From Membranipora membranacea (lineage: Eukaryota; Bryozoa; Gymnolaemata; Cheilostomatida; Membraniporidae), in contig OU612068.1 in NCBI GenBank assembly GCA_914767715.1, positions 16,552,001 to 16,616,000 of the forward strand: DNA of 64,000 bases. Direction: 5' to 3'. The translations under genes and the position numbers were made by a program. Below are positions 1-64,000 of the stretch, in pieces. Numbering within the stretch: position 1 is the first letter of the stretch; every line of letters starts with the position of its first letter. The notes beneath the pieces were generated by a model. That model was not told the DNA's origin, searched no databases, and worked only from the letters and a program-made list of their open reading frames with translations.

Positions 1-1560
1 TATTCTTGATGTCTTTCCGATTCCAATGCTTTTCTCTTTGCTTCGTAATTTCCCAAATTAGCAAACATCCCGCCGTTCTGCTCATCCGGCCTGCTCGATG
101 GTCCAGCCTGACAAAAGTGAAAATATATCCAAATGTACCTAATGATGGATGCCTAAGGATGGAGACTGAGATAAAATCAGGAAAGATAGCATCAAGCCTA
201 TGTGTCATGATGACTAATTAAAAAATAGACCTATATACAGATATATATAGGCCTATACATAAAATATAGGTCTATTTCCTGTAATAGTCATCATGACACG
301 ACAGAGTCGACATGCTGCCAATCCTTACTGGTCAGAAATAATATAAACTGCAGGAGCGATGAATTATTTATTCTCTGAGCTAACTGATTGTTGATATTAG
401 TTTTGAGCATCATGGTTAGTCAAGTACAAGATCTTACCTTCATTTTATTTTTCTATAATATGTACAACTAAAGCTTAATCTTCCATATAAGTAACTGAAA
501 ACCAAACTGTTTCTGATGAATTAACTTGTTATCCTGTTGAGGGCGGGGGGGGGGGGGATTTCTATGTGAAGGAGGGTTATTTTATTATTGCTGCTGCCTA
601 TTCGTGCCCGGCAGACAGACGCTGCAGTGGATGATTACCAATGAAAATCAAATGCCAAGTCTTATCGTACTAAACACTTCTGTAGCAGGACAGAAAGAAC
701 TAGCCCATGCACCTTGACTTAAAAGTTATAATGATCACCACATACTCCACAGGCTAGCTCCATCATTTGAAGAGAATATTGGGACCTCACCTGTTTGTTT
801 TCTGTAAATTCCTGTAAGTCTCTCCGCCTCTCATCATCATACTTCTTTCTTTTCTGATCATATTGACCAAATTGAAGCGAAGAAGGGAACTGTTCCTGTG
901 AGCCCTGATTTACGTCAGTGGGAGGGTCCCACTGTCGCCGCTGCTGTTTTGGCTGTGCGCCATTTTGTTGGCCATATATCTGTAAAAATGTGAAGAGTAG
1001 ACAGTTTCTGTCATGCTTGCATGCAGTGCATCAGTTGCTTCTTGTAGCAAATTCATTGATTTCTGACTTAGTTCAAAATTACAACACGATTAGATAACAT
1101 GATAATATTTAATGTTATGTCATGAAGGTGCAAAATTTCAAGCCTAGAGTGATTCAGCTGTAGCCTTGTCATGCGGCCACGGGTTTTGGTTTGTTCGGTC
1201 ATAAACCCAACCAAAAGAACCGAAACCCTTGGCCGCGTGACGAGGGTAATTCGGCTGAGCTAGCAGCTACTAGCCGGTTGTGGTTGAGGTTGATTCAATT
1301 GGGCTGATGCTGCTTTCAAGTCTTGACCAGGTAGAACCCGATTGACATGTTCAAAAGGCCTGAAGCAGCGACTGATAGCGGAAAGCGCAATTATTGATGG
1401 TCACTCCGAATGAGGATTTATCCCCATAATGCAGGATATAAACACTCACATTCCTGTTTTCTTGATCGTTACTAGGACCAGGCTGGAGAGTTGCTTTCTC
1501 CTGTGCAAGCTTCTGCTTCTGAAGTTTTATGAAATTTTCAATATCATTCTCTGTGCCCAT
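1..1560 (-). CDS. CSPP1: CSPP1-like centrosome and spindle pole associated protein (5' part only)
   Basis: Three in-frame coding exons are visible on the minus strand: 1560-1450 (starts at ATG 1560), 979-791 and 107 to the left edge. All junctions are phase 0 with GT donors and AG acceptors. Exon 1 encodes a short charged helix (IENFIKLQKQKLAQEKATL) like the CSPP1 N-terminus, where an FIEEQKARLAEDKAEL-type helix opens the protein. Exons 2 and 3 each carry a copy of the CSPP1-type repeat, G-x-Y-(D/E)-x-KR-x5-ER (FGQYDQKRKKYDDERRRD; LGNYEAKRKALESERHQEY). In vertebrates CSPP1 is a microtubule-lumen and minus-end/ciliary protein acting at centrosomes, spindle and axoneme. The visible part stops after about 135 residues of what is usually a protein of roughly 1000 residues or more. 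Family assignment rests on remembered consensus and could be wrong in favour of another coiled-coil centrosomal protein; the gene structure itself is well supported. Confidence 0.7.
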
Positions 1561-4500
1561 AGTTCTTCTCTCATCACCAAGTTGATAACAATATTACCCT
1601 CCTGCTCCGTAGTTGTAGTAATTAGTAGTATTAGTATAGTATTGATGTAGTATTGGCTGCAAACAAATAAAAGTTAAAAATCTTTCGCAAGAAGCCACAC
1701 AATCTAAGTAGAGAATTTTAAATACTTGGCAATGAGGCCATTTTGTCAGCTTCTTATGTTGGCCTTTAGCCTACCACCCACCCTCTACCTCAGCTTGGGT
1801 TATACCACTGGCACATAAATAAACCTCTCCACGAAAAAGTGGAGAGGCATGGACAGCGACAGATTGCGAGATCATTCAAGACGAAATCGCTATTTTTAAA
1901 TGAAAGTTTTTGCATACTGCATCTGAACAAGTTTAAAAATCAGTTGCATTTTATCTGTGTCCAACTTGAGCCATCATTTCGTGTTTAGCCAGTGAAGATC
2001 AACCTGCGTCCCTCCAATGACAATCACAACGGGCACATCGAATTGAAACAGTTATTGAGGTTTTTTTATGATGCTCAGATGATAATCCACCATTTGAAAC
2101 TGAATACGATATAGAAATATATGTTATTTATCACCATGAGTGCAAGGAGTACCATAGCATGTTGACAAATATAGTAATTGTGGATGGTGATAATTTTTTA
2201 TTTAAACAAACCATAGTCTACATAATCTCATCATCCTTAAAGAGCTTTTTGTATTTTCAGTTGGCGATTTGGAGGAGGCTTATTTATTAGTACTAGTAAA
2301 AAATTTGCATCTCATAGGCCTACTGCTAGGTGTCGAGATATGTCAAGCTTGTACCTAGATCTTTTGTTTTCATTTGTGTGCGCCTTCTGCCCATTTAAGA
2401 CAGGAAACTATCATGGCTAAAACAGTACATATTTGCCTACATTGCACATGCCTGCTTTAGTTTGCCAAGGCAAGGACAGGTGCCACCGCGGTGGGTAGAT
2501 TTTGAGTAGCAGTGATTGATGGAATAACATTCATTTAGCTTTAAGCAGAAACATCACATTACAATATTGGGAGAACTTTTTACACTACTGGGAGGTGGGA
2601 AATCAACCACCATGGGTCGGGCCTGCATACACTGTAACACATTGCTGTGAAAGTCAAGATCCTCCACTATCTAACTAATTACTAATTGATATCTGTTGAT
2701 CATTGTAACTTTAACTTGGACAGTACCTCAGATAACAAGCTGAGTAATGGGTTTGCTTCTTTTACACAAGACAACTCAATTAAAGGCTCGTATGAAAGGT
2801 TATGTAGCCAAGGAGTACTCCTTGATGTAGCAGTAGAAAGAGTAGTAATTATAGTTGTAAGATGTTGGTTAGTGAAGAGGAGAAGGGTAACAAAAAAATG
2901 AATATGATCCATTATTATGATGATCAGATGATGCCAACTATAATAATCTTTTCTTACCTTAAATATCCTTAGAATAACATGACAGTCTAAGGAATCAAAA
3001 TTTAATATTCTTATATATCAATGTGTTCATTTATAATCAACAGAATGTGTGCATCAGCAGATTAAGTTGATACAAATTTGTAGAATTTCGAACGAAATTT
3101 TCAAAATAGTTAAGAAAATATTTGGCTTTGTTTACAGTTGGCATGCGCAACACAATGAAACCGGAATTTGAAATAGATTTGTAGTTTGTAGTTTTGTAGC
3201 TTTGTTTTTGTGATACTTTTAATATCGATGTCTATTGTGAGGAATTTGAAGGATTTGTCGCACTGTTGTAAAAAGAGAAGACAACTTACAATATTTTATG
3301 CATACTTTTTACATTGGTCAGTGGATTGATGGGTGGACTAACAACTCCTTGGATTGACCTAGCCTTGTCACTCGCCTAACGGCATGACAAGGCTAAGTAA
3401 GATTGACCTCTGTGCCTTCAATGAACTCCTTCATTGGTGCCTTAGCATTCTACGCTATTTTATATTCTATTATTTATGGCTCACTGGCTAATGGAATAAA
3501 AAGAGCAAAATGAACCTTATCTAATTTAAAGATTAATTCTGGACAGAACCAATGTTTGTTTGTGATTACTTTAATTTGTCTATCAAGATACAATTGCATG
3601 TAAAAATTCTTTTGCAATAAGACTCCGCCACCACAGAGGGAACAACCGTGTTCTAGACCGTCCCTAGTAGCAAACCATGACCCTCCTAAAATGAAAAACT
3701 GTCATAAAAATTCTGCTCTTCAAGTATTAAAGTGTTTTGTGGCATTCCGAGAATGGTACTAGGGCCTGGCGACTTTTGAATGTATTTTTGTGTAAAACCT
3801 AATGATGCTGTTAACAAACGGTATTCATATATCGTAATGTAGATCACATTAGATCCAGTTTGCCTGCCTACGGCGTTGCTCCTTTTCTGCTTATACTAAA
3901 GCCATCCTGAGTTTAATGCTTGTAATGACCAAGATACCAGTAAATTATATTTGGGGGTTTGGGAGGGGGGCGGGGGGTGAGTGTTATGCTTCGGTTTGGG
4001 GAATGGCCTGAGTTTTCTGTTCTATATGTAATCTGGCTTTTTTACTGATGGTAAGATGGATAGGAGTTATTATCTGCCGATCAAAAAACCCTGTGCAGGT
4101 GTCAGCAAATAATGGTTTCCCGAAAAAAAGCTCATCAGCAGAATTTTAATTGTAAATAAAGCATTATCACTGTCCTGGGTTGGCAGGTATGTCAAGACGG
4201 CCTACTGAATTCCATTTTTTTTACATGAGGCTGAACTCTGGGATGAAGAACAGCATTGTAACAGCACAACACTTCAACATTTAGTTTTGTTAAGCAATCT
4301 AGTGGCATGGCAAGGTAGTGATGTCGTTTCGTTATCGGGTCCAACAGGTTTTCAGGTAGGCCGCACAATCTTATTCGAGTCAATAACTGCTAATAGATAG
4401 ACACTTTTTATTCAATGAAACTATTTACATTGCAAGATTAAAGATAAAGAGTGAAGAGTGATGTTTGGTAAAATGCCTGAATAGTTGGAAAAAGGAAAAA

Positions 4501-4648
4501 TATACATGGAAATAATAAATAAGCTGTATTAGAACAATGCGGGCATTATTTAAAGCAAAAAATATATGAAAATATACATCTGTTGTAAAAAAATTAACAG
4601 TATTGAGTAATCATATTGACATATTGACTGTGGTGCATGAGATTACTT
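1561..4648. other. Intergenic region between CSPP1-like 5' end and MDR 3' end
   Basis: About 3.1 kb with no convincing exon on either strand. The CSPP1-like promoter should lie just above 1560. On the minus strand an AATAAA hexamer (plus-strand TTTATT, 4407-4412) is a reasonable poly(A) signal for the MDR gene. A short inverted repeat built on agccttgtca lies at 3361-3393. Short ORFs here show no codon or family signal. Confidence 0.6.
4407..4412 (-). other. Candidate poly(A) signal of the MDR gene
   Basis: AATAAA on the minus strand, about 240 bases after the MDR stop codon at 4649-4651. Position and motif only; no cleavage evidence. Confidence 0.4.
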
Positions 4649-7600
4649 TTATATAGCGGTTGGTGAGACTTGAAGAACAGCTCGTCCATTGATCTTACAG
4701 TCTGATAAATCCTGGAATACGCTATCAGCATCTTCCAACTGGAATGTCTTAAATTGAGGGGTTGATATCTAAAATGGAAAAAAGTAGAGTTTTAGCACGA
4801 CTAAAGAATCGGGAGTTGTTTCCTCCTTCCCTCATGAGATAAAAATCTTGTAAAGCAGTGTTTCATGATGCAAAATATGGCTTTTAGCCTTTGAATATTT
4901 CCAACGTAGCCTTGTAGGACTCAGGGGGGTCTTTCAATCAAAAACTACTGAGTTCACTATCTGTGTGCTCCTAGCTGGGTTCCAAAATTGCGCCACATAA
5001 GAACCAATTTGTCGAAATGAGCTATGATTTTCAGCAACTTAAAAGTGATAAAGATGATGATGAAAGATGAAAGACCTCCTCAAGTAATCTCTCAGAGTAC
5101 ATCTTATATTAAAATTTCAATTCATGCGGGAAAGTACTGACCATGCCAGCGTCCACAAGAGTTATTAGCTGGGCCAACTCCTCTTTCGTTCCCTTTCTTA
5201 CTCCGATTATTGTCTGCTCATTCTGTGCCAGCTCAGAGAGGTTAAACTGAACTTCATGCTGTGATGTACCGCTTACTACGAGGACTCCTCGCTAAAACAC
5301 AAAGTTATCAATCGGTAAAAAAATATAATTAATGATTTTCAACATTTTCTAGGGAGTTCTCATCGATTTGCTATGTAATTGAGGCATTGAGCCAGGAAAG
5401 TGGATGGTTTTGTTTTATTAGGATTAACGCCAATCCATTGATGTTTGACTGGTTCCATGCGGATTTAAATAAACTATTTAAACTGGCACTGATGTTTCAT
5501 TGGCAGTATTTCCATTAAAAAAAAATAAGTGATATATTGCCAAGAAAAGAAGCACCACAATTCCATCATTTTGGAGCGCCTTCCTAAGGTCACCTGAACT
5601 TGTAGTTTGACTTAGGTGGTTGTAATCAATGTTCTAACCCCTATCTAAAACTGTGATATTTGATAATGAATGTTATAAATAAACTCAGTCTGTAATGCCT
5701 GTTGACTTCTGTGTTCAATTTTTGACCAGCTCTTATCTAAAGGTCAGAGACCTATAATAGTTGAGTAAATATTCCTATCACTGAGGGGCAATGCTCTATG
5801 AACTGCTTAGTTGCATGGTTGTCAACAAGAATGAGTCTATCGCTACTGTTATATCAAGCCTCAACACACCTTGTTTAGAAATTTCAGAGCTCGAGCAATT
5901 GTTCTTGGTGAGCTGACAAAGTCAATGACCACATCGATACCATCTGGGCAGGCATTTCTGGTACGTTCCACCAGCTGTTCTTCATATGCATTACTCGGCC
6001 AATGAACAACACCGTAACAACCATGCTCCCTTGCTACTTTCAGCTTTGCGCTCTGAAAACAAGAAATACAAAGTTAGAGTTTCCATAGCAGCAATATTCC
6101 GCAACATAAATCTAGAGAGCAATGGGAAATTCCAATGATGAATCTGGTTGAAGCGCTAAACTGTGTCGGGATAGCTGGTAATAGCATTTTATGATAATCC
6201 CGACACAGCATTAGAACTATGATGAATCATGCCTAAGATAATAGTTATAAGATATTTGATCCAGTCCTGCAGTTCACTATAGGCTTCATAGACATGACCG
6301 AGAAAATCAAGCAGACAATGACCAGCTTATAACAATAAATACTCACATTGGTGTCTGCCACGATCACATTGACCCTCAGGTCACAAGTACCAGGATTAGC
6401 AGTCAGATGTGATGCCATGATTGTAGCCCAAAGGCCAAGTCCTCCAGCACCCACTACCAGTATGTTACATTTATCTGTAATACAAATCTTACAAATTAAA
6501 CTTCCGATAAGGATGCCTTTGTTCATGTAGGTCAAACTCATGCTCGGAAGCAGCAGCTAAATCAAATAAAACTGTTCCGGGTTTGTGGTAAGTTTGTGTA
6601 TATATTGAGCTACATGCCCTGATTTTCATACCAATGTATCCCATTTAATTGTCCCAATTCATTGATGCCCAGCTGCCCCACTAAGTTATAGCATTGGATG
6701 GCACTCGTCCCGTCCACTACCATTTCCTTATCGAATCAATAAACGTAACACATCATCATTTCCTCACCTTTTCTGTCTTCGCATTCTCTGATATAGGATC
6801 GCGCCCTCATGATCGCTGTGTATGCCGTGAGTCCACCAGTTGGTAATAACGCTGCTACCTCAAGCTTCATACCCTCCGGCACTCGGACAAGGTTTTCTGG
6901 ATGGTTGATGATGATATATTCTGAGAACCTAAATGAGCAAATAACTCTATTCATCATATCAACATAGACCTTTCATAACCTATTGCATCTGATATAAATA
7001 TTGATGGACACAGTAAGTTAGTAAGTAAGCACACACGGGAATCACAAGGCTTAACATGTGACGTTTAGAAATGAGCTGTCATATTTTTGGCAGAGCCTAT
7101 AGATAATATATATCCATAGCAAAGATTATAAATAAGTCATTGTCCATAGTCTTTGCTTTTGGTTTGATAATTTAATAGCGATGGTGTCTGTCAGAAATAA
7201 TTTGCTATTGTGGTAATGAATTACAGCCGACAGTATGCCTATGGTATTAATGGTTTTAGAAGATGGAAATCTTCATGGAAACGAGAGAGGGGAAACAATT
7301 AAAATATATGATGAACCACATGAACCGATGAACCGCAATAACAAGTATGGCCAACAGAAAAATAACAATGCGGTTGGCTGAGTTCAATTCTTGGCCTTGA
7401 AAACTGCAAATCATTGTTATTCAGTAGAGAGTAGAATTTCATTTCTTTAATTGACCAAATGCCCACCTCAGGTCAGAGAGATTAGAAAAACCCTGTTATT
7501 CATCCTTAGCCATTTTTCTACAGAGCTATTGTCATTGTCAGTATCACAAACACTGCTGTGTATGCTAACGCCATAGATATGAATAAATTTACACTGCTTC

Positions 7601-9615
7601 AAAAACTCACCCTCCATCATAACCGATATCTTCATCTGGATACACCATAACTCGGTCGCCGCTGACTAAATCTGTTTTTGCTTGTTCACCGACAGTATCT
7701 ACTATACCTGCAACCTCGTAACCTGAAACAGAGACAACACAGCATATCAGTGACTAGTATATCGAAAGTCTAGACCTAGAACAAATTTGATTGAATTTTC
7801 CCACAGTCCGGACATTCCCATTCTTTTGGTGAGCAGCCGGCAAAGGTAGTGGTGGCTGCCGGCAATGATGGCGGGTGTGACAGCGGCTTTTACCGCAGCT
7901 CAAACCCTAAATGCAAGCAAATTGGTTCACACTTGATCTAGTATAGCCCTAACTGCTTAATTTATGACTATTCAATTGTTAGTATGGCTTTTGTTGAATA
8001 ATTTCTAAATGATCATTGCCATCCCACTCACAGGTCACTTTTTAGTACTGAGTTTGTGTCATAAGATGAACTTAGTATGTGAACTTGAACAAATATCAAA
8101 ATTGACAACTTCTCCTAATGAATTTTGATATCACACAGCTAATCATATAATATAGTATCATATCAGGTTTACTTTGAAGCATCCCCTAACAGATTCTCCT
8201 CATCGAATCTGCATTCTATTCAAGGAATGTTACTTGATTTAAACAAACATAAAGGACAAATTTCACAAAGTTTAAGACTTCCGAGTCATCAAGCAGACTG
8301 CACCTCACTGCACCCAAATCACTTGACCACCCATCCTAAGCATCACTTGTCGGAATGTTATTTGGTCATTGCTACAAGGACTTGTCAGAAGAATTTGGCT
8401 GTTATATAACGCCTATGCTATTATCTGTGCGATCACCCAACTTGTTACACAACTTTGTTTTCATTTTGCATGATTACTAGCCCAGCTCCATGTTATTTAT
8501 AAGATGCAATTTCACAGAATTACCTGCATCAACAATCTTGGAAGTCTACAACAGCCAATACTAGTGTTCATTGATAACACAGCCAAATTTGCTAGCTACA
8601 GGATGGTGCACAGCTCGGGTTTGGATAATGGTGTCCATAACCAAACAACGTTACATGATATGGCTATGGTGGTGTCCAGCCAAATGCATCACAGTGTAGC
8701 CATTCACATCATATTACCAATGGGGGTTTGGTTCATTTACCATGATGACCACCTAGCGTGTCTTGACAAGCTTTGTTGCTGGGGAAGGGGGGATCCATCA
8801 ACAAAGCTTGTCAGGATCTTGTCTACTAGATAAAGGTATCCTATCACACATACCCGGAAAGAGTGATGTGTCCATGATGCCTTTATTTCTGATCGATGAT
8901 CTTTGTCTCTTTACGTCTGGTGAACATGCTCCAGCAAAGCAAACCTGGAAAATAAGAAGAGGGAATGTTGGGCTAAAGAAAGATTTAGAGAAATTTGGAA
9001 GTCAAATAGGCTTGCTCGTTTCAGGGTCAATGTCCATGTTCAAAAATACAGAAGGGGGTTATGTGATGGCACGTTTGGCACCAATAAATTTTGAAGATGA
9101 TTATGCAAAAAATCAGCACTTTTTTTCTGCAAGTCATGGTGAGACAAGCGAAGAATTCTTATAACGACCACAATGACATGTTTATGATGGTAGTGTCAAA
9201 TGGTTTAATGCGGGATGAGACCATTCTCCCTGATGTCACTACCATATTCTGAAAATAAAATCAACTTAGGTTGAAACGGCCTCTCCGATGCCTGTCATGG
9301 TAAAGGAGCGAGAATCTAATGGAAAATCAGATTGATGGTTTAGCTGTCGGGCTCAGCAGATGTGCTTATCTGCAGGTTTAGCTGTCGGGTTATGCTGTCG
9401 TGTTTAGCTGTCGGGTTTAGCGAATCGGATTCAGCTGTAGTTGAACCTACCTTGACTCGTACGGCACAGTCTGGTAGTTCTGGCAGTGGCTCTTCTATAG
9501 ACATTCTGTATGTAGTGGAGCACACCATGTCCTTATCTATGCTCGCCATTTTGATCATCTTCTTTCTAGGATTAACTGGCCTCTTGGCCTCTTCATTTTG
9601 TGTGGATCCTGTCAT
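4649..9615 (-). CDS. Zinc-ligand-depleted MDR superfamily oxidoreductase
   Basis: Eight exons in transcript order: 9615-9451, 8944-8854, 7722-7611, 6928-6768, 6474-6347, 6052-5870, 5291-5142, 4768-4649. The lengths sum to 1110 nt (369 aa) with every junction in frame. The fold is medium-chain dehydrogenase/reductase: a GroES-like N-terminal lobe (GYEVAG and SGDRVMVYP near residues 86-115), then a Rossmann lobe with the nucleotide loop GAGGLG at 185-190. An Asp at the end of the second Rossmann strand (VIVADTN) suggests NAD(H) rather than NADP(H); this is inference. Of the classical catalytic zinc ligands only the Cys of the GxC motif (C62, in AGACSPD) remains. The GHE His is Tyr87 and the third ligand Cys is Thr153. 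The structural-zinc four-Cys loop is absent. A zinc-independent reductase of quinone-oxidoreductase type is therefore likelier than an alcohol dehydrogenase; the substrate cannot be told. Met20 or Met23 are alternative starts. Confidence 0.9.
6161..6208. repeat. Short inverted repeat in MDR intron
   Basis: Perfect 12-base arms (ctgtgtcgggat, 6161-6172; its complement, 6197-6208) separated by 24 bases, in the intron between MDR exons 5 and 6. Confidence 0.6.
8764..8813. repeat. Inverted repeat in MDR intron
   Basis: Perfect 15-base arms (tgacaagctttgttg at 8764-8778, complement at 8799-8813) with a 20-base G-rich spacer. It lies just downstream of MDR exon 2, on the intron side. Confidence 0.65.
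9336..9440. repeat. Degenerate short tandem repeat (tttagctgtcggg)
   Basis: The unit gtttagctgtcggg recurs at least four times with substitutions and indels immediately beyond the splice donor of MDR exon 1, in its first intron. On the plus strand the repeat is partly open-frame, which explains spurious ORFs there. Confidence 0.6.
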
Positions 9616-10925
9616 TGTTGGCTACAACAAACATAGGGATAATTTAGTATGCAAACTGACTTAGTGAACTTGAAAAAAAACTGCTTACAAAACGAAGTTT
9701 CCTCTTTGAAATAAGCTGCAGCCTTCAGCCAGAGGAGTTTCTCAATTACACACTGCTGAAATCTCTATCTCAATCTACGTAGCAGCGAGTGATGAGTGAG
9801 ACCTGCTAGAGATCGGTCTCCCTACTCATTCGCTGCTAAATGGTACTAGCAATCCTCTGTAACCTTCTGAGCAATGAGCAATGAGTTCATTGTTCTGAGT
9901 GAAAGATTTTGAATGAAAGTCCAAATGGGCAAGGATTTTGAAAATCCAGGTGCCTAGCTACATTATTTTACAATGCTTGAACGGGCTACAGGTTGCCTTC
10001 CTAAAAATATCTGGCAGTGTAGCAGATACAATACAACTTACCATTATATCATGTATTTGTCAAGGCAAGAGACGTGTATAACGCAAACAAGTAATTATAA
10101 AATGAGAGCTTAACTTTCACCAAAAGTGTCTTTCTTCCTCCAAATAATATTAATGACACACAAGAGCTTTCATCCCATTCAACGAGCAAATCACAAATAA
10201 AATTGAGAAGAGGGGCTCTATTATCAATCAATCCGTCAAGGTCACCCCTACTGTGCAACCATGCATTGCATTGTATATATCGCTGCTTGAATAAATATGC
10301 GATAGATAACACATTTTTGGCAGTGTTCCACCATTCCAAGGATCTCAATGGGTTATCATCATTGTAAGCAACCAATCAGATTTATTCTAGATCATCTGCA
10401 AAATACGTGCTCCTATCTGCGGCAAAATAACGTGAGGTTTTGCAACTTTTAATAGCCTCACCAATTAAAACTGTCTTAATAAATCAAATGGTGTTTTTGC
10501 CAACTCACTGCAATCAATGAGTATTTATAATCTTTGCTGCAATAACGTGATTTTCTCATCCTAATTGTATGCATTTGCCAAACTTTACTGAACAGGATAT
10601 GGTGTTAGCCTGCCAAGATAGCCTGCCGCAGCAAAATTATCAAATAAAAAAAAACAAAAAAAGGCCAATGTAGGTCAGAAAGAGAAATGCATACGTTACG
10701 TTGTCACTGTCACAATAGTGGCTCTTATTTTAGTCCAAACTACTCAGGTACGCACATTCTTGAAACAAAGCTCTATATCTATTGTCAGACGAAGGGCTTT
10801 AGTGGTTTGTGTAATATAGCAAAGAGAAAAAACACATCTTCCCAGGTTGAAGAATTGAAGTTAGCACCAAATACAGCTAGCTTAGTTAGGAGCACGGTTA
10901 AATGTTAGGTATCCATGCATGAAGG

Positions 10926-11052
10926 TAGTTTAAGGGCTCAAACGGTGCAAGATGCTGGTAGAGGCATTTCATTATCAACCACTTTCTCCCCTCCAGTGGT
11001 TGATAATGAAATGCCTCTACCAGCATCTTGCACCGTTTGAGCACTTAAACTA
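10926..11052. repeat. Long near-perfect foldback repeat
   Basis: Arms of 58 bases (10926-10983 and 10995-11052) are complementary with a single visible mismatch and an 11-base pyrimidine-rich loop. The transcript of either strand would form a very stable hairpin. It could be the tip of a foldback or MITE-type element, a dsRNA source, or a pre-miRNA-like locus; the arms are longer than usual for an animal pre-miRNA. Confidence 0.85.
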
Positions 11053-12822
11053 GCATGAAGGGGAACATTTCGTGAAGGAGAACATTTCTTCCTGTGGATA
11101 CATTATTTTGTGAACATTGCAGCTTTTCTTCGGACAGAAAGACCAAGCTTTCACAAGTTCTCTTTTTGTGTTTGAGGCACTGAGGTGGTTTGGGTACATA
11201 TGACTGGGTGATGTATAGGGCACAGTATGTTGCTGCGTAGGGAAGTTGTAAGAGTGTATTACAAAGCAATACCAGGAGTGTCACATTCCGCAAGATATGA
11301 TGCACAGTCACGCCAAACATAGAATTACATTATATTTAACTTACTATGGCTCTAGCTTTAGGATGAATAGTCATGATGATGATGTGGGAGAGTGTGGCTG
11401 TCAATCAAATGTATTCTGTCAATGCTCGACACAGTGACTGTCCAATTGGTTGCTCTGTTATCTCTTGAAATCTGGAAAGCAAATATACTTTTCAAAGCCT
11501 AGGTGTATCCGATTTGCCTATGGCTATGATGTCACTATCTCCAAACGCAAAACCGTTGTTCAGTATACAGATATTGTGAAGCTGCTTGTTAGCTCCGGGT
11601 AGCTCTTGTACAGGTTAGATCGGCGGTCAGATATTCTATGCTTGTTTATGTTTAGACAGCTCTTTATATTCTATCTAGAAATCAGCCTCACGTGGCATGA
11701 TCTGCTTTTCCACACTAATGAAGCGATGATGTACTGTTCTCAAGTAGAGCAATGCCATTATGTTTTTCCCTTTCTCTCCACTCATATACATACCCATCAT
11801 CCCATAAGTGCATGATATATTCACAGTGTAAGGATATATCCTTACTCTGTGATATATTGCGTTGGCAGAAATCCAAATCACGGTCACTAGCCATGATAGC
11901 AAATCCCACACTGTACTGACAATTGATTTATGATGAAATATCATAACTAATTTGTGGGATCTCATTTGATTATTGGCGCTTTTACAGTTCCAGCAGCACT
12001 ATTGGTCAGCTGCCTATAAAGCCACACTTTTGCTTCATGATGCTGCCGTGATCCCTGAATGATGAATCAATGAAGGAAATAGAGTACGAGGTTCCATTAT
12101 CCAGCACATCAGAGAAATGCCCTACTTAGGTTTCCAGGATTGATTCAGAGAACCATTATTTACTGAGGCAACCATGACAACAAGGAATTCTATTACTCAG
12201 CTAGTCAATGGGTTTGGTTCGTTACAAGCAGTTACAGCCACAACTATATGACCTTTTGAGGCGATACAAAAGCCTTTTCATATATATTTCACTGCCACTA
12301 TTATTGTAACTTTGTGGAAAGTAATAGCTCTGTGATTCCCCTATATAAACATGAAACAATGTTATGAATCTAGGGGAAAACCCAATATCGTTCATTACGC
12401 CACCACTACCGATAAGGTAGTGTCTTTGCTAAATCTCATCACGCGGCAAATTTTTTTTTGGTGGCCGTGTGATAAGGCTATTCTTTGCTACCATGACTTG
12501 TTGGCAAATAAGGTTATTCTATGCAAGATCCAAGATAGTCAAATACTGGTCACAGGCCTTTCAATCCCAGCCAATTCCTGTGAGCTGGAACTGATCTAGC
12601 AATTAAGCCCACTTAGGCAGACCTACGGGTCAGATAAGATATATATTGATGACTTATTGGTAACTATATACAACGTTGTGTAAACTGACATCTACTCTGA
12701 CAATCTGCTCCAAAAATGTCTTAGCAAAAAAGAAATCTGGTAGTGACATATAACTCAGTGTTACACAAAACAAATCGATAAGTAAAAGTGATGTGATTAT
12801 GAGACCATCCTATATATACAGT

Positions 12823-12828
12823 TTTATT
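12823..12828 (-). other. Candidate poly(A) signal of ZMYND8
   Basis: AATAAA on the minus strand about 360 bases after the ZMYND8 stop codon. Motif and position only. Confidence 0.35.
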
Positions 12829-13184
12829 TGGATCTTCAAAATAAAATTTGACCTTCTTCCGAGTGTGACATCACTACCAGCGCAAGCCGGCAACATAACA
12901 ACACCGGTTACAAGGTCATCCTAACCACAGTCGGTCATGTCAATATTTACAATGTTACTCGCTATACATTACAGTACACTCCATGCTGACAGTAGGCCTA
13001 TGCTACAGCTGCCAAAAACCACATATCCCACAATGCAACATCCGTAAACATTGACTCGTAGAACTGTCAGATAAAATCTAGAAGATACTTAATTGACGTT
13101 TATAAGAGTGAGTTTCCAAAAACTGCATCATCCGATTGCCATCATCCGATTGCCGTTGATGCATTGTTATTAGACAGCCTGCTC

Positions 13185-16100
13185 TTAGCTGTATTTAGGA
13201 GCTAGTCTGTAGGGTTGTCTCTGACTGAGCATGTAGCTCTGTGGTTGTGGTGGTCCCTGGGCAGGAGGTGGCATAACTGGATATAACATGGGAGCACCTG
13301 TGGCGGGTGACACTTGACCACGTGGTCCTGACTGCATAGGCATTGCCTGTACTGGTAACTAAAAACAAAGAAATGAAATCATTCATATCAATTTTATTAC
13401 ATTTGTGTCATGAAAATATTGTTTACCAATCTCTTACTGCACTGCTCAACATCATGGTTTATCAATTGATTGAAGAGAATTATACATTTGAGGCTACCGT
13501 CTATGTGAGAATATGATAGAAAGATCTCTGATAGATTTACAACATCAAAGATCAGGTGTAGAAATTTCCAATGAAGTGAGCCTCTTTTAACTTTATACTG
13601 AGCCAGAACAACGAGTTAGAGGACTCCTTGGTTAGAATGACCAAGCTGTATGAATGTCCTATAACTCGGACAGCGGGAAGAGAAGTCTCAAATCAGCATT
13701 GCATGGCAAGATTTCTAGAAACTATAAAGAATCCCAAAAATGAAATTAATCATATGCTTTCATTTACATCAGGTTTGTACTCCAGCAAAATCGAATAGAT
13801 TTGTTGCATGAAGCATTAATTCTAAGAAGAATGATATTGCGTCTACCTTACATCACAACTTGCCAAACTGAATCTTAGCATTGATCACTTCTCGAGTGAA
13901 TGATCATGACATCATTATCAGGGTGAACACCCTGAAAAATCAGCTGAACACCCAGTGCAGGAAACATGATTACCTGGACGCATACAACATGATATATGAG
14001 AGAGCCTAACTACAGCAGAGAGTTTTGATTACAGCAATTATGTTTACTAATAAACACAACTAGCCAAGGCATGAGAGCTGAATGGTACATGGCATGTTTT
14101 GTTTAATATCAAATGAGGAATAGAAAAAGTTATCGAAGACCACATACACAATATGCACCATCACTTTTCTTAAATCGCCAAGTATGGAAGAGAAAACTAT
14201 ATTATCAGGTCAAATAATCTAGTTGATGCACATTATTGACAGCATAAACCCAGGCTGATCGATTCTTCAAATACTGGATGGTGATCCTTGAGTTAAATAA
14301 TGTGACAAGGAAGTTATAGTGATGCTTGTAAGCTGTAACTATCCAAAACTAGAAGGAAAGATAAACCCATCGATCTACAAGGTACTAGATCCCATACTAC
14401 AGCATATGACAAATCGAAATAAGACAAATATCTGACAAGACTACACAACTCCCAAAAGTTACCAGGATACATAATCATTATAATGATCTATTCTAACTTC
14501 ATACCAGAAAGACACCAGATCATTTTAAGGGTCCCGATGAAACATCTAGATTATAGATTGACACGTACAGCTCTCACAACGAGGAAAACATATATGGGAA
14601 ACCGACCACATAATCTTAGAGCTCCTCTACAAAACTACAATCTCGGCTTGGATCTGGCTGAAGATGAATCACAGCAGAATCTTGCAGTGTCACTAATTGG
14701 TTCCCAAAACAATATTTAGAGCACGGTTTGAGCCTTTAAAATAATATCTTTGGGCACAAATCTCTATTGCTGCCCTCATTTTTGCATTGTGATTGTGAAG
14801 TCAAAACATTCTGTAGCGTATATATGGCAGAAAGAAAGCACTTACTCCCTGGGTAACAACAAAGAGCACAGACTGATTTTTAAGGCCCAAACCAGTGTCA
14901 GTTAGCCACTACACCAATATATGAATGAGAGGATAGAAAGAGTTGGTCATTACCATGTTATTCGGTCATCATATTTTATATCAATGAACGCATAGTGATC
15001 ATTGTTTTAATTTCCATATCATCTGCAACGGAACATTTTTGTTAAACCAAAATGCTTGTGCGCTGAGGGTGAGTCAGGTTGTTTGACCTTTTGGCAAACA
15101 TTATGTCTTTTTCTCCCACAAATTTAGCATGATCCATATTTTAAAGTCCAATCATATTGGTCAAATTTTAATGATTGGTTTATTGGCCAGTTCTATAATA
15201 AACCCATTTTGAGCTGAAGGTTGGGCACACAATTCACATCCAATATATTGAGAGGTCAATACTGATTTTACCAAGAAGCCATTATAAGTCATGCATAACA
15301 GAAGGTAAACTCAAAGAGCAGCAAACAATAAGCTAATTTATATATATATATATATCGTTATGATATATACCAACACGCATATATAGGGTTTACAAACTTC
15401 TGGTTTTTTTAACACATCATAATTGTCTGTTATGTGGGGTTTCAGCACTTTACCTGACGTACCTGAGCTTGATACACAGGTCCAGCATTAGTCTGGACAG
15501 GCATATACTGTACGGGACCAGGCATGAGGTACTGTGTGGGGGGCATATCTCCTGAGGCACTCGAGTACGGAGGAGGGGCAGAGTTAGAGTGTGCCGCCTG
15601 TGGACCGCCACGCTGTAAAAGTCACAGTATGATATACATCATAAACTATACAGGGGAAAGATATCCTTGCTGTACAAGCCACACTATAAATGGATAAAAT
15701 TACGGTTTGATAACCAATCACACATCAAAATTTGATCGTCAACCTATTTTTTTATGAAAAATTTTACTGATATATCTGTCAATCCATTTACCAGAATGGC
15801 CATACCAGTACCATACCATACCAGAACATTCATCAAAATACAATATATTAAGCTTATTTGCCTGTCAATAGACGTCTGTTGTCAAGGCGACCACATTATT
15901 TACTAGGCGTGCATTCAGGCGAATGAAATAGCACTAAAAATTATTTTTAGCCAATAATAGAGGCGACCAAGTCTGATGAAAACAGCTTAACAACAGCGAT
16001 TCGAATAAACACATTAATCACAATTTTACCATGTTTGTTTTTGAGTAATGGCTGGTGACCTTTACTTCTTTGCTGCTGTCCTGTTATCATAACCTTGACG

Positions 16101-19100
16101 CCTAGAATTAAATCTGTTAGCCACTTGTTAGGCGTGCTATTATTAAGGGGTCCAAATTTAACTCAAGCAGGTTTTATCACGACCAGGTTTTATTGAGTGC
16201 CTCTCCTTCAATAAATGCCTATAAATCATTTATTGATTTATTATCTTGGACGTGTATTAACCAGCGAATAAGCTTATTATTTTAGTTTAGTAAAATAATT
16301 AAATTTTCAAACTCTGCTCCCCACCAGGAATAAAGACTGTTGAACACTGTGAGAACTGCATATATAATATTCATAATAAGTGGGAGTAAAATTTAGTGCA
16401 GCCAAATAGGTCACCGACTTTTAATATTGTCTGATTATTATAATGGCCATCAAGGGGCAATATTGAAGCGCATGTACAATGGAGTATGGGTCTGCAAACA
16501 GGAACATCGGTACAGTGGGGTAGGTCTCTATTGGCAGACATTCCCCAACAATTGATTCAAACCCTTGATGTGAGCGCAAAACCTACCTCACTACCACTTG
16601 CACTGCTTGGAGTTTGAGATGATCCTGATTTCTTGTCACCTCCACCCTCGTCTTTTGCTATCTGGGCGCATGTTTTCAAGTGACTAGGCCAGTGCTTTTG
16701 CTGACACGGATAGTCACAGTAGCTTGTGTTCCAACAGCAGTAGAATATCGCCTCCTTACCACACATTGCACACTGAAACAAAGGGAAACAGAAATTAACA
16801 TAACACATCTGTTAAGAACCTATGATATTGTATCAATGAAAGAGAAGAAAACTTTCAAATACCGTCAACCAATACATACATATATCTGAAGTGGGAATAT
16901 ATTATCAGCTTTAGCGATATACCATATATAAGACTTAATTAATATTGTGATATACTGATCTCAAAAACATCCTGTGAGAATCTCAGTGAAACAGGATTTC
17001 AGGTTAAGTACCCAACTCAAACTGCAAATTCACTAATAATTACTCCATGTGTGAGATGTTAGGGAAGTGGTCAGTGTCACTCCATCACCGATAGATGAAG
17101 ATTCCCAAACCTTTGCCCCTTTCAGGCACCTTTACCCCTTTCTGGTACCCTTGCAGTTGCTAGATAAGATAAATTTTCGTCCAGGATTATCTTACTTACC
17201 CATTGTTTCTTCTTCGTTTCCTCTATGATCTTTTTGAACTTGTGCTCTAACTGTTTACGAAGTCTCCATAGAGCCCTCTCCTTCTCTAGCTCTATAGACT
17301 TTCTCATCTCCATGGCGGCCAACTCTAAAAAATAACAAATCATGTGATATTGTGATCTGGAATCGCTCAATTATCTTATAACTGTGCTGAGAAAATCTGA
17401 AATTCAATGCCCACCATTCAAATTCATATTATATAAAAGATTGTCCAGTATCAAGCATTATTCATTGAACTAACATAATTTTCTTTCAACACTGAAAAAA
17501 GAACTGACAACTCCAAAGTTCCAGACAGTAATATCAAGATAGAATAACAAAATATTCAGTAAACGAGATACAAAATTCAACACCATAATGATTCATCTCC
17601 CCCCTAATCCTTTGTCATCACTGAGAAAAGTGCAGTCACTTTATTGGGAAACCAATTGGATATCTAGCAAATTTACTATCAACTCCCTCAAAAGTGTTTC
17701 TCCATGTGCTGTAGGACTGTAAGTTCTTCATGATGTACAAACCTGCGTTGTGTTTGACAGCTTCTATCTCACATTTATGCTTCCAGTTAAGTTTCTCGAC
17801 AAGCTCACTGCTGACTGGGGCATCACTGCTGCTTATATCTGTTACTGGCTCAGCTACAGTGACAGCAGCGGTGGTTTTTTCTTTTTCTTGCTGCTGAGCG
17901 CCAGCTGTCTCACTCGACACAGCGGGCGCTGACTTGGTTGACTTGTCTGTTTGTGAAGTGTCAGACTTTGAGGATGATTTGTTGGGTGACGATGACATGA
18001 CTCCGTTGACTAGAGGCGATGTTTTATTATTAATAGTGGTTTTGTCTGGTGAGGTAGTGTTACTGGTTTTAATGTCAGAGGTTGTTGTAGAGGATGAGGG
18101 TGTAGATTGTATTGTCACTTGACCAGTTAATGTTTGCTTTACTACATCCTTGATAGTTGATTCAAGTCCGTCTTTCATCAATTTCACCAGCTGTATACCA
18201 CAGAAATACATTGCAGTTACAGCCCCATAGAAATACCCGACACTATTACTGTAAGTCTGGGAAATCTGTGAATTCTGCATTGCTCAAAGATAACTAAATA
18301 AGACTTCAATCTCAGAATTGTAAAATAATAAAGGCAAAGTACTTGACAAAAAATCTTTTTTGGAATGTGAAAAAAAGTCTTTCAACTCAAGATTTTTGAA
18401 GAAAATAGAACAATACCAAGATGTTATAGCTTCAATTACCTGCATTGCTACAGCTGTTTCTTTATCAGAAAGAGAGTCTAATGCTACAGTTCTGAAAACA
18501 AAAAGAATGGAATTTTGAAGGACAATGTCAACAAGTTGTTAGGTAAGTTTGAACTAAACCAGCATAAGAAATAGCGATAGCGAAGCCAACATGTTAGGCC
18601 ATGGAACTGCAGTGGAAGGGTGACATTCTTTTTGTAGGTTAATTCAAGTCAATGCTATTGTCAGTTCTATTGACTTGAACCAACAAACATTGGTGAGTGG
18701 TTTGAGATGTCTCTCTGATTACTATCAAGAGTCAGCCTCTTAACTAAATGTGATTATTATATGCTTCATCAAGTATCAATGCAAACCAAGCCAATGAGCC
18801 TAGACAAGATTTTAGAAAAAGAATTTAAGAATATTTTCAAAGTGATGACTAACTGTTTATATCTGGCGTATCGTCTTCTCCTGACAAATTCTTCATACTC
18901 TGAATCATCACTAGAAGATGAGTCATCATCACTTCCCTCATCTGCTGAGGCCTCTCTTTTATCTCCCTCAGCCTGCACAACAATAATAATGATAATTTAA
19001 CATTTTCAAACAGCTCTTGGTTCAGTACGAGAAACAATGGCAGGGCGATATATGTCACGCTATCTGTTATCGGTCGTCTGTTGATGGGGTTCTAGGCGTA

Positions 19101-22100
19101 TACCTGAATATATACACATAAGACCGCTAGCTTATGATGAGTCAATAGTTTCACAAACTCATAATGGACTGATTATAATACAAGTGACAGTTTGTAATCT
19201 TTAGAAGCATTTGAGAAAAACTGCCTAAGTTGTTGTGTGGTCATCTGGTCAAGTGTTGGTCCCCAAAATGCCACTGCTCTATGGGACTTTATATCATCCG
19301 GGATCAACTCAAAGACGTAATGGCTCATTGAAAGAATGAATTACCTAGATATCGTATTTTAGTGATTTAATAGCCAGAATTTGGCGAATGTCACTCATTA
19401 CATAGATCACTGATAAAAAGTCCTCAAAGACCAGATGCCTAGGTTGACAGATATGAAACTCAATTCATGGTCACATAATTAGTGGGCAAAGCATTAAAAC
19501 ATATGTTAGTCAGAATGAACATTACACGTCCTGACCTTTGGGTCAATCTTTTCTTTACATGAGTCGATAGTCTTTTTCAGTTTTTGACTGTACTGCTCAT
19601 CATTGAATTTAATCACTGGAGCAGGTTTATCACTGCGATCGTCACTAGTGGAGGGTATACTTGTATCCATAGCCTCCTCTGATGGTCTCTCTGCTGTTAC
19701 AGTCGCTGTTATTACAGCCGCTGCAGGCGCTGTCTCATGGATGGGTTCTTTGTCGGCTTCTTTAGGCTTTGATTCAATGCTAATAATAATAATAATAAAG
19801 TTTATTTGTGAAACGCTTAATAAAATTGCAGAGCAAAAATTTTTAAGCGTTATTACATTAAAACCAATAAAATAAAGGTGAAATAAAATGGATAAAATAT
19901 GCTACAATCCAAAGACCCAAAAACATTAGAGAATGATTAGGTTCGAACTTGTCTCAACCAGTAGTGATAAGTGAATATTCAAGTGTGAAGCATATTTAGT
20001 ATATCTTTTCTTTGACTCTCCAGTTGCATTTACAATGTTCCGATAACAAATCAACACTTGCTCAAAAGAGCTGACTGTATTAATATCAAGTTTTGATAAA
20101 CTTTATGTTTGTTAATATACCCTAAAGGTGTAAATTGGTCACAGGAGAAAAAGGTTGCCATTTCTGGTCTTTGCGGCTAGTTTACAATTACACAACCTAA
20201 TAACTTCATATAACCACCACATTAACTAGTGAAAATTGGTGCTAGCCAAAATAAAGTCACCCCATCTAGCTAATATTTACTTCTCTAGGGTAGACCTACC
20301 GCTGAATTCCACTTACTTTGATGTTGCCATAGTTTCAGTTTGACCATCTCCAGCAGAGTTAGATTGGAGAGAATCTTCTATCTTACTGACTAAAGCGTTA
20401 GTTTTGGGTTGTCTGATATGATCATCTTTCATTACTGAGAATTCCGTATCTGCTGCCTTAGCCAATAACTCATCGCTGACAGTAAATACACCTGTAAATA
20501 TAAGATCGTACATGATAAGTACCAACAAACATGAGATCATACATATTTACTCCCAACAAATATGTTCCTTGTTTCTATTATATGAAATCTGCAGAAATTT
20601 ATTATTATAACTTGGGTTCCTCTTTTGTGGATACCATCTTTTTCAGTTAATCAAAACTTTTTTCTGCATCTTTGAAATGAACCCAAATCATACTTTGTCT
20701 ATGAGTGAATCATCTAATCCGTTATTAGCATAATCTCAAAAGTTATAGCTGGATCAGCTAGATAGTTGTTGCACTAGCTAGTTGCAGCTAGTGCAGCTAA
20801 ATCAAAGCTTTCATGACAAGTGAAAAAGCCATCTATAGCAAAAATTTGTCCAATGTCAATATGAAAAGCTGAATACAGCGAATACAGACAGTTCTGATAT
20901 TTCTCCACATTGTTTCAGCACAGCAGAAAATTTCCAATAAACTTTAACATATTATCAACTTCGTTGGCATAAGAGATGCAATGCAATCTCTCAAGGATGC
21001 ATACAGAGAATAACACATGTTTCACAGTATTGTGTGTTTGTTTTGGATAAGACCGGATTCCAAACAATCTACTAATACAAGACATCCTAAGATGTGCCAA
21101 CACTGGTACAAGGATCTATCAGGGAGATGTTGAATGGATTGATAAAAGAAATTGATCAAAAGTTAAAGTTGCAAATGTTATGTTGTGTAGAGATCCCACA
21201 TTTATGCATTTTTAACAAAACTCTGTGAAGTTTACCTGGTTTCTCAGGTTCTTTCTTTATAACAGGTTTCTCCTCCTCCTCCTTCACAGACTGGGCAGCT
21301 TCATCAATAGTTGTCTCTGGCATCTCATTCTTTAGTTCTGGTGTTTGAGCTGCGCTGCCGTTTACTTTAACTGTCTCAATTGCTGAAAGTTTAAAAAAAA
21401 ATGTTTGAAGAAAAAACAGAAACTAATGGGTGATACCTAGATCAAGCATGATCCAATTTGCCTGCATATAGGTTTTGAGCCGGCGACAAAAGGAGGCGGC
21501 CCACCAGTAGAATGGGAAACACCGGACTGCAGTCAAATCGAACCAAACTTGATCTAGGTGATACCTATATAATAGTATTTGTAGTATTTTAAGAGCCTTC
21601 ACTTCAATTGAGGTCATCAGACTTAGATGACCATTTCTTTAAAAATAGTGGTCAATTTCCTAACAGTAATTTTGGTGGCGCAGACAATCAAGAGACTGAG
21701 ATACTGGACAATGGTTGTAACAGGGAGTTCCCACCCTCTCTGATTGCAACATGTATTCAGAGTACCAGATAAAGGGCTAATAATCGTAATAATGGAAGAT
21801 AGTTACATACACAGAACTACTGAGATACCACCACTAGTCAGACACAGAAATACTGCGAAGGACAAACAAATCACATGACTTTACACAGGTCAGATTAGAA
21901 AAGTTGAAGCGATACCGCAACGTTGACCTAATGAGCTCAGTCTAAAATCTATCAACAACCAATTTTGTCTCGTAATAAAAGCAAAATCCTTAGTCTAACA
22001 GTCGAAAGGTTTTTCAGTTTTTTTGTGAGCTCAAAAGGTAAAACAATATGATCTTGAACAAGACAACACACACGTTACCTGCAAGCAGAGGCGTGTCTAG

Positions 22101-25100
22101 CATGCACTATGTAGCATGCAAAAATATATCTTGCCCACAGTGATGATATTGAAAAATCTGTTGAAGAAAGTAATACTTGCCAGAATCAGCTTCTGCCAAG
22201 TACGACTTTTTTCAACTTCCTTTTTATCTTACTATTGGAACTTGGCATCACTGTGTGCAAGGCTACATAGAATTAATATACTATGCATATTAAGTCTATG
22301 CAAGGCTATCTACCTTTCAAACCAGGTAAATACCATCGTCGCTAACCTTTATTGGAGGCACCAGAAAGCTTGCTGAAAGCCATAGAAAGGTGTTTTTGCA
22401 GAGAGCGGTATTTACCAGGTTCTTCTGAAGGAGTGTTCTCGCTGGTGGCTGGTTTCTTGTTCACTGGTGCCTCATTACTATTCGCCTCCGCTAGTTTTCT
22501 CTTTTTGGTCTCCAGTGCTGCGGCAGCGGGAGATAACATACCAAAGTCTGCCTTGTATGGCTCTTTGATTGATGCATATGTGAATGTTCCATATTTTGCT
22601 CTGAGTGGATGAAAAAAGATATAATGCTTAGCCACCAGCCAAACAATGGCAGATTGAGAGTTGCCTCTAAAATTTATATTACAGGCATATGGGACAAAAT
22701 TTTGAACAGATCATCCGACAAAGAGTAACCATGCCAATTAAGTTGATTTAAAAAAAAAAACCCAGTAAACCATGGAAAAATACATCCACACAATAAAAGC
22801 CATGTCAAAATATCCATACTACCCTATATGAGCATTCACATGATGAAAATTTAACCATTTCAGACAGAGTTGATATAGTGAAAGTTATGGCGAGCTTACA
22901 TTTATAGACTACCACCCTAACCTAGTAAAAAGTAGTGTCAGCTAACACTAACACACCCAATATAAATAACTTTTTCCTTCTCTCTAATGTATCACCATCA
23001 CGAGGATCGGTGGATACCATTGTTGACAAAAAAACAGTTTGTACTTACTTGTGTTTGGAGACATATTTCTCGAGCTCAGCCATAGCTTCATCAAACCCTG
23101 ACCCTTTCTTATTCTTCACTGGAGCCGGTGGTTCAGCCGATAACATGAATACTTGATTGGTCGGCACCCAAGCCCTGCAAGAGATTTTCATGAAAATAAT
23201 TGTTTTACATTTATAAAGAAAATTTCTTGAGAGTCACAACAAAATTTGAAAATGACTTTTTTCGATGTTCTTGTACAAACTCCCAATACATTCTTTAGTC
23301 AATAGTAATGTATTGAACAGAGAACTGTCATGTATCGGTATAGCTAACAGTCCTGTGTCCTTGGATAGTGCGTTTGGATGAAGGTCTGTTCAAGTTTATC
23401 ATGTGAGTACTTCACACAAAATGAGATGTAAGGATGGCATTGATTTGTAATACCATCATAAGTGAGTGAACCAGAAAATAAACATACTTGTCATGAGCGC
23501 CAAAGAATCTACAATCCACTTGACCGTCTACTTCTCGCAGTGCTTTAGCCGGCCAGAACGGGTAACCTTTCAACTTCGCCCACACCAAAGGGTGACTGTA
23601 ACGCTACAACAGAACAGAATGCATGGGAGTGACGTAACATCTTACATAAAACCTTTGCAATTATCCAGTAATATGTTACAATGTTAAGCCACCATGAGGA
23701 GCAAAATAATAACAACCATGACTAGACAAATTTTTGCGATTTGCTTTTTAATAAAAAAAACATAAGGTACACAAGAATATTTTTGTGATATGATGTTGCA
23801 CTGTCATATTGCTGTAATAACCAAGAGATAATCCTTCCTGACCCATACTATACTGTTACTGAGTAGAGGCCTAGGAGACTTAGATGCATCTATTCCAATG
23901 CCAACCTCTAGTATGGTTCTGAGCTGATGTTCCAGTAGCATGGCCTTAGAGAGTACTTACATTATAATACACTTTATATGACTTACACATGGTTTACAGA
24001 ACCAGCTGTTCTCTTGTGTGCAGGAGGCGAGGAAACAGTCTGGACATGTCTCAATCTCCATCATCTGATTCCTACACACCTTGAGTACCGTCTTAGCTGT
24101 CATTGTGTACTTGTTGTGCACTGCAGATAGAAAAATAAATAGATGAACAAAACACCTCCACTTTCTGATGGTGTCCACTCGGAAACACAATTTCCGAAAT
24201 CAATGGCATATGTCAAATGTTATCATTCTTCTATTCAGCTTGCCTGATAAAGTCATAAACACATTAATACACTTATTTATATGTTTATTGATAAAACAGA
24301 CGTTAATACTGTTTGACATCTTTCTTCCATCATGTCTTAAAACTCTAGTCTAAAAGTCAGCAGCTCACACACTTACTGCCATTATAGAGTATACTGTTAT
24401 GCAGAATCCACTTAGCGTCAGCGAGGAATGCTTCTGTGCTGCCGTAGACTTTCTTTTTAACATTCTTATCAAGAGTGGACATATCCATGGGATGCACTAT
24501 GATGTTATGGTATTCTGGTTCCATTGCAGGGTCGACTGGCACTTGAAATACTTCGCTCTGCAAAAATGATACAACTCAAAAGTTATCAAAAAATGACAAA
24601 CATGATTAAAGGTTGATTAAAATCGGATGTCATATCATTCGCCCATCCCGAGGCATGGGCAGCGAAATATTAGTGCCTTAATGGCGAGGCTGCAATATCT
24701 GCGCCAATTTGCTCTCAGTTTGCAGGCAGGTCAGAGCACACCTGGGGGCCAACCAATCCCCAGTAGAAGATGGACTGCAGTGGGAATCGAACCCACGACC
24801 TTCAACACTTGCGTGTTGAAGTCCTGTTGAAGTTCAGCGCTCTAACCAACTGAGCCACCTCCTACTCCTGCATGTAACAATTTCACAACCTCAATTCATA
24901 TGTCAATATTTGTTTAAAAGCAACATTTTTTTTCTCCAACTCTTAACTTTTTGAAAGCAAATAAGAGTTTCATATTTCACCATTAGGTCAATGTAGACAG
25001 TTTGTATACATGGCTGCTCACATGTACTCAATGTTTAATGAGGATGTGAAAGTTCCAATGATTGATTACATTTAATTGTCAGTCTGAATTGTTCAACTCT

Positions 25101-28100
25101 AAAAATCCACCCATCACATTGTAAATCGTACATGTAGGTAGGAGGATTATCAACAGAAAATAAATAAGTCCTGTTATGTCCTATGCCAAGAGGAAGAGTT
25201 TCCTCCTTAGCAGTGAGTCCGGTAGTAGCCCAGTTAAAGATACAACTTTACGACTAACAGCCCAAAAGGTTGCCCAGCGGTATCAAAGCGCTAAACTATT
25301 TTCCCATGGTAATACAGTTACACAACACCTGATAACATAGATGAGCGTTGATAAGCGTTACAGCGGCATATGATGTAAAACACTTCCTACTCGAGGGATT
25401 TTTTAACATCCCTCGAGTTTTAGTCCATAATCGCTTTTATAAATGGTACAATAGCTGTAATAACTGATCATGTTTTGTATGTTCAGTGGCATGTTCTGCC
25501 GTCTAGTATGACACCATTGTCATGGCCCAGTCGTGCATATGGGTAGACCCTTTCTTCTCTAAGTCTTGTTTTGTCATGACAGATGCGCTATGCACACTAT
25601 TTCTTACGCACATCAACTCTCTTCTTTGCCACCATTCAATGTAATAGTGTATAAATAGACATTGAAATCAACTTTAGTTTTGCCATTTCCCTTGTCCAAA
25701 AGTACAGCCAGTTTACAGGCTAGTCTTTCTAAGCTCACTGCTTACATTTGGCACTTTCATCCTCTCCAGAGCATACTGTAGGCAGGTTATCAGGTGATCC
25801 ATACTTAGACTAGCCAGAGCTTTTGGTTTGGTGTCTTCGCATTCAGATCGCATCACTTTCTGCAAAAAAAAAACACATTCAAAAAGAGTGAAAACAAATA
25901 ATTGATCCCCTGCAATAAGTTTTCATCCTGTAACATTCCTAATAAGGTTTTATTAAGTTTCCTACTTATTTTATATCCTGTCTTTTATTTTTAGTTCATC
26001 ATCTTAGCAGTGTTACCATAAAGAGTCTATCACCTGCCACACCTTATACTGTCATAAACATAAATCCTCTAGGAATAAGTTAACATATATTGTATATAAC
26101 AGTATATTGTGTGAAGACTTAGAGATGAGTGGGCAGCCTTTTAAAACCACGGTCTCCTTGGAAACACTGAAGTTCTCTAGGTTATAAAAAGCAATGTTAC
26201 CGCATATTAGCCTACTCAATGAACCATTAATCATTCCATGGAACCTAGTCCCCCAACAGATATAGCTAATTGACTAGTTTCCATCCTTGATTGGTAGAGC
26301 TAGCGAGTTCAGGTGCTCTATTAATCACAGGAGGCAGGCACTTTTGAATCAATAAAACATAATCTGTCATGTGTCCAGTTTTGATCAAAGAATTTAGAAA
26401 ATTAATAATCAATGTATTGTAACGATTCATGATTAGTCTAACTTTGTACCAATCGTAAAAGCAGGTGTGGCACTGTCTGTCTAAACTGTCACCGATTTGT
26501 CCACTAGCCAACTTCAGCAGCGTGTTCAATGTATCCAATCAAAAGCTGATAATGATGTTTCAGGTAATGTTTCCCAAAAAGGTCCAAGTTTGCCCCAGTA
26601 GCTTTGCAAAGCTATCATAGGTGGTTTTACAAAGCTGTCAGAGGTAGCTGTACAAAAATACAGCTGTCATTTGGTGAGAGATTGCCTGGGGAGGGAGGCT
26701 TTTCCCACCTACAGCGACAGCATCCATCTTCAAGTTATCATTTCCCAATACTTGTTTCGCCAGGAACTCCAAACTTAAGACTAAGCCTAGCATCTGTACC
26801 AAGACCATCAATAGGCATCACCTAAATATTAACACTAACCTCACATTCAACACAAGTCCAGTCCTCCTTGAGACCTCCCGGTAGGCCGAGACACTTCATG
26901 TGATAAACACGTGGGCAGAGCTGACACGGAACAACTATACCATCCTTCCGACATATCCAGCAGTATGTGTCTGAGTCCTGCAAATAAGAGACCGTAAGAA
27001 AGCTGTTACGGGAATGCCCTACATTGAGATGGTTGTCCGAGTAAAATAAAAAGTCTCGTCATATTGCATATATTCAGCGATTTCCGAGGGGGTACTTTAA
27101 CATCACTTGGCAACCATCTGTTGGTTACAAGAACATGATTCGCTGTTCAAGTAGACAGTAAATCATACATTTATACATGATATGAGCGAGCAGCGAGATC
27201 CTGCAATATCATATAATGCTCTCAAAGTCTATTACAAGCAATAAATTGTTAATTAGTAGCAGGCAGCACCCATTATCATGTTCTAGTAATAGAAAGAAGG
27301 GATCTACTGTGCTCTATTGATCGCAGGCAGTCATCGACTTGCCAGTATAAAGGGCTGAAAGGCGCTGCTTACCAGCAGAAAATAATATGCCATGATATAT
27401 GGCTGCCATAGTTCCATTTTATCACAAAATAAGGATATCTTATTCTTTGATTTATCAGTTGAGGGCAAAACCGACATAGAAATAGTGGACCATCTGACTT
27501 AGGTTAGATGTTTCAAGTGAAGACCCATTCAGGGGAGCCATCAGGTGGCGGCAACAGTCTGGTTGGCTCAGCCTTAACCTCACCCAACCTTACTCCTTGT
27601 ATGAGGGAAACGGCCACTCACCTCATCAGTGTTTAGTTTGTTAGAAGACCTGGTGTTTCTTCTTGGTGGTGTTGGAGTAGCTACCACACCAATACCCATT
27701 TTTCTTTTGATTGTGAGTGGTGGAACTGTAGGTGTATTTTCTGTGGATACTACTGGTTGGTCAATAATCGGAGATGGCTCCTGTGTTGGTGTACCTGTGC
27801 GACTTTGACTTTTACCCACGCTGGATCTGCTGTTTGCTGGGGAAAGTGATCTATCTGCAAAGCATAAGAAAAAGAATTCGTAAACCTAAATTGCAAATTT
27901 TCTCATTCTTTGCAAGGAAAAATTGGCTCGTCACCAGTAATACAAGACAAGAAAAGACATATCCCGATTCAAATTAATGGCCATACAACAGGAACATTGC
28001 TTAGAAAACAATGCAAGTTTCCATCAATCAACAATCAAGGTTGGTTCAATTTGAAAAGACCCTAATGTTGGCAAGCATTGTTCATCAATACGTCTTTTGA

Positions 28101-29344
28101 ATCCTGTGGTTAGAATATCAGCTTCATGCTTTTAGTGTTTTCAAGCCGCCAACATGTTTACTCTTGCGAGCAGCTTTAGGAAACCAATACCATGATGTTC
28201 AAACTAGTTAGTATTCAGTGGAAAAACTGATAAAACCTTGTTGGCTGCAATGTTTTCAACATGGTTATTCCATATCGGATAATTATGCTGTGCATTCTGC
28301 AACAGTCAGGACACAACACACCAACCTACAAGTAAAGCCGCAGCTAGCTCTTACCATTTTCCTCTTGCTTCAAAGCTTCTGTTGCGGAGGAGCTGACAGA
28401 TGCTTGACCTGCAAAATATGATGATGATCTTATTGCTACACTTGTCTGTTAGTTTTGAGTAAAACAGCAAAAATGCATGTTTTGTAGTTGCCCTACCTTT
28501 ACCTGGAAACTTTTTTATAATATAAAAGGCTGTCATCACGATCAGTTATGTAACAATAAAAATTTGTAACAACCCGACAGTATAATTTATCATAATTCCT
28601 ATATAAGCAGATTATATCAATCTAGAATATGGAGATTGCCAACTTAAATTGATAACAAGAGTACTGTTGGTAGATTTCGGTTGATTACTGTACTGGCTCC
28701 TACCAAACTGGTGGGTACGGTTGGCAATCATTCAAATTGTTAATCGGCTCAGGCACAATAGATCAAACATAAAAACCATATGGCCTCCTTCCAAATGGAT
28801 ATCTTTTGACTTCTTCAAGTCAAAGAAGGGCCTACTGCAACATTTTCAATGTAAAAAGCACTATATATCTGGATACCATGACACACTTTTGAGGTATTGC
28901 ATCCCAATGGTGTAAGCAGTATGTTTTACTAGTTCTCTGTACATCGAATACCCATACATATTAATTGACCCTCCCAAACCCTTAGTATACCGAATCTTTG
29001 CACTTCGGAAGATCACTTCAAAACAACTTTCAAGGCATTTCTGCATCTTGTTTTCCCACCCCATCAAACAGCGGCTCATATAAAATTTACAAATGCAAAT
29101 GGTCTTGAATCAATTGACTCTGATAGACTCATTTAATGTGTGAATGTTGACAGACAACTCTTGTTTAATCAAAATTCATTCTTTTTTGTAAATTCCATCC
29201 TTGTCCCGAGATTACTGTTCTGATGCAGCTAACATTCTGGACCATCTTACAAAAGAGTATAATGATGTACATACCAAGGGATGACCTGGTTATCCTGGTC
29301 TTTGGCTCACCACCTGAACTAGTGACTGACGCACTGTCACTCAT
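13185..29344 (-). CDS. ZMYND8: ZMYND8 orthologue, PHD-bromo-PWWP-MYND chromatin reader
   Basis: Twenty coding exons in transcript order: 29344-29275, 28408-28355, 27854-27622, 26977-26840, 25859-25746, 24557-24377, 24120-23987, 23603-23488, 23174-23049, 22600-22416, 21382-21236, 20491-20317, 19779-19536, 18972-18854, 18491-18440, 18274-17743, 17324-17200, 16772-16587, 15612-15454, 13358-13185; 3264 nt, 1087 aa. The PHD finger (residues 120-165) has the full C4HC3 pattern. The bromodomain (about 170-300) has [20 protein letters not shown] and acetyl-lysine Asn262. The PWWP (about 309-355) has [20 protein letters not shown] coiled coil ending in EETKKKQW runs into a complete MYND finger (916-952). 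Known role: the PHD-bromo-PWWP unit reads histone H3 marks, and MYND recruits corepressor and NuRD partners. Exons between PWWP and coiled coil are Ser/Thr/Lys-rich and poorly conserved. The start exon has an acceptor at 29390, so the 5' leader is spliced. ZMYND11 is less likely, because the order and the MYND-flanking coiled coil match ZMYND8. Confidence 0.97.
15454..15612 (-). other. ZMYND8: ZMYND8 penultimate exon with tandem splice donors
   Basis: Exon 15612-15454 encodes a Pro/Gln-rich tail segment after MYND. Two in-frame donors sit nine bases apart: CTCAG|GTACGT (exon end 15463) and GTCAG|GTAAAG (exon end 15454). Use of the upstream donor would delete three residues (VRQ). Both keep phase 0 into the last exon. 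Confidence 0.55.
18638..18681. repeat. Short inverted repeat in ZMYND8 intron
   Basis: Arms around attcaagtcaat and attgacttgaa flank a 14-base centre. Typical small intronic foldback; no further signal. Confidence 0.4.
24640..24866 (-). mobile_element. tRNA-derived SINE in ZMYND8 intron
   Basis: On the minus strand a tRNA-like head (about 24866-24775) carries a good A box (TGGCTCAGTTGGTTAGAGCG) and B box (GGTTCGATTCC). It is followed by about 130 bases of unrelated body. Between the boxes, the extra CTTCAACA/TGTTGAAG stem lengthens the head to about 90 nt, unlike a standard functional tRNA. The absence of a clean acceptor stem and the added body argue for a SINE. It lies in the intron just upstream of the bromodomain exon. 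Confidence 0.65.
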
Positions 29345-29390
29345 ATTGTGTCAAATCGATTCCGTTGGTTCATCAATCAATTTGATCTTC
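29345..29390 (-). other. ZMYND8: ZMYND8 5' UTR part of the start exon
   Basis: A pyrimidine-rich acceptor (ttttgtag) ends at 29391 on the minus strand, so the ATG exon is not the first exon. At least one noncoding leader exon must lie upstream, between here and CCDC6. Confidence 0.7.
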
Positions 29391-30513
29391 CTACAAAATG
29401 AGAGAATCTTAGATTCATGTATTCTTGTGCATCCAAGAACAAAAACTGAGATTTCAAACTTCTGCTACCTGTTGGCATAACATGGTTTCCTGATACCATA
29501 CATTGATGACGAGAGGGCTTGAACAGTACCAAAATTTATTATGTTATCATAGAAGTACCATAATTGGACTTGGATGCATGGCGTATTACCAAAACGTCTC
29601 AGTATGACAGTCTGTTCATGGCGTTAAAAAATTCAGTGGCAATGCCAATGGCCCATACTATGGTAAGTTTCACTTGTTGTCAAGCGCAAATAAGAGCCTT
29701 TACATTAGCAGAATACCAATATCTGTCAACGATGCATACGCCGGACTTGCCTATGGCTATCTGTCAACAGCGCAAGACGGTAGGTAGGTAGGTAGGTCTT
29801 CCTCTTACCCAATTGAGGAAGGCAATCATATCCAATAGCGGTTGTGTATAAATATATATATATACATGTACAAACAAAAATTCAAAGTTGCACTTTTTTT
29901 TAGTTTAAATTTTCCCTCCTTATTGATCTGTCTATATCATCAAAATATCAGTTAGCCAATCATATTATCATCACTAAACATGCTTGACTTCCATCTTAAC
30001 ACTATAGAAACAACCAACATGCAATAAAAAGCATGTGGGTTACCCAAAAAGTCAGCAAAACAAACCTGGTTTAGCTCTTTATAGGCTTTCAAAGATCCAA
30101 GATGGAGAATCCGGCTGATGATTAAATTGACTGACATTGGAAAACATAGAAGCATTATGGGAGGAGCTTGTATCTCTCTGGAATTCACTTTGCCTTCTGA
30201 TTGGACGCTTCAAAAGCCTGAATATGCAAATTAGGTTCTCTGGAAACCGCATGTACATTCAACAGAATGCCATGCTTTTGACCCATTAAATGCGATAAAA
30301 ACAAACATCAACAACATTTCGACATTTCACTCTCTCAACTCAACCTCCATAGGCAACAGAATTCATCTCTAAATTTCAGATTTAAGGGATTGGCCCCTTT
30401 GAATAGATTTGAGACACAAATATACTATTGGTAATAGCAGAGAGGAGAAAAGTAGAAAAGGAAATTGAATACTCACAAATGAGGACATAGTTCACTACCC
30501 TCCATGAGAAACC
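29391..30513. promoter_or_regulatory. Head-to-head interval between ZMYND8 and CCDC6
   Basis: Only about 1.1 kb separates the ZMYND8 start exon from the CCDC6 ATG, and a noncoding ZMYND8 leader exon should also fall here. No TATA box is obvious. It holds an aggt tetranucleotide tract near 29785-29800 and an AT microsatellite near 29850-29870. A shared or bidirectional promoter is likely by position; the exact start sites cannot be read. Confidence 0.5.
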
Positions 30514-33500
30514 ATGGCTGACAGTGCAAGTGAGATGGAATCTGACACCAGCTCCATTGATGGAGCTGCTACAGTTCTTGGGCCACCAAGGAAGACTATG
30601 GAAAGTCATGTGAAGAGAATTGAGAGTCTTACACAGGAGAATAGAGTGCTCAGAATGGAGATAGACACTCTCAAACTTAAGAACAAAGCTTTGCAATCTG
30701 AGAACAAAGAGTTGAGACAGACTAGTGTGAATATAGTGAGTCATTGTCACCCTCTTATCATTACACTCTTACTATTATGGTCCATGAACAAGCACACTCT
30801 TATGCTACTAGCCAGTATGAATATAGTGCTGTTTGATTTTGCCCTTGAATAGAATGTAAATGCAACCATTCTCCCTGATGCAACTGGCCTTCTGCTTTGA
30901 AAATCTGTAGAAAAAAATAAAGGAAGAGCTTTCTTCATCATTGTCCTTTGGCTTTGCAATACACTTGCTCTATTTTCTCTTCTTGCTCATTTATGTTCAA
31001 TAAAATGATTCTGTTCCGTTTCAATGCATTATAAGTACCAATGAAATGCAGCCATCATCCTAATCCTAATGTTGAACTAAAATGGACCTGAAATGTAATC
31101 TTGCACAAGAATTGACCGATGAACTCGCTCTCTGAGTGTGTTCATTAGATTGAGTTAACTTTTAACTCCCTGCCTTGTCTACTATCAGATGTGTAAGGTG
31201 TGTGATCAGTAGCATACTTTTGGCATACACCAGCTACCCATTAAACAATTTGTGTGTATTCTTTTTGTTAGCAAGCACGAGCAGAGCAGGAAGAAGAATA
31301 CATCAGCAATACTCTACTGAAGAAGATCAACACGCTGAAGAAGGAAAAGGAAATGTTAGCTATGAACTACGAGCATGAGGAAGAGTTCCTGACTAATGAC
31401 CTCACCAGAAAGCTTAATCAAGTTTGTCATAAACATAACATATATTAAAAGATTAAAATACCTTAACAAATTGTCGGAAATATTTTTGATTAAAACTGCC
31501 TGTTGATAGCAGCTGCAGAGAAGTCCTGAAATTGAAAATGTGCAACTTTGAGTGAGATTGCTCTGAAACAAGGACTTCATGTTATCAAAATATTCCAATG
31601 TCTATCAATATAGCTACGCAGTGAGAAGGTGGAGCTAGAGCAGACTTTGGAGCAGGAACAGGAGGCGCAAGTGAACAAGCTGCTCAAGCGAATTGACAAA
31701 CTCGAGTCGGAGATTGTACACAAACAAACCACTCTGGAGCAGCTTAGAAGGGAGAAAGTGGAGCTAGAGAACTCACTGGAGGCAGAACAGGAAGCTCTTG
31801 TCAATAGGCTTTGGAAGAGAATGGATAAATTGGAGGTGGAAAAGAGGTAGGAAATATACCCATTACAGGTGATTGATGGGGTGGGTTTTGCAATTGAAAG
31901 TTGAGAGAAGGTAAGAGCACAATGGTTAACACTATTGTGGCTGCGGTGGCCTCACTCATTGCGCTCATTTGCCCCCTAGACTAGAAAATAACTCATGGGT
32001 CCCATGCTATCCTGCTGATGACTTGTGGTTTTCTATGGATGGACAATTGATTGATGGACAATTGCTCACCCTTTGTTTGGAGTGGCCAACGCTGATCCTA
32101 ATTTGGGGTGTCCTTACCCTTCAAGAGTTTGTTTTGGAAAATATTATTGTAGATGTCATCTACCATACACGCTTTGTCATCAAATATATCTGTCATAAAG
32201 AAAATGTTACTGTTATTTTGATCCTACACAATCATAACAAACTAATTTCATTGAACATTGGTCATCATATGCACTGTTACATATAGTGCAATGTTCAATC
32301 ATTCAGCCCATTTTTGTTACATTGAACCCTAGAGCTAGGATGTATGGCCTAACTAGCTGTAATGCATCCATATCTTTCATAAATCTTTGTTAGAGCAGTT
32401 TGATACATTTATAACTGAACAGAAATATCTACTAACTTCATTATAAGGAAAGCCTAATATCCTTTGTTCATTCTACAGAGAAGCCCCCCCCCCCCATCAC
32501 GAGTTTTATGATAGTATGATAAGGCCATTGCCCTGGATGCATGCAAGCTAGTGATCAAAAGTTAATGAACTAAAGAGAAATTTTTTCCTGAAACTTCTGC
32601 AGACCACATAAGAGCTCTCTGAGACTTGAAACCATAGACAAAACAATGCTATGCAATGTCTATGCTTGAAACACATCTCATCTGCTTCAAAGCTGCAAAA
32701 TTAGCTTTCATGCTCAAAATTAAGTAATTTCAAAGTGCTGTAAACAAGTTTCAAGTTGTGATTTGAGTAAATCTGTTGTTACCATAAAAATATAAATATT
32801 TATAATGTTTATGGTTGTTACACAGGGGTGGCTTCACGCTGCTGGGGCCGGCCATAAGGGGGTTGTAACAGAGAAGGCCTCGAAACAGGTTTGCCTCATG
32901 GTTTCCAGCTGTAGACATGTGTGTTGTTCAGTGGTATGCGCACGTTATGCGTATGTTATATCTGTTGTTACAGACACTTACAGGAGAGGTTAGACCAGCC
33001 GATATCAGCGCCTCCATCACCTAGATGTGGTGAGAGAGATGTGTCACAGCTCACACAGAATATCATGAATCTAAGAGGAGAGGTCAACAGATACAGGCAC
33101 ATGCTGGCCCACACAAAACAAGAAAGTGAGTACCAGTAGGGCTGTTTGCAGCGGAGAGCCCCATATATCCGTTGGGGAAAAAACAAGTGATGTTTAAAAA
33201 AGTTAGCATGCATTTTGATGAACACATAGTAGTTCTATTTGTAAAATTTTCCCAACTGTACCGTCTGAATCAAGGAATCTTTGTAAGTCATGATTCAGAA
33301 GGTTTTGGGTTTTTCACTCTAACTAAGAGGAGACCCAAATTGTATAGGGCTTTGTGCAACCTGTATCAGTCGAGTGGCATAATGAGCACTTTGGGTGAAG
33401 ATTTAAGATAGGTCAAAAGCTTACTACCAGCGCAATGTCCATACTGACACCCCAAAATTGATTTTCAAATTGATACCAAACCTGTCCAGTTTCAATGGAG

Positions 33501-36500
33501 GGGATATAAAGGTGATCCCAACCCAGACATATTTACTGAGCAGTCTAAAAATATACACCAATTATGTCTTAATTATCTATCCCTGGAACGTCACTTCTGC
33601 CATAAAAATTGGGTGGAACAAAAAATGTCTAAGTTTTCTTCAGCTGTGGCCGGCATGTGATGCTTTGTTGAGGCATCTGCTAATTGACATAATCCTTCCT
33701 TAGTGACTGTCAGACATGTCTAAAGGGCTTGGCTGTTGAGCTTCATGAATCATAGTCAATGACATGTAGGTAACATCAGCCATCATGACTACATGAGCAT
33801 CACTCAGCATTGACTGATGAGGAGTTATTGAATTGATGATGCCTGTTTTTGTACCGGTAAATAATGACATCATCACTGATTACATTGCATTGATTGCATA
33901 TTCATTATTGATCAGATTTCATGTTTGTGCAATCTATGTACCATAGTCAAACTATAGTCAACGCAATCTCAAAGATGTTATTTGAGTCATCAGGCATTTA
34001 TCACTGGTGATGATGTCAAGTGTATGTTAGGGTTAAATGGTTAGTCATACATAGCAATATACAAAAATGTCAGAAAAGCTCCGTAGTCTCAATGATATGG
34101 CTCTGGTATTGTGTAGCATCATAATTAGATCCGTCTGTGTACCAATGTGGTCTAGCAAAGTCTATTTCTTGTCACAAACTGTTGTAGCAGATAAAGACAT
34201 GCGGAAATCATTCTGACTGTTTATATCCTCAGATTCTAAGAAGATGGCAGCACTTATGGATGAGGAGAGGCTTATAAAAGAAGAGAACCTGAGGCTACAG
34301 AGGAAGCTTCAGATGGAGACAGAGAGGCGGGAAGCACTGTGCAGACATCTGTCAGAATCAGAGTCCAGTTTGGAGATGGATGATGAGAGGTAAGTAAAAG
34401 GGTGAATCTGTTCAGACCTCAACTCTCCCAATCTGTAACCCCATACACCAATAGCCATCTGGAGTTACAAGTAATGTATACTTTGCCAATGTCCGTGATC
34501 ATTGGCAAAGTATACATGCTTGTAACTCCAGATGCCTATGCATACAGCACATCCTTATGCATATTCCTCTTGCAAACGTCCAAAACAGAGAAGAGTTTGT
34601 TGATGAAGGTAGGATTTGGGATGAATGTAGGTAGGATTTGGGATCAATAAGAGGCAGATGGAATTCTAAGGCTGTCTGCATCCTGGAAGTCAGATGGCAG
34701 GTGCTCTTAGTAATGTACTTGTATATAAATAAGTCGTCAGGCGATAGTCTACGTTATCTACGTCAATACATATTTAGACATTGGATTGCCGCAATGTCGT
34801 GTCTATATTTAGGCTTCGCATGACTCCCAATCACTAGTAACTCCCATTATTTCTGGTGGCTCTGGTTCCTGGTGGTCAATTGTGTCAGCAACACACATAT
34901 TCCCGGTCCGATGACCTACCTTATGCCCTACCATATGCCAGTATAATAATATATCAGTGCGGGATTGCAAATGCGGTGTTTGACACTTGGCTGGCTTGTT
35001 TTGCTTTCTGCAACTCATACGCAAGCTTCAGCGCTAAACTAATACATTGATGAATGCAACTGAATATTTTTTCATACTATTATCACCAGTGGAGCTTTTT
35101 CTCTTGACTCTGTAATAGACATGACCTGCTATAATTGAAATCCCAAAGCTGCTTTTATGTTAGAGGTTTTCCATGAACACAATGCTAGCTTATCGTGTGT
35201 AATGACTAAATTTGTTTGCTGATATTACAATACTAGGTGATAACTTATGGGACATTGACAGACTATAGTCATTTACTTAACTGGTCAAGTGGTTTGGCCT
35301 TGAAAACTTAATAGCCCCACTTGCTGTTCAGTTAAAAAAAACATGTATTGCAATTTGCCATACAATCCCCAGACTGAATATGTGATGCTCTCTAGAGACT
35401 TAATTGTGTTGTGTCCTAGAAGTGTCAAGCAGTGTTAATGACCTCACAGAGTATAAATATCTCCTAGTAGTGTGCAGCAAGTTGCCATCAGCTTAAACAG
35501 GCACTAATCAGCTATTGGCAGTGACACTTTGGTCCTAGCTAAGGAGCCATATTTGTTTTTGGTAAGCTTGGTCATACTACAGTGTGAGCATGCATATTAC
35601 TTCATTGGTCAGTTATGTTGGTCATGAATCCTATCTCTGTCCACATTACCTATGCTATATTGTTGATATGTGGTGAGATAACGCAACCTACCTACTAAAT
35701 GTGATTTATAGATGTGTTGTTTGTTTGTAGACATTTCAATGAGCTGGCTAAGTCACATGAAGGGATGACAAGTAAAGATAGCAGTATGACAGGCCCTAGG
35801 TCTCGCACTGTGTCCAGCCCTATACCATATCATAACACTACCCCTGCCAAAACAATCACACCAAGTGAGTCTCAGCACCAGGCATTATTCAGATATCCAT
35901 TTTTAGCCATTTCAGACCTCTGTCGGGAACAGCCCCTTACATTTATTGAAATTACCACTTTGTGACAGTTGCAGACAATTATAAATGTTACACTATGTAA
36001 GAGTTGTTTTGATAAGTTCCTCTTACACCAAACTATACATGGAAACTAACTGTGTACCTATTTTGTGATTGTTTCCTATTATACCAAATTGTACATGAAA
36101 ACAAACTGTGTACTTACTTCTGTCTGTGTTGTAGCTGGATCAACAGTAAGTCCTCCCGCAGCGATGAGGTGTAACGCATGCGGACACATTCAGAATCCCG
36201 CTGCTTGTGGTGGTGCCAGTAACACTAATATGTCCTGCTCTCTGCCAAGTATGTCTCCCCCGGCCACCCCTGGATTCTTCATACCCCCTCACAGCACCAG
36301 CTCAAGTACGGCACTGCACCATGCAGCTGTGTCAGGTAGCTCAACACCAACTACAAGCAACAGCGGCAGCGGACAGCACTCGTCATCTAGTCATCATCCC
36401 CACCAGGTGAGCTAAGCTGTCTTGTCAGAACTAAGACTGCAACTGTATCAATGTGGATCGATTGTATTTTAGAATCAAATTGCATAGTCCCTCCTCATTG

Positions 36501-36849
36501 TTGTAAGTTGCTCAAATTTTTCAGAATCATCACTGATACATTAACACCAGAGTCTGGATATATCTTGTATTGCGCCATTTTTTTATAAGTGTATCATCGT
36601 ATGCAGTTTGTATTATAGTGTAAACCATGTTTGTTATAAACTGTATTACATGTATTTGGTGAGATCACCTAGTACAATGCTTGTGGATAATATCAAACTG
36701 TATTAACCTACCACAGCAGCTTGACTATTTTTTTATACACCAGCTTGGAGTGTCACCCACAATTACAAGTATATCTAATGTTCATTTTTCTGTTGCAGAG
36801 ACCCAATGACAGGTTTGCTAAGCCACCCCTGCCCGGAGGTAGACCTTGA
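30514..36849 (+). CDS. CCDC6: CCDC6 orthologue, coiled-coil domain containing 6
   Basis: Eight exons: 30514-30735, 31272-31421, 31614-31846, 32974-33125, 34233-34389, 35731-35864, 36135-36406, 36799-36849; 1371 nt, 456 aa against about 474 in human. The N-terminus MADSASE is conserved. A long coiled coil fills about residues 30-250, with signature runs [21 protein letters not shown] and [17 protein letters not shown]. After it come [26 protein letters not shown] and RTVSSPIPY, all hallmark CCDC6 segments. The C-terminus KPPLPGGRP keeps the proline-rich ending. Known role: a phosphorylated scaffold in the DNA-damage response and apoptosis, familiar as a RET fusion partner in human tumours. Exon 7 replaces the vertebrate proline-rich tail by a Ser/Thr/His-rich segment that includes a four-Cys patch ([15 protein letters not shown] begins it), not known to me in vertebrate CCDC6. 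Confidence 0.97.
34456..34534. repeat. Foldback repeat in CCDC6 intron
   Basis: Arms of about 35 bases (34456-34490 and 34501-34534) are complementary except for a one-base indel, with a 10-base loop. It lies about 65 bases after the donor of CCDC6 exon 5, so it would fold in the pre-mRNA near that splice site. Confidence 0.8.
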
Positions 36850-37108
36850 ACTGATGGAGAGAGTATATGAGGCTTTCGTGTCAATCAAGTTGAAATTTAT
36901 CTCCAAGAATCCTGTTGACTGCACCAAATGCACCCATTGAACTTATTTCGATCGAACAACCGGTGTTCAAAAAATGGTCCTACGCTTTCACAGATAAACT
37001 CCCCAGCAGTTCCCATAAGTTTGCTCAGTGGCAACATTGCTGCACCTTTCCACAGCGTGGTATAAATCTAAGTCATAAACCCACATCCACTGGGTTCCTA
37101 AAATGCCA

Positions 37109-37114
37109 AATAAA
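37109..37114 (+). other. CCDC6: Candidate poly(A) signal of CCDC6
   Basis: AATAAA about 260 bases after the CCDC6 stop; a further AATAAA-rich stretch near 37808 could serve a longer 3' UTR. Confidence 0.4.
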
Positions 37115-37460
37115 ACACATGCAACTTTTTTAACAGAGATGATGCTTATATTTCTTTGTATGGTTTTGATCACGTGTGTATGAGTAGAGTATTTGCGACT
37201 CGTGACAGCTACATTCTCTATAACATAAGTATGAGAGAATTCTCGTAACAGTATCATGACCATGTTTATATTCTGATTTTTGTTGATCATCACTTCTATA
37301 TTTTGTCCTCTTCCAGTTTCCACCTTGATTTTTGTTGTACATTGTACAGAATTGTATCATTGTATCCTACTACCGTTATTATATCTTCCTATCTCCCCGT
37401 GTGAAAGTTGTTTGTATTACCGCAGATGACCTTTTGTAGTGCCCCAATAAGCTAGCCAAT

Positions 37461-37517
37461 GTGTTGGCTCTGATTGGTTGGTGGGTCTTCTCCCCACCCA
37501 CACATCAGAGCCAACAC
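37461..37517. repeat. Small inverted repeat downstream of CCDC6
   Basis: Arms gtgttggctctgat (37461-37474) and its complement (37504-37517), with further partial pairing of gtgggt/accca inside. Possible MITE remnant. Confidence 0.6.
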
Positions 37518-38524
37518 AACGGCTACAATAATGGTTAATTTTGCATGGCAAATAAGTCTTTAGATTGTCTTTTGCAAGAATGGATTGTTAACCTTTACTG
37601 GGCTCAAAAAGTCCGCGCTACCAGTATGCTGTTTGCTTTCAAGGCTGCCGATATCATTAATTGTGCTTTTCTTCCTGTTCTCTCTATACCACTATTGTTA
37701 CTGACTTATATATGTAGCTTATATGTATTACTATGATTGTAATTCTCTGAAAGAGATCAATTTCATACATATATCTGTTCCATTGCTGATTGAATTTTAT
37801 TGTTAAAAATAATAAAAATGATTTAAAATTTAACATTTAATATTTTTCCAAATTTTGCTACTTGTGACTACAACATATCGCTCAGTTGCTCTAGACTAGA
37901 ACTAGTTAGCTATCTAAAAACTACCATCCTGCATCGCCATTGCTCAATTCTTGAGAGCAGAATATCTTTATCCCAGTACACAGATGGCTTTCCCTGCGCA
38001 TAGGAGGAAGATAAACCATACATGTATGATGCCTTTGATCATACAAAGATGTCATGAGTTATGCTCTCTATACTCATCTTATATGGCTTTACCTCTACAG
38101 TTCTGCATGCTCTAAAAATATAGATGCTATTTGAATAAAGCGTGATCAATTTTGTATCAATCAGAGAAATGGGTAGAGTGCATTAATTGAACTAGGTATC
38201 GCATTGATACATCCTTACATTGTAATGTTCATATAGTCCTTACACCATCACAACGACTATCTTGTGAACCATATACTACATATACCATTACTATGGGTAC
38301 ATGCATTACCCTGTGTAAATATTAGCTGAAGTTAAGTTTAGCTACATTCTGGTGACTTAATGTTAGCTAGCACCAAATGATTAGCTGAGATGGGATTCTA
38401 CATAATACATAAACATATAAATACTTGTATATGATTATGATGTAAAATAAGGATGGTGAGTAAATTTTAGCTAGCATTAAATAAGAAAATCTCAAGATTT
38501 CTTCCTGCAAATCTTTTACTCCTC

Positions 38525-38545
38525 TATATATATATATATATATCA
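38525..38545. repeat. TA microsatellite
   Basis: A run of roughly nine consecutive ta units between CCDC6 and the GH31 gene. Confidence 0.8.
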
Positions 38546-39839
38546 TACCGTGACGATGAGTCCAAAAAAAGCATCGAGAAATATCAGGTAGTTGTATATC
38601 TATAGGGAAACAGTAGCGGACGCGGACTAAATGGGTGGGATGGAGATCTGCCAGGTCCTAGAAGTGGTAGAGTTCTAAGGAAAAGAGTTCCTCTAGCTTA
38701 TTGTCATCATGGAGTGGCCGAGTGAAACTTTTCACTGCGGATGGAACGATTCTGGATTTTTTTATCCGTTCCACATAAGGGTATCGCTCTCAATTTACGA
38801 ACAAGCTTCAAGCTTTCATTGTATAGTGCAGCTTTTGTTACCATTGGTCCATTACATTTGTAACACAGATGCTGCCTAAGACCTTACCAGTTTATTTACA
38901 CAGCATAGTGTGGTATGACAGCTACTGCGACCACTGTCAGTTAACCAGAAGGTACCAGGAATATTTTTAAAGGGTGTGGCCATAATTACTAGTTTCAGAT
39001 ATCAACTAGTAGAGCTTGCGTTCCTGACTAAGCCAAACCATGTCAATACAAACACTGACCGTGGGATTCGGGAACCATATGTTTAAGGTACCCTTCCACA
39101 CATAACCTTCACAAATCTTGTAAACGATGGATTAAAATATCCGAACAGAAAAGCAAGAAAGGTAGCAACAGTTTAGCAAATGAATTTTTTCTCAAATTTA
39201 GTTATTCCAATGTCACCCCTCCATCCTCCGGATACATTTATATCACGAGCAACTGTTATAGTAAATTTCAACTCACAAACCTACAACCATTGACATCAAT
39301 ACCGGCAACAAGAATCTGCCGTCGCCGCTGCTGCTCAAATGTGAGCTTACGTGAGCAAATTCCAAGACTTAATATTTGCCCTCAATGTTTTGATGGTACG
39401 CCATGCTCACATACAAAAATTAATTTTGCTCATGGTCAGATTCAATGGTGTGCGCTTTAATCTTTTTTAAACTTATCCACCTTTCCATGGAACTATCCAT
39501 GATGATGCAACTAATCTAACCATAGACTTAAAGGGCAACCAAGGTTTCAAACAACTTCTCATTGATTAATAGCAGATTGCACCTTCTGCATGGGGAAAAA
39601 GACAAAATCTAATTTGGATGATTATTCAGCCAGAATTCTTGTGAAACATTTCATCCACCAGGTATCTCAAACTCAGCTAAAATAGAATACCACAGAGCAG
39701 TTTCCTGTTCCTGGTATTATTTAGCCTGTGCTCTATCACCGGAAAATGTATGGAATGGGTTGCAGCGTGAACAAGGCGACAGTAAGGGTAGAAAGAATGC
39801 TAAGAAATAACAAATATTTATAAGCGATGTTATATAATG

Positions 39840-39845
39840 TTTATT
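39840..39845 (-). other. Candidate poly(A) signal of the GH31 gene
   Basis: AATAAA on the minus strand about 235 bases past the GH31 stop codon at 40079-40081. Confidence 0.45.
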
Positions 39846-40078
39846 AACCACAATCATGCGGACAGACTAGTATACTCACTTAGGCTGTAGATAGCAGGTT
39901 GGTACGGTAAGTACAGTAAACACAGTGAGTGAACACAGTAGGTGGTGAGCAAGGTTAACACAAATATTAGATGACCCTGGCAGGCTGGTCAAAGAGCTAA
40001 GTCGGGTTAAAGGGTTTAAATTAAAAATAAGCGAGGTAAAAGGGAAAAAAACATATATTATTCTAGAAATTCCTAATA

Positions 40079-43000
40079 CTAGTAAAGGAAAGTAGCCAGC
40101 ATAGCCAAAGTTATTGCTGCCAAGCTTCGGTGTTGGGTCACAGAGGTCGCTGAGCTCGGCTGACCTGGTGTTGTAGAAGCTGCTGGCGTTGGCACAAGAG
40201 GAATTCTCAAACTGCCCCAATCATAGGTAGAGCTTTTCTTGTAAAATACCGGAGGCTGTCCAAGTGGGGCTGGCACTGTCACATCGGTCTGAAATTAAAG
40301 CAGATAGTGTCAAAATTTCATGGAAAACTCAGATATTTCATCACATTTTTATCAATATGAAAAACTTTGTACGAAAACACAAAAATCAAACATAATATTG
40401 AATATCAGAATCTTTTCTTTCCTCAACAATTCAGCATGTCTTGACAAATTTCCTTGGATTTCCCTTGCAATGAAAAGAAGGCATAAGGGAAAGTATTCAT
40501 AATGCTTAACAAGTAAATGCCATTGCAAGCCTCAGTGTGCTGTTGCTTTTTATCATTAAAACCACCATGTGACTAGACTATGTGATGTTGATTGAGTTAC
40601 CGCTCCATTATACTCTTTTTCAGACCATAGATGAATCCAAGTGCCAGGAGGTAGGTAACAAGTCCATCGTGTGACATTCGGCTGAAAGAGACAGGTTTAT
40701 GTGTAACAGATCAGTATGGTATTAAGTGTAAACGGAAAATTAAATATTCAGTCACTCAACCGTTATTCTTGGGGTATAAGTAACTATGTATTATCAAGGA
40801 GTTAGAGTGTCTCTAACTCCTTGGTATTATGAACAGTTCAACCTTCACATGGGAGTGCTTCCATACTTAATATCTTTCAAGCCCCCATCCTCTGAGAATT
40901 TCAGCAGTTCTATGGTATTTTATGGTTTATGAAGAGGTATACACCCGAGGGTGTTGGGGGCTGGAACAATCAACCTTGAAAGCTCCCCCAATGGGATTCG
41001 AACCAACAACTCTTGCGGCACTAATCGCCTGGCAGTGAGTAGCAAGTGCGCTAACCGATTGCATTGCGCCACCTAACCATCCCCAAAAAAGAATGGGTTG
41101 ATGGCGCTAATTAGCATGCCCGCTATTCACTACTCAGAGTTGTGCTCTCTTGTCCCATAGCTAATGCCACTCCACCATTGCCACCCTATGCAACAAAGCG
41201 TATGTGTTAGGGTTGTTGGCCTTACATGGCCCATTGCTATTATTAGATTTTATCATATGGTCACAATGATCACAGCGTTTTGCTGCAATGCCGTAATTTA
41301 TTGCCATGTCATCTTTGTCAGGAGGTATTATGCCTATGGTGTCTATATATGGGCGTATAAATATTTGTATTTGATACCTCAAGAACGGGAGCCACAAGCA
41401 GCTCACTGCCGTATATATACTGATGCTCGATCTTCCAGCTGTGTGTGTCCTGTGGATACTCATAAAAAAGCGCCCTCTGCAGCGGTTCACCAGTCTGTGT
41501 GTATGTGTCTATGGCAGATTGTGTGTAGTTATTCAGTGCTTTGAACATGTTAACAAGTCGGGCAAACTGCTTCATTGTGTCATCGTCTGTATACAGCTGC
41601 CAGTTCTCTGTGGGGCGGTTACCTAAAAAATCAAAACTGTGTCATTCGGGCCTGTTTATTGATTATGCCAAGTGGTGAAGCAATTTCTCCTAGAACAGCA
41701 ACCTTGCGCCCAAGATAAATCAACGCGTGTATGATTTGGCACAGAAAGCTCATAAGCACAAGACTAGACTCCTCAGCAATGGAGGAACCTGGTGTGAAAT
41801 ATTTTGTACTTGGAATTCCATTTAATTCACCTTGCTTCAACTTGGAATTCAGCCCAAATAAAATGTTTATGCAGTTTGGTATACTTATATGCTAGTAAGT
41901 GGGAGTTAAAAGTATCATGGCTTTAATAATATGTCCACATGTAATTTTCTACCTTGCTAGCCTTCTATTTTTCAACGAATTTGATCAAATAATAAAGTTG
42001 ATACAAATGATTGAACAATTGAACAAAAATCAACCAGTTGAATTTACTGCTTTTCAGGAGATATATACTCCAGAGGGTACAGGTGGCTAGAACAATTGTG
42101 GGACTCGAACGTATGACTCAGATGGCATTTCGCTAATAAGCAAGTCCGCCATTTACTCTTTGGAGTTGCACACTCACTTCCCAGAGCACAATCCATTCCA
42201 CCATTGCAACGCAACTTATTGGTCTTACTTGGCCCATGACTATGACCCCTATATAAAGGCAAAATTGGTTATGTTATTATATGTATTGTATGGAACAGCC
42301 TTATTGTAGGGATTGGTTTTAAAGTGAACGGTCAAGAGTTTGATTGCGGCAGGTGCGGTAGTGTCAGGAGGAGCATCCGCCCATAATTGCTTCTGTGCCC
42401 CGATAAGTTTATCCATGTATATCCTCTCAGAGTGGTTGGCAAGCAACCCTCATGTCATCTCTGCAGGTCTTTTCAATGTAAGTGGTCCAGAGTTTGATTG
42501 CAGCAGGTGCTGTGGTGTTAGGAGAAGCATCCGCTCGCAATTGCATCTGTGCCCCAATAAGTTTATCAACGTGTATTCTCACAGAGTGGTTTGCAATAAA
42601 GTCTGACCTGTGAGTTTTATTATCTTGACTTGATTCTGGATCTGAATTTGTACATCAGCTGGCAGGTCATTTGTTTTTCCTTTGACTTACCTTCATGGGT
42701 TCTCATAGTGGGAGTAAACACAGCAGCCTCCGCAGATCTAAGAAACAGGTGTTTATCTCTGGTGAGTCCGTATAGACTGGTATAACCTCCTATATCAAAA
42801 TGTGTCATACCAACACCCTGTAATAAAATATTTCTCTTTAGCTAAGACTACAAACTTGAATTAAACTCAACATTTCTGCAGGTTTGAGTGGCTGGCCGTG
42901 TTTATTTTATAGATCAAACAGTATTGGTCCATTGGTGAGCTCCACTGTAATTATATTATGGTGATGGTTACAAGTTCTCCTGCATCACTCAACTTAAAAA

Positions 43001-46000
43001 AAAAAATCTCTATCACAGGATTGACGATTTGTGAGGGAATTTGATGGAGAGAAACAATCATGACAGTCAAATAAAACACTGATCTGAAATAAACTAACTT
43101 GTAATCCAATTGATAGAGCTGCAGGAATAGTTGACGCCAGCCCATCAGATTTGGTGTAGTCCACATTTTGATCTCCAGCCCAGAAAAGCGTTGTGTAGTT
43201 TGAAACACCTAAAATTCAGATCAACGAAAACTACATCACTTATGGTAAACTGTTGTGTCAGTCACGAATGTTTTAGACTAATGACTTCCACATAATCAAC
43301 ACAAGAGTGACACAACCAATGGCGATACGAACCAATTTATATCTGATTGAAAAAAACTTACAAAATAATAAAAATAAGTTAGTGTCTAGCACAGGGGTGC
43401 CCAACCTTCTCATTGAGGGGGCGCATCCACATACTGCAATATCCCTGGGGGCCGCAACCTCACCATAAATCAAACATTCATATATGGGTGTGCAGTATAT
43501 TCATCTCTGCAGTGGAGAATTTATTTATTGGAGCTCACTCAAATGCAATGGTTGGGGAATTCCAAAATACTGTGACTAGATGTAGAGTGTTCCTTATTAT
43601 TGTACAAATGAGGAAAGTGATAAATGTAGGAGTGAAAATTGTTTTCGCGACTACGCGATTTTCTCAAGCGGGTCCGGGGCCACTGGTTGGGCAGCCCTGG
43701 ACTCTAGCACATTGCTAGCAGCCAAGTCCATATGCAGAGTACTTAGATCAAAATAAAAATTATATCATATACCGGGAGTTAACAAACCACATACTGTCTA
43801 AAGCAAGCATACATCTCCAGAAGTGAGTGCGGATAATGAATATATGTAAACATCAGGTATATACCTGCATAACCAGCTCTCATCCAGAAAACAGCTTCCC
43901 CCATCTTGCCGTACTCCTCGAACGCTTCTCTGTTGAGTTTGGCCCAGCGTAGAGGCCACTGGTTGTGCAGCTTAAGAGCAGACTCCCCACTAGAGAATAC
44001 AGCCCCATCTACCATCAAATACTCGCTGAAATCTGCCATCCATCCAGATATCCCCAGATCCAGTGCCTTCTTAACAATGTTTTCTTGTAAAAAAATGGTA
44101 TATCCTTTTTAAACAATTATTGTGTGAGTTGGTTGCAGTACAGAAGCCTTTGAGCAAAAGCCGTATTGTATAATGAGACACCCATATCCTAACACAACTT
44201 GGATTTCAGGCTTTGTTAAAAAACAGTGTGCATGTCACACAAGGAACACGTTATGACTACATGGTTGTCAAACATTTACACAGTATGATATCAAGGCCTC
44301 ATAGCAGCTTACACACCAAGGTATACTGCTCAGCATTACGACTGCAACTTACGTTTATACCATTCAATAGCAGGCTCACTGGTGAGATCTAATGTTCCAC
44401 AGAAGAATTCGCCAAAGTCGGCTATGTATGTTTGTCCTGTTTCATTTTTCACAAAGTGGCCAAGCTTATCAGCCTCTTTGAATAATCGTCCTTCTATATT
44501 GAGATACGGGTTGATGTACGTTAGCACCTTAATGCCCCTTGCATTGAGCTTGGGTATTTCCTTATCCAAGTCTGTAAAAGTCAGAGAAAAAACCTAGAGA
44601 GTTGGCTTTATTGTGGTCACATGATAAATGCAGACATAGGGGATAAAATAGCAATGCTAATTCACCGTATTTTTTGGATAATGAGAACAATCAAACATTC
44701 AATTAACTGATCTAGCCACTAAAAAAACATACTTCACAAAAAGTAGGTGTCTTTCTTGACTGTTTCTTATTTGAAAATGATAACAAAATTTATTGTACCC
44801 AAAACCTTTATTAAAAGTCTTCATTGGCTAAAACACATATCCATATCACATAATCATTTGCGGAGTTATGCTGTCACGTCAAAAGAGGAGAGAACTCCTT
44901 ACTAGAAGTTCCATGGTTTGGTTGGCTCAATATTTATATCTCATTTCCTTGATGTACTATTTATTGGTTGGAACAGAGATTGGCCATTGAGAGGCTTGAG
45001 ATCTTAACTAAAATTCTTTAACTTGAAAGTGAAAAGCGCTATTGCAAAACGCCAAGAATTAGGGTGCCTACATTTTCAAAAGGATGCAAAAAAACAGCAT
45101 AGCCGTCTATTGAAAAAGTACCAAACTAAACCTTTACAAGAAAATTCATCAACTGCATCACTGAGTTTATACAACTTCTAATTAAATCTCAAGAACCTAT
45201 CACTCACCTGGATATTGTTCTGGGTTCCATTCCCAGTTCCAAAAAACTCGTTTCCCAAATGAAGTTCTGATTTTACCAGCCCAGTCTTGAATCCATACAG
45301 CAGCAACAGTAACCCCAGCAGCTTCAACTTTATCTATCAGCTCATGCATCTATGAGTAAATAAAGAACTTCCTATTAAGATTTTACACACAATGTCACAA
45401 TTAAAGACTTACTTCAGAAAAGATCAGCCAACTGAGCACACATCTGGTTAGTTGTGGATATCATAGAAGTAGTTGTGGTGAAGTAGAAAGTACACAAAGA
45501 CAATGGTTGATAACATGCTCAAAACTGAGCACCATTTGATGTAAGCGATAAGCAGGCAGTGTATGTGGTAGCAGTTCCATTACCAATACGCAACCTGTAG
45601 AAAGCATTAAGCGGCAGTATGAAAATAATTCTAACCAAGTGTGTACAAACATTTTCCAATTCCTATAAAAAAAAAGACGCATAACATGACTCAGTTACAA
45701 TTGCTGATAAATGAATCTGCAACTTATTGCAAATAAAATTACTGAGTGCCTCAAAGTTACCCTCTCGGTTCCTCCCTGAAGGCCAATTATTGCTCCAGTT
45801 CCAAGCCAGCCTGGTAGTTTTGGCATATGACCATGCATATTAGCTAGTCCTTGAGAGAGTTCTGCAACTGTCTTCCCCGTCCCACCAGCAACTTTCAGTG
45901 TCCTTCAAAATGAATATGTGTAATCATGTAGTGGATAGTTAAACGTATTGCAATATGCAATATTTTCCTTACCGTGTATTGATTGCAGTTGCAGTGCTAT

Positions 46001-48755
46001 ATTTTGAATCAGCATTATTGTCTCAATTGCCCGCAAGACCAATTTTCTTTTTACATTAGAAGGCATTGGAAGTTTTAAACGATGACCTAAGTGATAGGAT
46101 TGTATGTTGGTCAGCTTATTAGAATTGAAGCTGGCATTTCCATCGTGTAAAATCTGAACATTGGGAACATACTGCTCATTTTCACACCCAATCTATAAAC
46201 TCACTTCACATTTCCATGGATTTCAAGCTCATGGTATTTCTTATCCGTGAAATCTAGGATGGTGTAGTACGTTGACTGTGAATGAACCATATAGCCTCTG
46301 TTTGATATGAAAGTAGGCTCTCCATAATAAGTGGTGTGGTAGTCCCCACCCGCACCACCAGCTAGAGTATCGGCTTGGAATGTGATTGAAGAAGATTTGT
46401 TACGCCCAACACCTATGGAAAAAACTCAATTGTCACATCTCTGTGGTCAACCACATGGTGGGAAATATATTCCGGGACTTCTTGCGTGTATATTAATGTT
46501 AAAGCCCGGTCATTTGATGTGAGAGATAGCAGTGGTGGCCAGTTACAAGGTTGATCAAAGTTTAAATGATAATGACAAAGCAAATGCGGCATTGGGTTTT
46601 TTTTTTATCATGAGTCTATTTGCACTAGTACAAATATAGTTCATTTCATATCTACTGATAAGTTGTCACTGTGTCTAATCTATATTTTTACTGGATTGTA
46701 TTATAGCAGCAGAAATCATAGGTTTGGCACAAGGCTTTCCAGTTATTATACAGTCTCGTCGACCATCATCTCAATCTGATACAAACAGTCAAACGCCTCT
46801 GTCTTCTCAGTTTGTGCCCCCTAAAATCTCGCCCCATTGCCCAACAGCCGCCGGCCCAGGGACTGTCCTCTTAGTCTTGTTACAGCTAAAATTTATCCTA
46901 TCATTTTGAATGTGTGGACACCAAGTCATCGATTCAAAACAATCTTGACATGGCATTTAGCTGTTGACGGGTCTGCATACATTACAACTACTCTGATGCG
47001 TGCTCCGAAAATAAAATATAAAAGGCGCTTGTTGCTTCAAGACACACTGCTTTTAAATTACAAACCTTGCTCTCTGGTCCAAATAGGGAATTGTCTCCCT
47101 CTCATATTGAGGTAAGTGAATTGTTCACCGCCTCCATATACGTTCTCATCATCTTCAGCTGTGAACCTGATCCATATTCTGTCATATCCTGCAGGCAGGT
47201 CGCTAAAGTTTATACTAGCAGCGGCATCACCATCAACGAATTCTAATACTACCTAGAATTAGATAAGTTATGAACTTCTATTTTACAAATTTTATTAGCT
47301 ACACATTACAAATTTGGCTATAACAGGAAAATATCTAGTTTAACCGGCAAATATCATGCGATTCATAGGGAGCTGTCTTACATGTCAATCATATGACAAT
47401 CTGGTCTTCAAACCTGTCTTCATTCTTCACTAATCAATTTTTCGACTTAACATAGTGAAAGTTCAAATCCTTCAGTAACCATCATTTAAGATTTCATACT
47501 TTGTATATTTTCCATTTTTCAGTATTGAGACTTATTCCTATGACTCCTCATAAAATTAGTTACCCCTAAATATTATACAGGCACCCCTTGCTTCTTGACC
47601 TGGCATTCTGCCAAGCTACAGAATGTCATACCCTCTACATGCTTGTCATAGAGGCACTTGTTTCATTTTTCCTTTCCACTTTACCACTAAAGAATGGGAT
47701 GTGTGACAGTGTACGGTTAGGGTTTTGTGGAAATGTAGGGAATATGAAGTAGAGGTACAAATCTTGATAAAAGTAGGATTTCCTAAAATAAAATTTTATC
47801 CACAAGTACGGGACAAAATTGTGGGTTTACAAATATTGGCGTCGCACCCGTACTTATTGACTCCATAGCCTGGCATTCTGCCATCCATAATCATCGAAAG
47901 CAACCGCTTAGGATCATCTTGGTATCGTCTGATATATCGGTAACAGGAATGGATCTGATTCCTTGATCCAGCAATACATGCCAGGCCTAATGCTCTAATT
48001 TACAGAAAGCAAACTTGATTGAAGTATAACTTGGTAAAAGGTTTCACTGGGTTTTATAAAAGTACACCATGTTTGGGCATATAGCCTGTCATGGTTGTAA
48101 TTTAGACTTATTGTGCAGGGACCATTCTTCAATTTGTCTTTTGTTTATCTCATCGGCCCCACATTTGTGCTCTCTCTAACTGGAATACCCTAAATATTCA
48201 CTCACCTCGATTGAGGAGTCAGAGGCAGCTGTAAAGCTGAATTTATTACCGGTTTGTCCACCGACAGTGGTTAGAGGTATTCTAGAATAAATCTTATCCT
48301 GAATGTCAAAGTTACCATGATACTCATTGAACACAGTAGACCCAGATCCGAGATAAAGACATGGCTGGTCAGGTTTATGTTCTATAACCTGAAAAAGAAA
48401 ATATTTGAAGTAGTGAGAATCTTTTGGCTTGAGTCGCAACCAGGTGTTCAGTCAAAACAGTTTGATGCTTGCACACTAATGTGCAATGTACGACAAACAA
48501 GAATCATTAACATGAAATGTACTGTTAGTTGGAACAAAATTGATTCAGACAACCAGGCAAATAAACTAAAATGATGCTGCATAAAAATTCAATCTCAAAC
48601 ATTATTGTCGAATCGACTGATAAATTACTTACCAATAAATTGTTGATGCTAGCTTGAAATGTGCCTGAGATGAGGGAATTTGACCAGTTGTTTGCAGCCA
48701 TCGCAATTGCAAGGATTGTGGAAAGTGAATACACTACAGAGCATATTAACCTCAT
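40079..48755 (-). CDS. YihQ-like GH31 sulfoquinovosidase, secretory and probably GPI-anchored
   Basis: Thirteen exons: 48755-48633, 48388-48206, 47252-47066, 46412-46205, 45902-45761, 45349-45208, 44571-44353, 44083-43865, 43208-43099, 42817-42691, 41622-41378, 40681-40601, 40288-40079; 2196 nt, 731 aa, all in frame. It aligns end to end with bacterial YihQ (about 678 aa): QPCLYLGSG, VYGGGEQFTYLNMRG, REQGVGRNK, WMADFSEYL, WAGDQNVDY, HFDIGGYTSLY, FTPTMRTHEGNRP and PVFYKKSS. Catalytic residues: nucleophile D419 (WMADF) and acid/base D487 (AGDQ). The sulfoquinovose-recognition set of E. coli YihQ (Q262, Q288, R301, W304, Y508) has counterparts at Q276, Q302, R315, W318 and Y523. Known chemistry: retaining release of sulfoquinovose from SQDG or its glycerol derivative. 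Residues 1-20 form a signal peptide. The C-terminus ends in a Ser/Thr/Pro linker and a hydrophobic tail (SLAAITLAMLATFLY) typical of GPI signals. Animal GH31 relatives (GAA, MYORG, GANAB) lack this pattern. Confidence 0.93.
40796..40822. repeat. Perfect small palindrome in GH31 intron
   Basis: Arms aaggagttagag and ctctaactcctt with a 3-base centre, between GH31 exons 12 and 11. Confidence 0.7.
40931..41240 (-). mobile_element. tRNA-derived SINE copy 1 in GH31 intron
   Basis: On the minus strand, an A-box-like GGTGGCGCAATGC...GGTTAGCGCAC and a B box GGTTCGAATCCC (about 41075-40985) form a tRNA-related core. Sequence on both sides (gaggg-tg...ggctggaacaat on one side, ccattgcca...ggccttacatggccc on the other) recurs in the same order at 42055-42243, so the two are members of one family. 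Confidence 0.65.
42055..42243 (-). mobile_element. tRNA-derived SINE copy 2, degenerate
   Basis: Diverged relative of the element at 40931-41240. Shared order: gagggt...ggctagaacaat, tgggactcgaac (a weakened B box), gatggc...gctaat, ccattccaccattgc, ttggcccatgac. Lies in the intron between GH31 exons 11 and 10. Confidence 0.6.
42321..42595. repeat. Tandem duplication of a ~120-base unit in GH31 intron
   Basis: Copy 1 (about 42321-42441) and copy 2 (about 42475-42595) share the segments agtttgattgc, gcaggtgc, agcatccgc, ctgtgcccc-ataagttta and cagagtggtt, in order. I estimate 80-85% identity by eye. Copy 1 is open on the minus strand over its whole length; copy 2 has stops in that frame. The unit is not recognised. 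Confidence 0.75.
43392..43701. mobile_element. hAT-type nonautonomous DNA transposon
   Basis: Termini caggggtgcccaacc and ggttgggcagccctg are inverted repeats with one mismatch, and match the CAGGGGTG-start style of hAT elements. The flanks gtctagca and ctctagca look like an imperfect 8-base target duplication. About 310 bases with no coding capacity, in the intron between GH31 exons 9 and 8. Confidence 0.75.
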
Positions 48756-49655
48756 TCTGTTAATTTATGCATAAAAAGAAACTATTGAAATGCAAATTTC
48801 GTTTAGGTTTGTCAAACAAATGCCTGATCGTTCATTTTTCAATGTCGAAATAGCAGTGTTGTTGCAATAAGAGCCTTGAATAGTGTCATCCTAATAAATG
48901 CTCCTTATCGTTGATAAGACAAGGTAGTAAAATGCTTGAACAAATATAGAGCATTCCGATCACAAACGTAGGAGTGTACCTTGATACAACCTCTACCCCT
49001 AAACCTAACATGTACAATATATCAAATTTGAAAATTTAGCAATCTACTGATGCTTGATGTTAGCTAGTGTTTATTTCAGCTACTTTTGGGGTGACTAAAA
49101 CCAATTTTTTATATGGGAGCATATATAGCAACAAATTTCACTATTTCACACCTGCACATAAAGGAATTTTCCCTCTAGGGCCGTAGTGTTATATTTTCAT
49201 CGAAGACTAGATTTGATCCAACTTTTAACCCAAGTACATTCCTTTTCAGTCACTGAACTACGTTTATGTAACATTAACACACTCTTTATCTCTATGACCG
49301 ACATAAATATTGTACCACTGTATCATAGATCATCACTGGCTATATATATGGAGCTTACTGATAATTTTATTATAAAATTTCAGACAGAGTAATAAATTAG
49401 AAGTCCATGATCGCTTGTGAATTAACAAGAAATTAAGAATAGATGCCTATCGCCAACCTCCAATCAGGATTCAGAAATATATAATACGATCTTTGAAGAG
49501 AAAATAATTTGCTCCTTTGCAGTCTCAAGCATCCATTAAGACATAAGTCCAGCTGTTACATTCCCATTGATCGTGAGCATTGCCTAGGACTACATACAAG
49601 ACGTGTCTACAGAAATCAAGGAATATCAAATCAACTTGGAATAGAAGAGAATATT
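48756..49655. promoter_or_regulatory. Upstream region of the GH31 gene and 3' UTR of CAPZA
   Basis: Only 900 bases lie between the CAPZA stop and the GH31 ATG, both on the minus strand. A CAPZA poly(A) candidate (plus-strand TTTATT at 49366-49371) leaves about 600 bases for the GH31 promoter and leader. No clear TATA box or other element was recognised. Confidence 0.45.
49366..49371 (-). other. Candidate poly(A) signal of CAPZA
   Basis: AATAAA on the minus strand about 285 bases beyond the CAPZA stop. Confidence 0.4.
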
Positions 49656-52600
49656 TTATTGTTTGAGGTCCTGCCCTATTTTATAGCCCAGTATTTTGTT
49701 CCAGTCAATCTTGCTTCTTGTGACTGGAAGTTGCCTCCTCAATGCTTTGAATGTTGTATCTGACATTGTTACGTAGTTCTCAGAGATGGCCATCTGTAAA
49801 ATATAACAGTAAATGTGAAGAAACAGTGTCAGAAATCACATTGTCGTGTTGAGTTCAAAACTCGAGAAGTCAATTTGCACTTAGTTTGGTGGTAAAAAAT
49901 GTGTGGTCAAAGATCAGTTGTAATGAAACAAGATAAAAGCACAGCTACCAGATCTGAACAGTAAGCATATCACACCATGTCAAGCAGTATGATGTATGAT
50001 GTATGCAGTAGATGTGAGTGTGTGAGCTAGTATTGACAGAAGTTATTGAGGAATCGCAACACATTCCATAGCATAGAAAAATAACACAATCATGACATGA
50101 AATATACCGCTGTCAAAGTTCAATCAGAATATCTTTAAGTGTGAAGATAAACCTCAAAATCTATTATCTCATGGTCATTGTTTGATAGAAATTGAAAGGT
50201 CAATGATAAGTTGATTAAATTGACTGAAATAAGTTACCTGATAATCATTTTCTGCTGTTTTCATCACAGAGAGGAATTCTTTAGAAAGTTGTTGTTCATT
50301 CTGCAAATTATAGAACATAGCGCATATAAAATCTGCTAGAAGAGAAATGTTTATACATCTTATTGGGAGTTGTCTCTTTATTTCCCAAGACATGACAACT
50401 CCTATGAGTCAATTTAAGTAGGTTATCATTTGAAGACATTCAATATAATAACAGTTGCAAACAGGCAATTTAGAATGGCACAGTATAACTGGGATAAGAT
50501 AATACTGGATAGATAAACAAAGAAGAAAATATTCATTGGGATTAATATTTTAGAGTTTTCATTCTCGTCTGTAAAATCCTAAATGAAAAAGTCACGATTT
50601 TAAGTCAGGTTGCTAGGATCAAGTACCACTACTTTTTCCATTATCATAATATATATATTATGAAGGTAACATAAATCTTACTTTGAATGCAACAGTGTCC
50701 TTGATTTCTTTAGAGCTGACCAGTTGTACATTACCGTCCTCATAGTAATGTACCTGAACCTTGAGGATACCTGTGATCTCCACAGTACCACCTGATTCTG
50801 GGAAGGTTAGTGACCACTGGGATCTCCATTTACCGTTCCTACATACAGGAAAAAACACAAGAAAGTTAGATAAACACAAGATGTCAGATAAACACAGGTG
50901 TCCACAGAGGGTAACCAGTAATTTCCAAACATAATACAATAAATAGGTCGATGTGGAGTTATATTGGTAAGGACATGATGATAGTCCACACATCTGAGCG
51001 ACCCAGCTTCTTTGTTACAAAAAAAAAAACACAGATAAAATATGTTTCATTGCTATCATAAGATCAAATTGATACTGATTGTAGAACTTCACAAAAATGA
51101 AACTAAACCAAGTGAGGTCATGATGAGCTCATGCATCAACACATTATATCACAGAAAATTTGACAGCTCCTCTTTTTCCAACACAGTGAAAGATTCTAGT
51201 TGGTGGGAGGGGATGGGCCAATTTTGATTAACTGCACAGATCAGTGCATATCTTGGTGCTTACCAGTAGTTTTTGGGCTGGTACTGGTGACTCTCAATGC
51301 ATACAATAAGTGTGATGTTTCCGTTGCCGCTTGAACCATACACTGAGCTGACTCCATAGTTATAATGGTTTCGGAGATATGAGTTGATAGACTGCTCTAA
51401 GCTTGACCTCCATGGCTCAGCGGTTTGGTCACCACTGGCTGGTTGGGTGTCTGAAGCCTCTTTTCTTAGATGGTCATACCTGCATATCATTATGGGAAAA
51501 AGTTCTAGTGAGACAGGATCTTTTTTTATTTTCTAATCAGACTGGTAAGCCATTCATCGGCATCTCTCTGGATCAGGAATAAGACTAACAACGGTCTCTA
51601 CAGGTTGAATGAACAATCGGTGTGCATTATAAAGATCCCAGGATGGTAACAATCAGAGCCTGGGTTAGTGACACTGACAGTTAGGACTGAGCTCTGCCCG
51701 GAACTAGAGTCACAAGTCAGAACAGTCGGATCACTGCTGATACATCTTTAATTATACAAAAATAATGGAGCAGAAAACTGAGCATATCAGGACCATAATA
51801 TCTCTGAAATTTCTATGGTAAAACATCAGCTTGATAACCATAGACTTAATATACTTGATATATTATCTGTAATATAAAATATATATAATAATATATGCAA
51901 TATATAATATACTTTATTAATATACTTTATATTATCAATATACTTTATATAGTATATAGTCTATGGTCTTACCTGAAGGAATTTTTAGATTTTGGGTCGA
52001 AGAACCGTCCTTCTCCGAGATTGGCATGTTCTGTGATAAGGCATTGTTCCTGTACACCTTCCAGTCTGCATGGTGTGAATTGATCTTTGTTGTATTGAGC
52101 AAAAGCCCTGTTGAAATCACAAAACGAGAAACATCACAGATACTGAACATATCAAAAATGCTGCATCAGCACAATTGCTTACTCATAGATTAGCTTTGTT
52201 ATTAGCACATGACTTTCAATCTAATTGCATCAATTTTGAAAAGGCATCAATGACCATCACAATGAGTGTTTTTATATCCTTTTGCAATAGACAATTGGCT
52301 GATATAGTAATCATCTAAAAAGGAGAAATGCCTTGAGAAATACTTTGATGTGAATTTTGCCACACTAGGTCTCATTCATTTACTGAAACTAGTCATAGAT
52401 ACCATAAAATATGAATAGCCCATAAACTTATAGAGAGATCTATAAGTTATAGAATAGCCTTAATGGACTGGGAAGGATGAATAGTAATACCTACCCTCTA
52501 GCACCTTCTCGCAGTAGACTGTCGTTGTTCAACAAAACTCTTGTGTCTGAAATAAAAGAAAAAAACTACTGTTAGTTTTCAGCTATGATAAAACAAAAGT

Positions 52601-54717
52601 TATATAGCACACTCTGGCTTCAATGGCTTGTATCAACTCTAGTTATGTACTAGCTGCAGAGAATATCTACCAACTCATACTGACTCTCGTGATCCGACTG
52701 GGCACGTAGATCACTTATAAACTAGTATATCATTACCACAAAGGTGATGACATGGGGCTAGGTATGCATCATGTGTTATTTTTGTTGCCAATGCCGCAGG
52801 CTTTGGAAAGAGTAGCCGCCAGAGCAGGTGGCCAATCAAATGGCTTCAGAATTCCGAGACTCAAGTTTGCAGAGATTAGCTCATGCCTCAGAGCTGCAAA
52901 TGCGTAGAATGCCACCTACTTCCTTAATCACTAGTAGCAGAGTAAGCCTGAGCCCACTTCCTCAATCAGCATATCCTACCTGTACTGCCTTGTAACTTCC
53001 TATTTTGCTACTTCCTTGTTACTTAGCTGATATGGAATGCTACTAGAAACAGAGAGCAACTTCATGTCCTGTAGAGAGCTTAGACTTGAGCTGAGACTTA
53101 GAGTGAACTTACCATTGAATACTTCATTGAACTCTCCAGGAGGTGCATGTAGTATGAAATCTGAGGCTATTCTCACCTACCAAAAGAAACACAATAATGG
53201 TGAAGTATTTCCCACCTAATCTCATAACATGATACAGGCACTTGAGTTTACATTGTGCTCACTTTGTCCACACATCCTTTATATTAGTTTTCCAATCCAA
53301 AGAACATCCTTCTGATTCTCTCAGAAGTTCAAAGAGATCTCATTGGTTACTTTCAGGAATTTCAAAGACTGACTACAGATAGTATGTTTTAGCTTCAAAT
53401 GTGACATCAATGAACTAAGCTACAAAGTTTTTGTGCAATTACATGGCTTCACTGTTTTTGGCCAGGTGATAATGTAAACACGCTGGTAAGTGCTTAGCCC
53501 CAAATCAAATCTAAACCCAATTTTATAGGCTCAAAATTGATGACAACTCATCAAGTGTATTGGTCATTCTGTTCATTGTGACAAGTCTCAATCTTTAAGG
53601 GACAATCATTACATGGAGGTTCATGGGAAAATGATTATAATTACTGGTGAAGTTTAGTATTCAAATTTGTGGTGCTGTATGAGCTCTCCATTATCAACCC
53701 CAGCTTCAGCTCATGGGGCAAAGACTGTTTTCTGAGACAAATGTGCATCACACTTGATGAGATTCTTTTAAAAAAACCAAAGTTCCATACACATAGTAGC
53801 AAGCTCTGATTATGACAAAGTATATGCATCCTTTTTTTCCGCAAAATTTAATGTTTGTGATAGCTAATAAATCAATCAATCCATATATGAATCAAATGCT
53901 GAGATTTTCTTGGAAACAGCAGGGAAGTGATATACTCGATTCACACCTGAGTATAATTATCTGGAGGTGGTCAAGAGTATTTGTACTACACTTTAGCTCA
54001 TATGATATTGACTTCAATAAACCTTCAAAAGCCTATTCAGCCCTTTAACTACACCTTGTTGGGTGGTCTGAGCTTTGGAGAGACTGCCTTGTTGTTAGAA
54101 TCGCATGCAAGTGAGATCAGATATTTATAACTGATTCGTTCTCCAGGCCATTGAATTCATGGGGACATCTTACAGTATCTAGACGGCCTACTGTTACTCA
54201 TAATACTACACTTACTGTACTCTACTTCAGGGCCAATTTCCACACTATGACTGTAAGACTATCTAAGATTGAACTAACAAGCTTCAAGGGTCTGTTTGGT
54301 ATTACTTTTACTAAAACTCATTCAAGTTCTTGTAATGTAAAAATAATACTAACAATTTAATAGTCTGCTCAGCAAACAGTCCATATATCATGGTCAAGCA
54401 TAGTAATTGATCACTGTACATGTACAGCAACAACATGCCACTAAAATGGTTAGCTGTACCAGCAGGAATTATGAGGAAGAAAGAAAATGTTGAGTTTGAG
54501 TTGTAGAAGAAAGTGAGTGGTGAAATGAGACTACTTTGACAGCATTAATTATAAGGAATATGTGTATTGCAACTTGATTTTTGCAAACCAAATGTATTTA
54601 AACCACTCCAAGATTGATACCGAAGAGTTTTGGAACTATTGGCACAATCTATATGAGTAAAACAGTGTATTTCCTGGTTACCTTGTCAGAATCAGAGATG
54701 TCTTCATACTCAGCCAT
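49656..54717 (-). CDS. CAPZA: F-actin capping protein subunit alpha
   Basis: Eight exons: 54717-54682, 53176-53113, 52546-52495, 52107-51973, 51479-51264, 50838-50682, 50300-50238, 49793-49656; 861 nt, 286 aa, exactly the length of human CAPZA1/2. Conserved blocks appear in the right order: [26 protein letters not shown]-x2-[67 protein letters not shown]-x-AISENY and [19 protein letters not shown]. Known role: it pairs with the beta subunit to cap actin barbed ends, the C-terminal tentacle (last ~30 residues here) binding actin; it also serves in the dynactin arm. The gene is complete, with a 12-codon first exon. Invertebrates usually have one alpha gene, so no vertebrate paralogue number is implied. 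Confidence 0.98.
51840..51965. repeat. AT-rich simple/tandem repeat in CAPZA intron
   Basis: Nearly pure A/T tract with recurring aatatacttta-type units and ta runs, ending 8 bases before the donor side of CAPZA exon 4 (51973). Confidence 0.7.
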
Positions 54718-57700
54718 TGTGTTTCCGGTTTAGAATGACCGGTGTTCGGATGAACCCGTTAACGTGTGTTTACGGTTGTTGTCATGTGACCTGCAGTAGA
54801 CAACGTTTTACAGTCACTCCCCAAAAAGTGTAATTATTATCTGACTACAATTGAATTAATAGTCATACATCCATTGAATTGCATTCTTTCACAGTAATAT
54901 CACTAGGCATGAGTTCAAATCATTGAATTCATCATATACATAAACCTATTTCATAATTGAATTGAATAATGCTCATTTGCTGTGCTCTGATGATCCCCCT
55001 AACTCCCCCTAACTCCACAAGCACACAGTCACAAGCCTACTCTACTGCTATCTCTCTGTTCTAGTTCTGAAGACAGTAGTTGATTGATGCGAGAGGAATG
55101 CTTCTTGATTGATGCAGATGTGTTTGGGGCACGATCATTTGGCTCAATGGAGTTGTACCAACTACAGAAGGCCTGTGATCAGATCTGTTCCTCTCCTCTT
55201 GTTCCAATCGATCATCAGTCAGATGAATTTTAATAAGATTAATATATATGAGTGATGGGAGCAAGAGCGGAAGACCCCATCGGACAGACTTTATGCATGT
55301 GCAAAAAACAGGCTTGCAATTCCCATGGGCCCAGAATGGGGGCTTACTGTTTGTATGATGAAGAATGTATGTATGTGGATTGACAACTATGAGGATTCGA
55401 CACACACATTGTGTACTGTGCCTGACTAGGGCTACCTACTAAGGCTAGGCAAGCCTAAGTTAGGGTCAGGTAAGAAGCCAGGCTCAGTGTAATGGCTCAG
55501 TGAGTAAGTGTTATATTAGCTCCTGACCAACCTGTGAATATTTGCGGTACCAAATGTGGTATCGTTTTAATAGTTCTGATGAATCGAAGTTGGTGATACC
55601 AGAGTCTTGGCTTACGTGGGACTGAAGTTATAAGAAATAGATTGGTTGATTATTGCCCAATTGAAGGTTATTTAGCTGATATAAAATCGTCGTACGGTAT
55701 TATCAGGAGAAGTGCCCCATCGGTGGTCAGTGTTGAGACTCTAGGCCCTATGGCAGTTGTAATCGGAGAGACTTCATGGTGTCACCCATCAACATCATAT
55801 CCATAGATAGATAAACACTTAGGTCATAGTTATTGCTGAATATAATTAGCAACATCATATTTATTTTTTGTAAACTTACACAAGTTATGATGTACAAGAT
55901 CCTTTTTATTGCACTAAAAGTCAACAGCTGATTCATAATATTTAGCATAAACTGGTGTACATAGAGCAAACCCTATTATTCATGTGAAATTGTTGAATCG
56001 AAATTTAGAATCCATCATTTGCGAACAGGGAAAAGAATATCCACATACACTCTGCTCAGGTCATATTTCAGTTGCAGACATAGATATAGATGACATTTAT
56101 TTGCCTACTATTTGAGTTGTTCCCCCTCAATTTATAAGAAATTGAGCACATTACGGGTGAACAAGTACAGGCAACAGGCATTAAATTGATTGATGTAGAT
56201 TGGCCCCCTCCCAATGCCCCCCCCCTCTTCTGTCAGAATTCAATTTTAGACTCAGCATGATGTCAACTAGAGGCACCATATTTTCGATTGCGGCCCCATC
56301 AACTATCATTATTTGCAAACACTGATTTGGAATTATTAAACTTCGGTATTTGCAGCATAAAACTCCTGTGTTTGATTCCTATCACATATGTGTCTACATA
56401 ACTGATGTTAATACCACGATTATGGAACCAATTTGAGCGCTGAAAAAAACCGAATTTAAAATAGTTGAATTACTAAATATTAATAACATATGAACATTAT
56501 GAATATTTCTTTGTCAACCCGTCATAACTTTTCAGAGGCGGTTCAGATTGAGTGTACATCTTTGCAGCCACAGTCATCAGTTAAATTTTTAGGAGTTTTT
56601 GTTGACCAAAAACTATTTTTAACAAGCACATTGATTGCCTGATATCTAAATGTAATACTCGCCTGTTTTTAATGCATAAACTGAAATTAATTGGTGTAAA
56701 TGTTGAAGGTCTGAAAATCTTTTACACTACAAACATTTGTTCCATCATATGCTATGCCATTCCAGCATTTTATACTTTTTTGTCTAAGCACAACAAATTA
56801 AGGCTTGAAAGGGTACAAAAGGCAGCATTGAGAGTTATCCTCCCAGAATTTAATTAAAAGGAATGCTGCTTAGCTTTGCAACTTACCAACCTCAATGATT
56901 TTATGTTCTCAACCTGTGCTAATCATTTCAGTAGTATTTTAAGAAACAAGTCTCAGCCTTTGTACAATCGTATCATTGTTAATACCAACCGAAGAGTATC
57001 ATCACGTAATGCCTGTAAATTCAGGCCCAGACGCAGCTGTACCACTCAACTCCAGTGCAGTCTTTTTAATTACTTCTTGAATTTTTACAACAACAATTTT
57101 ATGTACCACTGAGTTACACCAAGAGCTGTCATATATATACATTTCTTCATCATCCTCGCCATGATATCGTATGTAAAAATACAAATAAATCTATCAATCA
57201 ATAAAAATACCAATGGGTGATTTTTGCCCATATTCAATTAAAAATTTGACAATTTCAAATCAATTTGGAACTTATTGCTGTTCGGAATGCATGACTACCC
57301 CAACATAGTGATATTTTGTGACAGCTGTGGTATGGTTGTTTTTTGCACTACCTTTTTCTGTCCTTCTTTATAAGTAACGCACTGCATACAATGCATGCTC
57401 CCAGTTCGCTTGATTTGCATTATTGATTTTTGTTGTGAATAATATTTACTTGTTTATAAAGGCAGTTTATGCATTGCTGTTGTTAAGTAGGTTAAGCAGC
57501 AGCACTAGGCAGCATGTGATGAATCAAATCGCGGGCAGCGTCCATATGGCATTGGTTTACTAATAACAAGTCTAGCATTGCATCAGCTTTTAATTTGGAG
57601 TACAACATACTGGAAAGCTAAATTAATACTTGATGGTAAGAATCAGTGTTTATATAGCATAACACTCATCTCATTATTTGAAGCATTGAGTATTTTAGTA

Positions 57701-58015
57701 TCTTTGTTTAAAGGGCATTGAGATGATGGGATGTGTATTCAGTAAATCGTAATAATCAATTATTGTAGACTTTCATCAGCCTTTGCTTTCCATTGTTTAA
57801 GTGAATGCATACAGCGTTGCTATTGGCAGTTCATTCATTCTCTAAATCTTCACACTGGGCATTCTTTCATTGTAGTAAGATTTGTAGTAAGAGGCACATA
57901 AAGAGGCACATATTTGTTAGGGAGTGATTACCACGAGGTTGTGAATATCAGCTACATTCATCAGGCCTGACAGAGAGCTTAGCAAGAGACAGAACTTGGG
58001 AAGTCAAACCGGGCT
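54718..58015. other. Divergent interval between CAPZA and the SLC7 gene
   Basis: About 3.3 kb between two head-to-head genes. It contains both promoters, unrecognised AT-rich sequence and a decayed non-LTR retrotransposon end (56480-57205). No host coding exon was found. Confidence 0.55.
56480..57205 (+). mobile_element. 5'-truncated non-LTR retrotransposon remnant (reverse transcriptase C-terminal region)
   Basis: Translation shows the end of a reverse transcriptase reading frame: SVKFLGVFVD, then a one-base frameshift near 56620-56625, then the LERVQKAALRVILPE block typical of CR1/Jockey-type elements. A stop follows at about 56855 and a short Arg-rich C-terminus ends at 57112. The copy ends in a caatcaataaaaat tail near 57205. 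The upstream endonuclease and catalytic RT domains are absent. Dead copy; the clade is a guess. Confidence 0.75.
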
Positions 58016-61000
58016 ATGGCATCCAACGGAGGAGATGCCATTGTACGTGGCGACACATTATCTTCAAGCACAGATAAATCGGAAAACGGAGCAGTTGGAC
58101 TGAAAAAGAATCTAGGACTTTTCAATGGAGTTGCGATGGTAGTCGGCTTAGTGGTGGGAAGTGGTATATTTGTATCACCCGTAGGTGTATTATCGAACTC
58201 TGGCAGTGTGGGATTGTCATTAATATTCTGGGCTATTGGAGGTATTACAGCCGCGATTGGATCGATGTGCTATGTGGAACTGGGAACTTCCATACAAAGC
58301 AGCGGGGGAGACTACGCTTATATAGGTATTATCACTTTTTATTCTCCCTGTTATACATTTTTATTCTGGTGGGCCACCCTGTGTCAGCCCTGAAGCGCAG
58401 GTTAATTTATTATTTCCATAAGCTTCTGGAATCATATGAATACATACATTGCCTAATGTCAGATGCCAATGAATTTTTAACCAGAAGGCAATGTGAATTG
58501 TGAGTACGCCAGTAAAACGCATTGTATGGTTCTTGCCAGGACAGCGTTGGATATTATTTTTGCCAGTCTGTTTAGAGGAATGAAAAGGTTTTGAATATCT
58601 GGTGGAATTGCTCTGGCTGAATCTGGCATGGATTAATTTCAGACAGCACTTATGTAACAAGTTTATAAACAATGGCTTAATAATAGAGCTAAGTGTATGC
58701 TCTTGGTTTTTTGTCCCTGGCATGGTTGATTATGCCTGCAGGATTTCTTATCAACTCTTTGACCTGTAAGTTCTCAAAATTAACCTAATTTGCAATGACT
58801 AGCATGACAGAGTTGCATAACTTCAGACAAAGGTTTTTAAATTCAGTGCCAATTTGAAGGATTGAAGCTAATCCAATATTTGAATTCAAGCTATTCAAAA
58901 AAGACCGTTGAATTCAATACAAACTTGATTAATAGCTAGCATGTTGTTTTCTTTGTTTTGCAGGAAAAGCGTTCGGACCAGTGCTTCAGTTTATGTTTGT
59001 GTGGGCATTTCTGCTGATCGTATTTCCCATAGCCAACGCAATCATATCCCTCATATTTGCCAACTACATCCTAGTGCCCATTTATCAAGACTGCACGCCT
59101 CCAAACACTGCTGTCACGCTTGTGGCAGCATTCGTAATAGGTACGTGTCGCTCCTGTCATTTTTGCCACTCAGACATTTTCCTTGAAGAGAAAGTGTATT
59201 TGTGCTGCATCGTACATAATTAGCGTACAATTCATAACACAGTCAATAAATGCCACTTTTGAAACCCTCATGAATATTCTTGCTATGCTGCCTTGGAGAT
59301 TATATCCATACAGCTTGGGTAATGTCTAGCCCCCCCCCCCACACTTGTTCGTTTTTTTTTTCACAATATTAATGGATCGGTCTAATTAAAGCCTACAGTG
59401 ATTGAGTAACATATCCATAGACAAAAAAACATATGTGTTTTGCCTCTGAAAATCTCACTAAAACACTCAACGTTGCAGAGTTTTGCACCAGGCCTTTGTT
59501 TAGCCTTATGAGAAGAATTAACTGGTAAAAACAAATGCTGTCAGGTCACTGGCAGCTACTCATCTTAATTAGAATCTAGTGATTGCAATGTACTTTATAT
59601 AAAAAAACCTCAAGCTATACAATGTCCATAGACTTAATAATTATCATTCAGTCTATGTTTGCAGTCTCATACTTGGAACAAACTTTCTCCCCTTGCTTGT
59701 AACTGATTATGTCAGCCTGTTATTCCGTGCACCAATATATCATGTCAAATAATCCGCCTCTTTGTCCAATTTTAGTTTTACTATCTGTGATAAATTGTGT
59801 AAATGTGACCTGGGCTGCCAGGGTACAGAATGTGTTCCTGATAATGAAGGTACTAGCTCTAGTGGTGATATCTGTCACTGGATTCGTCTGGATAGCTCAA
59901 GGTGAGACAGTAGGACTAACCATAATGCCCTCTGCAAACCTACCCTTCCCAAATACTATTATATTAAATGGAATTAGAACCTGTTTTTCTCTGCATTTGT
60001 TGGGCGCTCTTGAAACCTCCAGACGCTTCCTTGTGGAAGAAAGCCCTGGAACCCTGGTATCACCATGAAATTGTTTTGGTGATAGGACCAGTACAAGAGT
60101 GGCCTGTGTTGAAATATGGCTTATGATAGACAAAACAAAAAACAGGTAGCGATTATTGAGGACGTCATTTTGATGTCCTCTATCTGCTTCCAGTCTTTGG
60201 GCTGGTAGTTTACAGCCACATATTATATTCCTAAACTAATATTTATAAGGCAGTGAAAAGATATCGAGTTTAACTTTTATTTTTGTGAATGTCATTCATC
60301 ATTAAAATAGTTTGGTTAATTTTGTAACGAGAGACAGTTTTATCTCAGCAAGACTGCCAAGTTGTCCAAGAACACAGGATATCGTTCACACACTTCTCAT
60401 TTTGAAATGCTCTCTTCTGATGTGGTTATTCTAGTGCAAGATATTTGACATACTGTGGTTAATACAGTAATAGGAACCTTCTCATTGTCACACTTGTCTT
60501 AACACAGGCAGTTATTTGACTGGACATTGTATCACCCAGAGACCAGGGAGGGTGGATCCCTCCCACCCTCCCTGCAGAAACTAACCCATCCTTGTGTTAC
60601 ACAAACATATGAAAATATTTGAATTCTTTTCCTAGTGGGACATCATGAGACACTGCAGAGTATCAGAGACTCCTTGTAGATAATAAGAACATCTAAGACC
60701 ATCGTATTCACTGCACTGTAGATGTACAATTTTTTTCATTCATTGTTGGTAGGTAAAACTCAGTTCTGGGACGACCCATGGGAGGGTACGAGTTACGCCC
60801 CTGTAGATTGGGCCAGAGCTATCTACTCTGGAGTTTATTCTTACGCTGGATGGTAAGTAGCTGATTATGTCTTGTTGTCCGACACACAGAAAAATACATG
60901 TCTCGGAATTTGAGCTGCAATCACAAATGCATAAAATAAAAATAGTAACAGCTATAATAGTACCATAATCTGCACTCAGTAACTGGCTACAATTTAAAAA

Positions 61001-63838
61001 CAGGGGCTGGTAAAATAATGATCTGTACTATTAATAAAGAGAACACTATCACCAAAAGTATGATTGTACTTACATGCATTGGTAATGGGCCTGACACTAG
61101 ATGTACCTTGATCCTGAGGTAGAAAGGGGCGGATTGATGGAGCACTGTGATTTGGTATTCAACACTCCCCATTTTGGCCATTCTGTTGTGACAGCTTGAG
61201 AAAAATTTCGCTTTTAAATTTCTACTAAAAAAAATTCCTTTTCAAATGATGACCAGATATATTAGTGTTATAAATATTTCCCTCGTTTAAAATTATTTTA
61301 TAGTAGGCCCCCACACCCGACCACTGTCCCCCTCCCCTCACCTCTTCAGATTGGTCTTTCATCACCAGTGCTTTACTCTTCAATACCAATAACCTCTAGG
61401 TGAAATCAGCACTGGGCCTCATGACAAAACAACACGCTTTTAGACTCATGTTTTTGCATGTATGATTTCCTGTGATCTTTGTAATATCATGCAAAACCCT
61501 CATGTCCCTGTAAGATGTCTTTCGTAATCAGAATAATATGAGATGTGTTTTCACATGAGGATATAATAAATAATCTTACAAATGCTGCTTTGAATCCTTT
61601 TACTTTGATGGGATAGTAGCAGACGATTACACGATCCTTTCTAATTCTACTCTTACTATGGGGGCTTCTTATCTTGGGGTATAGTAATCATGCTCTATCC
61701 ATGCACACTGCAATGGCAGCAATGCCCTAAATTGATAATGAGATGGAGATGTTGTTTTTTTAAAAAATATGAATGATATCTGCACTGCATTGATTTTTGT
61801 TCTTACTTTTTATAGGAATTATCTCAACTTGATAACAGAGGAGGTCAAATCACCCGAGAAGTAAGTAAACCCAAAAATATGTTTCAAGGAATGATAGCAT
61901 TGGTCAGCAATTAATCTTTTTTTACTTGTGAAGAATTTAAAAAAAAATTGACTTCATTTCATGTACTTTGTATTGATGATCTCTCTAAATTGAATTTTTA
62001 TACCAATTACTGATTTCTTTGTACATGTAGGACCCTGCCAAGAGCTATATGGATATCCGTACCTATGATTACATTGCTGTATATATCAGCTAACATCGCC
62101 TTCTTCACTGTACTGTCTAAAGAAGAAATGCTGTCTGCTGACGCTGTGGCAGTGGTAAGTTGAGCAGTGGCTGTAGGATTCCTGACATTTAACTGTCTAT
62201 ATTCTCAACTTCAAGAATGCTTTTAGTACTAGCTTCTTGTCGAGTTTGTTGTTGAGTTTATTCAACAGACATGTAGCTAAATTAAATCGATAACAATAAT
62301 TGCAGAAACGATAACAAAAACATTTCGGTGTAAACTGGAAAAAGAAATTTTATTTGCGCGCAATGGAAAAGGAGAGTTTATCTTTTAGCATGGCAAAAGT
62401 ACAATTCTTGTCACTACGAGGATCCCTGTATAAGCCTGGAACTGATTTATTCTTTTGTGGTGATTTGAAATGATGAATACCATGGGATCAGATCAGCTTT
62501 TTGCACAGTTTGTAACTATCTTTATCATCTTGTAAATCTAGCACATCTTAGGTTACATAGGTATGGTTAGCGTCTGTCATCTGGTGGTCAGTGTGTATGA
62601 TGATTGCCACCATTGTTACCATGTCATGATGCTACAAAAATTCATCTAAGAAGAAGAATGCCAATAAAGTATAAAAAAAAATGTTTGCTGGAGTAATTGA
62701 AAGATTGCTTTTGTCAGCTTTCTGCCTTGTCTCTCAATTGTCAAAAATTTTACCGTTTAGTTGTCATGTCATATCAATGAATGAAAGAACATCTGCTAAA
62801 ATCTGCGTTTCTCAATACATTTGGCTAAACACCCGTTTAAAGTTGTGCTATTTGAGTTTTTGTTAGAGCTTGTTGGTCGATTGCATTCATGCAATGTCAT
62901 TTTCTTAACTCAGATAGAACTAATGTTCGGTTTTTTAGAGCAACAAAATTCCTCTTATCAGCTAGAGGCTACAGCTAGCTCCCTGGTCACTAACAGTAGG
63001 CCATGGAATATCAAATATAAAAATTATGCTTTTCCATTTTTTAGACCTTTGGAAACAAGACTCTTGGAGTGATGTCATGGGTAATCCCGATCTTTGTAGC
63101 CTGCTCCACGTTTGGTAGTTTGAACGGATCAATCTTCACCTCTTCCAGGTTTGTAGTATTATAAGATGGTTTCTAATTTCACTGGTCCTTGTAGAACATT
63201 CTCGGATTATGAACATCAACCGATACAAAGATCTTTGCTATCCTCCCATAGAAATAGTTGGTTCAATGATCTGATGAAAGACCACATTATGGATAACTGC
63301 ACTTCACAAAACATAACTATATGCGAGCAGGGAGAATTTTCCATTCTCCCAGAGATGAGAGTATCTTGTACGGTGGAAAGACGTATTCGGAAATAGTTTG
63401 TTATATTAATGCGTAAAAATTTCTGATTGATTCTGAACAGGTCTTACGTGCATGAAGAAGAAATTTTAAAGGCAACTTTCAATGATATAGCTCATAATTC
63501 ACATTGCATGAGTTGATCAATAAAAATTCACACAGGAAATGCCAAAAGAATTTGGAGCCCCATATCAGTTTTCCTTGAAATGAACACAAATATCCTACCT
63601 TTGGTATGAAAAGTTGCTTCAGAATCATTAAAAATTATTCCACATAGATTTGTGTAGCACAATCTCTCAGAATAATAATTACACCTAATTTCAAATTTCT
63701 TGCCGTGCATTTTGGCTACTGACTTTTTTGCTTCATTGCAGGTTGTACTATGTGGCTGCTAGAAATGGACAGCTGCCTGAATCAATCAGTTATGTCAGCA
63801 CTAAATATATGACTCCTATCGTCTCGTTGTGTTTCCAG
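58016..63838 (+). CDS. SLC7-family heteromeric amino-acid transporter light chain (3' end beyond window)
   Basis: Eight exons: 58016-58325, 58964-59140, 59776-59901, 60753-60852, 61816-61860, 62031-62154, 63045-63148, 63742-63838; 1083 nt, 361 codons so far of an expected ~480-510. After a ~30-residue cytoplasmic N-terminus comes TM1 with the substrate-binding loop GSGIF (48-52), the SSGGDYAYI segment before TM3, and C147 in the TM3-TM4 loop (IYQDCTPPN). C147 is placed where LAT-type light chains form a disulfide with the SLC3 heavy chain. Later come [20 protein letters not shown] (TM6-7), SADAVAVTFGNK, and [20 protein letters not shown] (TM8-9). The family exchanges neutral or cationic amino acids across the plasma membrane; the b0,+AT/y+LAT/LAT subgroup cannot be fixed here. 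The last exon ends in phase 0 with a GTAAT donor and continues off the right edge. The first intron's donor (GTATTA) is weak, but the downstream frame fits only this junction. Confidence 0.95.
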
Positions 63839-64000
63839 GTAATATTCAGAACTCTTATAATGTGTTGTTGCGCGGTAAGCTCTCAGAGAGGGACGCACAT
63901 ATTTTTTTTTTTGAGTAGATAGAACTATATGATCAGCATGCGAAGTTTATATATTGTAGTTGTTTATTATGATATACAGTGCAGTTTACTTAAAATGTCT

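Follow-up and report, generated by a model that had tools for sequence, protein, structure and literature searches.

The closest described relatives of the gene analysed here are the bacterial GH31 sulfoquinovosidases, which release a sulfur-bearing sugar from the lipids of plants and algae, namely E. coli YihQ (structures 5aed and 5oht), the A. tumefaciens SQase (5ohs and 5ohy), E. rectale SftG (6pnr) and BmSQase (8r56). In YihQ, we take Q262, Q288, R301, W304 and Y508 to bind the sulfonate and the sugar, D405 to be the nucleophile and D472 to be the acid/base. Published work on these enzymes names D405 as a catalytic residue (PMC11968277) and gives kcat/KM values between about 1e5 and 6e5 per M per s for bacterial enzymes acting on pNP-SQ (Table 1 of the same paper). 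The same net reaction is carried out by the NAD-dependent sulfoquinovosidases of GH188 (SqgA), which belong to a different family, use an oxidoreductive mechanism and are reported from bacteria, algae and plants as well as a few archaea (PMC10755693). The usual animal GH31 enzymes, GAA, MGAM, GANAB and MYORG, have the GH31 fold and the catalytic Asp pair in common with the enzyme described below.

Published work on GH31 sulfoquinovosidases and sulfoquinovose (SQ) degradation, as far as it is represented by open-licence articles seen in part, concerns bacterial GH31, GH188 and negative findings in mouse and human (PMC12890257, PMC13219744, PMC12330013, PMC10755693, PMC11968277). Among these, a 2025 study calls SQ degradation by animals unclear and reports that neither germ-free mice nor cells of a human gut line degraded it (PMC12330013). 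We found no published study of an animal GH31 sulfoquinovosidase among the open-licence articles listed, mostly as titles and abstract openings, which agrees with the statement in the original prediction that no biochemical work on an animal enzyme was known. Two articles considered as possible animal-enzyme papers, PMC12542681 and PMC7281551, were rejected, as each mentions the enzyme once, the former in a Vibrio gene table and the latter in a reference. The presence of such genes in animals is already on record, since NCBI has automatically named many animal copies 'sulfoquinovosidase-like'; proteins of this name from Watersipora, Ptychodera, Patella, Mytilus, Asterias, Branchiostoma and others fall in the same clade as the protein studied here, with nearly the same residues and mostly the same ends.

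The window, a 64,000-nucleotide stretch of the genome of the bryozoan Membranipora membranacea at 16552001-16616000 of contig C4, contains a gene on its minus strand at 48755..40079 whose 13 exons join into a frame of 2196 nt encoding 731 amino acids; the predicted length and coordinates were recovered when we rebuilt this frame. From the ATG (48753-48755) to the stop codon (40079-40081), the exons lie at 48633..48755, 48206..48388, 47066..47252, 46205..46412, 45761..45902, 45208..45349, 44353..44571, 43865..44083, 43099..43208, 42691..42817, 41378..41622, 40601..40681 and 40079..40288, the last including the stop codon. The joins were chosen by eye with GT...AG as the rule, so that the presence of these dinucleotides at all 12 introns follows by construction; independent support comes from alignment of the spliced protein, across its exon joins, with proteins from Watersipora, Ptychodera and Lottia. 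The gene model presented here is a set of predicted exon joins.

The protein scores 818.6 bits against the NCBIfam equivalog NF007746 (cut-off 553), whose own description reads 'alpha-glucosidase' and which is tied to YihQ by its PRK10426 number and by the PDB scores given below, and falls far under the cut-offs of the NCBIfam alpha-xylosidase and MalA models. Three GH31 Pfam domains were found: PF01055 (144.2 bits, cut-off 23.5), PF21365 (81.8, cut-off 24.4) and PF13802 (33.8, cut-off 27). Among the 60 best of 64 PDB matches, six sulfoquinovosidases score 604.6-656.7 bits and the next GH31 structure 144.7, the top match being 6pnr, the E. rectale SftG that is described as cleaving pNP-SQ (PMC11968277). 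This score gap, the tree with the E. coli GH31 alpha-xylosidase YicI as a very long-branched outgroup, and the careful tree described below set the protein with the known sulfoquinovosidases and apart from other GH31 enzymes. A predicted structure from Watersipora, with 41-44% identity to solved bacterial sulfoquinovosidases, likewise fits these far better than other GH31 enzymes; near the active site the model is less sure at residues 691-700 (pLDDT 55) and 721-730 (pLDDT 67). The first 190 or so residues of this Watersipora subatra protein (P0001) are of low confidence, repetitive and SMIDV-rich, and this N-terminal extension is probably a gene-model error.

All seven residues named in the original prediction stand at the numbers given there in the spliced protein, and alignment with YihQ places them opposite their counterparts at an offset of 14 for the first five and 15 for the last two. 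On the minus strand, the codon for Q276 (YihQ Q262) is at 45776..45778; exon 6 carries Q302 (Q288; 45287-45289), R315 (R301; 45248-45250) and W318 (W304; 45239-45241), exon 8 carries D419 (D405; 44031-44033), exon 9 D487 (D472; 43171-43173) and exon 10 Y523 (Y508; 42782-42784). The QQRWY recognition set (Q276, Q302, R315, W318 and Y523) is therefore complete in the alignment, and both catalytic aspartates, D419 and D487, are present. YicI, included as a control for chance matching, has S, K, a gap, C, D, D and F at the seven columns, that is, the catalytic Asp pair only, and judged by this control the match of the window protein to YihQ exceeds chance. The scores against the family model and the solved structures, the place in the tree and the seven residues together assign the window gene to the YihQ-type GH31 sulfoquinovosidases, with which it has in common the family, the fold, both catalytic residues and the recognition set; the predicted identity is borne out, and in the tree described below the protein falls among sulfoquinovosidases, not in a GH31 clade of another specificity. 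Its identification as an ordinary animal GH31 enzyme was rejected on the PDB score gap, the NCBIfam scores and the tree.

We also searched the genome (339,339,785 bases in 18 contigs, with a few small pieces missing relative to the published assembly) for further GH31 genes. Six other GH31 loci account for 23 Pfam GH31 barrel matches. In translations read by eye, the place of Q276 could be read in five of them and holds W in four and Y in one, so that the expectation that usual animal GH31 enzymes lack the recognition set holds for five of the six; the sixth (C1) is presumably MYORG-like. No QGG, QDW or KRxxW text was seen in the stretches read. A 292-residue core query gave six matches among the best candidates scored, all at the window locus, and no second copy of the sulfoquinovosidase gene. 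The genome note for this species gives 339.4 Mb in 21 scaffolds and names kelp blades as the commonest place of encounter (PMC10290214).

Beyond the original prediction, we observed a signal-like start, a hydrophobic C-terminal tail and a single clade of animal copies. The signal-peptide-like start spans codons 1-20 (48696..48755, minus strand), with a best 15-residue hydropathy of 2.21 in the first 40 residues. At the other end, a Pro/Ser/Thr-rich stretch is followed by 15 hydrophobic residues directly before the stop codon (codons 717-731, SLAAITLAMLATFLY, 40082..40126, minus strand), and this arrangement is GPI-signal-like, as GPI signals consist of a Pro/Ser/Thr-rich stretch followed by a hydrophobic C-terminal end. 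Scoring an end as hydrophobic when its mean hydropathy over 15 residues reached 1.6 or more, a threshold of our own, we found a hydrophobic start in 27 of 35 animal-clade sequences and a hydrophobic tail in 29 of 35. Among the 188 other sequences, two show a hydrophobic start (Paramecium P0144 and P0027) and none a hydrophobic tail (highest value 1.17). Of the animal sequences that lack the start, several seem to come from truncated gene models; the hydrophobic start scored in Watersipora is probably a gene-model artefact. There are seven N-x-S/T sequons in the window protein, and the mean is 6.5 in animal sequences against 1.5 elsewhere. With their signal-like start and hydrophobic tail, the animal enzymes look retargeted, and the bacterial enzyme family appears to have a membrane-targeted animal branch whose activity and role are predicted. 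From the hydropathy of its ends, the window enzyme is likely to be anchored at the surface, most likely by GPI here, with a transmembrane helix as the putative anchor in some relatives.

Taken together, these features would probably be explained by a bryozoan gene for a retaining alpha-sulfoquinovosidase of the YihQ type, whose product is secreted and held at the cell surface, where it acts on dietary sulfolipid. The protein would pass through the secretory pathway, acquire N-glycans and stay at the cell surface via its C-terminal tail. There it would meet sulfoquinovosyl (diacyl)glycerol ingested with phytoplankton or kelp. Q276, Q302, R315, W318 and Y523 would bind the sugar and the sulfonate while D419 attacks the anomeric carbon and D487 protonates the leaving glycerol group; water would then release sulfoquinovose. 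We predict activity on SQ glycosides with high confidence, and a digestive role in the gut with modest confidence. The residues predict, as was first proposed, that the animal can remove sulfoquinovose from SQDG, while falling short of proof of activity; the further suggestion that photosymbionts supply the sulfolipid is supported by no result of this analysis.

The strongest alternative keeps the enzyme a sulfoquinovosidase and replaces gut digestion by an intracellular or body-fluid role in which it clears sulfonated glycosides, sulfolipid among them; the tail would then be a simple membrane helix or belong to a sorting signal. The tail is absent from six of the 35 animal-clade sequences, and three of these end instead in ADEL (P0007, Ptychodera), HEEL (P0008, Antedon) or KDEL (P0033, Diadema setosum). 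Since KDEL-type C-termini mark ER-resident proteins, this suggests that these copies are retained in the ER, and the animal family is accordingly not uniformly surface-bound. In addition, two of the three Branchiostoma tails extend past the hydrophobic stretch with basic residues, a mark of transmembrane proteins. Against such a role, the window protein terminates within its hydrophobic stretch and most of the animal clade has the tail, and we regard this alternative as doubtful for the bryozoan enzyme.

It is less probable still, and in our judgement unlikely, that the animal enzymes have shifted to a different substrate, such as a 6-modified (for example sulfated or phosphorylated) alpha-glucoside or a host glycan, with the sulfonate-binding residues kept. 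Five of 33 animal sequences differ from the full set solely by F at Y508, and a sixth, Nucella lapillus P0047, reads Q, M, K, W, D, D and F at the seven columns, so that Y508F is accompanied there by Q288M and R301K; in addition, the stem branch of the animals measures 0.37 changes per column. A shift of this kind is opposed by the complete set in the window protein and in 27 of the 33 animal sequences, and by the Watersipora model, whose predicted fold sides with the sulfoquinovosidases. The complete set is likewise found in 185 of 188 non-animal sequences, and these high counts partly reflect selection, as the sequences were picked as top hits. With all seven residues in 27 of the 33 animal sequences, the enzyme is not peculiar to this animal. 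The two N. lapillus paralogues carry adjacent numbers (ACOMHN_021586 and 021587); one is P0047, which retains both aspartates and is a candidate for changed specificity, and the other departs by Y508F alone.

The origin of the animal copies was examined with two trees, built from 21 of 80 bacterial loci and the animal sequences except Saccostrea echinata, P0165, P0173 and P0201, the animals having been sampled from the best 120 matches of each of three sequence searches. A quick tree of 68 sequences was rooted on YicI, with its first fork open. A careful tree of 61, from which seven of the 68 had been dropped (YicI, three long-branch bacteria and three near-duplicates), was rooted on three bacterial sequences and is the source of the branch length given above. 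In both trees the animal clade comprises 29 named animal sequences and two further contigs and is nested among bacterial sulfoquinovosidases. The careful tree unites the bryozoan, brachiopod, mollusc, echinoderm, hemichordate and amphioxus copies at 100/100 and the bryozoans, brachiopod and molluscs at 96/93; the order of phyla within the clade is weakly resolved, and SAR324 is a weak sister to it (88/97). As the two contigs, which have no taxon name, sit inside the clade, the named-animal label by itself takes three changes on the tree. By name, no vertebrate or tunicate copy appeared among the best 120 matches of the amphioxus query, and no annelid, arthropod, cnidarian or vertebrate copy among the best 120 matches listed for the other two queries; these matches include sequences without a species name, and the absence of a phylum from them may not be real.

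We consider it likely that these relationships reflect the capture of a single bacterial gene by an early bilaterian, followed by vertical inheritance with losses. The naming of only some phyla among the matches listed, and the nesting among bacteria, would also fit several independent captures. One fully supported animal clade with the lophotrochozoans together, hydrophobic tails common to several phyla, and the rejection of a grouping of bryozoans with SAR324 (a cost of 100.9 log units, p-AU 8e-5, SAR324 having been chosen after inspection of the tree) weigh against this and make it very improbable. Paramecium sonneborni P0144 lies outside the animal clade with all seven residues, a signal-like start and no tail, hinting at a separate eukaryotic acquisition. 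A fuller scenario, in which the early bilaterian captured one sulfoquinovosidase gene and added a signal and an anchor, many marine invertebrates digest sulfolipid, and ER-retained copies serve a second, intracellular role in some lineages, seems to us evenly poised. If it were true, part of the release of sulfoquinovose in the ocean would be due to animals and not to microbes alone. A sulfoquinovosidase that is conserved among marine invertebrates and apparently sits at the cell surface makes the question of animal SQ degradation directly testable, and it would shift the opening step of SQ release into host tissue in some animals that filter-feed or graze.

Bacterial contamination or a pseudogene, for which we found no supporting point, was rejected as having a negligible chance of explaining the gene given its twelve introns and open frame, its location inside a contig of chromosome size, the occurrence in another bryozoan of a copy 66% identical to it, and the neighbouring frames. 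E. coli yihQ lies amid SQ-catabolism genes, whereas the bryozoan gene has introns and no SQ-catabolism gene among the ten neighbouring frames tested with Pfam. Three of these ten gave a match and seven did not, the matches near the gene including a DUF2046 piece (74.8 bits) and amino-acid permease pieces of 39.7 and 25.4 bits, the latter under the cut-off of 27; the permease exon pieces lie at 57983-60065 on the plus strand. ARAGORN called no tRNA genes in the window. By eye, a tRNA-like stretch is visible at about 40940-41090 on the minus strand, in the intron between exons 11 and 12, and is maybe a SINE. The intron between exons 10 and 11 contains two direct copies of 126 nt, 83% alike, at 42317-42596, spaced 154 nt from start to start.
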